Positions 1 to 48,428 of a stretch of 48,428 nucleotides of DNA are shown here, piece by piece. The notes under the pieces were generated by a model. That model saw only the letters and a list, made by a program, of their open reading frames with translations. It was not told the DNA's origin and made no database searches. This DNA is from Chloroflexota bacterium (GTDB lineage: Bacteria > Chloroflexota > Dehalococcoidia > SM23-28-2 > RBG-16-64-32), in contig VBEJ01000039.1 of NCBI GenBank assembly GCA_005882985.1, forward strand, positions 1 through 48,428, read 5' to 3'. The first letter of the stretch is position 1, and each line of letters opens with the position of its first letter. The translations under genes and the position numbers were made by a program.

Positions 1-1
1 G

Positions 2-811
2 ATTGCGACCGTGCGCGATGACGGGGCCGATATGAAGCATTTCTGCAAGCAGGTCGTTGGCTACCTGCGCAACGTTCTGCTTGCCAAGACCGGCGCCCTG
101 GACGCTCTGGACCTGCCACAGGAGGCCGCGGAGGAGGCAAAGGAAACCGGTGGCAAGCTCGACCGTAACAGGATTGTGGAAGTGCTCAGGGCCTTCGCCT
201 TGGCCGACTTCAGAGACGATTCGCCCGCGTCGGGCGGGTCTTTGCCGCTGGAGCTCGCACTTATGGAGGTGGCCTTGGCGAGCGGAAAAGCCTCCACGGT
301 CGCCGAGAGTCCGGCTACGGCGGAAGTGGCGCCGGCGGGCGATGATGGTAAGGCGGATGCGCTGGAGAGGCCGCTCGAGGGCGAAACGGAAGTGACGCCT
401 CAGGTTGTAGCGCCGGTATTGTCGGCACCCTCTGCCGAAACACTTGACCTTCTGGACCGGGTGCGACAGGTCTGTAAGGATACAGACAGACAGCTGTCCG
501 GACTACTGAACGGGTCCTGTGAGGTGAGATCGGAAGAAGAAGAGGTCGTCACGCTGGGGTTTTACCATACGTTCCACCTCGAGAGGATCGAGTCAGGGCC
601 GTACGCGAAGCGACTGGAAGAGCTATTCTCGAGCGTGCTGGGACGGCCCATCAAAATCGCGTTCGAGCATTCGCCGCGAGAACGCGTCGTGAGGACGGCG
701 GCGAAGGGGGGGCACCTTGTAGAGGCGGCGCGCCAGTTGGGTGCGAGACCAATCGGAAGCACATCAGTTAAAGGAGGGCCGGATGGCGAGCCGCGGCGGG
801 ATGAATCCTGA
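2..811 (+). CDS. dnaX: DNA polymerase III subunit gamma/tau, C-terminal part (5' end outside window)
   Basis: Frame open from base 2; FCKQVVGYLRNVLLAKTG and LPLELALMEVAL are typical of the DnaX C-terminal region; position immediately before ebfC-recR is the classic dnaX neighbourhood. Confidence 0.85.
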   Translation: MATVRDDGADMKHFCKQVVGYLRNVLLAKTGALDALDLPQEAAEEAKETGGKLDRNRIVEVLRAFALADFRDDSPASGGSLPLELALMEVALASGKASTVAESPATAEVAPAGDDGKADALERPLEGETEVTPQVVAPVLSAPSAETLDLLDRVRQVCKDTDRQLSGLLNGSCEVRSEEEEVVTLGFYHTFHLERIESGPYAKRLEELFSSVLGRPIKIAFEHSPRERVVRTAAKGGHLVEAARQLGARPIGSTSVKGGPDGEPRRDES

Positions 812-1109
812 CTTCATGAAGCAGCTGCAGCAGATGCAGGGGCGGATCGCGGAAGTACAACAGAAGCTGGACGAGACGATAATCGAGGCGTCGTCAGGCG
901 GCGGCGCGGTTACCGTGAAGATGAACGCGCACCCCTCACTGCAGGAGATTACGATCAAGCCCGAGGTGATCGATCCGGACGACGCCGAGATGCTGCAGGA
1001 CTTGATCCAGGCAGCGATGAACGACGCGCTCGAGAAGATCCGGACGAGCCAGATGCAGCAGCTGGCGGGACTGGCGGGTGGCATGAACCTTCCCGGACTG
1101 ACGTCGTAA
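783..1109 (+). CDS. ebfC: YbaB/EbfC family nucleoid-associated protein
   Basis: [25 protein letters not shown]...[39 protein letters not shown]; start set at ATG 783 with AAAGGAGGG upstream; overlaps the end of dnaX. Confidence 0.93.
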
Positions 1110-1128
1110 GCCGCGAGGTGACTCGTAC

Positions 1129-1746
1129 GTGAACGAATCGACGCCGGCGACGGCGGCGCCGCTGGCGCGCCTGATCGACGAGCTGTACAAGCTGCCAGGC
1201 ATCGGCCCGAAGAGCGCCCAGCGCCTCGCCTACTATCTTCTGCGGATGCCGGTGGCGGAGGCGCGAGCGTTGGCATCCGCCATCGTCGAAATGAAGGAAC
1301 GCGTCACTTTCTGCTCGATCTGTCAAAACGTGACGGAAGTGGACCCGTGCCGGATCTGCGTGGACGGCGACCGAGACCGCACGATCATCTGCGTAGTTGA
1401 GGAGCCGCTGGACATTCTGGCGATCGAGCGGACGCAGAGCTATCGCGGGATGCACCATGTTCTGCACGGGGCAATATCGCCGATCGATGGTATAGGGCCG
1501 GAGGACCTGAAGGTCTCGGAGCTGCTTCAGCGGCTGCGATCGGGCGAGGTCCAAGAGATCATCCTGGCGACGAACCCGAACCTGGAGGGCGAGGCGACGG
1601 CGATGTACCTGACGCGCCTCCTGCGGCCGCTGGGGGTGCGCATTACGCGCCTCGCGAGAGGACTGCCGGTGGGCGGAGACCTGGAGTACGCGGATGACGT
1701 GACGCTCGCGCGGGCGCTCGAGGGGCGGCAGGAGATCGAGAGCTAG
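1129..1746 (+). CDS. recR: Recombination protein RecR
   Basis: [18 protein letters not shown]4 zinc finger [16 protein letters not shown], Toprim region [15 protein letters not shown] start. Confidence 0.96.
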
Positions 1747-1747
1747 T

Positions 1748-2530
1748 ATGCCCGTGCCCCGTATGTACAAGACGGAGGGGATTATCCTCCGCCAGCGACG
1801 GCTGGGCGAGGCGGACCGCATCCTCTGCGTGTATACGCCGACGTTCGGGAAGATGGACGTAAAAGCGCGGGGTGTGCGAAAGACGACCAGCCGGATGTCC
1901 GGTCACCTTCAGCCACTGACGCGCTGCATGCTTCAGCTGGCGCAGGGGCATGTGAGTGACGTCGTGGCGGGATGCGAGACACTCGAGAGCTTTCAACCGC
2001 TTCGAGACGACCTCGACCGCCTGAGTCGGGCGCTATACGCCGCTGAACTTATCGACCGGTTTGTGCCTGAGCGGACGCACAGCTTCCCGACCTACCGGCT
2101 ACTCGTGGAGACACTGCGCCGGCTCGCGGAAGCGGAGGAGCTCGACCAAACGCTCCGATTCTTCGAGATGAGGCTACTGGACCAGTGCGGCTTCCGGCCG
2201 GAACTGGAGGTGTGCGCCGGATGCGGGATGCGTCTGGAGGCGGTGGACAATTTCTTTGCGCCGATAAGCGGCGGCGCGGTGTGCCGCGCGTGCGGAGGGG
2301 GCGGTATGGGTGCGCGAACGCTTTCCCTGAATGCGCTGAAGGTCTTGCGACTCTTACAGCACGGGTCGTATAACGATGCCATGCGGGTGCGGACGGAAGG
2401 GACTCTGGGACGAGAGGTGGAGAATCATCTACGGAGTTTCATCGTCTGTGTGCTCGAGCGCGACGTGAACGCGGCGGCGTTCATCGAGCGGCTAAGGCGA
2501 GAAGGCGCGCAGCACGCGGTGGAGGCCTGA
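1748..2530 (+). CDS. recO: DNA repair protein RecO
   Basis: YKTEGIILRQRRLGEADRILCVYTPTFGKMDVKARGVRK N-terminal OB domain; CAGCG...CRACGGG zinc region; follows recR. Confidence 0.93.
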   Translation: MPVPRMYKTEGIILRQRRLGEADRILCVYTPTFGKMDVKARGVRKTTSRMSGHLQPLTRCMLQLAQGHVSDVVAGCETLESFQPLRDDLDRLSRALYAAELIDRFVPERTHSFPTYRLLVETLRRLAEAEELDQTLRFFEMRLLDQCGFRPELEVCAGCGMRLEAVDNFFAPISGGAVCRACGGGGMGARTLSLNALKVLRLLQHGSYNDAMRVRTEGTLGREVENHLRSFIVCVLERDVNAAAFIERLRREGAQHAVEA

Positions 2531-2533
2531 GCG

Positions 2534-2818
2534 ATGCCTCTGTACGAGTACTACTGCGAGGCGTGCGACAAGATATTCGAGGCTTTGCGCTCGGTGAGTT
2601 ATTCGGAAGAGCCGGCACCGTGTTCGAAATGCGGAGCCGATGCCGACCGAATAATGCCGACCACGTTCGCCTCGATGTCGCGGAAGGAAGGCTGGCGGCA
2701 GCGGGTACCCTTCCACCACAAGCCTGTGAGGGCCGGGACGCCCGCGAAGACGATCGCCCGTGTGAAACCGAAGGAAATCGCCAAGCGTAAGGGGAAGGCG
2801 GAGGGAGCGAAAGGCTAA
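2534..2818 (+). CDS. FmdB family zinc-ribbon protein
   Basis: MPLYEYYCEACDKIFEALRSV...CSKCGADADRIMPTTF. Confidence 0.88.
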   Translation: MPLYEYYCEACDKIFEALRSVSYSEEPAPCSKCGADADRIMPTTFASMSRKEGWRQRVPFHHKPVRAGTPAKTIARVKPKEIAKRKGKAEGAKG

Positions 2819-2820
2819 AG

Positions 2821-3255
2821 ATGCCGCTTTACGAGTATTACTGCGAGGACTGCAACGGCATTTTCGAGGCGATCCGCGAGATGCGGGAGGCTTCGCTGGC
2901 CGTCCCGTGTCCGGAATGCGATCGGGACGGTGAGCGGATCATGTCGAGCTTCAACGCCTTCACGTTTCGGGACGGCTATCCGCGGCGCATTCCGGATAAG
3001 GGAACTTACTGGCACATGGGCCAGGAGGTCAAGAAGCGGGCGACGCGCATGAAGGGGTGGGAGCACCCGGAGCTGGCCAAGCCGAAGCCGAAGCCGCGGC
3101 CGACGAAGGGAGAGTCGCGAGCGCAGCGGGATAAACGGCTCGCGGCGCTGCGAGACGCGCGTTACCGCGACCGCTGGGGCATTGATAAGGACGGCTTCCC
3201 GACGGTAAAGACGAAGGCGCCGGAGAAGGAAAAGAAGGTCCTGCCCTCAGGTTAG
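2821..3255 (+). CDS. FmdB family zinc-ribbon protein with basic C-terminal extension
   Basis: MPLYEYYCEDCNGIFEAIREM...CPECDRDGERIMSSFNAF followed by a Lys/Arg/Pro-rich tail; tandem paralogue of the preceding gene. Confidence 0.85.
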   Translation: MPLYEYYCEDCNGIFEAIREMREASLAVPCPECDRDGERIMSSFNAFTFRDGYPRRIPDKGTYWHMGQEVKKRATRMKGWEHPELAKPKPKPRPTKGESRAQRDKRLAALRDARYRDRWGIDKDGFPTVKTKAPEKEKKVLPSG

Positions 3256-3271
3256 CCACTCCTACGGCGGA

Positions 3272-4234
3272 TCAGCTTCGCCGGCCAAGGATATATTCGG
3301 TCAGATCGCGCAAGGTCTGGCGGTCTTCGAGGTCTGGCAGGAGGTCTAGCGCTTCATTTGCGCGCTGCGAGAAGTCGCGGGCCATCTCGTACGATTCTTG
3401 GATAACACCGAACTCGAGGACGGCCTGAATAGCCTCCGCCAACCGCTCCCGCGAGGGGCGGGTGAAGTACTTCTGGATGGGATTCGATTTCGGCGAGCGA
3501 TCCATTAGGAGCAATGAAGGAAGGGTAAGAGTCCCCTGCTCTAGATCGCTGCCGACAGGCTTTCCCATTGCGTCAGGGTCTCCCGTGAAATCAAGGATGT
3601 CGTCCACGACCTGGAACGCCATTCCAAAGTTGTAGCCGTAGTCGCGGAAGGCCTGAGTCCACTCGTCCGGTTGACCGCTGACTATCGCGCCGCCTTCGCA
3701 AGCCGTGGCGAAAAGCGAGGCAGTCTTGCCGCCGATGCGCTGGAGATAGTCGCGGATGGTCTGGCGGCTGTCGTAGGCGGTGAGGTCCTGGCGGATCTCA
3801 CCTTTGGCCATGATCATGAGCGTGTCGGAGAAGAGGCGGACGACGCGGAGGTTGTCAGTCTTGACGACCTGGTCAGCTGCGTGGGCGAAGAGGTAGTCGC
3901 CGAGCATGACTGTGGTTGAGTTGTGGAAGGAGCTGTTGACGGTGGGCCGGCCGCGACGCGTGGATGCCTGATCGATGACGTCATCGTGGACCAGAGTGGC
4001 GGTATGCAACAGCTCGACTGACGCTGCCAAGGGGACGAGGAGATCGAGGTCGTAATGGCCGAAGCGGCCGCTGAGAAGAGCAAGTGCCGGACGCAGCAGT
4101 TTGCCGCCTCCGGAGAGGACGATGTCAAGCATGTCACCCAGCGGGCCGTAGTCGCCGTGCTTGAGCGACTCGAATACATCTTCGACGAGCGAGAGGTCCT
4201 CCTGGACGGCGCCGTAAAGAGCCTGCGTCCTCAT
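3272..4234 (-). CDS. Polyprenyl diphosphate synthase (trans-isoprenyl diphosphate synthase family)
   Basis: First Asp-rich region LVHDDVIDQASTRRGRPTVN and second QVVDDILDFTGD. Confidence 0.93.
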   Translation of the reverse strand: MRTQALYGAVQEDLSLVEDVFESLKHGDYGPLGDMLDIVLSGGGKLLRPALALLSGRFGHYDLDLLVPLAASVELLHTATLVHDDVIDQASTRRGRPTVNSSFHNSTTVMLGDYLFAHAADQVVKTDNLRVVRLFSDTLMIMAKGEIRQDLTAYDSRQTIRDYLQRIGGKTASLFATACEGGAIVSGQPDEWTQAFRDYGYNFGMAFQVVDDILDFTGDPDAMGKPVGSDLEQGTLTLPSLLLMDRSPKSNPIQKYFTRPSRERLAEAIQAVLEFGVIQESYEMARDFSQRANEALDLLPDLEDRQTLRDLTEYILGRRS

Positions 4235-5067
4235 GGGCGCTCTCCGGCCGGTTGGGGAACAAGATCGAGCGCGAAGAGGCGCGCCGCATTAACCGAGGTC
4301 ATTTGAGCGATTACCCCGAACGGCTCGCTCCGCAGCTCGGCGATGAAGCGCGCGGTCTCGACGATGTAGGCGGGTTCGTTACGCTGCCCGCGGCGCGATT
4401 GTGGGGTCAGATACGGTGCGTCCGTCTCGACCACTATCGACTCGAGAGGAATGTCCCGAGCGACCGCACGCATCTTTGCGGCGTTATGATAAGTTATGGT
4501 GCCGGCGATAGAGATGAGGAAGCCAAGCTCGACGTAGCGAAGGGCGAGGGGCAGATCGCCGGCGAAACAGTGCATTACCCCGAGCGGCCGGTTCGTCACC
4601 CATTCGGGCTTTACGCTCGCTGGGTACAACGAAAGGATGTCGAACGCCTCATTGTCCGCGTCTCTGGCGTGGATTACGACCGGGAGGTGACGGGAGCGCG
4701 CAAGGCTTAGCTGCTCGCGAAACGCCTGTCGCTGGCGGTCGGGCGACGAGAGGTTTCGGTAGAAGTCCAGCCCGATCTCGCCGATGGCGACGACGCTTGG
4801 ATCCTCCGCCAATCGTGCCAGGGCATCGACACCGGAAGGCGTAAGTGTCTTGGCGTCGTGAGGGTGGATGCCAACGGTCGCGTAGACGCTCGCGAAAGAA
4901 CGTGTTAGCTCTACGGCGCGACGGCTGCTTTCGAGGTCGTAACCCACGACCACCAGATCGGAGACGCCAGCTTCTCGAGCGCGGCGAACAACTGCTTCGT
5001 GTTGGCCGTCGAACTTGGGGTCCTGCAGATGGCAGTGCGAATCTATGACGCCTTGAACCGGGCTCAT
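4231..5067 (-). CDS. tatD: TatD family metal-dependent hydrolase/DNase
   Basis: VIDSHCHLQDPKFD, GEIGLDFYRNLSSPDRQRQAFREQLSLARSRHLPVVIHARDA, MHCFAGD, VETDAPYLTPQ. Confidence 0.95.
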   Translation of the reverse strand: MSPVQGVIDSHCHLQDPKFDGQHEAVVRRAREAGVSDLVVVGYDLESSRRAVELTRSFASVYATVGIHPHDAKTLTPSGVDALARLAEDPSVVAIGEIGLDFYRNLSSPDRQRQAFREQLSLARSRHLPVVIHARDADNEAFDILSLYPASVKPEWVTNRPLGVMHCFAGDLPLALRYVELGFLISIAGTITYHNAAKMRAVARDIPLESIVVETDAPYLTPQSRRGQRNEPAYIVETARFIAELRSEPFGVIAQMTSVNAARLFALDLVPQPAGERP

Positions 5068-6749
5068 CAGGGGCCGAGCCTTGCTTCTTCCTCTTCGACG
5101 ATCGCGGGGTCGAGCTTCTTGAACAGCGGCTGAGGCTCCGAGAGGGGCCGGCCGGCGGGCGGCGCCTGAAGCTCCCAGCCGGCGTCTCGGAGCGGCGTCT
5201 CGTTGCCGAGATAGCCGTGGAGGGTCTCGCAGGTGAACGGCAGATAGGGTGACAGCGCCACGTTTAGTCCGCTGATCGCGGCGATGGCGGTGTGAAGAAC
5301 GGTTGCGCAGCGAGCGCGATCTTCGCCGATTAGCTTCCAGGGTGCGTTCTCTTCGATGTAGCGGTTGGCTTCGCGTGCCACAGACATCGCGGACTCGAGA
5401 CCGCCTCGGAAATGGCAGAGAGAGAGGTTCTGGCCGGCCTCGGCGATGGCTTGTTCGGACCGAGAGACTAGGGCGCGATCATCGTCGGTCAGTTCTCCGG
5501 GCTTGGGAACGGCCGCATCGAAATTTCGGTACGTGAAGCTCAGAACGCGGTTCACAAGATTGCCCCAGGTAGCGACTAGCTCGTCGTTATTACGGCGCAC
5601 GAAGTCGGCCCATGTGAAGTCGGAGTCCGACGTCTCGGGCATGGTCGCTGCCAGGTAGTAACGGAGCGGATCGGGATCGTATCTCGAGAGGAAGTCGGGG
5701 ACCCACACGGCCATTCGGCGGCTGGTCGACGCTTTGCTTCCGCGAATGGTGAGGTACTGGTTCGCGGGGACATCGTAGGGAAGGTTATAGTGCTCTCCCT
5801 TTGCCTCGCTGTAGCCCATGAGCTGAGCGGGCCAGCTGAGTGTGTGAAACCAGATGTTGTCCTTGCCAATGAAGTAGTAACTCTTCGTCTGTGAGTCCTG
5901 CCAGAAGTCTCTCCAGCGCTCGTGCTGCCCGTTCTGCTGGGCCCATTCGATAGCGGCCGAAAGGTAGCCGATAACGTTCTCGAACCAGACATAGATGCGC
6001 TTTTGAGAGTAGCCCTCGACGGGAATGGGGATACCCCACTCGAGGTCTCGCGTAATCGCACGGTCGTGAAGGCCCTGTTCGATAACTCCAAGTGAAAAGT
6101 TGACGACGTTCTTACGCCAGTGTGGCTTGTCTGACGAGAGCCATTCTCGCAGGCGGTCATTGTAGGCGCTGAGTCGAAGGAAAAAGTGTTCCGAGTCGCG
6201 GAGTTCGGGCTCGGAGCCGTCGAACTTGCAGCGGCGGTCGGTGAGGTCGATCGGGTCGAGGACGTTGCCGCAGTTATCGCACTGGTCGCCACGAGCATTC
6301 GCGTCGCCGCAGATCGGGCAGGTGCCTTCGACGTAACGGTCGAGGAGGAAGCGTTTTTCCACGGTGCAATACGGAAGCTTCATGCTCCCCTGGTAGATAT
6401 CGCCCTTTTCTAGCAGACGAAGGAACATGTCGTGGACGGCCCGCGCGTGGTTCTCAGTGCCGGTGGTGGTGTAGAGGTCCCAGCTGATCCCGAGCCGCTT
6501 CCACGAGGCGAGAAACTCGTTGTGGAACTGGGAGGCTACCTCGGTGGGGGTGCGACCCTCTTGTTCAGCGCGGACGGTGATCGGCGTGCCGTGAAGATCG
6601 CTACCCGAGACCATCAGCACGTCGTTGCCTGCGGCGCGGTGGTAGCGGGCGAAGATGTCCGCGGGGAGATAGGCTCCGACGATCTGGCCGATATGTAGTG
6701 ATCCGTTGCTGTAGGGCCATGCGACGCCTATAAAGATTGTTTCGGGCAT
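5067..6749 (-). CDS. metG: Methionyl-tRNA synthetase
   Basis: AWPYSNGSLHIGQIVGAYLPADIFARY (HIGH-type motif SLHIG), zinc region CPICGDANARGDQCDNCG, WVPDFLSRYDPDPLRYYL. KMSKS-equivalent reads KASTSRR. Confidence 0.95.
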   Translation of the reverse strand: MPETIFIGVAWPYSNGSLHIGQIVGAYLPADIFARYHRAAGNDVLMVSGSDLHGTPITVRAEQEGRTPTEVASQFHNEFLASWKRLGISWDLYTTTGTENHARAVHDMFLRLLEKGDIYQGSMKLPYCTVEKRFLLDRYVEGTCPICGDANARGDQCDNCGNVLDPIDLTDRRCKFDGSEPELRDSEHFFLRLSAYNDRLREWLSSDKPHWRKNVVNFSLGVIEQGLHDRAITRDLEWGIPIPVEGYSQKRIYVWFENVIGYLSAAIEWAQQNGQHERWRDFWQDSQTKSYYFIGKDNIWFHTLSWPAQLMGYSEAKGEHYNLPYDVPANQYLTIRGSKASTSRRMAVWVPDFLSRYDPDPLRYYLAATMPETSDSDFTWADFVRRNNDELVATWGNLVNRVLSFTYRNFDAAVPKPGELTDDDRALVSRSEQAIAEAGQNLSLCHFRGGLESAMSVAREANRYIEENAPWKLIGEDRARCATVLHTAIAAISGLNVALSPYLPFTCETLHGYLGNETPLRDAGWELQAPPAGRPLSEPQPLFKKLDPAIVEEEEARLGP

Positions 6750-6814
6750 ATATGTTCCAGTGGGATTTTAGCATGGGGGTGTGGGAATGCCCGGGTGCCG
6801 CGGCTGGGCGGTGG

Positions 6815-7636
6815 TCACGCCTCCTTACTGAGTTCGAGCCACAGAGCGTAGACCTCCCGGTGAGGGCGGGCGGTCGCGGCGGTGACAGCCTTGACGGCGT
6901 CTCTGGCAGACATGCCATCGTCTCTCGCTTCCTTGATCCTGCGGCGCACATCTTCGTCTGCGATGGGCTGTTTTTCGCTGGCACCCTTGATGACGATCGT
7001 GAACTCGCCCCGTGGCTCCTGGAAGTACGCAAGCGCTTCTGCAGCGGTGCCTCGGAAGACCTCCTCGAACGCCTTGGTGAGCTCGCGACACAGCGCGATG
7101 CGCCGCTCGGCAAATACATCGCGGATGTCTTCGAGGGTTCCTCTAAGTCGATGAGGCGCCTCGAACGAGACTACGGTCCGCGGCTCCTTCGCTGCCGCGG
7201 CGAGCACTCGACGGCGCTCTGCAGTTCTCCTCGGAAGGAAGCCCAAGAACGTGAATTGTCGCATGTCCACGCCCGAAGCCGTGAGTGCGGCGATGACGGC
7301 CGACGGCCCCGGGATAGGGACGACCGCGAAGCCCGCTTCGATCGCGGCGGTGATCAATTCATGCCCGGGGTCGCTGACGCCTGGAGTGCCGGCCTCGGAG
7401 ACTAGAGCGACATCACCGGATTCGAGCGCGGCGAGCAGCTGGGGGGTGCGCGTGCGCATGTTGTGCTCGTTGTAGCTGACAACTCGGGCGCTGATGCCGT
7501 ACCTGCGGAGCAGGATGCGGGTCGTCCGGGTGTCTTCCGCAGCGATGAGCTGGGCCTCGCGAAGCATACGGAGAGCGCGGAAGGTGACGTCCTCAAGATT
7601 GCCGATAGGCGTGGAGACGACGAGCAGGCTGCCCAA
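6815..7636 (-). CDS. rsmI: 16S rRNA (cytidine(1402)-2'-O)-methyltransferase
   Basis: LLVVSTPIGNLEDVTFRALRMLREAQLIAAEDTRTTRILLRRYGI, SEAGTPGVSDPGHELI, PIPGPSAVIAALTASG. Confidence 0.96.
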   Translation of the reverse strand: MGSLLVVSTPIGNLEDVTFRALRMLREAQLIAAEDTRTTRILLRRYGISARVVSYNEHNMRTRTPQLLAALESGDVALVSEAGTPGVSDPGHELITAAIEAGFAVVPIPGPSAVIAALTASGVDMRQFTFLGFLPRRTAERRRVLAAAAKEPRTVVSFEAPHRLRGTLEDIRDVFAERRIALCRELTKAFEEVFRGTAAEALAYFQEPRGEFTIVIKGASEKQPIADEDVRRRIKEARDDGMSARDAVKAVTAATARPHREVYALWLELSKEA

Positions 7637-7707
7637 AGGATATAACGCCTTACTACTTCGTCAGTGGAAAGTGTTTACACTTTTACTCAAAATACCCTCT
7701 CCAAGCG

Positions 7708-7737
7708 TTGACCCGCTGAACGGCGGATTGATATATT
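7708..7737 (+). promoter_or_regulatory. Candidate sigma70-type promoter for the guaB3-like gene
   Basis: TTGACC (7708-7713), 18-nt spacer, TATATT (7732-7737), in the divergent rsmI/guaB3 intergenic region upstream of ATG 7782. Confidence 0.5.
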
Positions 7738-7781
7738 GTTTGAAATCCCTCGGGCTTCCACGAGAGAGGAACGCTTACGAA

Positions 7782-8918
7782 ATGAGTTTGGCGACGTACA
7801 GGGAGCTCCGCCCCGCTTACGGGTTCGACGAGGTTGCCATCGTGCCCGGAAGCATCACCGTTAACCCAGAGCTGACGGATATCCAATTTAGCATAGGCGA
7901 GCATGCCTTCAACTTTCCGATCCTCGCGGCGGCCCTCGACGCCGTAGTCGACCCTCGCTTCGCGATCGAGCTGGGCCGGCGCGGGGGATTGGCGGTGATG
8001 AACCTTGAGGGGCTCCAGTGCCGCTACGAGGACCCGGCGGAGGCGATCGCGGAAATCGTTGCGGCCTCCCAGGAGGGATCGGCGGCGGCGATCCAACGAC
8101 TCACCGAGATGCCGATGCGCGAGGAGCTGATCGGCCGGCGGGTGCGGGAGATCAAGGAAGGCGGCGCTGCGTGCGCCGTCTCTTGCACTCCGGCGAACAC
8201 GAAGAAGCTGGCGCCAATAGCCGTGGACGCGGGGGCGGACATTTTCGTCGTGCAGTCGACGGTCACGACCGCGCGCCACGTATCGACTTCACCTCGCGGG
8301 CTGATCCTGGAGGAACTGATCGAGAACATTCGGGTTCCGGTGGTTGTCGGGAACACAGTAGGATTCAACGCGGCACGCGAGTTAATGGAAACGGGCATCG
8401 CCGGGATGATGGTTGGAGTGGGGCCGGGAGCGATCTGCACTTCCAGAGAGGTGCTTGGCATCGGCGTACCACAGGTAACGGCCACGATCGACTGCGCAGC
8501 CGCTCGAGACGAGCACTACCGGGACACCGGGCGGTACGTCCCGATCATCACCGACGGCGGGATGCGCAACGGCGGCGATGTCTGTAAAGCGCTCGCAGCC
8601 GGAGCCGATGCGGTCATGCTCGGGACCGCGTTCGCACGAACGGAGGAAGCCCCGGCGAAGGGCTACGCCTGGGGCATGTCGACGGGGCACCGGGAACTGC
8701 CGCGCGGTGTACGCATTCGGCCGGGTGTGGACACGACCCTCGACCGCCTGCTGTTCGGACCGACATCGCGTACAGACGGGACAGAAAACCTTGTCGGCGC
8801 GATCCGGACCTGCATGGGCGTCTGCGGGGCGCGCACGGTCGCGGAGTTCCACGAGGCTGAGATGATCGTGGCTCCGTCGATTAAGACCGAGGGCAAGGTC
8901 TACCAGCTTAGCCGGTAG
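7782..8918 (+). CDS. GuaB3 family IMP dehydrogenase-related protein
   Basis: YGFDEVAIVPGSITVNPELTDIQF...LGRRGGLAVMNLEGLQCRYEDP, GPGAICTSREVLGIGVPQVTA; lacks CBS domains. Start set at ATG 7782 rather than 7494. Confidence 0.88.
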   Translation: MSLATYRELRPAYGFDEVAIVPGSITVNPELTDIQFSIGEHAFNFPILAAALDAVVDPRFAIELGRRGGLAVMNLEGLQCRYEDPAEAIAEIVAASQEGSAAAIQRLTEMPMREELIGRRVREIKEGGAACAVSCTPANTKKLAPIAVDAGADIFVVQSTVTTARHVSTSPRGLILEELIENIRVPVVVGNTVGFNAARELMETGIAGMMVGVGPGAICTSREVLGIGVPQVTATIDCAAARDEHYRDTGRYVPIITDGGMRNGGDVCKALAAGADAVMLGTAFARTEEAPAKGYAWGMSTGHRELPRGVRIRPGVDTTLDRLLFGPTSRTDGTENLVGAIRTCMGVCGARTVAEFHEAEMIVAPSIKTEGKVYQLSR

Positions 8919-9015
8919 GCTTCACTGGCGATACGATCGCAAATTTCAACCTAGCGAGGCAGAGCGCCCGACGGTTAGGAACCTATCGCCGGTTTCGGAT
9001 CCCACTACTGCGTTC

Positions 9016-9632
9016 GTGAGGCATGCTTTGAGCGACTCAGGTGGCCTTCCAGCGAATATCATTCTCGTCCGGGGATTGCCTGCAAGCGGAAAGAGTACCT
9101 TGGCGCGAGCGGTGGCCGCCGCAAACCATCTGCCGATTTTGGACAGAGACGTCCTCAAAGCGTCGGCGGCGCAGGGCTATCTTGACGACGTAGAGGCTGG
9201 CGAGCTGTCGTATGTCCAACTATTGCTACTCGCGGAACAGCAGCTTGCGCTAAGGCTTGGTGTAGTCGTTGATGGTCGCTTCACGAAAGACGATCTCTCC
9301 TGACACCTTTTATCACCCTGGGCCGTGCTCTCAATGTGCCCGTGCGACTAATTCAATGTGTCGTTGCCCTGGATGTCTTGCAAGAAAGAATTCGAGGACG
9401 TGAGGGACAGGTTACTTTGGTGCAATGGTCTGGTGATTCGGGTATTGCCAAACTGACGAAAAGGTTAGAGGAGGATGCGGCAGCACGATCACTCCTATCT
9501 CCACGACCTGTAGCAGGAGCGGAACTGCTCGCTGTCGATACGGATCAACCGCTAGAACGATGTCTAGAAATAGTCCAGCAGTGGCTCGTGAAAGCTCAAG
9601 ATAAGGGAATGCTAGGTTCAAGATGGTCGTGA
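9016..9632 (+). pseudogene. P-loop (AAA/gluconokinase-like) kinase split by a frameshift
   Basis: Frame 1 (9016-9303): VRGLPASGKSTLARAVAAANHLPILDRDVLKA...VVVDGRFTKD then stop. Frame 0 continues without a gap: RSLLTPFITLGRALNVPVRLIQCVVALDVLQERIRGREG... (to 9632). One base inserted near 9291 restores one ORF. Confidence 0.72.
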
Positions 9633-10195
9633 CCTACAACATGACCATCCAAGCTGTGTTCTTCGACTTAGGCGGCGTTATCCTGATGGAAGCCGCTCGC
9701 GACTTCGGGATCGATGCCCGCTTCAGCCTGATGCCCGGCACTGTCACTAGGTGTTTAGACGTCAACAGTCGTTGGAAAGAGGCACGAGTGGGGCTTTGCT
9801 CGTATGAAGAATGGGTCGATTCTGTGCGGGAAGCGCTCGTTGAGGAAGCCGGAGGCCAGGCGGATGAGGTGCAAGGCACTTAAGGCGGAAGCACCAGTCA
9901 ATGAGGGGCCATATCGAATACGAAAACCCGCGACCTAGAGCGCTTCATCAAGCGTCGATTCGGGCCACTGTTCGAGGTTGTCGTGGGCTCGGCGGACTTG
10001 GGCGTCGCCAAGCCAGACCCCGACATCTACTTACACGCCGCACGGCGGCTGTCGCTCCGTCCGAAGGCGTGTGTGTTCATCGACGATGTTGAGGCGAACG
10101 CAAATGGTGCGACCGCCGTTGGAATGAATGGCATACTCTTCGAGTCGACTCAACAACTGGTCCGCGATCTAGACGCACTGCGGGTGCAGGTTTAG
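9623..10195 (+). pseudogene. HAD superfamily hydrolase interrupted by in-frame stops
   Basis: N-terminal VFFDLGGVI; stops at 9881-9883 (TAA) and 9902-9904 (TGA); the same frame resumes SNTKTRDLERFIKRRFGPLFEVVVGSADLGVAKPDPDIYLHAARRLSLRPKACVFIDDVEANANGATAVGMNGI. Confidence 0.75.
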
Positions 10196-10235
10196 TCCGC
10201 GTCACCTTCTTCGACGTTTGATCGCCTAGCGCCCC

Positions 10236-10742
10236 TTATACAAGAGCTTGGCCCCAATCCTTGAAGTCTTCCGCGGGGTGACCCATGAGGTAGCGGATGG
10301 TCACAATCTCCCCTACATGCACGAAGTGATGCGCCGCAACCCGCATGAGGGCGTAGCGTAGTGACAGGCCAATCGGGTGTAGATAGTCAATGGCACCGTC
10401 ATAGGGGATCGTTCGGTCGAGGTCTGGCTCCGGCTTGGAGTCAAGGAACCGCTTCGATGCCTCGCGGACTTCACTCATTCCGGCAAGTATAGCGGGCCAG
10501 TTGTGTGCATCTCCACCGCCGCCAGTGCGAATCATCGGATCGCTTATGACTGGATGAGATGGCAGCCCCTGCAATCTGGCGTTGATCCATGAGTCCACCA
10601 GGTTCGTAACGTGGCCGACCGTCCAAGCGATGCTGCTGCCACCGTCGTGGCGGCGCGTCGCTTCCTTCGGAGCCAGCCCGCTTATGGCCCGGTCGAGATC
10701 ATTCCAGGATTCGTGCATCAATAGAATGAGCTTGTCCGGCAT
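10236..10742 (-). CDS. DinB family protein
   Basis: SSIAWTVGHVTNLVDSWINARLQG...YALMRVAAHHFVHVGEIVTIRYLMG; four-helix DinB-like pattern with conserved His residues. Confidence 0.78.
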   Translation of the reverse strand: MPDKLILLMHESWNDLDRAISGLAPKEATRRHDGGSSIAWTVGHVTNLVDSWINARLQGLPSHPVISDPMIRTGGGGDAHNWPAILAGMSEVREASKRFLDSKPEPDLDRTIPYDGAIDYLHPIGLSLRYALMRVAAHHFVHVGEIVTIRYLMGHPAEDFKDWGQALV

Positions 10743-10775
10743 GCAGCCCCCTTGATGTCCACCTGACCTGGTAAG

Positions 10776-11021
10776 TTACTTCTCTAGCTTGTCGAGGCGC
10801 CTCCAGACGTCGTAGTCGATTTGCCTGTGGCGGGCGAGGCTCGCAGCGAGGAGGGCGACGCCGAGGACGACTCCGCTGATGATAGTCACTACGTCGCTGT
10901 CTGCCGCCGCGCCGATCGCCAGGACGATAGCTGCTATGGCCGCCACGAGCGCTGGTACTCCAACCTCGACGTGGCCTCGTTCATCGTTGTGAATCTGTTG
11001 AACGGTCCTGATGAACCGCAT
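10776..11021 (-). CDS. Small predicted membrane protein, unknown function
   Basis: 81 aa with two hydrophobic segments (VPALVAAIAAIVLAIGAAA and VVTIISGVVLGVALLAASLA); AAAGGAGA ribosome-binding site upstream of ATG. Confidence 0.6.
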   Translation of the reverse strand: MRFIRTVQQIHNDERGHVEVGVPALVAAIAAIVLAIGAAADSDVVTIISGVVLGVALLAASLARHRQIDYDVWRRLDKLEK

Positions 11022-11113
11022 CTCGATGTCTCCTTTCGCGCGAACATGGCCGCGTTTTGCGCGGCAGCGGCTGGCGATAGTCCGGCGGGGCCCCCGAAAA
11101 CAGCCTAGTTGTT

Positions 11114-11125
11114 GTTGATATCAAC
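11114..11125. promoter_or_regulatory. Perfect 12-bp palindrome GTTGATATCAAC
   Basis: Read directly; intergenic, upstream of the small membrane gene (-) and of parA (+). Possible operator. Confidence 0.35.
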
Positions 11126-11280
11126 GTTGGCTTCCCTATTCCGCCGTTCGTGCGCATCATCGGAAAAGCCGGACCCTCGGTCAATAGCTTAAGGAGGAAA
11201 AATCGGCGGTCAGATGAGGGCAAGTGCGATTCGGGATATACCGCAGACTCTGGCGGTCCGAAAGGGGACAGCTTGCCAGC

Positions 11281-11288
11281 GCACTGGT
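11281..11288 (-). repeat. Copy of the 8-bp motif (ACCAGTGC on minus strand) just upstream of parA
   Basis: GCACTGGT at 11281-11288 is the exact reverse complement of unit ACCAGTGC at 12597-12604. Confidence 0.5.
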
Positions 11289-11310
11289 GTGCTGCCATGA
11301 TGCTGCTGTT

Positions 11311-12117
11311 ATGGCCCGGGTGATTGCAATCGCAAACCAGAAGGGCGGAGTCGGTAAGACGACGACGACGATCAATATCGGAATCGGACTATCCGAGCGC
11401 GGCAGAAGCGTTATTCTGATCGACTTCGATCCCCAGGGCAGCTTGACGCAGGGTCTTGGCGTCGACCCGGACTCCCTGTCGGCCACTACCTACGATGCCC
11501 TGATCGATGACGAGACGCCGCTGGACTGGGTCTTCCTTCGGGTCCGGAGCAAAGTTGTGCTGGCCCCGGCCGGCATCGACCTGGCGGGCGCGGAGTTCGA
11601 GCTAGCGGCGACAGCGGACTGGCAACAGACGCTGCGCCGCAGGCTCGTAACACTCAAGACGGAGGCCGACTTCATCCTGATAGATTGTCCGACCTCTTTG
11701 GGTGTTCTGACGGTGAACGCGCTTGTTGCCGCGAACGAGGTAGTGGTGCCTGCTGAATGCAGTTTCCTTGCGTTTCGGGGGCTCAGCGGTCTTCTTGCCA
11801 CCATCAAGGGAGTCCAGGCACGATTCAATCCCAGGCTTAAGATCACCACGATATTGCCTGTAAAGGTACCGCGAACGGTTCATGCACGAGAGGCGCTCGA
11901 GGAGCTCCGGCGTATATGCGGCCCGCTGGTCAGCGACATTATCGTTCCTCAGCGCGTGAAGGTAGCTGACGCCCTCATCAGCGGGAAATCCATTCTGGAA
12001 TTCGATCCGAGGAGCGACGCTGCGGAGGCGTTCCGCCGGATAACGGAGGTGATTGATCATGGCGAAAAGGGTATCTATGAAGGGGCGCGGCTTAGAGGCC
12101 GTTTACGGAGACTATAG
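11311..12117 (+). CDS. ParA family ATPase
   Basis: MARVIAIANQKGGVGKTTTTINIGIGLSERGRSVILIDFDPQGSLTQGLG (deviant Walker A KGGVGKTT), DFILIDCPTSLGVLTVNAL; ATG 11311 chosen over 11224. Confidence 0.92.
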   Translation: MARVIAIANQKGGVGKTTTTINIGIGLSERGRSVILIDFDPQGSLTQGLGVDPDSLSATTYDALIDDETPLDWVFLRVRSKVVLAPAGIDLAGAEFELAATADWQQTLRRRLVTLKTEADFILIDCPTSLGVLTVNALVAANEVVVPAECSFLAFRGLSGLLATIKGVQARFNPRLKITTILPVKVPRTVHAREALEELRRICGPLVSDIIVPQRVKVADALISGKSILEFDPRSDAAEAFRRITEVIDHGEKGIYEGARLRGRLRRL

Positions 12118-12343
12118 GGCCGCACCAGTACGCCGGACCACTGGTGTAGACGTATACGGGCAGAGTGGTGCACCAGCCAAGCAGACGGATCAGTCGCTGC
12201 TGAAAGCAACATTCTACCTTGATCGCGAGACGATCGACCTGTTGGAGCGGTTGTGGCTCGATCAACGCAGAAGGGGGCGCAGGGGTTCGAGCAAGAGCGC
12301 GTTGGTCCGCATGGCTATTCGGCTGTTGGCCGAGCAGAACTGA
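12059..12343 (+). CDS. Small ribbon-helix-helix-like DNA-binding protein, candidate ParA partner
   Basis: C-terminal LLKATFYLDRETIDLLERLWLDQRRRGRRGSSKSALVRMAIRLLAEQN fits an RHH fold; basic flexible N-terminus; overlaps the parA 3' end in another frame (12059-12117). Confidence 0.7.
   Translation: MAKRVSMKGRGLEAVYGDYRAAPVRRTTGVDVYGQSGAPAKQTDQSLLKATFYLDRETIDLLERLWLDQRRRGRRGSSKSALVRMAIRLLAEQN
12124..12175. repeat. Copies of the 8-bp motif and related palindromes inside the 5' part of the RHH gene
   Basis: ACCAGTAC 12124-12131; ACCACTGGT palindrome 12137-12145; TGGTGCACCA palindrome 12166-12175. Confidence 0.45.
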
Positions 12344-12398
12344 TGGTTAAACCAAGGCGTCTGTGATTATACAGGAGGCTGGGAGGCTTCTAGACTTG

Positions 12399-12441
12399 CA
12401 GACCTGTAAGCCCGTATATCAGTTGGCCAGTAGACCAGTAC
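12399..12441 (+). repeat. Iteron array 1: CAGACCTG + 11 nt + three 8-bp units
   Basis: CAGACCTG 12399-12406; units ATCAGTTG (12418), GCCAGTAG (12426), ACCAGTAC (12434) directly abutting. Confidence 0.65.
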
Positions 12442-12561
12442 GCATCCGAAACCGTTCCCCGGAGGGGGGATTAGCCGCAACTCTAATTGCCCGGATGAAC
12501 CGCACCTCTGGTTTGTCCTCGGCGCCAAAAAAATAACCCCCCCCCCGTCCCTTTTGCAATC

Positions 12562-12604
12562 CAGACCTGCCGAACGGTACGTCAGTACACCAGTACACCA
12601 GTGC
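12562..12604 (+). repeat. Iteron array 2: CAGACCTG + 11 nt + three 8-bp units
   Basis: CAGACCTG 12562-12569; units GTCAGTAC (12581), ACCAGTAC (12589), ACCAGTGC (12597) directly abutting; same layout as array 1. Confidence 0.7.
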
Positions 12605-12646
12605 ACTGTTACATCCGCCGGGACGACTGCAGAAGCCGGGCAAAAA

Positions 12647-13588
12647 TCAGATCGCCATCTGGAGCTGGCCCGAGTGCTCCCGTTGGGGCGCCGGCGCGTG
12701 CGTTCGCTCACGGAAGCCGTACTTTTCGCGTAGTTCACTAACTTTGGCCATCACCTGTTGGGTGTAGTCTTTCGGGGCGTAGGCACCGCGGTAGTACTTC
12801 TCGTAGCGCGGCATGAGGTGGGGGTACGCCTCGCGAAGGGCCGGCATGAACCACTCCTTGCTACCGGCCTTGAGGTTGAGCACGTTGGGAGCGATGAATT
12901 TCGCGCCGTGATCGCGAGCGGCGTGGATGACCGCTTCGAGGTGCGGCTCGTCGTCGGTGAGTCCGGGGATTATCGGTGCGATCATGACCCCGCAGGAGAC
13001 GCCGGCGGCGCTCAACTCCTGAAGCGCTTCGAAACGCTTGACGGGCTTCGCCGTGCCCGGCTCCATCTTCTTCCAGACCGCCTCGTCCAGCGTTGGGATG
13101 CTGAAGGCTACCTGGGCGTCGGTGACTTCGGCGAGCTGCGACCAGAGAGCGAGGTCGCGGATGACCGAGGGTGACTTCGTAAGCATGTGGACCGGCTGGC
13201 GGAAATCGAGGAGGACCTCGAGAATCTTCCGCGTGATTTCATACTTCATCTCTGCCTGCTGGTACGGATCACAAGCGGTGCCGAGCACGATCAATTCGCG
13301 CTTCCAGCTCCTCTTGCTCAGTTGCTGGCGGAGGATGTCGGCAGCGTTGGTTTTGACGACGATCCGCGACTCGAAGTCACGACCGGAATCATAGCCGAGG
13401 TACTCGTGGGTTCCGCGAGCGAAGCAGTAGACGCAGGCGTGCTGGCAGCCGCGGTAGGGATTGATACTCCAGCGGAAGCCAAGCCCCGGCGTGTTTGTGC
13501 TATTGATGATGGTCTTGCACTCGATCTCTTCGAAGACGACGCCTGATGCCACGCCGGTATTAGAACGCACGTTCGCCCTTGAAGTCAA
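12647..13588 (-). CDS. Radical SAM protein (Rv2578c / spore photoproduct lyase-like family)
   Basis: INPYRGCQHACVYCFARGTHEYLGYDSGRDFE: CxxxCxxC cluster motif; VLGTACDPYQQAEMKYEITRKILE, HMLTKS. Confidence 0.9.
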   Translation of the reverse strand: MTSRANVRSNTGVASGVVFEEIECKTIINSTNTPGLGFRWSINPYRGCQHACVYCFARGTHEYLGYDSGRDFESRIVVKTNAADILRQQLSKRSWKRELIVLGTACDPYQQAEMKYEITRKILEVLLDFRQPVHMLTKSPSVIRDLALWSQLAEVTDAQVAFSIPTLDEAVWKKMEPGTAKPVKRFEALQELSAAGVSCGVMIAPIIPGLTDDEPHLEAVIHAARDHGAKFIAPNVLNLKAGSKEWFMPALREAYPHLMPRYEKYYRGAYAPKDYTQQVMAKVSELREKYGFRERTHAPAPQREHSGQLQMAI

Positions 13589-13608
13589 CCCGAGCGTGGC
13601 ATAAAGAA

Positions 13609-14457
13609 TTAGGTGTGAACGGCGAGCACCCTGTCGCGCCCTGACGGATCCGGCATGACCTTGACCGCGGCTTCCGGGAAGGCTGCGCGCGCAGCTGCTT
13701 TCGCGGCCCGGCCCTGCATGTCGCCGATCTCGGCAAGCAGGACTCCCGACGGGCTGAGCCGAGCGGGCGCTTGCTCGAGCAGACGCTCTATCACGCGGAG
13801 GCCATCGGGGCCGCCGTCTAGGCCTTCGCGTGGCTCATGGTCCTTGATTTCCGGCGGGAGCGCCTTCCAGTCTGCCGTCGTGACGTAAGGCAGGTTGGCC
13901 ACGAGGACGTCTACCCGTCCGGGCACCGTATCGAGGAGGTCGCTTTGCAGGAACCTGATACGCTTATCGACTCTGTGGCGAGCGGCGTTGCGCTGGGCCA
14001 ATTCCAGTGCTTCCGGCGAGGTATCCGTCGCCGTAATCTTCCCTTCCGGGAGGGCGCTGGCGAGCGCAACAGCGATCGCGCCGCTGCCCGTCCCGACGTC
14101 AGCGATCGGAAGCGCATCGGCTAAAAGTTTCTTGTGGGCGGCTTCGATTGCCAGCTCCACCAGGACCTCTGTTTCGGGCCGGGGAATTATGGCCACGGGC
14201 GTAACCTCGAAGTCGAGGCCGAAGAACTCCTTGTGGCCGATGATGTACGCGGTCGGTTCGTGAATGAGGCGTCGGCGCACCAAGTCTCGAAAGCGCTGCT
14301 GCTCCTCCTCCGACAGTTCGGCGGTAAGGAGCCGGTATAGGCTCGCCCGGTCTACGCCCAGGCAGTGGCGAAGGAGGAGTTCAGCCTCCAGCTCCGGCTC
14401 GTCGCTTACCTGTGGGAGGAGGCGCCGTGCCTGGCGGAGCGCCTCCAGGACGTTCAC
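13609..14457 (-). CDS. prmC: Peptide chain release factor N(5)-glutamine methyltransferase
   Basis: EPTAYIIGHKEFFGLDFEVTPVAIIPRPETEVLVELA, DVGTGSGAIAVALA, VANLPYV; overlaps prfA by 4 bp. Confidence 0.94.
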   Translation of the reverse strand: MNVLEALRQARRLLPQVSDEPELEAELLLRHCLGVDRASLYRLLTAELSEEEQQRFRDLVRRRLIHEPTAYIIGHKEFFGLDFEVTPVAIIPRPETEVLVELAIEAAHKKLLADALPIADVGTGSGAIAVALASALPEGKITATDTSPEALELAQRNAARHRVDKRIRFLQSDLLDTVPGRVDVLVANLPYVTTADWKALPPEIKDHEPREGLDGGPDGLRVIERLLEQAPARLSPSGVLLAEIGDMQGRAAKAAARAAFPEAAVKVMPDPSGRDRVLAVHT

Positions 14458-15524
14458 GCCAGCTGTGCCTTCAGCAAGCGCGACTGTTCTTGCTCAGCGA
14501 GCGCGTCGATGACGTCGTCGAGATCGCCGTCAAGCAATGCGGGGAGGCTGTGGCGGGTGTAACCGGCACGGTGGTCGGTCATACGGTCCTGCGGGAAGTT
14601 ATACGTTCGCACCTTCTCGGCCCGGTCTCCGCTGCCGACTTGTGCGCGGCGGTTGGAGTCAATTTCTTCGCGCTGACGGCTCTGTTTGCGGTCGAGGTAG
14701 CGGGCGCGCAGCACGGCCATGGCCTTGGTCTTGTTCTTGAGCTGAGACCGCTCGTCCTGGCAGACGGCGACGATGCCGGTCGGAACATGCGTGATGCGGA
14801 CGGCTGTGGCGTTCTTCTGGACGTTCTGCCCACCGTGGCCCCCGGCGTTGAATATGTCGATGCGAAGGTCGTTCTCGTTAATATCGACGTCGACTTCGTC
14901 TGCTTCGGGAAGCACTGCCACCGTTGCCGTGGAAGTATGAATGCGGCCCTGGGCCTCGGTTTCGGGGACGCGCTGGACGCGGTGGACGCCGCTCTCGTAC
15001 TTGAGCCGGCTGTACGCGCCGCGGCCGCGCACTTCGAAGACAATTTCCTTGAAGCCGCCGAGGTCGCTCTGACTCGAGTCGAGGACTTCGACGGCCCAGC
15101 GCTGGCGTTCCGCATAGCGGCTGTACATGCGAAAGAGATCGCCGGCAAAGAGGGTTGCTTCGTCGCCGCCGGCGGCCGCGCGGATTTCGACGATGACATC
15201 CTTCTCGTCGAAGGGGTTTTGGGGAACCAGGGCACGCTGCAACCTATCCTCGAGGAGCTCCAACCTCAATTCATCGCGTTCGACCTCGTCGCGTGCGAGC
15301 GAGACGAGTTCAGGGTCGGAACCATCGTCCAGAATGGCGCGCGCCTGGTCGAGGGAATCGCGGAGGTGCCGGCATTCGCCGAGAATGCCCACGACTTGCT
15401 GCATGGAGGCATGCTCGCGCGCAAGCGTTTGCACGCGGTCATAGTCGGCGGCGACCTCTGGCCGCGCCATCTCTGCCTCTAGCTCGCGATAGCGGCGTTC
15501 GATTTCTTCGAGTTTGTCCCACAT
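14454..15524 (-). CDS. prfA: Peptide chain release factor 1
   Basis: GGHGGQNVQKNATAVRITHVPTGIVA (GGQ), ESGVHRVQRVPETEAQGRIHTSTATVAVLPE. Confidence 0.96.
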   Translation of the reverse strand: MWDKLEEIERRYRELEAEMARPEVAADYDRVQTLAREHASMQQVVGILGECRHLRDSLDQARAILDDGSDPELVSLARDEVERDELRLELLEDRLQRALVPQNPFDEKDVIVEIRAAAGGDEATLFAGDLFRMYSRYAERQRWAVEVLDSSQSDLGGFKEIVFEVRGRGAYSRLKYESGVHRVQRVPETEAQGRIHTSTATVAVLPEADEVDVDINENDLRIDIFNAGGHGGQNVQKNATAVRITHVPTGIVAVCQDERSQLKNKTKAMAVLRARYLDRKQSRQREEIDSNRRAQVGSGDRAEKVRTYNFPQDRMTDHRAGYTRHSLPALLDGDLDDVIDALAEQEQSRLLKAQLA

Positions 15525-15548
15525 TGTTGGCGTTTCGGACGTAAAGAC

Positions 15549-15566
15549 GGCCCCCGATAGGGGGCC
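15549..15566 (-). terminator. GC-rich hairpin in the hisS-prfA gap (attenuator/terminator candidate)
   Basis: GGCCCCC GATA GGGGGCC, perfect 7-bp stem between the hisS stop (15588) and prfA start (15524); no clear U-tract. Confidence 0.4.
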
Positions 15567-15587
15567 AGCTGAGCGAATTATATCACG

Positions 15588-16859
15588 CTATCGCGCGTTC
15601 GCCCGCCCGACTCGCGATGCGACATCTATCAGCGGGACCGTTTCTTGCGCCCCGTCGGCAAGTTGGCGTAGCGTTGCGCTTTTCGCGGCCAGTTCGTTCT
15701 CCCCGAGGATTGCGACATACGTCGCGCCGAGGGCATCTGCGTGCCGCATCTGGGCTTTCAGAGAACGGTCGCCGGTTGAAACGACCGCGGAGATGCCCGC
15801 GCGGCGGATGTCAGAGGCCAGACGGAAGGCCGGCACGCGCGCCGCTGGTGTCTGGATGGCGACGTAAATCCGCGGGCGGTCTCGCTGGGGAACTGCGATG
15901 CCCTGGCGCTGAAGGTTCAGGATAGTGCGCTCGATTCCAGTGGCGAAGCCCACGCCCGGGGTTGGGCGGCCGCCGAGCAGCTCGATGAGGCCGTCGTAGC
16001 GGCCACCGCCACCGATAGTACTCTGCGCGCCCTCTTCCGGCGGGATGACCTCGAAGACCGTGCGGGTGTAGTAATCTAGGCCACGGACAAGGCGGGGGTT
16101 GACGGTGAAAGGGATGTCGGCCGCTTCAAGCAAAGCTGTGAGTTCGGTGAAGTGGGCGGTGCAGTCGTCGCAAAGATAATCGGTAATGGGCGGTGCGCCG
16201 GCTATGATTGGCTGGCAACGCTCCTGCTTGCAGTCAAGTAATCGCAGCGGGTTTTGCTCGAAGCGTACGCGGTCGTCGTCGCAAACGCGGTCGAGCTTGT
16301 CGCGATAGTAGTCGCGTAGGACCTCGAGATAATGCGGACGGCACTTGCCGTCGCCGATGGAGTTGAGTTGGAGCGTGAGATTCGTTAGGCCGAGCTCCTC
16401 GTAGAGGCGCCAAAGCAGCTCGATGACCTCGACATCGACGGCGGCGGAAGAATCGCCGATAGCCTCGGCGCCGAACTGGTGGTGTTGACGGTAGCGGCCT
16501 GCCTGGGGACGGTCGTAGCGGAAGATGGGCGTCCAGTACCATAGACGCACGGGCTGAGGAAGGTTGTGCATTCCGTGCTCAAGATAGGCGCGACAGACGG
16601 GGGCGGTACCTTCTGGACGCAGGGCGAGATCGAGCCCGCTCCGGTCGTTGAAGATGTACATCTCCTTCTGCACGATGTCTGTCACCTCGCCCACGCCACG
16701 AGTGAAGAGCGATGCCTCCTCGAAGACAGGAGTCTTGATTGCCTCGTAGCCGAAGGCCTTGCTGATGCGAGCGGCCACCTCCCGGACGAAGTCCCAGTGG
16801 GGCTGGTCCTCGGGAAGGATGTCTTGAGTGCCACGGGGGGCCTTGTATCGCCCTGTCAT
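15588..16859 (-). CDS. hisS: Histidyl-tRNA synthetase
   Basis: APRGTQDILPEDQPHWDFV, RPEGTAPVCRAYLEHGM, IFRYDRPQAGRYRQHHQFGAEAIG, LVRGLDYYTRTVFE. Confidence 0.97.
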   Translation of the reverse strand: MTGRYKAPRGTQDILPEDQPHWDFVREVAARISKAFGYEAIKTPVFEEASLFTRGVGEVTDIVQKEMYIFNDRSGLDLALRPEGTAPVCRAYLEHGMHNLPQPVRLWYWTPIFRYDRPQAGRYRQHHQFGAEAIGDSSAAVDVEVIELLWRLYEELGLTNLTLQLNSIGDGKCRPHYLEVLRDYYRDKLDRVCDDDRVRFEQNPLRLLDCKQERCQPIIAGAPPITDYLCDDCTAHFTELTALLEAADIPFTVNPRLVRGLDYYTRTVFEVIPPEEGAQSTIGGGGRYDGLIELLGGRPTPGVGFATGIERTILNLQRQGIAVPQRDRPRIYVAIQTPAARVPAFRLASDIRRAGISAVVSTGDRSLKAQMRHADALGATYVAILGENELAAKSATLRQLADGAQETVPLIDVASRVGRANAR

Positions 16860-16956
16860 GTAGATGAAGCGAGGATACTAGAAGCGCATAAAGTCGCGCA
16901 AAACCGGTAAATTCGGCGTGGAATTGGGGTGTCGGTGCTACACTTAATTGAGCACG

Positions 16957-19152
16957 ATGACGGTAAAGTTTGAAGAACTGGGACAGGCCGTCCTCACCCG
17001 CGTCGCTTCCTATCTATCGCCGAAAGGCATGGAGCTTGTTCAGGAAGCGTATGCGTTTGCGGCCGAGAGGCACGCCGGGCAGACGCGCAAGAGTGGAGAC
17101 CCGGCGATCACGCACCCCGTGCATGCCGCCGAGACGATCGCGAATCTTCAGCTCGACGCGAGCACCATCGCCGCTGCGCTGCTGCACGATGTCCAGGAAG
17201 ACTGCGGCGTAACGAACGAAGAGATCGCTAAGCGGTTCGGCTCTGAAGTCGCGGTGATGGTGGAGGGAGTGACTAAGCTCGGGCTAATCGGCGGGCAGGC
17301 GGCAGAAGCGCGCAGCGGCGCGGAGCATACGCAGGCAGAGAACCTGCGAAAGATGTTTCTGGCGATGGCGCAGGACCTGCGTGTCGTAATCATCAAGCTG
17401 GCTGATCGCCTTCACAACATGCGAACGTTGTGGGCGCTAAAACCAGAAGATCAGCGGCGCATCGCCCGAGAGACCATAGAGATATACGCTCCGCTGGCGG
17501 CCAGACTGGGCATCTGGGACATCAAATGGCAGCTCGAGGACCTGTCCTTCCGATACCTGCAGCCGGACGAGTACAAGTTCGTTGCCGACCTCATCGACGC
17601 CAAGCGCCAGGTGAGAGAGACGTATGTCACACAAGTGACCGATGTCATCCGCGAAGAGTTGAAGAAGCACGGCATTCAGGCTGAGATTCAGGGGCGGGCA
17701 AAGCACATATATAGCATCCATAACAAGATGGAGAAATACGCAGCCGAAGGGAAGAGCGTCGACGAGATATATGACCTTCTGGCGGTACGCGTGCTCGTCG
17801 AGACCGTAACCGATTGTTACACCGCGCTCGGCGTCGTCCATGGGGTCTGGCGGCCGCTGCCCGGCGCGTTTGATGACTACATTGCAAACCCAAAGGAGTC
17901 CATGTATCAGTCACTGCATACGACTGTGATGGCGCTGAACACGCAACCGTTGGAGGTGCAGATCCGGACATATGAGATGCACCGTGCGGCGGAATACGGG
18001 ATTGCGGCCCACTGGCGCTACAAGGAAGGCTCCAAGCGCGACCTCCGCCACGAGGAGCGGCTCGCGTGGCTGCGGCAGCTCCTGGACTGGCAGCGTGAGA
18101 TCGCGCAGCCGGAAGAGATGGTCGAGGCGGTCAAGACTGACATCTTCCAGGACCAGGTGTTTGTCTTCACACCGAAGGGCGAGATCAAAGACCTGCCCAC
18201 GGGCAGTACACCGCTAGACTTTGCTTACCGAATTCACACAGACCTTGGCCACCGCTGTGTCGGGGCGAAAGTGAACGGCCGGCTGGTCTCGCTCAACTAT
18301 CAGGTCAAGAACGGCGAAGTGATCGAAGTGCTGACGAGCAAGTCATCAAAGGGGCCATCCCGAGACTGGATGAACTCAAATTTAGGGTTCATCCGCACGA
18401 CGCATGCACGGGAAAAGATCCGGCAGTGGTTTAAGCGTCAAGAGCGAGCGGAAAACATTGCGCGCGGCAAGGAGATGGTCGAGAAGGAGCTGCGTCGGTT
18501 GGGAGCGAGTCTTGGCGGCATGGAAGAGGACATCCTGAAGCTCTTCAAGCTGGACGACCTCGAGGACTTCTTCTTGCGCGTCGGATACGGCGAGATCAGT
18601 GCGCAGCACATCTCGACGAAGCTGGCTTCACTGCTCGTCGAGGAGACACCGGCGCCGGTCGAAGAAATCCCTCCACCGGCAAAATCGACTTACACGACGA
18701 GCATCAGCGTTTTGGGGACTGGAGACCTGCTGACGCGCCTGGCGCGGTGCTGCAACCCTGTTCCCGGCGATAAGATCATGGGCTACGTCACGCGAGGCGA
18801 AGGTGTGTCTGTTCATAGAGCGGACTGCCGCAATTTGCTAAATGAAGACGAAAAAGAGCGGCTTGTCGACGTAGAGTGGGGACGGAGAGGACAGCTCTAC
18901 CCAGTTGCCGTCCACATAGACGCTTGGGACCGTGTCGGCCTGCTGAGGGACATCAGCACGATGGTCGCCGAAGAGAAGGTCAACATGGTCGGCGTCCACA
19001 CAGAGGGCAGCGCTGACGGGCACATCACTATCTACGTGACTCTCGAGATGGCGGGTGTCGAGCAGCTCACACGCTTGCTTACAAAGCTCGAGGGTATTCG
19101 AGGAGTCGTATCAGTGAGCCGGCGGGTGGAAGGCGCGCGCAAGCGGGCTTAG
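16957..19152 (+). CDS. rel: Bifunctional (p)ppGpp synthetase/hydrolase, long RSH (Rel/SpoT)
   Basis: HD domain AALLHDVQEDCGVT, LADRLHNMRTL; synthetase GRAKHIYSIHNKM, MYQSLHTTV, AEYGIAAHWRYKEG; TGS VFVFTPKGEIKDLPTGSTPLDFAYRIHTDLGHRCVGAKVNGRLV; C-terminal ACT. ATG 16957 (alternative TTG 16948). Confidence 0.96.
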   Translation: MTVKFEELGQAVLTRVASYLSPKGMELVQEAYAFAAERHAGQTRKSGDPAITHPVHAAETIANLQLDASTIAAALLHDVQEDCGVTNEEIAKRFGSEVAVMVEGVTKLGLIGGQAAEARSGAEHTQAENLRKMFLAMAQDLRVVIIKLADRLHNMRTLWALKPEDQRRIARETIEIYAPLAARLGIWDIKWQLEDLSFRYLQPDEYKFVADLIDAKRQVRETYVTQVTDVIREELKKHGIQAEIQGRAKHIYSIHNKMEKYAAEGKSVDEIYDLLAVRVLVETVTDCYTALGVVHGVWRPLPGAFDDYIANPKESMYQSLHTTVMALNTQPLEVQIRTYEMHRAAEYGIAAHWRYKEGSKRDLRHEERLAWLRQLLDWQREIAQPEEMVEAVKTDIFQDQVFVFTPKGEIKDLPTGSTPLDFAYRIHTDLGHRCVGAKVNGRLVSLNYQVKNGEVIEVLTSKSSKGPSRDWMNSNLGFIRTTHAREKIRQWFKRQERAENIARGKEMVEKELRRLGASLGGMEEDILKLFKLDDLEDFFLRVGYGEISAQHISTKLASLLVEETPAPVEEIPPPAKSTYTTSISVLGTGDLLTRLARCCNPVPGDKIMGYVTRGEGVSVHRADCRNLLNEDEKERLVDVEWGRRGQLYPVAVHIDAWDRVGLLRDISTMVAEEKVNMVGVHTEGSADGHITIYVTLEMAGVEQLTRLLTKLEGIRGVVSVSRRVEGARKRA

Positions 19153-19222
19153 ATCCCGAACGGAATCAGTGCCAAAAGCCTCTTTACTTCGGTAGAACAT
19201 ACTTCCTATATTCGGTGCAGCG

Positions 19223-20752
19223 ATGTTGGCGAAGACTAATAGCTGCGCGGTTATCGGCCTTGACGGAGAGATCGTCGAGGTAGAAGTGGACATCAGCCAC
19301 GGACTGACGGCCTTCAACGTCGTCGGTCTGCCGGAGAAGCCGGTGCAGGAAGCGAGAGAGCGGGTCAGGTCGGCGATTCGCAATTCCGGATACAGTTTCT
19401 CGAACCAGCGGATTACCGTGAACTTAGCGCCGGCCGACCTGCGCAAGGAAGGCCCCGCCTACGACCTACCCATCGCAGTCGGAATTTTGATGGCTTCCGG
19501 GCAGGTGCCGGAAACGATCGAGTGCGCTCTCTTCTTAGGTGAGCTGTCGCTGGACGGACGGCTTAGGCACACGCAGGGAATCCTGCCGATGGTCGGCCTT
19601 GCGCGCGAGCGCGGTTTCCATACCATCTATGTCCCGGAGCCAGACGCACGGGAGGCGTCATTGGTGGATGGTATCGAGGTCGTGCCGGTGGAATCCCTCG
19701 GCAGACTGGCGGCGCACCTACAGGCGCTGGACCCGATCGGGTCATTTGCGCCGAACGGCGTTAGTCCTCTGCTGGCGGGCGAGTCGGCGGAGGGCGTAGA
19801 TTTCCGGCATATCCAGGGCCAGGAGCACGTAAAGCGGGCGCTTGAGGTGGCAGCGGCAGGTGGGCACAACGTGATCATGGTCGGCCCTCCCGGCGCCGGG
19901 AAAACGCTGCTCGCGAGGGCGACGCCGACGATACTGCCCGGCCTGACGATGGAGGAGTCCCTGGAGGTCACGAAGATATATAGCGTGGCAGGAATGTTGC
20001 CCGCGGACACGCCGTTGATCAGGCAACGGCCGTTCCGGGCGCCGCATCACACGATCTCGCACGCGGGACTGGTGGGTGGCGGCCGGCAGCCGCGCCCTGG
20101 GGAAATTACGCTCAGCCATCGAGGCGTACTCTTCTTGGACGAGTTGCCCGAATTCGCCCACTCGGTGCTGGAGTCGATACGACAGCCGCTCGAGGACCGG
20201 CTTGTAACTGTGAGCCGGGCTCAAGGCAACGTTACGTTCCCAGCTAACTTCATGCTGATGTCAGCGATGAACCCCTGCCCGTGTGGGTACTGGGGCGACA
20301 CGAGCCGCCGCTGCAGCTGTTCGGATTCTGCCGTCACCCGCTACCAGCATCGGATATCCGGCCCATTGCTCGACCGAATCGATATCTTCGTCGATGTGCC
20401 CCGTGTGGACTACGAAAAGCTTTCCGAGGGGATATCTGCGGAAGGTTCGCAGGAGGTGCGTTCGCGGGTGGAAGAATGCCGGGAAGTGCAGCGCCTAAGA
20501 TTCTCGGAGTCACGGCTGTCGGCGAATGCCGAGATGGGGCCGGTGGAGGTGCGTGAATTCTGTCAGCAGTTCCTCGATGATGCGGCGAGGTCGCTGCTGC
20601 GGACTGCGGTCAATCAGCTCGCACTTTCGGCGCGAGCGTTTCATCGGGTTCTGAAAGTGGCTCGGACTCTAGCGGACCTCGCGAATTGTGAGGTGATAAC
20701 GTCGGCGCACGTGGCTGAGGCGCTACAATACCGCCGGCGTGGCCAGGGCTGA
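19223..20752 (+). CDS. YifB/ComM family Mg-chelatase-like AAA+ ATPase
   Basis: FNVVGLPEKPVQEARERVRSAIRNSGY, NLAPADLRKEGPAYDLPIAVGIL, GPPGAGKTLLAR, FRAPHHTISHAGLVGGGRQPRPGEITLSHRGVLFLDELPEF, MNPCPCGYWGD. Confidence 0.96.
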   Translation: MLAKTNSCAVIGLDGEIVEVEVDISHGLTAFNVVGLPEKPVQEARERVRSAIRNSGYSFSNQRITVNLAPADLRKEGPAYDLPIAVGILMASGQVPETIECALFLGELSLDGRLRHTQGILPMVGLARERGFHTIYVPEPDAREASLVDGIEVVPVESLGRLAAHLQALDPIGSFAPNGVSPLLAGESAEGVDFRHIQGQEHVKRALEVAAAGGHNVIMVGPPGAGKTLLARATPTILPGLTMEESLEVTKIYSVAGMLPADTPLIRQRPFRAPHHTISHAGLVGGGRQPRPGEITLSHRGVLFLDELPEFAHSVLESIRQPLEDRLVTVSRAQGNVTFPANFMLMSAMNPCPCGYWGDTSRRCSCSDSAVTRYQHRISGPLLDRIDIFVDVPRVDYEKLSEGISAEGSQEVRSRVEECREVQRLRFSESRLSANAEMGPVEVREFCQQFLDDAARSLLRTAVNQLALSARAFHRVLKVARTLADLANCEVITSAHVAEALQYRRRGQG

Positions 20753-20786
20753 GCCTGAGCCGGCGAACTGGTGCTAGACTCGGCCT

Positions 20787-21593
20787 GTGAAGGCTCTTCC
20801 GCTTACTGATATAGACCCTCTGCGGCCACTTCTGAGCCGGCGGCCGCTCGGGCTCTTTTCAGATATCGACGGGACGCTGTCGCCGATTGTGGAACGGCCG
20901 GAGGATGCCGCCGTCACACCTCGCTCCAGAAGCTTGTTGGAGCGCCTCATGCGCGAGGGGGTTCGCGTGGCGTTAATTACGGGGAGGCCGCTGGCCACCG
21001 CGCAGACGATGGTGGGGATCGATAACGCCGCGTATGCAGCGAACCACGGGCTCGAATACTGGCTTGACGGGCGGGTCGAGTTGACGGAAGGAGTGGAGCG
21101 GTACGCGGCTCTTGTCGAGCGAATCGTTTCTGACGCGACTCACCTCGAGGCTGTCGGGGTACAGATCGAGAGCAAGGGGCTGGGTGTGGCTTTCCACTAT
21201 CGCCGTGCACCCGATGCCGAGGCAGCACGAGTGGCGATACTGCAGGCCATCGATTCCTCTGCCGCGCAGCATTTCGCGATCAGCGAAGGCCGCAAAGTGA
21301 TTGAACTGCGCCCCGATATTCCGGCGAACAAAGGGACTGCGACATGTATACTGGCCGAGCGGTTGGCGGTAAATGGGATCCTTTGCGTTGGCGACGACCG
21401 GACGGACCTCGGTATGTTTCAAGCAGTCAAGAATTTGCGTGATTGGGGCATCGAGGGATCTGCTGTGGCCGTACTCAGCTCCGAGTCAGCGACCGATTTG
21501 CTCGCGGCAGGAGACTACACGGTCGAGGGCGTTCAGGGAGTCGAGTGGCTGCTCGGCGAAGTGCTCAAAGCTGTTGGCGGGACATCGCCATGA
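20787..21593 (+). CDS. otsB: Trehalose-6-phosphate phosphatase
   Basis: LGLFSDIDGTLSPIVERPEDA (HAD DxDGT), ALITGRP, AANHGLEYW, IELRPDIPANKGTA, GDDRTDLGMF. Confidence 0.9.
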   Translation: MKALPLTDIDPLRPLLSRRPLGLFSDIDGTLSPIVERPEDAAVTPRSRSLLERLMREGVRVALITGRPLATAQTMVGIDNAAYAANHGLEYWLDGRVELTEGVERYAALVERIVSDATHLEAVGVQIESKGLGVAFHYRRAPDAEAARVAILQAIDSSAAQHFAISEGRKVIELRPDIPANKGTATCILAERLAVNGILCVGDDRTDLGMFQAVKNLRDWGIEGSAVAVLSSESATDLLAAGDYTVEGVQGVEWLLGEVLKAVGGTSP

Positions 21594-23100
21594 GGTCGGA
21601 AAACTGCCGCTCTAGCCAGTAGGTAATGTCCTCGTCCTGGATCAGGGACTTGAGGGCGGCCGCCCTGCGTTTTCGTTCCTCAGCAGGCATGTTGAGCGCC
21701 TGATGAAGTGCGCGCACTGTGCCCTCGAGATCCGTTGGGGCGATCGGAATACATTGCTCGGATAGCTGCTCGAAGGACCCGGCGAGCTCAGAGAGAATTA
21801 AGACGCCGTCCTTTTCGTTGACCAGCGGTCCTTCCTTCGACACGAGGTTCATGCCGTCGATGATGGGGTTGACCAGAAGCACATCGTAGAGGCTCATTCC
21901 GGCAATAGCCTGGGCGTAGTTTTCCTCGTAAAAGACACGAATGGGCTGCCATTCGAGGTCGCCGAAGTGGTCGTTGATGGAATCGATAAGCTCAAAGATC
22001 TCGTCTGTGTATGTCTGGTAGACCCCGAGTTCGCTTCGAGACGGCACGAGGAACTGGATGAAGTCGACGTCGCGCCTGAGTTCGGGATGGCGCTCAAGGA
22101 GAAGCTCGTAGGAGCGAAGGCCGCGAATAATATTCTTGCTGGGCTCGGAGCGGTCCACGCGCACGATAGTCTGCTGTTGCATTATCGGCCTGAGGCGCCT
22201 CTTGTACTCTTCGACTTCTGGCGAGCGGGCGTATTCCTGAAGGCCGGCAGCGTCGACCGAGATGGGGTAGGCGCGAACGCGGGTGCTCCGGCCGCGATAT
22301 CTCACGAGGCTCTTGCCGTAGTCGATATCGACGCCCTCGAGAAGCGCTTCGCAGCAGTGGAGAAAGTTCCGGGTATCGCCGATAGTTTGGAGGCCGACGA
22401 TGTCTGATGCACAGAGGTCTTCATGAATGCGGCGGCGCATGAACTCCGGAAGGACTCCCCAGTAGCGCGGCCCCGGCCACGGGATGTGCGTGAAGTGCAG
22501 AATTGTCGCTTCGGGCACCTCGCGACGGACCACAGCCGGGGCAAGATACAGATGATAGTCCTGAAGGAGGACGTACGGGGGTTCCGACTGCTGTTTCGCC
22601 TCATGGACAACAGCCTCCGCGATCGCCTCATTGACCGGGATATAGCCACTTTCCCAGGCTTCATAGACGGCACGGCCGATATTGGGGGTCCGCGGTGTGT
22701 TCCACATGAAGTGCTGCACAAACCAGAGCAACGGGTTGCAGAAAACGTAGTAGTGACGCTGGTAGGTTGACTGTGGGACGGTCACAAAGCGAACGTAGAT
22801 TTCGTTGTCAGGAACATGAAGTAGGGCGCCCTCAGCGCGCTCAGCGGCGAGCCGGTCGCCATCGGTCATTGCCGAAGCGACCCAGGTAGCGGGGACGAAA
22901 CGGGCAGCGGACAGCAGCGCCGTTACCATACCGCCGCTGCCTCGATGGGCGACAAGCGAGCCATCGTCGTCGACGCGGTATTCCATGGGGCCGCGGTTAC
23001 TAGCGATGATGAGAGAGCGATGTTCGAGTAGCTGCCCGGTAAGTGCTTCAAGGGAGCCAAGCTTGTCGCGTGGGGAAGTGGACCCGTTCGAGGTGGACAT
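21565..23100 (-). CDS. otsA: Trehalose-6-phosphate synthase, GT20 family
   Basis: LIIASNRGPMEYRV, GSGGMVTALLSAA, LLQDYHLYLAP, FTHIPWPGP, VNPIIDGMNLVSKEGPLVNEKDGVLILSELAGSFEQL. Confidence 0.9.
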   Translation of the reverse strand: MSTSNGSTSPRDKLGSLEALTGQLLEHRSLIIASNRGPMEYRVDDDGSLVAHRGSGGMVTALLSAARFVPATWVASAMTDGDRLAAERAEGALLHVPDNEIYVRFVTVPQSTYQRHYYVFCNPLLWFVQHFMWNTPRTPNIGRAVYEAWESGYIPVNEAIAEAVVHEAKQQSEPPYVLLQDYHLYLAPAVVRREVPEATILHFTHIPWPGPRYWGVLPEFMRRRIHEDLCASDIVGLQTIGDTRNFLHCCEALLEGVDIDYGKSLVRYRGRSTRVRAYPISVDAAGLQEYARSPEVEEYKRRLRPIMQQQTIVRVDRSEPSKNIIRGLRSYELLLERHPELRRDVDFIQFLVPSRSELGVYQTYTDEIFELIDSINDHFGDLEWQPIRVFYEENYAQAIAGMSLYDVLLVNPIIDGMNLVSKEGPLVNEKDGVLILSELAGSFEQLSEQCIPIAPTDLEGTVRALHQALNMPAEERKRRAAALKSLIQDEDITYWLERQFSDLMAMSRQQL

Positions 23101-23213
23101 AGCGGCTGCGGAGGCGATGAAGCGTGCACGTTCAGCATCGCCGAGTGCACCCAGCCTGTCAACTTGAGCTGTCTTGATAGCCGCCGTTTGTCGCCGCTAT
23201 CATGAAGGCGGCT

Positions 23214-23289
<76 letters not shown>

Positions 23290-23470
23290 GTTTCCAGGTT
23301 CGGGTCGCGTTGAACACGGCTAGAGACCGGAAATATTGGGAGGCGTGCGGCCTAATCTCGGAGTTGTTCGTCCTCATCTTTTTCCGAGTAGTGCGAGGAG
23401 GAACGCCCGGGCATGCAAAGAGACAGCCTTGGGGGGCGCGATGAACTGGGCTGCTGAGTTCGGGGACGCT

Positions 23471-24208
23471 CTAGTGACCGATCGTTAAGAAACCAGACAG
23501 CCCCGCGACAAAGCCACCTGCGCCCACTAATGCGGCCCCGACGGCAGCCAAACCTATAATGCCCACGTTCCGTAGTATGTTTGCCGGGGCCACCCCATCG
23601 CCGATCACTTGGGAGCTGATGGTCACGAGGGTTCGCGGTTCGTCGTAGTAGATCCGAATCTGGGCCGAATCGTGGAGGAAGTCGATGCGTCGGACCTCCA
23701 CCCGCTTGACGGGCAGGCCGGTGCGTTTCTGCAGGTCGTCCAGCAATAGCGCCCGGTTTTGAGGCTTGATGAGATCTATCACCTCATACGTCAATACCTG
23801 GCTCGATTCGAATTGGAAGCCCCACTCCCTTTCGAGCACGTACAGCATGAGGACGGTGGCGGCATTGGCGAGGACGATCTTCTCCCAGTCCTCACCTGAC
23901 GGTATGGCAGAGTTGATCAGGGGTAGGGCGATCATTACGAACAGGTAGGTGATCTCGCGGATCGGTATGTCTTCCGTACGATAGCGGAGGAAGCTGAAGA
24001 CGGCAAAGAGACCGAAACCCACCCCGATGCTCGACGCAATGCTCGTCAACATGGCCATGACGAAGTAGATGACCGTGTTGAACGTGAGGAAGAGCAGGAC
24101 ATAACCTTTGTCCTGCGTCGCCGGGTAGTATATGAAGCGGACGATAATTAGCGCCACTATAAGGTTGAGCCCGGCGCCGCCCATGTAATCAATGAATTCG
24201 TTAGACAT
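23471..24208 (-). CDS. DUF4956 domain-containing membrane protein
   Basis: MAMLTSIASSIGVGFGLFAVFSFLRYRTEDIPIREITYLFVMIALPLINS; multiple TM segments; paired with a VTC-domain gene. Confidence 0.85.
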   Translation of the reverse strand: MSNEFIDYMGGAGLNLIVALIIVRFIYYPATQDKGYVLLFLTFNTVIYFVMAMLTSIASSIGVGFGLFAVFSFLRYRTEDIPIREITYLFVMIALPLINSAIPSGEDWEKIVLANAATVLMLYVLEREWGFQFESSQVLTYEVIDLIKPQNRALLLDDLQKRTGLPVKRVEVRRIDFLHDSAQIRIYYDEPRTLVTISSQVIGDGVAPANILRNVGIIGLAAVGAALVGAGGFVAGLSGFLTIGH

Positions 24209-25121
24209 TGCCCGCCTCTCTCATGAGTTTCTTGATGAGCAATAGCGTTGGCTTGAAGCTGTTATGTTTCACGTCCTCGTAAAGTAGTGAGACGCCCAAG
24301 CAGTACTTGCTGACACTGGTCGGAAATACTCCCGCTGCACGCAGCGTCTTCATAGCTGGGCTCGACCAGTTAACGCCGGCTTGCTTCACCTCGACGATCG
24401 CCGTGCCCGGTAGCGGGACTTGTCGGCCATTGCCCGCGAACTTGAGGTCGATGTCCACTGTTATCCGCTCACCGACGCCGGCCTCCTCTCGGTTCACCAG
24501 CGTCGCCCGCGTGAAGTCGTTTATCAGCACGGGTGAAACGTCCGACTCCGCCCGCGGAGATCGGGACGACAGATACTCCTCGATATCCGGCGTTATCCTC
24601 GCCGTCAGGCGACGGGTGGGCAACCGGTGCTTAACCGTCAGACCCTTGTTGGTCTTCTCCTTGATCTCGAAGAAATAAAGGCCGGATTCGACGTACTCAC
24701 GGCTGCGCAGCTTGTGCCGGGGCTGCTTGCCAGCGTGGTGGAGACGGTACAGCGCCATGCCGGAACTATCGAAATACAGCGTGTGGTAGCGGTTGAGGCG
24801 CCTCCCGTCGATATCCAGAGCGCGGTAGTGCCGGCTAAGGGTGGCGAAGGCAGCCAGGAGGCGCTCGTGAGTCAGGACGTACTTTGTGTCCATGCGGTTC
24901 AGGAGCGCGACGCTATCCAAGTCAACCAGGTCCACCGGATCATAGGTGCGGAGGAGTTCCGCCAGCGCGTCGTGGGAGGATAGCTCGCTCCGAACGCTGT
25001 TGCTCGTTGGACTAGGGCGGTCGCCAGTGAAAGAGACGGGCGCAGAAACGGGCGCAACGAGACGTTCGGGCAACCCGGGGTGCCGCCCGTTCGTACTAGT
25101 CCGCTGTTTCTCAAGCGTCAT
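24201..25121 (-). CDS. VTC domain protein (polyphosphate polymerase-like)
   Basis: LLNRMDTKYVLTHERL, YHTLYFDSSGMALYRLHHAGKQPRHKLRSREYVESGLYFFEIKEKTNKGLTVKHRLP, AIVEVKQAGV, SVSKYCLGVSLLYED; triphosphate-tunnel-type charged strands. Confidence 0.9.
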   Translation of the reverse strand: MTLEKQRTSTNGRHPGLPERLVAPVSAPVSFTGDRPSPTSNSVRSELSSHDALAELLRTYDPVDLVDLDSVALLNRMDTKYVLTHERLLAAFATLSRHYRALDIDGRRLNRYHTLYFDSSGMALYRLHHAGKQPRHKLRSREYVESGLYFFEIKEKTNKGLTVKHRLPTRRLTARITPDIEEYLSSRSPRAESDVSPVLINDFTRATLVNREEAGVGERITVDIDLKFAGNGRQVPLPGTAIVEVKQAGVNWSSPAMKTLRAAGVFPTSVSKYCLGVSLLYEDVKHNSFKPTLLLIKKLMREAGNV

Positions 25122-25613
25122 AACAGCGCGCTGTCCTCCGAATCGCCGACGCCGAGGCGGCGCAGGAGACTATGGATCTTCCTTTGTTCGGGCCCGACAA
25201 GGATGAAGACGCGCACAATCTAGGGCCTGCCCTACGGACGCGCTAATACAGGAGGTCGCGCAGATGCTTCCCGCCGTCGCCCGGGGCCCCCACAGCCTCG
25301 GGTCGACCCTCCTTTTAGCGCGACCGAGGGAAGTCACAATCACCGTCCGCTCCCTCTCAGCCCGCGTAGTTATGTATAGTGGGTGGGTGGCGGTAATGTG
25401 TCAAGTAAATGTTAGAAATAAAAATATCAGAACGGTTCAAACGAGGTCTACTGGTACGCTGCAAACGTTGACTTTAATTCCGCCGTTTCTCCTTCAAAAC
25501 GAAATTCCTATGGACTATGTCTTGACCTGAGCTCCTCGTGTCCGTCACGATGCGATCAGTGCCGGAATAGTTTCGCCGAAGGGGAGCCCGCAATCCCTCG
25601 CATAACTAACTCG

Positions 25614-27785
25614 CTGACGCTAAAAGCACTCGTTTCGTTCGTCCTCATCTGCGTCGCTGCCACCATCTTCGCGAGAGATGCCCAGGGAGCATCCTTGATA
25701 GCGAACGGGTCATTCGAAAACATCGGCTCGTCGTGGTTGTCCCCCTGGTACATGCAGACCAAGACGGGTGGAGCAGCGACGGTAAGCCAGACGAATGCGA
25801 CCAGGGCAGACGGCAGCTACTCGGCACTACTTAATGTGACCGCGGCCTCCGCCGCACAGCCGTGGGTCGTTCAGTTGTCCCAGGATAAGCTGGCAATTAC
25901 TAACGGGCAGACATATACAGTGGCGTTCTCGGCCAAGGCGGCGGTGGGGCGCACACTCGACGCGGTACTTCAGCAGACAGCCTCTCCGTATGCCGTATAC
26001 GCCGAGAACCGTTTCTCCCTGACGACCGCGTGGCAGACATTCAGCTTCTCGTATCCCGCCGGCGTATCGGACCCGGATGTCTCGCTGCACTTCAACGTCG
26101 GCGGAGCAACCGGCAACGTCTGGATCGACGCTGTTTCCGTAGCTGCAGGCAACTGGACCGCCACACCATCTCCGGCAGCGACGCCGACGCCCACGCGAAC
26201 GGCGACGGTGACCCCAACGCGAACGCCGGCAGCCGTGCCCACGACGGCGAGCGTATCGCTGCTGCCCGCGTCTGATGCGACCGTCCGCGCCGATTCGCCG
26301 TCCACCAACTATGGGAGTGCGACGACCCTGACCTCGGACGGATCGCCGATTACGGCGGCGTACATGAAGTTCGACCTGACGGGGCTCGGAAGCGCCTCTA
26401 TCAAGACGGCCACCCTGCGAATGATGGTGACCAACGGGTCCAGCGGAACCCAGTCACTCAAGCTGGGCGCCGACACCAGCTGGGGCGAATCGGCGATCAC
26501 CTACAGCAATCGTCCGGCGCTCGGGGCGGCGTTCAAGACATTCGCGGGAGGAGCCCAGGGTACCTGGGCGACCGTTGATGTGACGGGCGGAGTTTCGGGC
26601 ATGGCAGGACGCGTTCTAACGCTGGCGATCGACTCCGCAAGCTCGGATGGGTATGCCTTCTATTCGCGGGAGAACCCAATCGACAAGGTGACGCTTGTCA
26701 TCGAAACCGCAGGCGCCGGATCGCCAAGCTCGACCCCAACGCGGACGCCTACGGCGAAACCCAGCTCGTCCTCCACGCCGACACGGACGCCGACGTCTAC
26801 CCCGACGCCGACGCGGATGCCGACGGCGACTCCGTCTCCCGCACCCACCGTGACGGCCTCGTCACCAGGCGGGAAGGGGGTTGCTTTGCGGCCCTTCGTC
26901 CAGTACTGGGGCAGCAATCGGGCGGGTATGGACAGCGATTTCGCCGACATGAAGGCCGGAGGGATAACGTGGGCGCGAATCGATCTCTTCAACACGGCAT
27001 CGCCGGACCCAAATTTCGACTACGCCGTCCAGTCAGCGAAATCGCACGGCATCAACGTGCTTATCACAGTACACAAGACGCCGCCCGAAACTGACCTGGG
27101 GACGGACGCCGACCGCGCGGTGTACCGCACCTGGCTGGGTCAGATGGTAGACCGCTACAAGTACCACGTGAAGTACTGGGCTATCAACAACGAGCCAAAC
27201 CTGCACTACGAATGGAACATCGACGACAACGCGGGAAGTAATCAGACGGCCTACGAAGCGTCAGTCGCACGCTACGTGCAGCACCTTCGAGACGGGTACG
27301 AGACGGTGAAGGCGAAGGACCCGTCGGCGGTCGTCCTGTTCGCCGGCCTTTCGGAATGGACGGTAGAGCGTTATATGGACGCGCTAATCAAGACGGACGC
27401 CTATCGCTACTTTGACATTATCCCGTTTCACCCGTACGGCTATAATCCCGACCGCGTGCTGAGCCGCTTCAACTCTTTCAAGGGCAAATTGAACTTGAAT
27501 AGCAACTACAGCCGGAAGCCAATCTGGGTTACGGAGATCGGGTTCAACACATCCTGGTCGAACAAAGCAGGCTACGTGACGTCAGAGCAAACGAAGGCAA
27601 GTTACCTCGCACAAACGCTGCCGCGGCTGAAAGCTGCGAGTGCGCAGCTCCCGATTTTCTGGTACACGCTGCACGAGAATGAGGACGTCGGCGGATTCGC
27701 GCTCACGCGCAAGAACAAGACGACGCTTCAGACGACTTACCTTCCCGCCTACTACACGTATCGCGACCTCGTCTATCCGCAGTAG
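25614..27785 (+). CDS. Modular secreted protein: signal peptide, CBM-like domain, PT-rich linker, DNRLRE domain, PT-rich linker, clan GH-A-like glycoside hydrolase
   Basis: ANGSFENIGSSWLSPWYMQT... (CBM4/9-like), TPTPTRTATVTPTRTP linker, SDATVRADSPSTNYGSATTLTSDG...AYMKFDLTGL (DNRLRE), C-terminal TIM-barrel-like region with WAINNEPNLHYEW and PIWVTEIGFNT as candidate acid/base and nucleophile. Start uncertain: canonical start TTG 25695 would remove the signal peptide. Confidence 0.82.
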   Translation: MTLKALVSFVLICVAATIFARDAQGASLIANGSFENIGSSWLSPWYMQTKTGGAATVSQTNATRADGSYSALLNVTAASAAQPWVVQLSQDKLAITNGQTYTVAFSAKAAVGRTLDAVLQQTASPYAVYAENRFSLTTAWQTFSFSYPAGVSDPDVSLHFNVGGATGNVWIDAVSVAAGNWTATPSPAATPTPTRTATVTPTRTPAAVPTTASVSLLPASDATVRADSPSTNYGSATTLTSDGSPITAAYMKFDLTGLGSASIKTATLRMMVTNGSSGTQSLKLGADTSWGESAITYSNRPALGAAFKTFAGGAQGTWATVDVTGGVSGMAGRVLTLAIDSASSDGYAFYSRENPIDKVTLVIETAGAGSPSSTPTRTPTAKPSSSSTPTRTPTSTPTPTRMPTATPSPAPTVTASSPGGKGVALRPFVQYWGSNRAGMDSDFADMKAGGITWARIDLFNTASPDPNFDYAVQSAKSHGINVLITVHKTPPETDLGTDADRAVYRTWLGQMVDRYKYHVKYWAINNEPNLHYEWNIDDNAGSNQTAYEASVARYVQHLRDGYETVKAKDPSAVVLFAGLSEWTVERYMDALIKTDAYRYFDIIPFHPYGYNPDRVLSRFNSFKGKLNLNSNYSRKPIWVTEIGFNTSWSNKAGYVTSEQTKASYLAQTLPRLKAASAQLPIFWYTLHENEDVGGFALTRKNKTTLQTTYLPAYYTYRDLVYPQ

Positions 27786-27823
27786 AATCTGCTATACGCC
27801 TCATTTCGGGAAGGAGTCGGACG

Positions 27824-28906
27824 TTGAAGGCTGCAGTATTTCACGGCGTAAATCAACCGCTCACTGTTGAAGACATCGAGATCGCTAAGCCGATGGCGCG
27901 AGAGATAGTCGTCCGTACGGCGGCGTCGGGGGTGTGTCACAGCGACTTGCACTTCGTGGAAGGGCTGTGGCCCTTTCCGCCGCCGGCAGTACTCGGCCAC
28001 GAGGCGGCGGGGATCGTCGAAGAAGTTGGTGAGCAGGTGACCTACGTTAAGCCCGGCGACCACGTGATCGCCTGCCTTTCCGTCTTCTGCGGGCACTGCG
28101 AGCAGTGTCTGACCGGCCATCCCAACCGCTGCTTCAACCCGGAGACACGCCGGGCCCCAGACGACCCGCCGAGGCTTTCGCAGAACGGCCAGCCTGTCAA
28201 CCAGTTCATCAACATCTCGAGCTTCGCCGAGAAGATGCTTTTGCACGAAAACGCTGTCGTGAGGATCCGCGAGGACATGCCTCTCGAAGCGGCGGCTCTT
28301 ATCGGGTGCGGCGTGATGACCGGGGTAGGCGCAGCCCTGAACACCGCGAAGGTCGAGCCAGGCTCAACGGTTGCAGTCTTCGGCGCTGGGGGAGTCGGGC
28401 TTGCGGCGATCCAGGGGTCGCGGATTGCGGGCGCACGGATGATAATTGCCGTCGATATCTCGGAGAGCAAGCTCGCGACGGCGAGGGAGCTCGGGGCGAC
28501 GCACATAGTGGACGCTTCGTCCGGAGATCCGGTAACGAAGATTCGGGAGATGACCGGTGGCGGTGCCGACTACGCTTTCGAAGCGATTGGTCTGAAGACG
28601 GTGGCGGCGCAGGCGTTCGAATGCCTTAACGTGGGCGGTACGGCAACCGTAATCGGCATGATTCCGATCGGCGAGAAGGTAGAGATCGATGCTCGGATCC
28701 TGCTCAGCGAACGCAAGCTCCAGGGCAGCATCATGGGGTCGAACCGCTTTCGCGTGGACATGCCGCGCTACATCGACTTCTATCTGCAGGGACGGCTGAA
28801 ATTGGACGAGATGATCACGCGCAAGGGCCGCCTCGAGGACGTCAACGAAGCGTTTCGCGCGATGAAGGCGGGTGAAGTAGCGCGGACGGTGCTTACATTT
28901 AACTGA
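27824..28906 (+). CDS. Zinc-dependent alcohol dehydrogenase (MDR superfamily)
   Basis: GVCHSDLHFVEGLWPFPPPAVLGHEAAGIVEEVG, structural zinc CLSVFCGHCEQCLTGHPNRC, GAGGVGLAAIQGSRIAGA; TTG start. Confidence 0.93.
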   Translation: MKAAVFHGVNQPLTVEDIEIAKPMAREIVVRTAASGVCHSDLHFVEGLWPFPPPAVLGHEAAGIVEEVGEQVTYVKPGDHVIACLSVFCGHCEQCLTGHPNRCFNPETRRAPDDPPRLSQNGQPVNQFINISSFAEKMLLHENAVVRIREDMPLEAAALIGCGVMTGVGAALNTAKVEPGSTVAVFGAGGVGLAAIQGSRIAGARMIIAVDISESKLATARELGATHIVDASSGDPVTKIREMTGGGADYAFEAIGLKTVAAQAFECLNVGGTATVIGMIPIGEKVEIDARILLSERKLQGSIMGSNRFRVDMPRYIDFYLQGRLKLDEMITRKGRLEDVNEAFRAMKAGEVARTVLTFN

Positions 28907-28975
28907 TGGCGAATGAACCTCACACCGGATTGCTCGAGCGGGTAAACGAATCGGGCGGGCCGACCGCAGTCGTTG

Positions 28976-29766
28976 TTAGCTGAAGCGGCGAAAGAAGTCG
29001 ATCACCGCAGCGTTGAAGCTCGGCGCGTCTTCGATGTTGACGGCGTGACCCGTGTCGAGGTGAGCAACCGAGATGCCGGGGATGGCGCGCTCCGCGAACC
29101 GTCCTTGTTCGCGGAAGCCTTCCTCTCGATCGCCTGCCACCAGGAAAGTCGGTACCTGCGGGCAGCGATCAGATCGCGCACTGAGGAGTAAGGGATGGTG
29201 TGTACGGCCGTCCGCGCTATACCAATCGGATTGTGGAGTGCATAGTCTGCGATTAACGCTTCCTTCGCGGCACGCGGGAGACGGCGGCTGCGCGTAGGCG
29301 CGAACGGATGCTTGTCGAGCGCCGCGCGGCCGTCGCGCTCAAGTTGTTGCGCCTGCGCTTCCATGATTGGCATTACCCGCTTCGCCCAATCGCCCCCGGC
29401 CAGCGCCGAGTTTGAGTTCGTGAAGACCTGCGCAATGACGCTTTCAGGGTGCTCCAGGGAATAACGCAGCGTCAGCGCGGCACCCAGAGACTGACCGCAC
29501 ACAAACCAGCGGTCGATGCCGAGGAAATGGCGGATCACTTCGAATTCGGCGACGTAAGAGTCTGGCGAATAGGCGGACGTATCGTCGGGGGCCGGTGACC
29601 GGGCGTGGCCGAGCAGCTCGATCACAACCGGGCAGAAGTTGGCGGAGAGCGCTTCGAGGTTGAGGATCCAGTGGGCGCGGCTGGACAGGAAGCCGTGGAC
29701 GAGGAGCAGGTATGGCCCCGGCTCCCCATGTACCTCGAAGTAGAGGAGCGGTTGGCGTCGAGTCAA
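28976..29766 (-). pseudogene. Alpha/beta hydrolase with a single-base frameshift before the catalytic His
   Basis: Main frame has LLLVHGFLSSRAHW and nucleophile CGQSLGAALTL; after AARR the other frame gives VPTFLVAGDREEGFREQGRFAERAIPGISVAHLDTGHAVNIEDAPSFNAAVIDFFRRFS*. One base lost near 29153-29158. Uncorrected ORF is 29002-29766. Confidence 0.75.
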
Positions 29767-29778
29767 TCGGCGAAGCCG

Positions 29779-30621
29779 CTATGCGCCATTGAAGCGCGCC
29801 TTGCGCTTCTCGCGGAAGGCAGCGATTCCCTCGCGCGCGTCGGGGTGGTGGTCGGTCACGGCCGTCTTGGCGGCGATATCGTCCAGCGCCCCCGCGAATG
29901 ACATTTCGGCAGCGTTGTAGATTGATCGCTTGAGCATGCGCATGGCGACCTGCGGGCCTTCGGCCAGCTCTCGCGCTAGCTCAAGCGCTCGGTCGAGCAG
30001 CTGGTCCGAAGGGACTACTTCGTTGACGAGACCTAGGTCGAGGGCCTCTTTGGCACTCACGATGCGGTTTCGCATGAGGAAGTCGATAGCCTTCGCCACG
30101 CCGAGAAGCTGCACGAGTAGGTACTGCCCTCCCTCGTCCGGCATCAGGCCGAAGCGAAGGGTGCCGCTGCCGATGCGGGCGTCTTCTGAGGCGATGCGAA
30201 AATCGCAGGAGAGTGCCAGCGACATGCCCGTCTGAATCGCAAAGCCGTTGATGGCGGCGATCGTGAGCTTATCCAGCTCGCGAACGGTCCAGTTCAGCCG
30301 CTGCGAGATCGAGCGCAGGGCGGAGTAGGTGCCAATCGGGTCGGTGTGGCCGCGGCCGATATCCGGGACGAGCGCTCGGGCGCCGTCGCCGCCGAGCGGG
30401 CGGCCCGAGATATCGTCGCCCGCAGAGAACGCCTTACCGAACCCGGTAATGACAATGACGCGAACGGCGTGGTCCATCTGCGCTTCGGTAAGGATCTCAA
30501 CGAGGTCTCGCTTCAAGCCCTGCGTCATGCCGTTGAGGCGGTCGGGCTGGTTGAACGTTATGAGCCCGATGCCCGGGTCGTGTAGCGCGACTTCGAAGCC
30601 GCGGAACTTTCCGGTTTCCAT
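29779..30621 (-). CDS. Enoyl-CoA hydratase/isomerase (crotonase) family protein
   Basis: ALHDPGIGLITFNQPDRLNGMTQGLKRDL, VIVITGFGKAFSAGDDISG, LTIAAINGFAIQTGMSLALSCDFRIASEDARIG. Confidence 0.92.
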   Translation of the reverse strand: METGKFRGFEVALHDPGIGLITFNQPDRLNGMTQGLKRDLVEILTEAQMDHAVRVIVITGFGKAFSAGDDISGRPLGGDGARALVPDIGRGHTDPIGTYSALRSISQRLNWTVRELDKLTIAAINGFAIQTGMSLALSCDFRIASEDARIGSGTLRFGLMPDEGGQYLLVQLLGVAKAIDFLMRNRIVSAKEALDLGLVNEVVPSDQLLDRALELARELAEGPQVAMRMLKRSIYNAAEMSFAGALDDIAAKTAVTDHHPDAREGIAAFREKRKARFNGA

Positions 30622-30628
30622 CGCCGGC

Positions 30629-31447
30629 CTATTGGCCGCTGAACGTCGGCGATCGCTTCTCGACGAAGGCGCGGGCCGCCTCGCGGTGGTCCTGCGTCGT
30701 GCCCGAGAGCCGCATATTCAGCGCCTCCTGTTCGAGGAGCGTCAGCAGATCGCTCGTCTCGGCACGGTTGAGGTTCTCCTTCATGCGCGCATAAGCGAGC
30801 GCTGGGCCACTGGCGATGGTCGAGGCGAGATTCATGGTCTCTTGCTCAAGGTCGTCGTGCGGGACCACTTTGCTGACCATGCCTATGCGTTGTGCCTCAT
30901 CCGCCTCGACGATCTGGCCGGTGAAGTAGAGCAGTCGGGCGCGCTCGCTACCGACAAGGCGTTGCAGGAAATACGACCCGCCGAAGTCGCCGCTGAAGCC
31001 CACGTTTCGAAAAACCGTGCCAAATTTGGCGCGATCGGAGGCGATGCGGATATCGCAGGCGAGCGCCAGGCTAAGGCCCGCCCCGACGGCGTGGCCGTTT
31101 ACCATCGCGATTGTCGGCTTCGGCATCGTGTGAAGGGTGTAGCTCGTCCGGCGCTGAGAGTCACGTAGCTCGTCGACGCCGTAGGCGAACGCGGCGGCCG
31201 GCGAGCGCTTGCCATCGGATTCTCGCGCGCCCTGAGCGGCCATGTTCTTGACATCGCCGCCGGCACAAAAGGCGCGTCCGGCACCTGTGAGGACCACGCA
31301 GCGGACAGCGTTGTCCCAACGGGACTCCTCGAGGTGCTGGGCCAGCAGGGGCATCAGATCGCCGCCCATAGCGTTCAGGCTGTCCGGGCGGTTGAGTGTA
31401 ATCAGCGCGACGCCGTTGTCGCGCGTCTCAAAGATGACGTCGGGCAT
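30629..31447 (-). CDS. Enoyl-CoA hydratase/isomerase (crotonase) family protein
   Basis: NGVALITLNRPDSLNAM, CVVLTGAGRAFCAGGDVKNM, PTIAMVNGHAVGAGLSLALACDIRIASDRAKFG; start reset to ATG 31447 (MPDVIFETRDNG). Confidence 0.93.
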   Translation of the reverse strand: MPDVIFETRDNGVALITLNRPDSLNAMGGDLMPLLAQHLEESRWDNAVRCVVLTGAGRAFCAGGDVKNMAAQGARESDGKRSPAAAFAYGVDELRDSQRRTSYTLHTMPKPTIAMVNGHAVGAGLSLALACDIRIASDRAKFGTVFRNVGFSGDFGGSYFLQRLVGSERARLLYFTGQIVEADEAQRIGMVSKVVPHDDLEQETMNLASTIASGPALAYARMKENLNRAETSDLLTLLEQEALNMRLSGTTQDHREAARAFVEKRSPTFSGQ

Positions 31448-31565
31448 GAGGCGCCTCCTTCTCAAAAAGCCGGCCCCGCAAGACAGGGCCCTGCGACCAA
31501 CTATCTTACCCCCAAACGGCTTCGGCGTGGCACGTAACTTCGCCGCTGAATATGATAGGCGCCGC

Positions 31566-32249
31566 ATGCGGACACTGATCGCGGCGTCGCTCGGCTATCT
31601 GGTGGGTTCGTTCCCGACCGCGGACATCGTGACGCGATACGCAGCACGACGCAACGGCGAAGAGTCAGTCGACTTGCGGGCCGCGGGCACCGGCAATCCG
31701 GGCAGCCTTAATGCGGCCAAGCTGCTCGGCTGGAAGTGGGGGGCCATTATCCTCGCCGGCGACATGATGAAAGGTGCCCTGGCCTCGCTGGCGGGGCGCG
31801 CCGTCGCTGGTGACAACGGGACGTACGCTGCGGGAAGCGGGGCGGTTATTGGCCACTGCGCACCGGTGTGGAGCGGATTCCGCGGTGGCAAGGGTGTGGC
31901 GACAAGCGCCGGCACTTCGCTCGTATGCTTTCCAGCATACATGCCGGTCGACATCTCGCTGGCGGCGGCAACCCTGGCACTCTCCCGCGGGCAGGCGGGG
32001 ACGGCGACGTATGTGGCATCGGCCGTTTTCGTTACGGCCGCGCTCTATTGGTGGTTACGTCGCAACGGCAGCCTCTGGGGGCCCAAACCTACGATCGGCT
32101 TGCCGGCATATGCCCTCTCGACAAGCGCGATCATCACTTATCGCTTTGTGACGGCTCAGATGGCTCCTGCCTCACCGCCTCAGACAGCCGCTCTGCAAAC
32201 CATACCGTTGAAAGCGAAACGGCCGCTGTCTCGTAATCCGCTGCCATGA
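31566..32249 (+). CDS. plsY: Glycerol-3-phosphate acyltransferase, PlsY-like
   Basis: LGYLVGSFPTADIVTRY, AGTGNPGSLNAAKLLGWKWGAIILAGDMMKG, GHCAPVWSGFRGGKGVATSAG; start ATG 31566. Confidence 0.88.
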   Translation: MRTLIAASLGYLVGSFPTADIVTRYAARRNGEESVDLRAAGTGNPGSLNAAKLLGWKWGAIILAGDMMKGALASLAGRAVAGDNGTYAAGSGAVIGHCAPVWSGFRGGKGVATSAGTSLVCFPAYMPVDISLAAATLALSRGQAGTATYVASAVFVTAALYWWLRRNGSLWGPKPTIGLPAYALSTSAIITYRFVTAQMAPASPPQTAALQTIPLKAKRPLSRNPLP

Positions 32250-33097
32250 TTGGGAAGACCGCGGTCGTCGTCGATTCGGCGGGTTATCTGCCGCAGTCCA
32301 TCGTCGAGAAGTACGGGCTACTGGTGGCTCCACTGAGTGTCGAGCTTGATGGAGAGCAATACCTCGAGGGTGTCGACATAACGACCGAGGAGTTCTACGA
32401 ACGGCTGGCGTCGGCGAAATCCGTTTCCACATCGCAGGCTGCTATCGGCCGGTTCATTGAACTTTACCGGCAAGCAGCGGAAAGCGGCGCCGCCGAGATC
32501 TTGTCGGTCCACATAGGCTCCAGTATCTCCGGGACGGTGCAATCTGCACGACTGGCGTCTGAATCGTCTTCGGTTGCTGTAACCGTTGTCGACACGGGGC
32601 AGGCTTCGTTTGCTGAGGGGCTGTGCGTTCTTGAGGGAATCGAGGCCCTGGCGGAAGGAAAGAGCTCCGCAGAGGCGGCGTCGCGGGTGGAGGCGGCATC
32701 GAAAGCGGTAGGCAACACTTTCGTAGTGAAAGCTCTCGATCTCGCAAAGCGGGGTGGGCGGCTCGCGAGCGGCGAGGACGCTTCGGCTGGCATTCCCGTG
32801 CTGGCGCTGACGCTCGATGGGATGAAAGTGATGGGCACTGCGACGACGTTGGAGGAGGCCACGCACTTGATGACGAAGAACGTCGAGGAGGCGGCGCAAA
32901 CGGCGAGCGGTCGCCGGCTCAGGGTAGGTGTCGGGCATGGGGCCGCGAGCGAGATTGCAGCCGCCCTGCGGGCGAGGATCGCGAAAATTGAGGGCGTCGA
33001 GGAGGTCATCGAATACGTTGTGGGTCCCGCCGTTGGGGCCCACACGGGAGCGGGAACAGCCGGGGCGGTGTATCTGGCGCGACCGGTCCTCGTCTAA
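32246..33097 (+). CDS. DegV family (fatty acid-binding) protein
   Basis: AVVVDSAGYLPQSIVEKYGLLVAPLSVELDGEQYLEGVDITTEEFYERL, STSQAAIGRF, ILSVHIGSSISGTVQSARLA; ATGA overlap with plsY. Confidence 0.92.
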   Translation: MIGKTAVVVDSAGYLPQSIVEKYGLLVAPLSVELDGEQYLEGVDITTEEFYERLASAKSVSTSQAAIGRFIELYRQAAESGAAEILSVHIGSSISGTVQSARLASESSSVAVTVVDTGQASFAEGLCVLEGIEALAEGKSSAEAASRVEAASKAVGNTFVVKALDLAKRGGRLASGEDASAGIPVLALTLDGMKVMGTATTLEEATHLMTKNVEEAAQTASGRRLRVGVGHGAASEIAAALRARIAKIEGVEEVIEYVVGPAVGAHTGAGTAGAVYLARPVLV

Positions 33098-33132
33098 CGG
33101 CAAATCGAGGGTTCGAGACTGGAGGATCCAGC

Positions 33133-34569
33133 GTGAGATACAAGTACGACGTTGTGATTATCGGAGTGGGTTCGGCGGGAATGATCGCAGGCGAGGTGGC
33201 GGCCAAGATGGGTGTAAATGCGGCGCTGGTCGAGCGCCATCGGGTCGGCGGCGATTGCCTTTGGACGGGCTGTGTGCCGAGCAAGGCGCTGCTTGCAAGT
33301 GCCAAAGCCGCGCACACCATGCGCCATGCGGACAAGTACGGCCTCGCGCCGATTGAGATCGAGCCGGATAGCGCACCTGTGTGGCAACGAGTCCGCGAGA
33401 TCCAGCGCGACATAGCAAACACTGATGACAACCCGGACAAGTACGGGGGACTGGGAGTCGACTTGTTGTGGGGCGAGGCTTCATTCGAAAGTGAGCATCG
33501 TATTCGGGTTGGCGAACGCGTCCTCACTTCGCAGTACGCGCTCGTGTGCACCGGCTCGCGGCCGGCGGCGCCGACGCTTTCGGGTCTTGCGGAGATCGGC
33601 TACCTGACCAGCGAGAATGTCTTCGAGCTGGAGCGCGTCCCGCGCTCGTTGATCATCATCGGCGGAGGGCCGATCGGTGTGGAGATGGCGCAGGCGATGA
33701 GCCGGCTGGGTGTGAAGACGACCGTGCTTCAGAGGGCTGACAGGATTTTGGAGAAAGATGAACCTGCGCTAACCGAGATTTTGCTCGAAAAGCTGCGGGA
33801 CGAGGGCGTCGATGTGCAGCTGGGCGCCGAACTTGCAAGCGCGGGTCGCGAGGGCGCGGAGAAGGTGGTGCGTGGACGGGTGGGAGGCGAGGAGAAACAA
33901 TGGCGAGCGGAGGAGGTACTTGTGGCAGCGGGGCGGACGCCAAACATCGAAAGCCTGAGCCTGGAATCGGTCGGAATTAAGAGGGGGCCACGCGGCATCG
34001 TTGTCGACGACAAGCTGCGGACCGGCGCCGCCTGGGTCTACGCCGCCGGGGATTGCGCCGGACGGTACCTGTTCACGCACAGTGCAGCCGCCGAGGCCGT
34101 CACGGCTTTACGAAACATGTTCTTCCCGGGCTCAGCGACCGCTCTTGCGGTCGTGCCGTGGACGACGTTCGCGGACCCGGAGCTCGCCCACGTTGGAATG
34201 ACGGCCGATGAGGCGCGAAAGAAGCTTGGAAAGGACAACGCGCGCGTCTTCGAATGGGACCTCAGTCACTCTGACCGGGCGCGCGCTGAAGGGGCGACGG
34301 AAGGGCGGATGATCGCGGTCACTGACTCGAAGTTCAAGATTCTGGGAGCGCACATTTTGGCACCGTCCGCCGGTGAGATGATTTCTCAGTTCACGCTGGC
34401 CGTAAACAAGGAGATGCGGTTGACGCCTGATTTCGGGAATCTGGTCCAGGTCTACCCCACGTTCTCGACAAGCGTCTCGCAGCTGGCGGCTGAGGCCACT
34501 TATGGACAGCTCCAGAAGCCGTTCCTTCAAGCTTTGCGCCGAATAAACGGCCTTTTTTCGCGGAGCTAA
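33133..34569 (+). CDS. FAD-dependent pyridine nucleotide-disulfide oxidoreductase (mercuric reductase/dihydrolipoyl dehydrogenase-like)
   Basis: VVIIGVGSAGMIAGEVAAKMG, redox-active CLWTGCVPSKAL, IIIGGGPIGVEMAQAMSRLG, VYAAGDCAGRYLFTHSAAAEA. Confidence 0.88.
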   Translation: MRYKYDVVIIGVGSAGMIAGEVAAKMGVNAALVERHRVGGDCLWTGCVPSKALLASAKAAHTMRHADKYGLAPIEIEPDSAPVWQRVREIQRDIANTDDNPDKYGGLGVDLLWGEASFESEHRIRVGERVLTSQYALVCTGSRPAAPTLSGLAEIGYLTSENVFELERVPRSLIIIGGGPIGVEMAQAMSRLGVKTTVLQRADRILEKDEPALTEILLEKLRDEGVDVQLGAELASAGREGAEKVVRGRVGGEEKQWRAEEVLVAAGRTPNIESLSLESVGIKRGPRGIVVDDKLRTGAAWVYAAGDCAGRYLFTHSAAAEAVTALRNMFFPGSATALAVVPWTTFADPELAHVGMTADEARKKLGKDNARVFEWDLSHSDRARAEGATEGRMIAVTDSKFKILGAHILAPSAGEMISQFTLAVNKEMRLTPDFGNLVQVYPTFSTSVSQLAAEATYGQLQKPFLQALRRINGLFSRS

Positions 34570-34585
34570 GCGCAGCAGGCCGTCG

Positions 34586-35281
34586 TCAGTCGTGGTCACG
34601 AAGGCGGCCGTCCTCGAGCCAGAGGATCCGCTGGGCAAACTCACGCACGCGGTTATCGTGAGAAACGACAATAACTGCCTTGTGCAGTTCCAATGCCTTC
34701 TGGCCCAACAGTTCCATGACTTCGTGTCCGCGCTTGGCGTCGAGGTTGGCTGTCGGTTCGTCGGCCAGGATCAAGTCCGGGTCCTTGGCGAGCGCTCGCA
34801 CGATTGCTACTCGCTGCTTCTCGCCGTCGCTCAGCCGCTTGGGCAGCGAGTGAATGCGGTGGCCGAGGCCAAATGTCTCGAGAAGATGCGAGGCTCGCTC
34901 CGTGGCGTCCGTTCGTCCATTGCGCGAGCCGTTCTGAATGACTACACGGACGTTCTCCAGTGCGGTGAGGGCTTCGAGGAGGTTGAAGCTCTGATAGACG
35001 AAACCCACCTTTTGCCGCCGGATCGAGGCGAGGTGGGATTCGTCCATGTGCGTGACCTCTGTGCCGCAGATATGCACGCGTCCCTGAGTTGGCCGGAGCA
35101 GCGCACCAGCGATGGTGAGAAGGGTCGTCTTGCCGGAGCCGGATGGGCCCATGATCGCAACTATCTCACCGCCGCGAATATTGAGTGTCACATCCGCAAG
35201 GGCGGTGACACTGAAGTCGCCGGAGCGATAGATCTTGCTGACGCCCTCCAACTGAAGGATCAGCGGTGGCGCGCCCTGCAT
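34586..35281 (-). CDS. ABC transporter ATP-binding protein (MacB/LolD-like)
   Basis: Walker A GPSGSGKTTLL; Walker B LILADEPTANLD; signature LSDGEKQRVAI. Confidence 0.95.
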   Translation of the reverse strand: MQGAPPLILQLEGVSKIYRSGDFSVTALADVTLNIRGGEIVAIMGPSGSGKTTLLTIAGALLRPTQGRVHICGTEVTHMDESHLASIRRQKVGFVYQSFNLLEALTALENVRVVIQNGSRNGRTDATERASHLLETFGLGHRIHSLPKRLSDGEKQRVAIVRALAKDPDLILADEPTANLDAKRGHEVMELLGQKALELHKAVIVVSHDNRVREFAQRILWLEDGRLRDHD

Positions 35282-35285
35282 AGGG

Positions 35286-36413
35286 CTACCCTTTGAAGAC
35301 CATCACGGGGTCTATGTTACTCAAGCGGCGCACTGGTATGTAGGCGGCAACGAGAGACATTACCAGGGTTGCGGCGGCGATTGCAGCAATATCCTGCCAG
35401 CGCACCCAAACCACAAATTGTGGCACTGTATCCTGCGCAAACGGAGCAAGCAGCAGCGTGACGCCAGCGCCGAGAAGAAATCCTAGTGTGCCAGTGATCA
35501 TGCTTTGTTCGAAGACCACTCGGTAGAGATACGGGTTTGTGAAGCCTTCGGCTTTCAGTATCCCATACTCGCGTGACTTCTCGACTGTCGCTGTGTAGAT
35601 TGTGAGGCCTGCAACTGCCAGACCGACGACGAAGGCAACGATTAGCACAACGATGAGTATGGGCAAGATGTTACTGAGTATCCGGTCCCTGGTCTCGCCG
35701 GCGAAGTCTTGGCCTGTGACCATGTGCACCCCCGGGGCGGCGAGCTCAACGCGGTTGGCAACGACGTCTCGTTGAGATGGGTCGTGGAGGGTCAGAACGA
35801 AGAAGGTACGCTGGGTGCGCGGTTGTAATTCGAGGAAATCGATCGTCGTGTCCAGGGTGGCAAACGCCACTTGCGTATAGATAAAGTCGCCTCCCCGGGA
35901 GAAGCCCGATACGACGAGCGACTTCGTACCTTTAACGAGCCTATCGCCGATCTGTACGCCATAGCGCTTATGCATTTCAATGTCAACGACCACTTCTCCC
36001 GGGCCGGGTGGGCTCTTACCTTCGGCGACTTCGAGCGGGCCGCCGAGACCGACCTTGGGATCGTATCCAACCAGCTGGATATCGAAGGTATCCGAGCGGC
36101 TGGTTCCGGCTCGGTAGACTTGCATGGGCCGGACGATCAACGGACTGACGACATCGACTTCTGGGAGCAATTTGAGCTGGACACCAAGGCTATCAGGAAG
36201 CACGGACCCTGCAGCGACGAAGTCGGTGGTCCCGTCGCTCGTGGCCCAAAGGTCCGCGGGGACGTGCTCGACAAAGCCGCCGACCTGCTGGCTCCAACCG
36301 CGGTAGAGCGAGAGAAGAATGCCGATGAGAAAGACAGAGAGGGCGACACCGCCGACAGATATGCCGAGGCGCGTCCTCTCCGCGAAGAGATTTTTGCGCG
36401 CGATGAGTAGCAT
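35286..36413 (-). CDS. ABC transporter permease (FtsX/MacB type)
   Basis: N-terminal TM, large extracytoplasmic domain, three C-terminal TMs with ATVEKSREYGILKAEGF; directly upstream of the ATPase gene. Confidence 0.9.
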   Translation of the reverse strand: MLLIARKNLFAERTRLGISVGGVALSVFLIGILLSLYRGWSQQVGGFVEHVPADLWATSDGTTDFVAAGSVLPDSLGVQLKLLPEVDVVSPLIVRPMQVYRAGTSRSDTFDIQLVGYDPKVGLGGPLEVAEGKSPPGPGEVVVDIEMHKRYGVQIGDRLVKGTKSLVVSGFSRGGDFIYTQVAFATLDTTIDFLELQPRTQRTFFVLTLHDPSQRDVVANRVELAAPGVHMVTGQDFAGETRDRILSNILPILIVVLIVAFVVGLAVAGLTIYTATVEKSREYGILKAEGFTNPYLYRVVFEQSMITGTLGFLLGAGVTLLLAPFAQDTVPQFVVWVRWQDIAAIAAATLVMSLVAAYIPVRRLSNIDPVMVFKG

Positions 36414-36522
36414 CGAGGGACTGCGGGATTGAAGTTTACGTGTTGCGCAAGTTAGCCTGCAAGGAGATTGGAAGCTGAATGGGGCGGGGTGACCGACCTT
36501 CCACCGGTTTCGAAAGCATAGA

Positions 36523-38277
36523 TTGCTTTACATCGCGAACTTTTCAAATGCATTGGCACGCAACAGATACTTGAAGCCGGCGTTTTTAGGCAGCAACCGC
36601 TTCGGGGCCGAACTGGTGAACCTTTCGGCGAAGGCAGGATCGATAAACAGCCATCCCAGCTGGTCTCCAGATGGCAAGAGGCTCGCGTTCACGTCCGAGC
36701 GCGAGGGGCCTGGAGACATCTACACCATGAACGCGGACGGAACCGACCAAGTCCGAATCACCAACGATCCAGCAGCGGACGGCTTTCCGGCGTGGTCCGC
36801 GGACGGTCAGTTCATGGCGTTCGCCTCAACGAGAGATGGCGACAGCGAAATATACGTCATGAGGGCGGATGGAAGCGACCAGAAGCGGCTCACCAATAGC
36901 CCGGGCATCGATAGCTTTCCCTCCTGGTCGCCGGACGGATCGCGAATTGCTTTCGAATCGGACCGCGCCGGAAATACAGACATCTACGTCATGAACGCCG
37001 GCGGCTCGGACCAGAAACCACTGATCGCGGATCCGGCTGTTGATTTCGCGCCGCACTGGTCACCCGACGGCCAGAAAATAGCGTTCGCTTCCAACCGAGA
37101 CGGGAATAGTGAGATTTACATCGTGAACGCTGACGGCTCGAACTTGCAGCGGCTAACAGATAATCCCGCCGACGACGGTGATCCGGCGTGGTCGCCGAAC
37201 GGCAGCCGGATCGCTTTCTATTCGGACAGAGACGGCAGCCGGGATATTCACTCCATGGATCCCGACGGAGGGGCGCCGACGCAATTGACCCATGGGGATA
37301 CAGTCTATTTCGCGCCGGCCTGGTCCCCCGATGGCTCGCGGATCGCCTTCTCATCGAGCCAGGACGGCAAGTTGTCAATACTCGTCATGAAGGCGGATGG
37401 CTCGCTAATAACGCGCTTAACGGACCGGCCGTTCTCCGACCTCTCGCCGGCGTGGTCGCCCGATGGTAGAAAGCTGGCCTTCGAGTCCAATCGGGACAAC
37501 AACAGCGAGCTCTACGTAATGGACGCTGATGGCTCGAACCAGGTGCGCTTGACGAATAACCGCGCTGCGGACAGACGGCCTGCTTGGTCTCCGGACGGTA
37601 AGTTTCTGGCCTTTGAGTCGGAGCGCGACGGCAATCGAGAAATCTATATCATGCAGTCGGACGGTTCGAATGTCAGGCGGCTGACGAACGACGCAGGGGC
37701 CGACTACGCTCCGGCTTGGTCGCCGAATGGCTCACTTTTGGCTTTTACATCTGATCGCGACGGCGATCCGGAGATATATTTGATGCGCGCCGACGGGAGC
37801 GGCCTCGTTAAGCTCACGAACAACACGCGCCGGGACGAGAACCCGGTGTGGTCGCCCGACGGATCGCGCCTGGCCTTTGAGTCGGAAGCAGGCGGAGACA
37901 CGGACATTTACGCAATGGCAGTAGATGGCTCGGGGCTTACACCTATCGCGAGCGGGCCCGGCCGCGATAGTTCGCCCGCGTGGTCGCCGGATGGCTCTCG
38001 GCTGGCGTTCTCTTCAGAGCGGACGGGAAACCAGGAGGTCTTCGTGGTGCGCTCGGATGGTTCCGATCTGCGGAACGTAAGCAATGACGCCGGCAACGAC
38101 GCCGGACCCGTGTGGTCCCGGAGCGGGAAGTATCTCGCCTTCGTTTCAGAACGGAGCGGGACCAAGAGCATTTTTACAGTCAACGCCGATGGTAGCGGAC
38201 TGGTGCGGGTGACAGCGGATGAAGGCGGAGGTGATGACGCCCCCGCCTGGCGTCCTCTCCTCGCGGGTGGTGGATGA
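36523..38277 (+). CDS. TolB-like beta-propeller protein with 12 WSPDG-type repeats
   Basis: Twelve ~44-aa repeats of the form W-S-P-D-G-x-x-[IL]-A-F-x-S-x-R-x-G-[..]-I-Y-x-M-x-A-D-G-S; TTG start; no visible signal peptide. Confidence 0.85.
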   Translation: MLYIANFSNALARNRYLKPAFLGSNRFGAELVNLSAKAGSINSHPSWSPDGKRLAFTSEREGPGDIYTMNADGTDQVRITNDPAADGFPAWSADGQFMAFASTRDGDSEIYVMRADGSDQKRLTNSPGIDSFPSWSPDGSRIAFESDRAGNTDIYVMNAGGSDQKPLIADPAVDFAPHWSPDGQKIAFASNRDGNSEIYIVNADGSNLQRLTDNPADDGDPAWSPNGSRIAFYSDRDGSRDIHSMDPDGGAPTQLTHGDTVYFAPAWSPDGSRIAFSSSQDGKLSILVMKADGSLITRLTDRPFSDLSPAWSPDGRKLAFESNRDNNSELYVMDADGSNQVRLTNNRAADRRPAWSPDGKFLAFESERDGNREIYIMQSDGSNVRRLTNDAGADYAPAWSPNGSLLAFTSDRDGDPEIYLMRADGSGLVKLTNNTRRDENPVWSPDGSRLAFESEAGGDTDIYAMAVDGSGLTPIASGPGRDSSPAWSPDGSRLAFSSERTGNQEVFVVRSDGSDLRNVSNDAGNDAGPVWSRSGKYLAFVSERSGTKSIFTVNADGSGLVRVTADEGGGDDAPAWRPLLAGGG

Positions 38278-39449
38278 TGGGCGTTGCCCGGCGAGCGGCG
38301 ATTTCACTATGCGTTATCTTCTTTCTCGTTGGGGTCGCCGCCGGGTGTGGTGGTGATAACGGGGCGCCGCGGCTGTTTAACCGGCTCATATTCCTAACCC
38401 GCCAATCCGGCGATTATGATATTCGGTTGCGCACGAACAACGACCGTCAACCCGTTGAGCTGGGCCGGGTCCTACCCTGGGACTCGCAGCCTGTGTGGTC
38501 TCCGGACGGCAGCCGCATCGCCTTCTATTCCGACCGCAAGTTCAACCTACCGGACAGGGACGACAACGTCGACATATACGTCTTGGCGGCCGACGGGACA
38601 GGCCTTACGCAGTTGACCGAAGACCCAGCGTCAGACGCGTTTCCATATTGGTCGCCCAACGGGCAGCGGCTCGCCTTCTATTCCGAGCGGGACGGTCAAG
38701 GCGATGTCTATACGATGAACGCCGATGGGTCTGGCGTAGCACGAGTAACGGACGATCCGGCGCTCGACATACCTTACGGCTGGTCACCGGACGGGCAGCG
38801 CCTCCTCATTTCGTCCGCGAGGAGCGGCAATCTCGACTTGTATACGATGAAGGCTGACGGGGGTGATGTTAAACGGGTAACCAAGCTGGAAGGCAACGAC
38901 GTCTCGGCGCAGTGGTCGCCCGATGGAACCCAGATAGCATTCGAATCGTCAGAGGGAAGGAACGTCGAAGTTTATGTCGTGGATGCCGATGGCTCGAACC
39001 TGATCGATCTTACTCTGAGGCCGCTTCGCGACGCACATCCGGTGTGGGCTCCGGATTCGGTGCGCCTCGCCTTCGTTTCCGACCGGACGGCGGACTCCGA
39101 GATCTACGTGATGGATACCAACTACTCCTTGCCGACGCAGGTTACAGCAGTGCAGCGGGAAGACGCTTGGCCAGCATGGTCGCCTGACGGCGCGCAGCTC
39201 GCGTTTGTCTCGGACAGAGACAACAACCGCGAAATTTACCTGGCGAACGCGGACGGCACGGGGCAGATTCGGCTCACGAACGATCCTGGGCCAGATCTTT
39301 CGCCGGAATGGTCTCCGGATGGTGCGAGGCTGGCGTTTGTCGGTTATCGGGGTAGTAGGCGCGATATTTTTGTGATTAATGTAGACGGTTCCGGGCTCGT
39401 CCGCCTCACGAAGGATGAGAGCCCGTCTGCCCTGCGTATGGACCAATGA
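38274..39449 (+). CDS. TolB-like beta-propeller lipoprotein
   Basis: Signal with lipobox LVGVAAGC|GGD; seven WSPDG-type repeats; ATGA overlap with the upstream propeller gene. Confidence 0.88.
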   Translation: MMGVARRAAISLCVIFFLVGVAAGCGGDNGAPRLFNRLIFLTRQSGDYDIRLRTNNDRQPVELGRVLPWDSQPVWSPDGSRIAFYSDRKFNLPDRDDNVDIYVLAADGTGLTQLTEDPASDAFPYWSPNGQRLAFYSERDGQGDVYTMNADGSGVARVTDDPALDIPYGWSPDGQRLLISSARSGNLDLYTMKADGGDVKRVTKLEGNDVSAQWSPDGTQIAFESSEGRNVEVYVVDADGSNLIDLTLRPLRDAHPVWAPDSVRLAFVSDRTADSEIYVMDTNYSLPTQVTAVQREDAWPAWSPDGAQLAFVSDRDNNREIYLANADGTGQIRLTNDPGPDLSPEWSPDGARLAFVGYRGSRRDIFVINVDGSGLVRLTKDESPSALRMDQ

Positions 39450-39461
39450 GGAGGTAGGATT

Positions 39462-40328
39462 GTGACCAGCGAGAATGATGTCTATGTTGGCCGCTATATG
39501 GGCGAGCGAGCTGTCGAGATCACGCCCGAACTGGTCGATCAATACTCGGACGCTGTTGACGACCACAATCGCTGGTATTCAGGCGAATCCGCGTTTGGCG
39601 GCGCGGTGGCGCCGGCGTTATTGCTCCATTCCGAGGTGTACCGGACACTGTCCTGGTACTTGCCCAGAATCTACGGCAACCTTCACGCGCGCCAGGAGTG
39701 GGATCTGTTTCAGCCCGTGATGGTCGGAGACAGAGTAACGACTCGTTCCCTCGTCATCGACCGATACATCAAGCGCGACCGCGAATATATCGTCAACGAA
39801 GTCACTTGCTTCGGCGGGGACGGCAGGCCCCTGAACCGGGGACGCACGCATCAGAGCTTCCTCCGCGAGCGACAGCCCGAACCCATGGTCGTCGACAAGG
39901 AGCGCGAGAGACGTGCTGACCGCCGGTTCGATGTCGGACAGGGCGAAGTAGTGGAAGAGATAGCCGGACCAGCCAAAGAAGTTACACTTGAGATGTGCCG
40001 GCTTTTCTCTCCGCGCAAGAGCTATCACAACGACATCGAAGAGGCGCGGAAGCTGGGCTTTCCCGATATCGTGGTGCAGGGGATGATGCCGCTCTGCTTC
40101 CTTTCAGAGATGATGACCGAGCGGTTCGGCGAGGGTTGGTTTGCCGGCGGGCGGATGAATGTGAACCTGGTGAACGTTGTATGGCGTGGTGACATTCTGA
40201 TGTGTCGGGGAATCGTGCGGGAGTTTTCGCCTGAGGGGTCACGGAGCAGGGCGAACCTGCAGATTTGGTGTGAGAAGCCCGACGGCACGAAAGTGGTCGT
40301 CGGCTCGGCGAGCGCCATTGTAGCTTAG
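39462..40328 (+). CDS. MaoC-like / hotdog-fold dehydratase family protein
   Basis: Two hotdog halves: WDLFQPVMVGDRVTTRSLV and SPRKSYHNDIEEARKLGFPDIVVQGMMPLCFLSEMM, VWRGDILMCRG. Confidence 0.82.
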   Translation: MTSENDVYVGRYMGERAVEITPELVDQYSDAVDDHNRWYSGESAFGGAVAPALLLHSEVYRTLSWYLPRIYGNLHARQEWDLFQPVMVGDRVTTRSLVIDRYIKRDREYIVNEVTCFGGDGRPLNRGRTHQSFLRERQPEPMVVDKERERRADRRFDVGQGEVVEEIAGPAKEVTLEMCRLFSPRKSYHNDIEEARKLGFPDIVVQGMMPLCFLSEMMTERFGEGWFAGGRMNVNLVNVVWRGDILMCRGIVREFSPEGSRSRANLQIWCEKPDGTKVVVGSASAIVA

Positions 40329-40376
40329 ACGCAAGGCAGTCGCCGAACGCCGTCGGGCCGGGCCGGACTATTGCGG

Positions 40377-40634
40377 CTACTTTGGGAGATGGTCTACGAG
40401 TTCGTCGAGTGCTTCGCCGCGCCGGACCCAGCGCCGCATCTCACGCCGGAGAAGAGAGCTGACCTTCTCGAGGGCCTGGGCGCGCTCCGGGTCGTGTTGC
40501 CCGGTCATCGCCCGGTGCACCTCGCGCAGCGCGTCCTCACACGCCGCCGCCATTCGCCAGGCGAAGAAGCAACGACCGCTGGCATCCGCCCAGGCGTGGT
40601 CCGGGGTCGATCGTGTTGCTGCAGCCGCTCTCAT
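40377..40634 (-). CDS. Small hypothetical protein
   Basis: 85-aa ORF in an otherwise non-coding gap; helical, charged; no recognised motif. Confidence 0.4.
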   Translation of the reverse strand: MRAAAATRSTPDHAWADASGRCFFAWRMAAACEDALREVHRAMTGQHDPERAQALEKVSSLLRREMRRWVRRGEALDELVDHLPK

Positions 40635-40788
40635 TTGTTCGTCCCTAATCGCGTCCTATTCTGTCTATTGAGATGAAGCCGCAACGAGCGCGTTACATCT
40701 TGGCGGCTGGAGCAATGGCCCGTACACCGAACTGAAACCGTGTTAGTTTGTTATACTGAAAGGGTCCCGAGCGGAGAGGTGACTGAAC

Positions 40789-41592
40789 TTGCCCCGAAGA
40801 GAGAGGCGAAGACGGCGAGGGCCCACCGAATATCAAGGCCCGCGACGCGCGAAACCGCCATTTCCAATAAACGTAATCTTTAACGCTAAGGCGTTCTATA
40901 TCGTGTTCATTGTCCTGATTATCGCGAGTCTGGCGGCGACGGCCATCGCGAGCAGCTCTGGTGGCAGCGGCAAGCGTTCGAAGGTGCCAGAGCCAGAGGA
41001 CCGGATCACAGCTGAAGAGACGCCGAACGCTTCCCTAACCTTCAGTGCGCCGGCACCGACGATAGACCGTTCGAAGTCCTACCTGGCAACGATTAGGACG
41101 GATAAAGGCGACATCAAGATTGACCTCACTGCGGAGGCGCCCGATACGGTGAACAGCTTTGCTTTTCTGGCCGGAAACGGCTTCTACAACAACACCGTGT
41201 TTTTCTACGTCGATAAGCAGTATGCGGCGCAGGCCGGAGACCCAACCTGCCGCGTAGACGCCCCCGGCGTGTGCTCGGGCGCGGGTGGACCGGGATACTC
41301 GTTGCCGCTGCAGAACGCTGACACAACCCGCAAGCAATGGGATGTGGTGGCCCCTACCTTGGTTCAGGGCGGTCAGGATGTGAGCGGAAGCCAGTTTCGA
41401 ATACTCTATCGGGACGACCCGCGGGCAAATGTCAAGGAGACAGTATTCGGAAAGGTCGTGGACGGTACCAGCATCCTGGAAGGGCTAAGGGACCTGGTAC
41501 CATGCTCCGTCGCGGGCTCCGCTAACTGTGATAAAGACCTCTCAGCGGCGCTAGTGATCAAAGAGATCGTCGTCGAACCGAAGGTCGTCTAG
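40789..41592 (+). CDS. Membrane-anchored cyclophilin-type peptidyl-prolyl isomerase
   Basis: N-terminal basic stretch plus TM (FYIVFIVLIIASLAATAIA); YLATIRTDKGDIKIDLTAEAPDTVNSFAFLAGNGFYNNTVFF...GSQFRILYRDDPRAN. Confidence 0.85.
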   Translation: MPRRERRRRRGPTEYQGPRRAKPPFPINVIFNAKAFYIVFIVLIIASLAATAIASSSGGSGKRSKVPEPEDRITAEETPNASLTFSAPAPTIDRSKSYLATIRTDKGDIKIDLTAEAPDTVNSFAFLAGNGFYNNTVFFYVDKQYAAQAGDPTCRVDAPGVCSGAGGPGYSLPLQNADTTRKQWDVVAPTLVQGGQDVSGSQFRILYRDDPRANVKETVFGKVVDGTSILEGLRDLVPCSVAGSANCDKDLSAALVIKEIVVEPKVV

Positions 41593-41661
41593 CGAAGCTC
41601 TTGGCTTGATGCGGCGGCGACCGCAGGCTCGATGGGACCGTTTGATTCAGTAAGAAGCTAT

Positions 41662-41877
41662 TTAGCGCTTCTTGTCGTCTGTTGCGGCCGGCTCTTTCTC
41701 GTCTGTCTCGTGTTTGTCCTCATCTTGGCCTTCCTTCAGTTCGCGGCGGAATTCTCGGATCCCACGGCCGAAACCCTTGCCGATATCACCGATGCGGGTG
41801 GCGCCGAAGAGGACGACAACAATGGCGAGAATAATTAGTAGCTCTGGAGCACCCAAACTCTGGAACACGAGCATCAC
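41662..41877 (-). CDS. tatA: Sec-independent protein translocase TatA
   Basis: [43 protein letters not shown]. Confidence 0.93.
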
Positions 41878-41921
41878 CTCTCCCCACTGGGAAGAATATC
41901 ACTGGCTTTCACTTCTCACAA

Positions 41922-42167
41922 CTAACTATGACCGGCGCTACTTTCCGCTCCCCTTTCAATTACGAACATGAGACCCAGAAAGATTGCGGTTGCCGCGATG
42001 CTTCCAAGAGCAAGCAACCATAACCCGCCGACGAGAAAGAATATCCCAGCGGCGGCGGCGAAGCTCATCGATGTGACCACAAGTATCCGCGCGATAACAA
42101 TGCCAAGCGGCATCTGCGGCTGTGCGGGAGCCGGTTGGCCCTCGCCGTTTTCGGCGTCTTCCTGCAT
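41922..42167 (-). CDS. Small membrane protein, unknown function
   Basis: MQEDAENGEGQPAPAQPQMPLGIVIARILVVTSMSFAAAAGIFFLVGGLWLLALGSIAATAIFLGLMFVIE; start reset downstream of the tRNA-Pro. Confidence 0.65.
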   Translation of the reverse strand: MQEDAENGEGQPAPAQPQMPLGIVIARILVVTSMSFAAAAGIFFLVGGLWLLALGSIAATAIFLGLMFVIERGAESSAGHS

Positions 42168-42216
42168 AAGTTCGGCCCGAACCGCGGCGAGGATACCCGG
42201 GGTCACGGCGGTCCGC

Positions 42217-42294
42217 TGGTCGGGGTGGGCGGATTCGAACCGCCGGCCTCCTGGCCCCAAACCAGGCGCTCTAGCCTAGCTGAGCTACACCCCG
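42217..42294 (-). tRNA. tRNA-Pro (anticodon TGG)
   Basis: Minus strand: CGGGGTG acceptor, GCTC/GAGC D-arm, CCTGG-TTTGGGG-CCAGG anticodon arm, GGCGG-TTCGAAT-CCGCC T-arm, CACCCCG-A-CCA. Confidence 0.97.
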
Positions 42295-42376
42295 TGTCTC
42301 TCAGGTTAGAGGCCGACATGCGGCGGGGTCAAGAAAGCAAACTCGCTGGTGAGCGTATCGCTGCCGATGCGGCTGC

Positions 42377-42520
42377 TTACCTTGAGCTGGTGAGTACGAG
42401 CACCCCCGCGGCGAGTGCAATTATTGCGCTGAACGGGGCCAGAATGAGAAGGTATTCTGCCATACCTTGGCCCGCCCGCGCCTGGCACTCGCGAAGAGCT
42501 GCCCTGATGCGAAATAGCAT
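42377..42520 (-). CDS. Flp-type (type IVb) pilin-like small protein, 47 aa (not in supplied ORF track)
   Basis: Minus-strand translation MLFRIRAALRECQARAGQGMAEYLLILAPFSAIIALAAGVLVLTSSR*; GQGMAEY processing-like motif before a hydrophobic helix; AGGAGGA ribosome-binding site upstream of ATG 42520. Confidence 0.68.
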   Translation of the reverse strand: MLFRIRAALRECQARAGQGMAEYLLILAPFSAIIALAAGVLVLTSSR

Positions 42521-42614
42521 AACGCTTCCTCCTGCGATGAAGTATCGCGAGCGCTACTCGCCAAAGTGTCGCCGCCGATGAGTTAGAGGCCGGTTAACAG
42601 CTAGTAGTGGCGCC

Positions 42615-43637
42615 TTAACCAGGACGGAGCGCCCGGCCGGTGATCGCACCGTCAGATTGAGGACCGTGCCCAGCCGCGACGCCGCCAGCATTGTTGGTCT
42701 GACTTTCCCGCTGGGCTGGCAAGGCGGCTCCGATGATCTCCCGGACGGCGAGAATTTGTTCCCTTTGCATGAACTCCTCGAGGCCATCGATGATGTCTAG
42801 CGGGGCCTGGGGATTGCGGAAGGTGGCGGTCCCGACCTGCACGGCGGTCGCGCCCGCCATCATGAACTCGATCGCGTCCTCGGCGCTGACGATTCCTCCG
42901 CAGCCGACGATCGGTATATCGAGCGATCTTGCTACCTGGTAAACCATGCGAAGCGCAATCGGCTTGAGAGCCGGGCCGGAGAGGCCGCCGGAACCCCAGC
43001 CGAGTGTGGGGCGCCGCGCCTGGATGTCGATTCGCATGGCCGGAAACGTGTTGATCAGCGTGAGCCCGTCGGCCCCGGCATCAGCTGCGGCTGCAGCGAT
43101 GCCAACGATATCCGTCACATTTGGGCCGAGTTTCACGAGCAGGGGAAGATCGGTTTCGCGGCGGACGGCGTAGGTGAGGTCTGAGGCCGACCGCGGATCA
43201 GTGCCAAACTCGAGCCCGTTTTCGACGTTTGGGCAGCTTACGTTAATCTCGATGCCGCTTACGCCCGGCGCCCCGTCCAGCCGACGCGCGAGCTCGGCAT
43301 AATGAGCGATGCTTTCACCGGCGATGTTGGCGATGACGGGCACCCGCCAGGTTGCCCAGACGGGCGCGATGTCGCGGAGGATGGCGTCGACGCCGATATT
43401 TTGCAGCCCGATCGAATTGAGCATGCCGGCAGCGGTCTCGATGATCCGTGGCTGCGCGTTGCCTTGTCTGGGCCTCAGAGTTATGGCTTTGCTGACGATG
43501 GCTCCCAGGCGCTGAATATCGAAAATCTTGGCGTAGTCCAGGCCGTTACCGAACGTCCCCGAGGCGGTCATCACCGGGTTAGAAAAAGAGAGGCCGCGTT
43601 TATGGCCGGGGAGCAGTTCTACGCTCAGGTTAGGCAC
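42615..43637 (-). CDS. pyrD: Dihydroorotate dehydrogenase, class 1B type
   Basis: LSFSNPVMTASGTFGNGLDYAKIFDIQRLGAIVSKAITLRPRQGNAQPRI, EINVSCPNVENG, VKLGPNVTDI, GCGGIVSAEDAIEFMMAGATAVQVGT; GTG start at 43637 preferred. Confidence 0.95.
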   Translation of the reverse strand: MPNLSVELLPGHKRGLSFSNPVMTASGTFGNGLDYAKIFDIQRLGAIVSKAITLRPRQGNAQPRIIETAAGMLNSIGLQNIGVDAILRDIAPVWATWRVPVIANIAGESIAHYAELARRLDGAPGVSGIEINVSCPNVENGLEFGTDPRSASDLTYAVRRETDLPLLVKLGPNVTDIVGIAAAAADAGADGLTLINTFPAMRIDIQARRPTLGWGSGGLSGPALKPIALRMVYQVARSLDIPIVGCGGIVSAEDAIEFMMAGATAVQVGTATFRNPQAPLDIIDGLEEFMQREQILAVREIIGAALPAQRESQTNNAGGVAAGHGPQSDGAITGRALRPG

Positions 43638-43675
43638 CGTCTTCAATGTATGCCAGGGCGTTGGACAAAACAACA

Positions 43676-43697
43676 GGCCCCGTCCTGCGACGGGGCC
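43676..43697 (-). terminator. Rho-independent terminator candidate for the zinc-ribbon gene at 43722-44015
   Basis: GGCCCCGTC-CTGC-GACGGGGCC perfect 9-bp stem with tetraloop; on the minus strand followed by TGTTGTTTTGT. Confidence 0.7.
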
Positions 43698-43721
43698 TTG
43701 CGTTCGAATTGGTTTGTTATC

Positions 43722-44015
43722 TTAGGCGATCATCGCGTTGCGGGATCGCGGGGAAGCCGCGACCTCGTCATCGTCGGCGACCGCTCGGCTCGGGCGTGAG
43801 CCCCTCCATGCGTTATAGCCGCTGCCGGATTCATCCTCCCAGAGGTGATCAGTCGCCGAGTTTCGGAACTCGCGCTCTTCGCCGCAGCGCTTGCAATGGC
43901 CGAGGCTCATCGAGCCGCGCGGCGTCTCGATCACCCAGTGGTGCTGGCAGGTAACGGCCGACGCTTCCGCTTCCGGCTGGACGGGTTTTTCTTCGACTAC
44001 TGATGTCTTGGCCAT
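43722..44015 (-). CDS. Small putative zinc-ribbon protein
   Basis: CQHHWVIETPRGSMSLGHCKRCGEEREFRNS: C/H...CxxC metal-binding pattern; own terminator. Confidence 0.65.
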   Translation of the reverse strand: MAKTSVVEEKPVQPEAEASAVTCQHHWVIETPRGSMSLGHCKRCGEEREFRNSATDHLWEDESGSGYNAWRGSRPSRAVADDDEVAASPRSRNAMIA

Positions 44016-44215
44016 CTAAGCCACCTCCGTTGTTTTTACCTTTCTGTTGGAAGATGAATTCTGTCCGAAATACGTTACATCCTACGGTGCAGATTGTAAG
44101 TACTGATGAGAGACTGGTCAAGGTTTATGCCTTATTTACTCTCCAAATAGCTTTCTCGTGGAACTCCGCGTGTGTATACTTATTAACGGCGATTACGCGA
44201 AAAAGGTTTCTCTGT

Positions 44216-44878
44216 ATGCACTCGACGAAAGACAATATTCTTGCCTATTTGAAACGCAGTGGCGGCGCGGGCGTCGACGCAGTCGCTTCGGAATTTGGAC
44301 TCGCGCGCATGACCGTCCGGCAGCACCTTTCAGGCCTGGAGAGGGACCGATTGGTTGTGTCCCGCGAGGAGAGAGGGAGAACGGGTCGCCCACACTTGCT
44401 TTTCACCTTGACGGACGAAGGGGAAGAACGGTTCCCGAAGCGATATGACAGGCTCGCAGACCTTGCTCTCCAAGAGGTCGCGCAGCTCGCGGCGGACGAG
44501 ATCGCCGGGCTCGAACCTGAGGAGAAGAAGCGGCTCCTACTCCGGAAGATGGCCGAACGGGTGTATCGCGAGCACGAACCACGAGTACGGGACAAAGACT
44601 TAAAGGAGCGGGTGGCGATCGTCGCCGATATCCTGCGGCGCGAGGGAGGCTTCGCCGAATGGCGAGCCGACGGTCAGAAACAGTATGAGATCGTCGATTA
44701 TAACTGCGTCTATCGTAAGGTGGCGGACTCGCATAGGGATGTCTGCGAGTGGCATCTCTCGCTGCTCGGCAAATTGCTAGGCCAGGACGCTCGCTGCGAC
44801 CAGTTCATCAGCGAGGGCGCTGACTCCTGCCGGTTCATAGTGCAGGCGGGCGCACCGCGCGAGGATAGACGGGACTGA
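44216..44878 (+). CDS. SufR-like Fe-S-dependent HTH transcriptional regulator
   Basis: DeoR/ArsR-type HTH ILAYLKRSGGAGVDAVASEFGLARMTVRQHLSGLERDRLV; C-terminal NCVYRKVADSHRDVCEWHLSLLGKLLGQDARCDQFISEGADSCRF matches the spaced-Cys SufR pattern. Confidence 0.8.
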   Translation: MHSTKDNILAYLKRSGGAGVDAVASEFGLARMTVRQHLSGLERDRLVVSREERGRTGRPHLLFTLTDEGEERFPKRYDRLADLALQEVAQLAADEIAGLEPEEKKRLLLRKMAERVYREHEPRVRDKDLKERVAIVADILRREGGFAEWRADGQKQYEIVDYNCVYRKVADSHRDVCEWHLSLLGKLLGQDARCDQFISEGADSCRFIVQAGAPREDRRD

Positions 44879-44880
44879 AA

Positions 44881-45975
44881 ATGACCGAAGCCTCCAACGG
44901 GCAGGTAACCAAAGAATCGGTCCTTGCGGCGTTGCAACAAATCGAGGACCCGGACCTCCATCGAGACATCGTCAGCCTCGGTTTCGTCCCGGAGGGCGAC
45001 ATAAGTATCTGCGGCTCGAACGTCTCGGTAAGGATCGTGTTGACCACTCCGGCCTGTCCGGTGCGAGAGACGATGAAGGAGCAGGCGCAGCAGTTGATAA
45101 CATCTCTGCCCGGCGTGGAACAGGCCGAGGTGACGATGGACGCGAGCGTCCGCTCAACAGGCATCGGCAGAGGCCCGAAAGAGATCGAAGGCGTACGCAA
45201 TATCATCGCCGTCGCCTCGAACAAGGGCGGGGTTGGGAAATCGACGGTTGCCGTTAATCTCGCGATCGCGCTGCGGAGATTCGGCGCTCGCGTGGGGCTG
45301 ATGGACGCAGACCTCACGGGGCCAAATATTCCGACAATGCTCGGGCTTGGCGTTGGCTTTCAGGCAGACACCGGCCTGGGCATAGTCGAGCGCTACGGTA
45401 TTCGGGCGGCATCCATCGGCTTCGTCCTCAAGCGCGGGCTGCCTGTCGTCTGGCGAGGGCCGATGATCGGCACCGGCGTGCGGCAGCTGATGCATGATCT
45501 GCCCTGGAACGCCGAAGGTGAACTGGATTACCTGATCGTCGACCTGCCGCCGGGGACCAGTGACGCCTCAATGAGTGCCGCTCAGGAAGCGCCTATCGCG
45601 GGCACGGTCATCGTTACGACACCGAATAACGTGTCGCTCGAGGATGCGATGAAGGCGGTCACGATGTTCGAGAAGCTGAACGTCCCCGTCTTCGGTCTCA
45701 TCGAGAACATGAGCTACTTCGTTTGCCCGCACTGCGGGGACCGCACCGATATCTTTGGCCACGGGGGAGCGCAGCAGACGGCGGAGGAGCTGGGCATCGA
45801 CTTTCTTGGCGAGATTCCACTCGATCCGAGCATTCGCTCGGGGGCTGACACCGGCATTCCGATCGTCGAGAGCGATCCTGAGTCGCCCGTGGGTCGAGCC
45901 TTCGCCGAGATCGCGCAGACGGTCGCTGCCAGGACGAGCGTGCAGCACTTCTTCGCAACGACAGCGGCTTCCTAG
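44881..45975 (+). CDS. Mrp/NBP35 (ApbC) family Fe-S cluster carrier ATPase with N-terminal MIP18/DUF59 domain
   Basis: QQIEDPDLHRDIVSLGFV...TTPACPVRE; ASNKGGVGKSTVAVNLAIAL, DADLTGPNIPTMLGL, DLPPGTSDA, ENMSYFVCPHCGDRTDIFGHGG. Confidence 0.95.
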   Translation: MTEASNGQVTKESVLAALQQIEDPDLHRDIVSLGFVPEGDISICGSNVSVRIVLTTPACPVRETMKEQAQQLITSLPGVEQAEVTMDASVRSTGIGRGPKEIEGVRNIIAVASNKGGVGKSTVAVNLAIALRRFGARVGLMDADLTGPNIPTMLGLGVGFQADTGLGIVERYGIRAASIGFVLKRGLPVVWRGPMIGTGVRQLMHDLPWNAEGELDYLIVDLPPGTSDASMSAAQEAPIAGTVIVTTPNNVSLEDAMKAVTMFEKLNVPVFGLIENMSYFVCPHCGDRTDIFGHGGAQQTAEELGIDFLGEIPLDPSIRSGADTGIPIVESDPESPVGRAFAEIAQTVAARTSVQHFFATTAAS

Positions 45976-45991
45976 TTAAGGTCTAGGTGCC

Positions 45992-46006
45992 GCGGGTTCA
46001 ACCCGC
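45992..46006. terminator. Inverted repeat between convergent mrp and MBL-fold genes (weak bidirectional terminator candidate)
   Basis: GCGGGTTCAACCCGC between stops at 45975 (+) and 46014 (-); no T-tract. Confidence 0.25.
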
Positions 46007-46013
46007 CGCTTCC

Positions 46014-46838
46014 TCAGAGCGCCTGGAAGACCCGCTTGCCTTCGAGCCGCAGCAGCCTGCCGAAAGGCTCCGGGAAGTGGCAGAAGGCAGTGATCAGCCC
46101 GTCGGCTTCCGCTTGATCGAACACTCTGCGGCGCGTCTCTGTTGTCGTTCCAGAGTCGGCGTCGAAGGCGGAACACCATTCGATACGGTCCAGCTGCGCC
46201 GGGTGGTGGGCGAGGTCGCCTGTTATAATGGCGCGCTCGCCGGACGACGAGATCAGCAAACTGGTGTGGCCCGGCGTGTGCCCGGGCGTCGGATAAGTCG
46301 TGACTTCTGAGGTAAGCGTCTGCTCGTCTGAGGTGAGGTCCATGACGCCCTTGTCGGCAAGCGGCGTTACCTGCCGCATTTGTTGGTTGGTTTCCAGCAT
46401 CTTTCCGAAGTAATCCCAGTCCGCCTGCGGGACCAGGTGACGCGCTTTCGGAAAGTTGAGAGCACCGTTGGCCGACAGGTTCCAGCCGACATGATCGCCG
46501 TGAAGGTGGGTGAAGAACACAGTATCGACGTCTTCAGGCGGAACTCCATTGCGCCGCATGTCGTCCAAGAGGCTCCCCTGAATCCCGCCCAGGAACTGAA
46601 TCGGGCCGGGGCCGATTCCTGTGTCGCAGAGGATGGTTTGGCTCCGCGAGCGAATGGCGTAGCAACCGGCCTGCGTCCGGAATCGGCCTTCGCCATACGA
46701 GTCGGGATAGAGGGCCCGGTAGGGCTCAAAGTCAGACTGACTCCGTTCGGGAAAGAAGATTTGCCAGGGGAGTTCGAAGGGGGTGTCGAGGAGCGAGATG
46801 ATCTCGACATTCCCCACCGTGATCCTTGTTGTCCCCAT
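46014..46838 (-). CDS. MBL-fold metallohydrolase
   Basis: FFTHLHGDHVGWN (HxHxDH), PTPGHTPGHTSLLI, ITGDLAHHP; start at ATG 46838 preferred over 46874. Confidence 0.9.
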   Translation of the reverse strand: MGTTRITVGNVEIISLLDTPFELPWQIFFPERSQSDFEPYRALYPDSYGEGRFRTQAGCYAIRSRSQTILCDTGIGPGPIQFLGGIQGSLLDDMRRNGVPPEDVDTVFFTHLHGDHVGWNLSANGALNFPKARHLVPQADWDYFGKMLETNQQMRQVTPLADKGVMDLTSDEQTLTSEVTTYPTPGHTPGHTSLLISSSGERAIITGDLAHHPAQLDRIEWCSAFDADSGTTTETRRRVFDQAEADGLITAFCHFPEPFGRLLRLEGKRVFQAL

Positions 46839-46907
46839 CGAGGATCCCCTTGCCTGCGCGCGAAGTTGCGACAACTAATACGGCGTTCGCCAGGTCACTG
46901 TCAACTC

Positions 46908-47681
46908 TTAGGAGAAGACCTGACGAAGCTCGAAGCGCGGCCCGTCCTTGCAAACCAGCCGGACGCCCTTGCGAGTGAAGACGGCGCAGCCGTAGCAGAT
47001 GCCGGTCCCGCAACCCATCCTCTCCTCGAGGAGCGCCTGCGCGGGCTTGCGGCTTCTCGCCTCGCGGATGACATTCGCCATGGCGGCAAACATCGGCGTG
47101 GGGCCGCAGGCGAAGATCTGGTCGGCCCAAGAAAGGTGCTGTGGGATGAGGTCGGTGACATAACCGTGGTGACCAGCTGAGCCGTCGTCGGTGGCTGAAA
47201 GCGCTTCGACTTCGGGGGGGAGAAGATCGGTTGGATAGAGCTTGACGGCCGTTCGCGCGCCCTGCAGCAGAGTAATCGATTTTCCGGCGACGATTGCCTG
47301 GTCTGCGAGCGCGATGAGCGCGGCCATGCCGAGCCCTCCGCCGACGAGCAGCAGATTTTGAGCATCTGGATTTGTGGCGTACCCGCGGCCGAGAGGCCCG
47401 AAGTTCGTGAGGCCATCGCCCGGCTTGCGCGTCGAGAGCCAGGCGGTCCCGCGTCCGCGCACATCGTAAAGAATCGCAAATTGGCGCTCACTTTGGGAGT
47501 CACGGAAGCGATGGAAGCTCATAGGGCGTGGCAGCAGCGGTTCGTCGGCATCGCCGCAGTGGATCATCAGGAAGCGGCCGGGGGAGGCGCTCTTCGCGAC
47601 CCGCGGGGACGAGAGCCACATCAGGTAGGTGTTTTCGTAGAGTTCTTCCTGCGAAAGGACGACGGCGCGTTCCAGTTTCAT
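46908..47681 (-). CDS. pyrK: Dihydroorotate dehydrogenase electron transfer subunit
   Basis: FAD/NAD-binding region PGRFLMIHCGDADEPLLPRPMSFH, LLLVGGGLGMAALIALA, C-terminal [2Fe-2S] ligands MGCGTGICYGCAVFTRKGVRLVCKDGPRFEL; ATGA overlap with carB. Confidence 0.92.
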   Translation of the reverse strand: MKLERAVVLSQEELYENTYLMWLSSPRVAKSASPGRFLMIHCGDADEPLLPRPMSFHRFRDSQSERQFAILYDVRGRGTAWLSTRKPGDGLTNFGPLGRGYATNPDAQNLLLVGGGLGMAALIALADQAIVAGKSITLLQGARTAVKLYPTDLLPPEVEALSATDDGSAGHHGYVTDLIPQHLSWADQIFACGPTPMFAAMANVIREARSRKPAQALLEERMGCGTGICYGCAVFTRKGVRLVCKDGPRFELRQVFS

Positions 47682-48428
47682 GCCCGCGCGGACAGATAGT
47701 CCCGAAGCGGCTGGACGGTGAAGTGCGGATCGTCACGTACGAGCGACGAAATTGCCGCCGCCGCCGTGTCGATCGTCGTGAGGCAGGGAATCCGTTTCTC
47801 AGCGGCCGCGCGGCGAATTTCAAAGCCGTCTCGCAGCGTCTCGGTGACACGGCCCTCTGGCGTGTTGATGACGGCATCGACGAGGCCGTCCTGGATCACA
47901 TCGACGACGTTGGGATGGCCTTCTTCGATGCGTTTCGGGACCTGCTCCACCTCGAGATCCATCGCGCGGATCATCGCTGCCGTGCCGGCGGTCGCGCACA
48001 AGCGATATCCCGCGGCAGCGAGGTCTCGAATGAGGCCGAGTGCTTCCGGCTTCGTGCGGTCGGCGAGGCTGAGAAGGATCGATCCCTTGCGTGGCAGCGA
48101 CATGTCGGCGGCGATGAGTGCCTTCGCGAGCGCGGCCTCAAAGGTATGATCGACGCCCATCACTTCGCCTGTGGACTTCATCTCGGGCCCCAGGTGAGTA
48201 TCGACCCCGATCAGCTTCGACATCGAAAAAACTGGGGCCTTGACCGCGACCAGGTTCTGTCGCGGCCAGAGGCCGGGTGCGTAACCGAGGTCCGCCAGCG
48301 TCTTGCCGAGCATCACCTGAACGGCGAGACGGACCATCGGTACACCCGTTACCTTCGAGAGGAACGGGACGGTGCGGCTGGCACGTGGATTGACCTCGAG
48401 GACGTAAACGTCAGATGGCGGCCCGTCA
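47678..48428 (-). CDS. carB: Carbamoyl-phosphate synthase large subunit, C-terminal part (5' end outside window)
   Basis: GPPSDVYVLEVNPRASRTVPFLSKVTGVPMVRLAVQVMLG; LGPEMKSTGEVMGVDHTFEAALAKA; MGS-like allosteric domain GSILLSLADRTKPEALGLIRDLAAAGYRLCATAGTA. Confidence 0.95.
   Translation of the reverse strand, partial: DGPPSDVYVLEVNPRASRTVPFLSKVTGVPMVRLAVQVMLGKTLADLGYAPGLWPRQNLVAVKAPVFSMSKLIGVDTHLGPEMKSTGEVMGVDHTFEAALAKALIAADMSLPRKGSILLSLADRTKPEALGLIRDLAAAGYRLCATAGTAAMIRAMDLEVEQVPKRIEEGHPNVVDVIQDGLVDAVINTPEGRVTETLRDGFEIRRAAAEKRIPCLTTIDTAAAAISSLVRDDPHFTVQPLRDYLSARA

Follow-up and report, generated by a model that had tools for sequence, protein, structure and literature searches.

A candidate ParA–ribbon-helix-helix partition cassette with 8-bp iterons on the chromosome of a soil Chloroflexota bacterium

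The parA-RHH locus and its iterons

The window, the whole stretch of 48,428 nucleotides analysed here, comes from a soil-dwelling member of the phylum Chloroflexota whose assembly comprises 2.62 Mb and is 83% complete. Within a housekeeping chromosomal region of this window, parA is followed by a small gene for a ribbon-helix-helix (RHH) protein, and short 8-bp iterons lie before, within and behind the pair (Table 1). The initial annotation was correct on recheck as to the coordinates and sequence of parA, the two downstream arrays of three abutting units, which are exact, the inverted unit before parA and the recurrence of ACCAGTAC at 12124-12131; for the RHH gene the coordinates stood, and the product of 95 residues that it had given proved to be 94 residues plus the stop codon. 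The same-genus relative L009 served as the reference for conservation of the locus and for dN/dS. No match to an RNA family was obtained in the locus.

Table 1. Features of the parA-RHH locus in the window, with identities to the same-genus relative L009 where given
Feature	Position	Strand	Remarks
Inverted single unit ACCAGTGC	11281-11288	-	22 nt 5' of the parA ATG; candidate operator
parA	11311-12117	+	268 aa; Soj-type Walker ATPase, KGGVGKTT P-loop
RHH gene	12059-12343	+	94 aa; start overlaps the end of parA by 59 nt
Intragenic iteron cluster, RHH linker	12124-12147	+	ACCAGTAC-GCCGGACC-ACTGGTGT, third slot inverted
Conserved intergenic block with array 1	12399-12450	+	45/52 identical to L009
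Degenerate in-phase unit GCCCGTAT	12410-12417		Fourth unit of array 1
Array 1	12418-12441	+	ATCAGTTG-GCCAGTAG-ACCAGTAC
Conserved intergenic block with array 2	12562-12620	+	52/59 identical to L009
Degenerate in-phase unit AACGGTAC	12573-12580		Array 2 extension
Array 2	12581-12604	+	GTCAGTAC-ACCAGTAC-ACCAGTGC
Degenerate in-phase unit ACTGTTAC	12605-12612		Array 2 extension

The parA product carries the KGGVGKT P-loop of a Walker ATPase and matches Pfam AAA_31 (E 3.7e-51). Its best solved relatives are bacterial Soj/ParA proteins (4pfs, E 1.4e-54), and the archaeal-type Soj entry 7dut, which we take to be SegA, matches far more weakly (1.7e-13) than either 4pfs or Soj; alignment with ParF extends over approximately the first 45 residues only. 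This is the sole Soj-like ParA found in the assembly, and ParB_N has no match anywhere in that assembly, at its 83% completeness.

The partner protein is laid out as an N-terminal KGRGLEAV motif, a disordered linker and a C-terminal ribbon-helix-helix. Its assignment as a small RHH-domain protein adjoining ParA draws on a match to RHH_1 (PF01402, E 0.0017) slightly below the Pfam cut-off, on homologs that also stand beside ParA and on an AF2 model of low confidence, with a strand at 48-52, helices at 56-71 and 79-93 and a disordered N-terminus. RHH profile scores are weak, a profile search of the PDB with the family gave spurious matches only and Foldseek with the low-confidence model gave no informative match. 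The N-terminus reads KGRGLEAV in the window and KRGLDALF in the family f52, and its RGLDALF resembles the N-termini of ParB proteins of the same class (GRGLDALFP, GRGLSALIP). In ParB proteins the equivalent stretch contacts and stimulates ParA. The RHH protein seems to combine a ParA-contact motif of the ParB type with an unrelated DNA-binding fold, and if so the motif would be portable. At L032:4008-5269 and L012:5001-7167 the protein encoded after ParA is longer and its N-terminal motif is similar (RVSIKGKGEDIFFG; RRASLRGRGWEILRG); one of these proteins has an RHH-like C-terminus.

Counting the degenerate units, each downstream array amounts to four to five 8-bp steps, and both arrays fall within a duplicated 41-nt block (12399-12439 and 12562-12602, 71% identical). 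Only two copies of the pattern YCAGTN3YCAGTN3YCAGT lie in the window, and 100 shuffles gave none. Comparable triplets might have been common by chance, a doubt raised by the initial annotation, and the whole 2.62-Mb assembly holds only these two, with no occurrence of the reversed pattern. In L009, NYCAGTNN is retained in all three units of array 1 despite a changed Y in two of them, two of the three units of array 2 are degenerate (GTCGGTAC-ACCAGGAC-ACCAGTGC) and the inverted unit before parA is not kept. The 111-nt spacer between the conserved blocks keeps 26 positions against L009, with 71 gapped. Within that spacer, homopolymers of A7 and C10 (window:12527-12546) are absent in L009 and mark a possible assembly or slippage spot. 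Against the same relative, dN/dS is approximately 0.14 for parA and 0.16 for the RHH gene, and the pair is therefore being maintained.

Gene pairing, iteron conservation and constraint on the DNA among relatives

The comparative sample comprised 344 genomes of the same class, in which incomplete assemblies limit the weight of any absence of a gene or site. A profile built from six RHH relatives matched 20 of the 344 genomes, and ParA lies directly upstream of every match except L112 and L113. The ParA-RHH operons found in this way extend to other families of the class, and members include G049, G058, G065 and six f52 genomes, with RHH proteins approximately 30-40% identical to that of the window. 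An independent scan of the same genomes for three RYCAGTRY units with at most two mismatches fell on the ParA-RHH operons of eight of them (G000, G002, G049, G085, G100, G114, G189 and G228), and a reversed-motif control gave stray single matches in a few genomes. Matches lie inside the RHH gene in G049, G085, G189, G114 and G228 and upstream of parA in G100, G189 and G114; motif matches in other families with no ParA nearby were set aside as unrelated. The repeats are thus kept in the ParA-RHH operons of relatives, and the consensus of thirty phased units is A-C-CAGT-A-C with minor variants.

These loci share a common plan, in which iterons stand behind an extended -10 before parA and again in the linker codons of the RHH gene. 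In f52 and G058 the sites begin a few bases past the extended -10, TGNTATAAT; ACCAGTAC units occupy the same position of the RHH gene in G049, G085, G259, G189 and G114, and the palindrome ACCAGTGTACTGGT stands behind the RHH gene at several loci. The sites of the window occupy the same three zones, with their weight shifted downstream, and the single inverted unit before parA lies in the zone of the promoter-proximal arrays of the f52 loci and G058. At L037 and L094-L097 a conserved TTGACA-N7-TATAAT lies 5' of parA, and its -35-like box is only half as far from the extended -10 as is normal.

Counts of ACCAGT/ACTGGT over twelve loci were taken in the 100 nt upstream, the RHH gene, the 320 nt downstream and parA. 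The first three zones hold 11, 16 and 14 occurrences against shuffle means of 0.7, 1.3 and 1.7 (maxima 4, 6 and 6), and parA, with one against a mean of 2.9, shows no enrichment; given that the window had helped to define the motif, the counts without it are 10, 14 and 11. When the RHH genes were recoded synonymously, the mean was 2.0 against the 16 observed, and none of 5000 recodings reached 16, hence the RHH linker is under constraint at the DNA level. Phased short repeats are therefore conserved near the operon among homologs, and it is because such sites are found again with equivalent gene pairs in distant relatives that the cassette is taken to be real; the combined evidence supports the initial annotation in its proposal of a ParA-RHH cassette with iterons in a housekeeping region of the chromosome.

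The pair keeps one chromosomal position throughout its f52 occurrences, in the order YjbQ-like, nitroreductase-like, tsaD-like, parA-RHH, a 450-aa gene and dprA-like, the neighbours being named by sequence resemblance, with no family search. A second ParA-RHH pair, from a different subfamily, is present in five f52 genomes (L104, L106, L107, L108 and L110). Its RHH protein begins MDSKERTLG and has the strand KATFYL; the pair stands directly 5' of an argJ-like gene in L107, L108 and L110, and no ACCAGT arrays were seen at these second pairs. In G003 and G009 of the window's family (L033:354-2383 and L034:4295-6324) a ParA approximately 35% identical is followed by a 420-aa repetitive protein, which stands where ParB or RHH would and may be a further type of ParA partner.

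Further sites away from the operon were found in a few relatives. In f52, a cluster lies past the stop codon of a FabK/nitronate-monooxygenase-like gene in G085, G100, G114 and G259, all of which have the RHH gene; it is missing behind the same ortholog in G128 and G199, which lack the RHH gene, and also in G228 although the RHH gene is present there. A single intergenic palindrome lies past a purM-like gene in G058, and the window's own genome has no convincing distal site. Distal palindromes (ACCAGTACACTGGT) in G000:C61, G189 (leuS-like) and G114:C12 were rejected as coding sequence whose codons are dictated by conserved peptides, QYTG among them, and iteron pairs in the rluD-like genes of f52 were rejected as sites on the same grounds. 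The peptides QYTGTLV and DQYTGG yield ACCAGT pairs or palindromes in L174, L204-L207 (rluD-like) and L177 (leuS-like), which are probably coincidence. Archaeal SegB sites are mostly intragenic, a point that bears on these coding-DNA pairs. Sampling of GC skew in G189 for an origin was noisy, with 200-600 N per sampled 20 kb, and the order of the sequence there may be unreliable.

A putative partition function and its alternatives

Taken together, the locus is probably an active, chromosomally encoded ParA-RHH partition cassette that uses 8-bp ACCAGTAC-type iterons. In the proposed mechanism, RHH dimers would bind the iterons in arrays, a step that is considered very likely. Sites at the start of parA would act as the operator, with the RHH-iteron complex repressing its own operon, and such autoregulation is likely. 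The sites in the RHH linker and downstream, together with the rarer distal clusters of relatives, would form a centromere-like site. The disordered N-terminus of the RHH protein, with its ParB-like [K/R]RGL[D/E]AL[F] motif, may contact and trigger a nucleoid-bound Soj-type ParA, by which ParA would be activated, and the iteron-marked DNA would then be moved or anchored through a ParA diffusion-ratchet. That the cassette partitions the chromosome, or at least its own locus, is given an even chance. The initial annotation had named a plasmid-derived remnant, chromosome segregation and cargo positioning as options, and of the three the segregation of the chromosome or of the locus is favoured.

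The distribution of ParB bears on how far this can be taken. With a strong ParB_N match defined as E below 1e-20, approximately 125 of the 344 genomes have one (168 matches in all, less 43 weak ones tallied by hand). Approximately two thirds of the sampled class genomes are without a strong match, and their partition proteins are not obvious. All 20 genomes that matched the RHH family lack a strong ParB_N match, three having weak matches only, an exclusion with P 9e-5 when phylogeny is ignored. Neither RHH-family nor strong ParB was found in approximately 200 genomes, among them three of f52 that are 94-100% complete; given these three, the cassette is no universal substitute for ParB, and given the whole set, replacement of ParB by the cassette is not established. 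It is suggested, tentatively and at something short of an even chance, that in ParB-less Chloroflexota lineages a Soj-type ParA, the RHH protein and ACCAGTAC iterons lying partly inside the RHH gene and partly elsewhere constitute a chromosome-segregation system, a bacterial counterpart of SegAB. Chromosome segregation is only plausible, because the distribution is patchy and many ParB-less relatives are without the cassette. Counted against the partition reading are this patchiness, the f52 genomes with neither protein, the degraded sites of L009, the state of the locus in G005, the want of a convincing distal site in the window's genome, the weak RHH scores and the uninformative fold search. 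G005 keeps the RHH gene (75%; L039:486-815) beside a ParA without its N-terminal half, and no arrays were found at this RHH locus. A small HTH excisionase-like ORF lies upstream of the broken ParA in G005, which may reflect decay or an assembly break.

Given that many plasmid ParAs are 39-43% identical to that of the window, it is possible that the pair is a domesticated or travelling module of a plasmid or integrative element, whose role in the window's family is, or was, to stabilise inserted DNA and not the chromosome. The cassette is patchy there, with the RHH gene in 3 of 15 family genomes, and the interval between guaB and a radical-SAM gene that holds it is variable: G009 and G013 have other genes in it, and in G001, of the same genus, the adjacent radical-SAM gene is present with no parA-RHH beside it. 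This variability of the interval, whose radical-SAM gene is SPL-like, is seen at window:8874-12646, L144:2174-2363, L145 and L146. In G001 a 45-nt 3' end of guaB adjoins the radical-SAM gene, with unrelated DNA alongside, a junction of the kind expected of an integration hotspot. However, such an origin is considered unlikely, as no relative of the RHH protein occurs among 72,556 plasmid records, no integrase, replication or transfer gene was recognised beside the pair in the ORF list of the window, both genes are under purifying selection and the locus is fixed in f52. The dN/dS values and the fixed place in f52 likewise disfavour a dead plasmid remnant.

Somewhat less probable still is that ParA positions a cargo other than DNA or has another job, the RHH protein being mainly an autorepressor with a small regulon and the iterons operators only. 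Iterons behind the extended -10 in f52 and G058 would suit this, and the distal f52 cluster, with a metabolic gene on either side, is placed where a regulatory site could be; nevertheless, the RHH-linker and post-operon sites, under constraint at the DNA level, are hard to explain as operators of this operon, and the ParB-like N-terminal motif implies contact with ParA. A chance origin of the repeats, or their being low-complexity sequence next to an ordinary ParA gene, is very improbable: the units are short and degenerate, but the triplets are unique in the genome and conserved across families, and their counts far exceed those of shuffles and of synonymous recoding.

Comparison with known partition systems

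The ParF-ParG system of plasmid TP228 (type Ib) has a small RHH protein with a disordered N-terminus behind ParA. The partition cassette proposed here shares that arrangement; however, its ParA is Soj-like and its RHH protein was not found in the 72,556 plasmid records. With ParABS (Soj/Spo0J) it shares the Soj-type ParA and a GRGLxAL-type N-terminal motif in the partner, but that partner is an RHH protein with no ParB_N or helix-turn-helix, and no ParB adjoins the window's parA. According to a 2016 review, all bacterial chromosomal centromere-binding proteins are of the helix-turn-helix type (PMC5002424). Among the titles and abstracts screened, which cover few subscription journals, none was recognised as describing ParA-RHH partition on a bacterial chromosome. 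A chromosomal ParA-RHH pair with a conserved iteron is a testable candidate for segregation in the ParB-less genomes of the class and, if true, would be an exception to the helix-turn-helix rule. In that case the division of centromere-binding proteins into two known classes would not coincide, in bacteria, with the division between chromosomes and plasmids, and chromosomal RHH partition would be common to bacteria and archaea.

In the delta-omega system of plasmid pSM19035, an RHH protein binds contiguous non-palindromic repeats over promoters, autoregulates and contacts ParA through its N-terminus; the repeats are 7-bp WATCACW in runs of 7-10, and full activation of ParA requires four or more heptads in a row (PMC9499535). 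The window likewise has an RHH protein with short contiguous repeats, for which autoregulation and an N-terminal ParA contact are proposed. The units differ, being 8-bp RYCAGTRY rather than WATCACW heptads, in runs of approximately 2-5 with degenerate outer units, and they lie on a chromosome. SegAB of the Sulfolobales is also a chromosomal ParA-like ATPase beside an RHH DNA-binding protein. SegB has been characterised as an archaeal protein with no sequence relatives in bacteria. Its site, the 13-bp palindrome TCTAGA-S-TCTAGA, is found just upstream of the operon and scattered elsewhere, a distribution counted as a further similarity, 83.7% of sites being intragenic in S. solfataricus (PMC12284271, PMC9178275). 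The window has 8-bp RYCAGTRY direct iterons in place of that palindrome, and its ParA scores far higher with bacterial ParA/Soj than with SegA. In summary, the cassette belongs to a type familiar chiefly from plasmids and archaea and would work like the plasmid ParA-RHH systems and archaeal SegAB, yet it is neither delta-omega nor SegAB, given that site, ParA subtype and host all differ.
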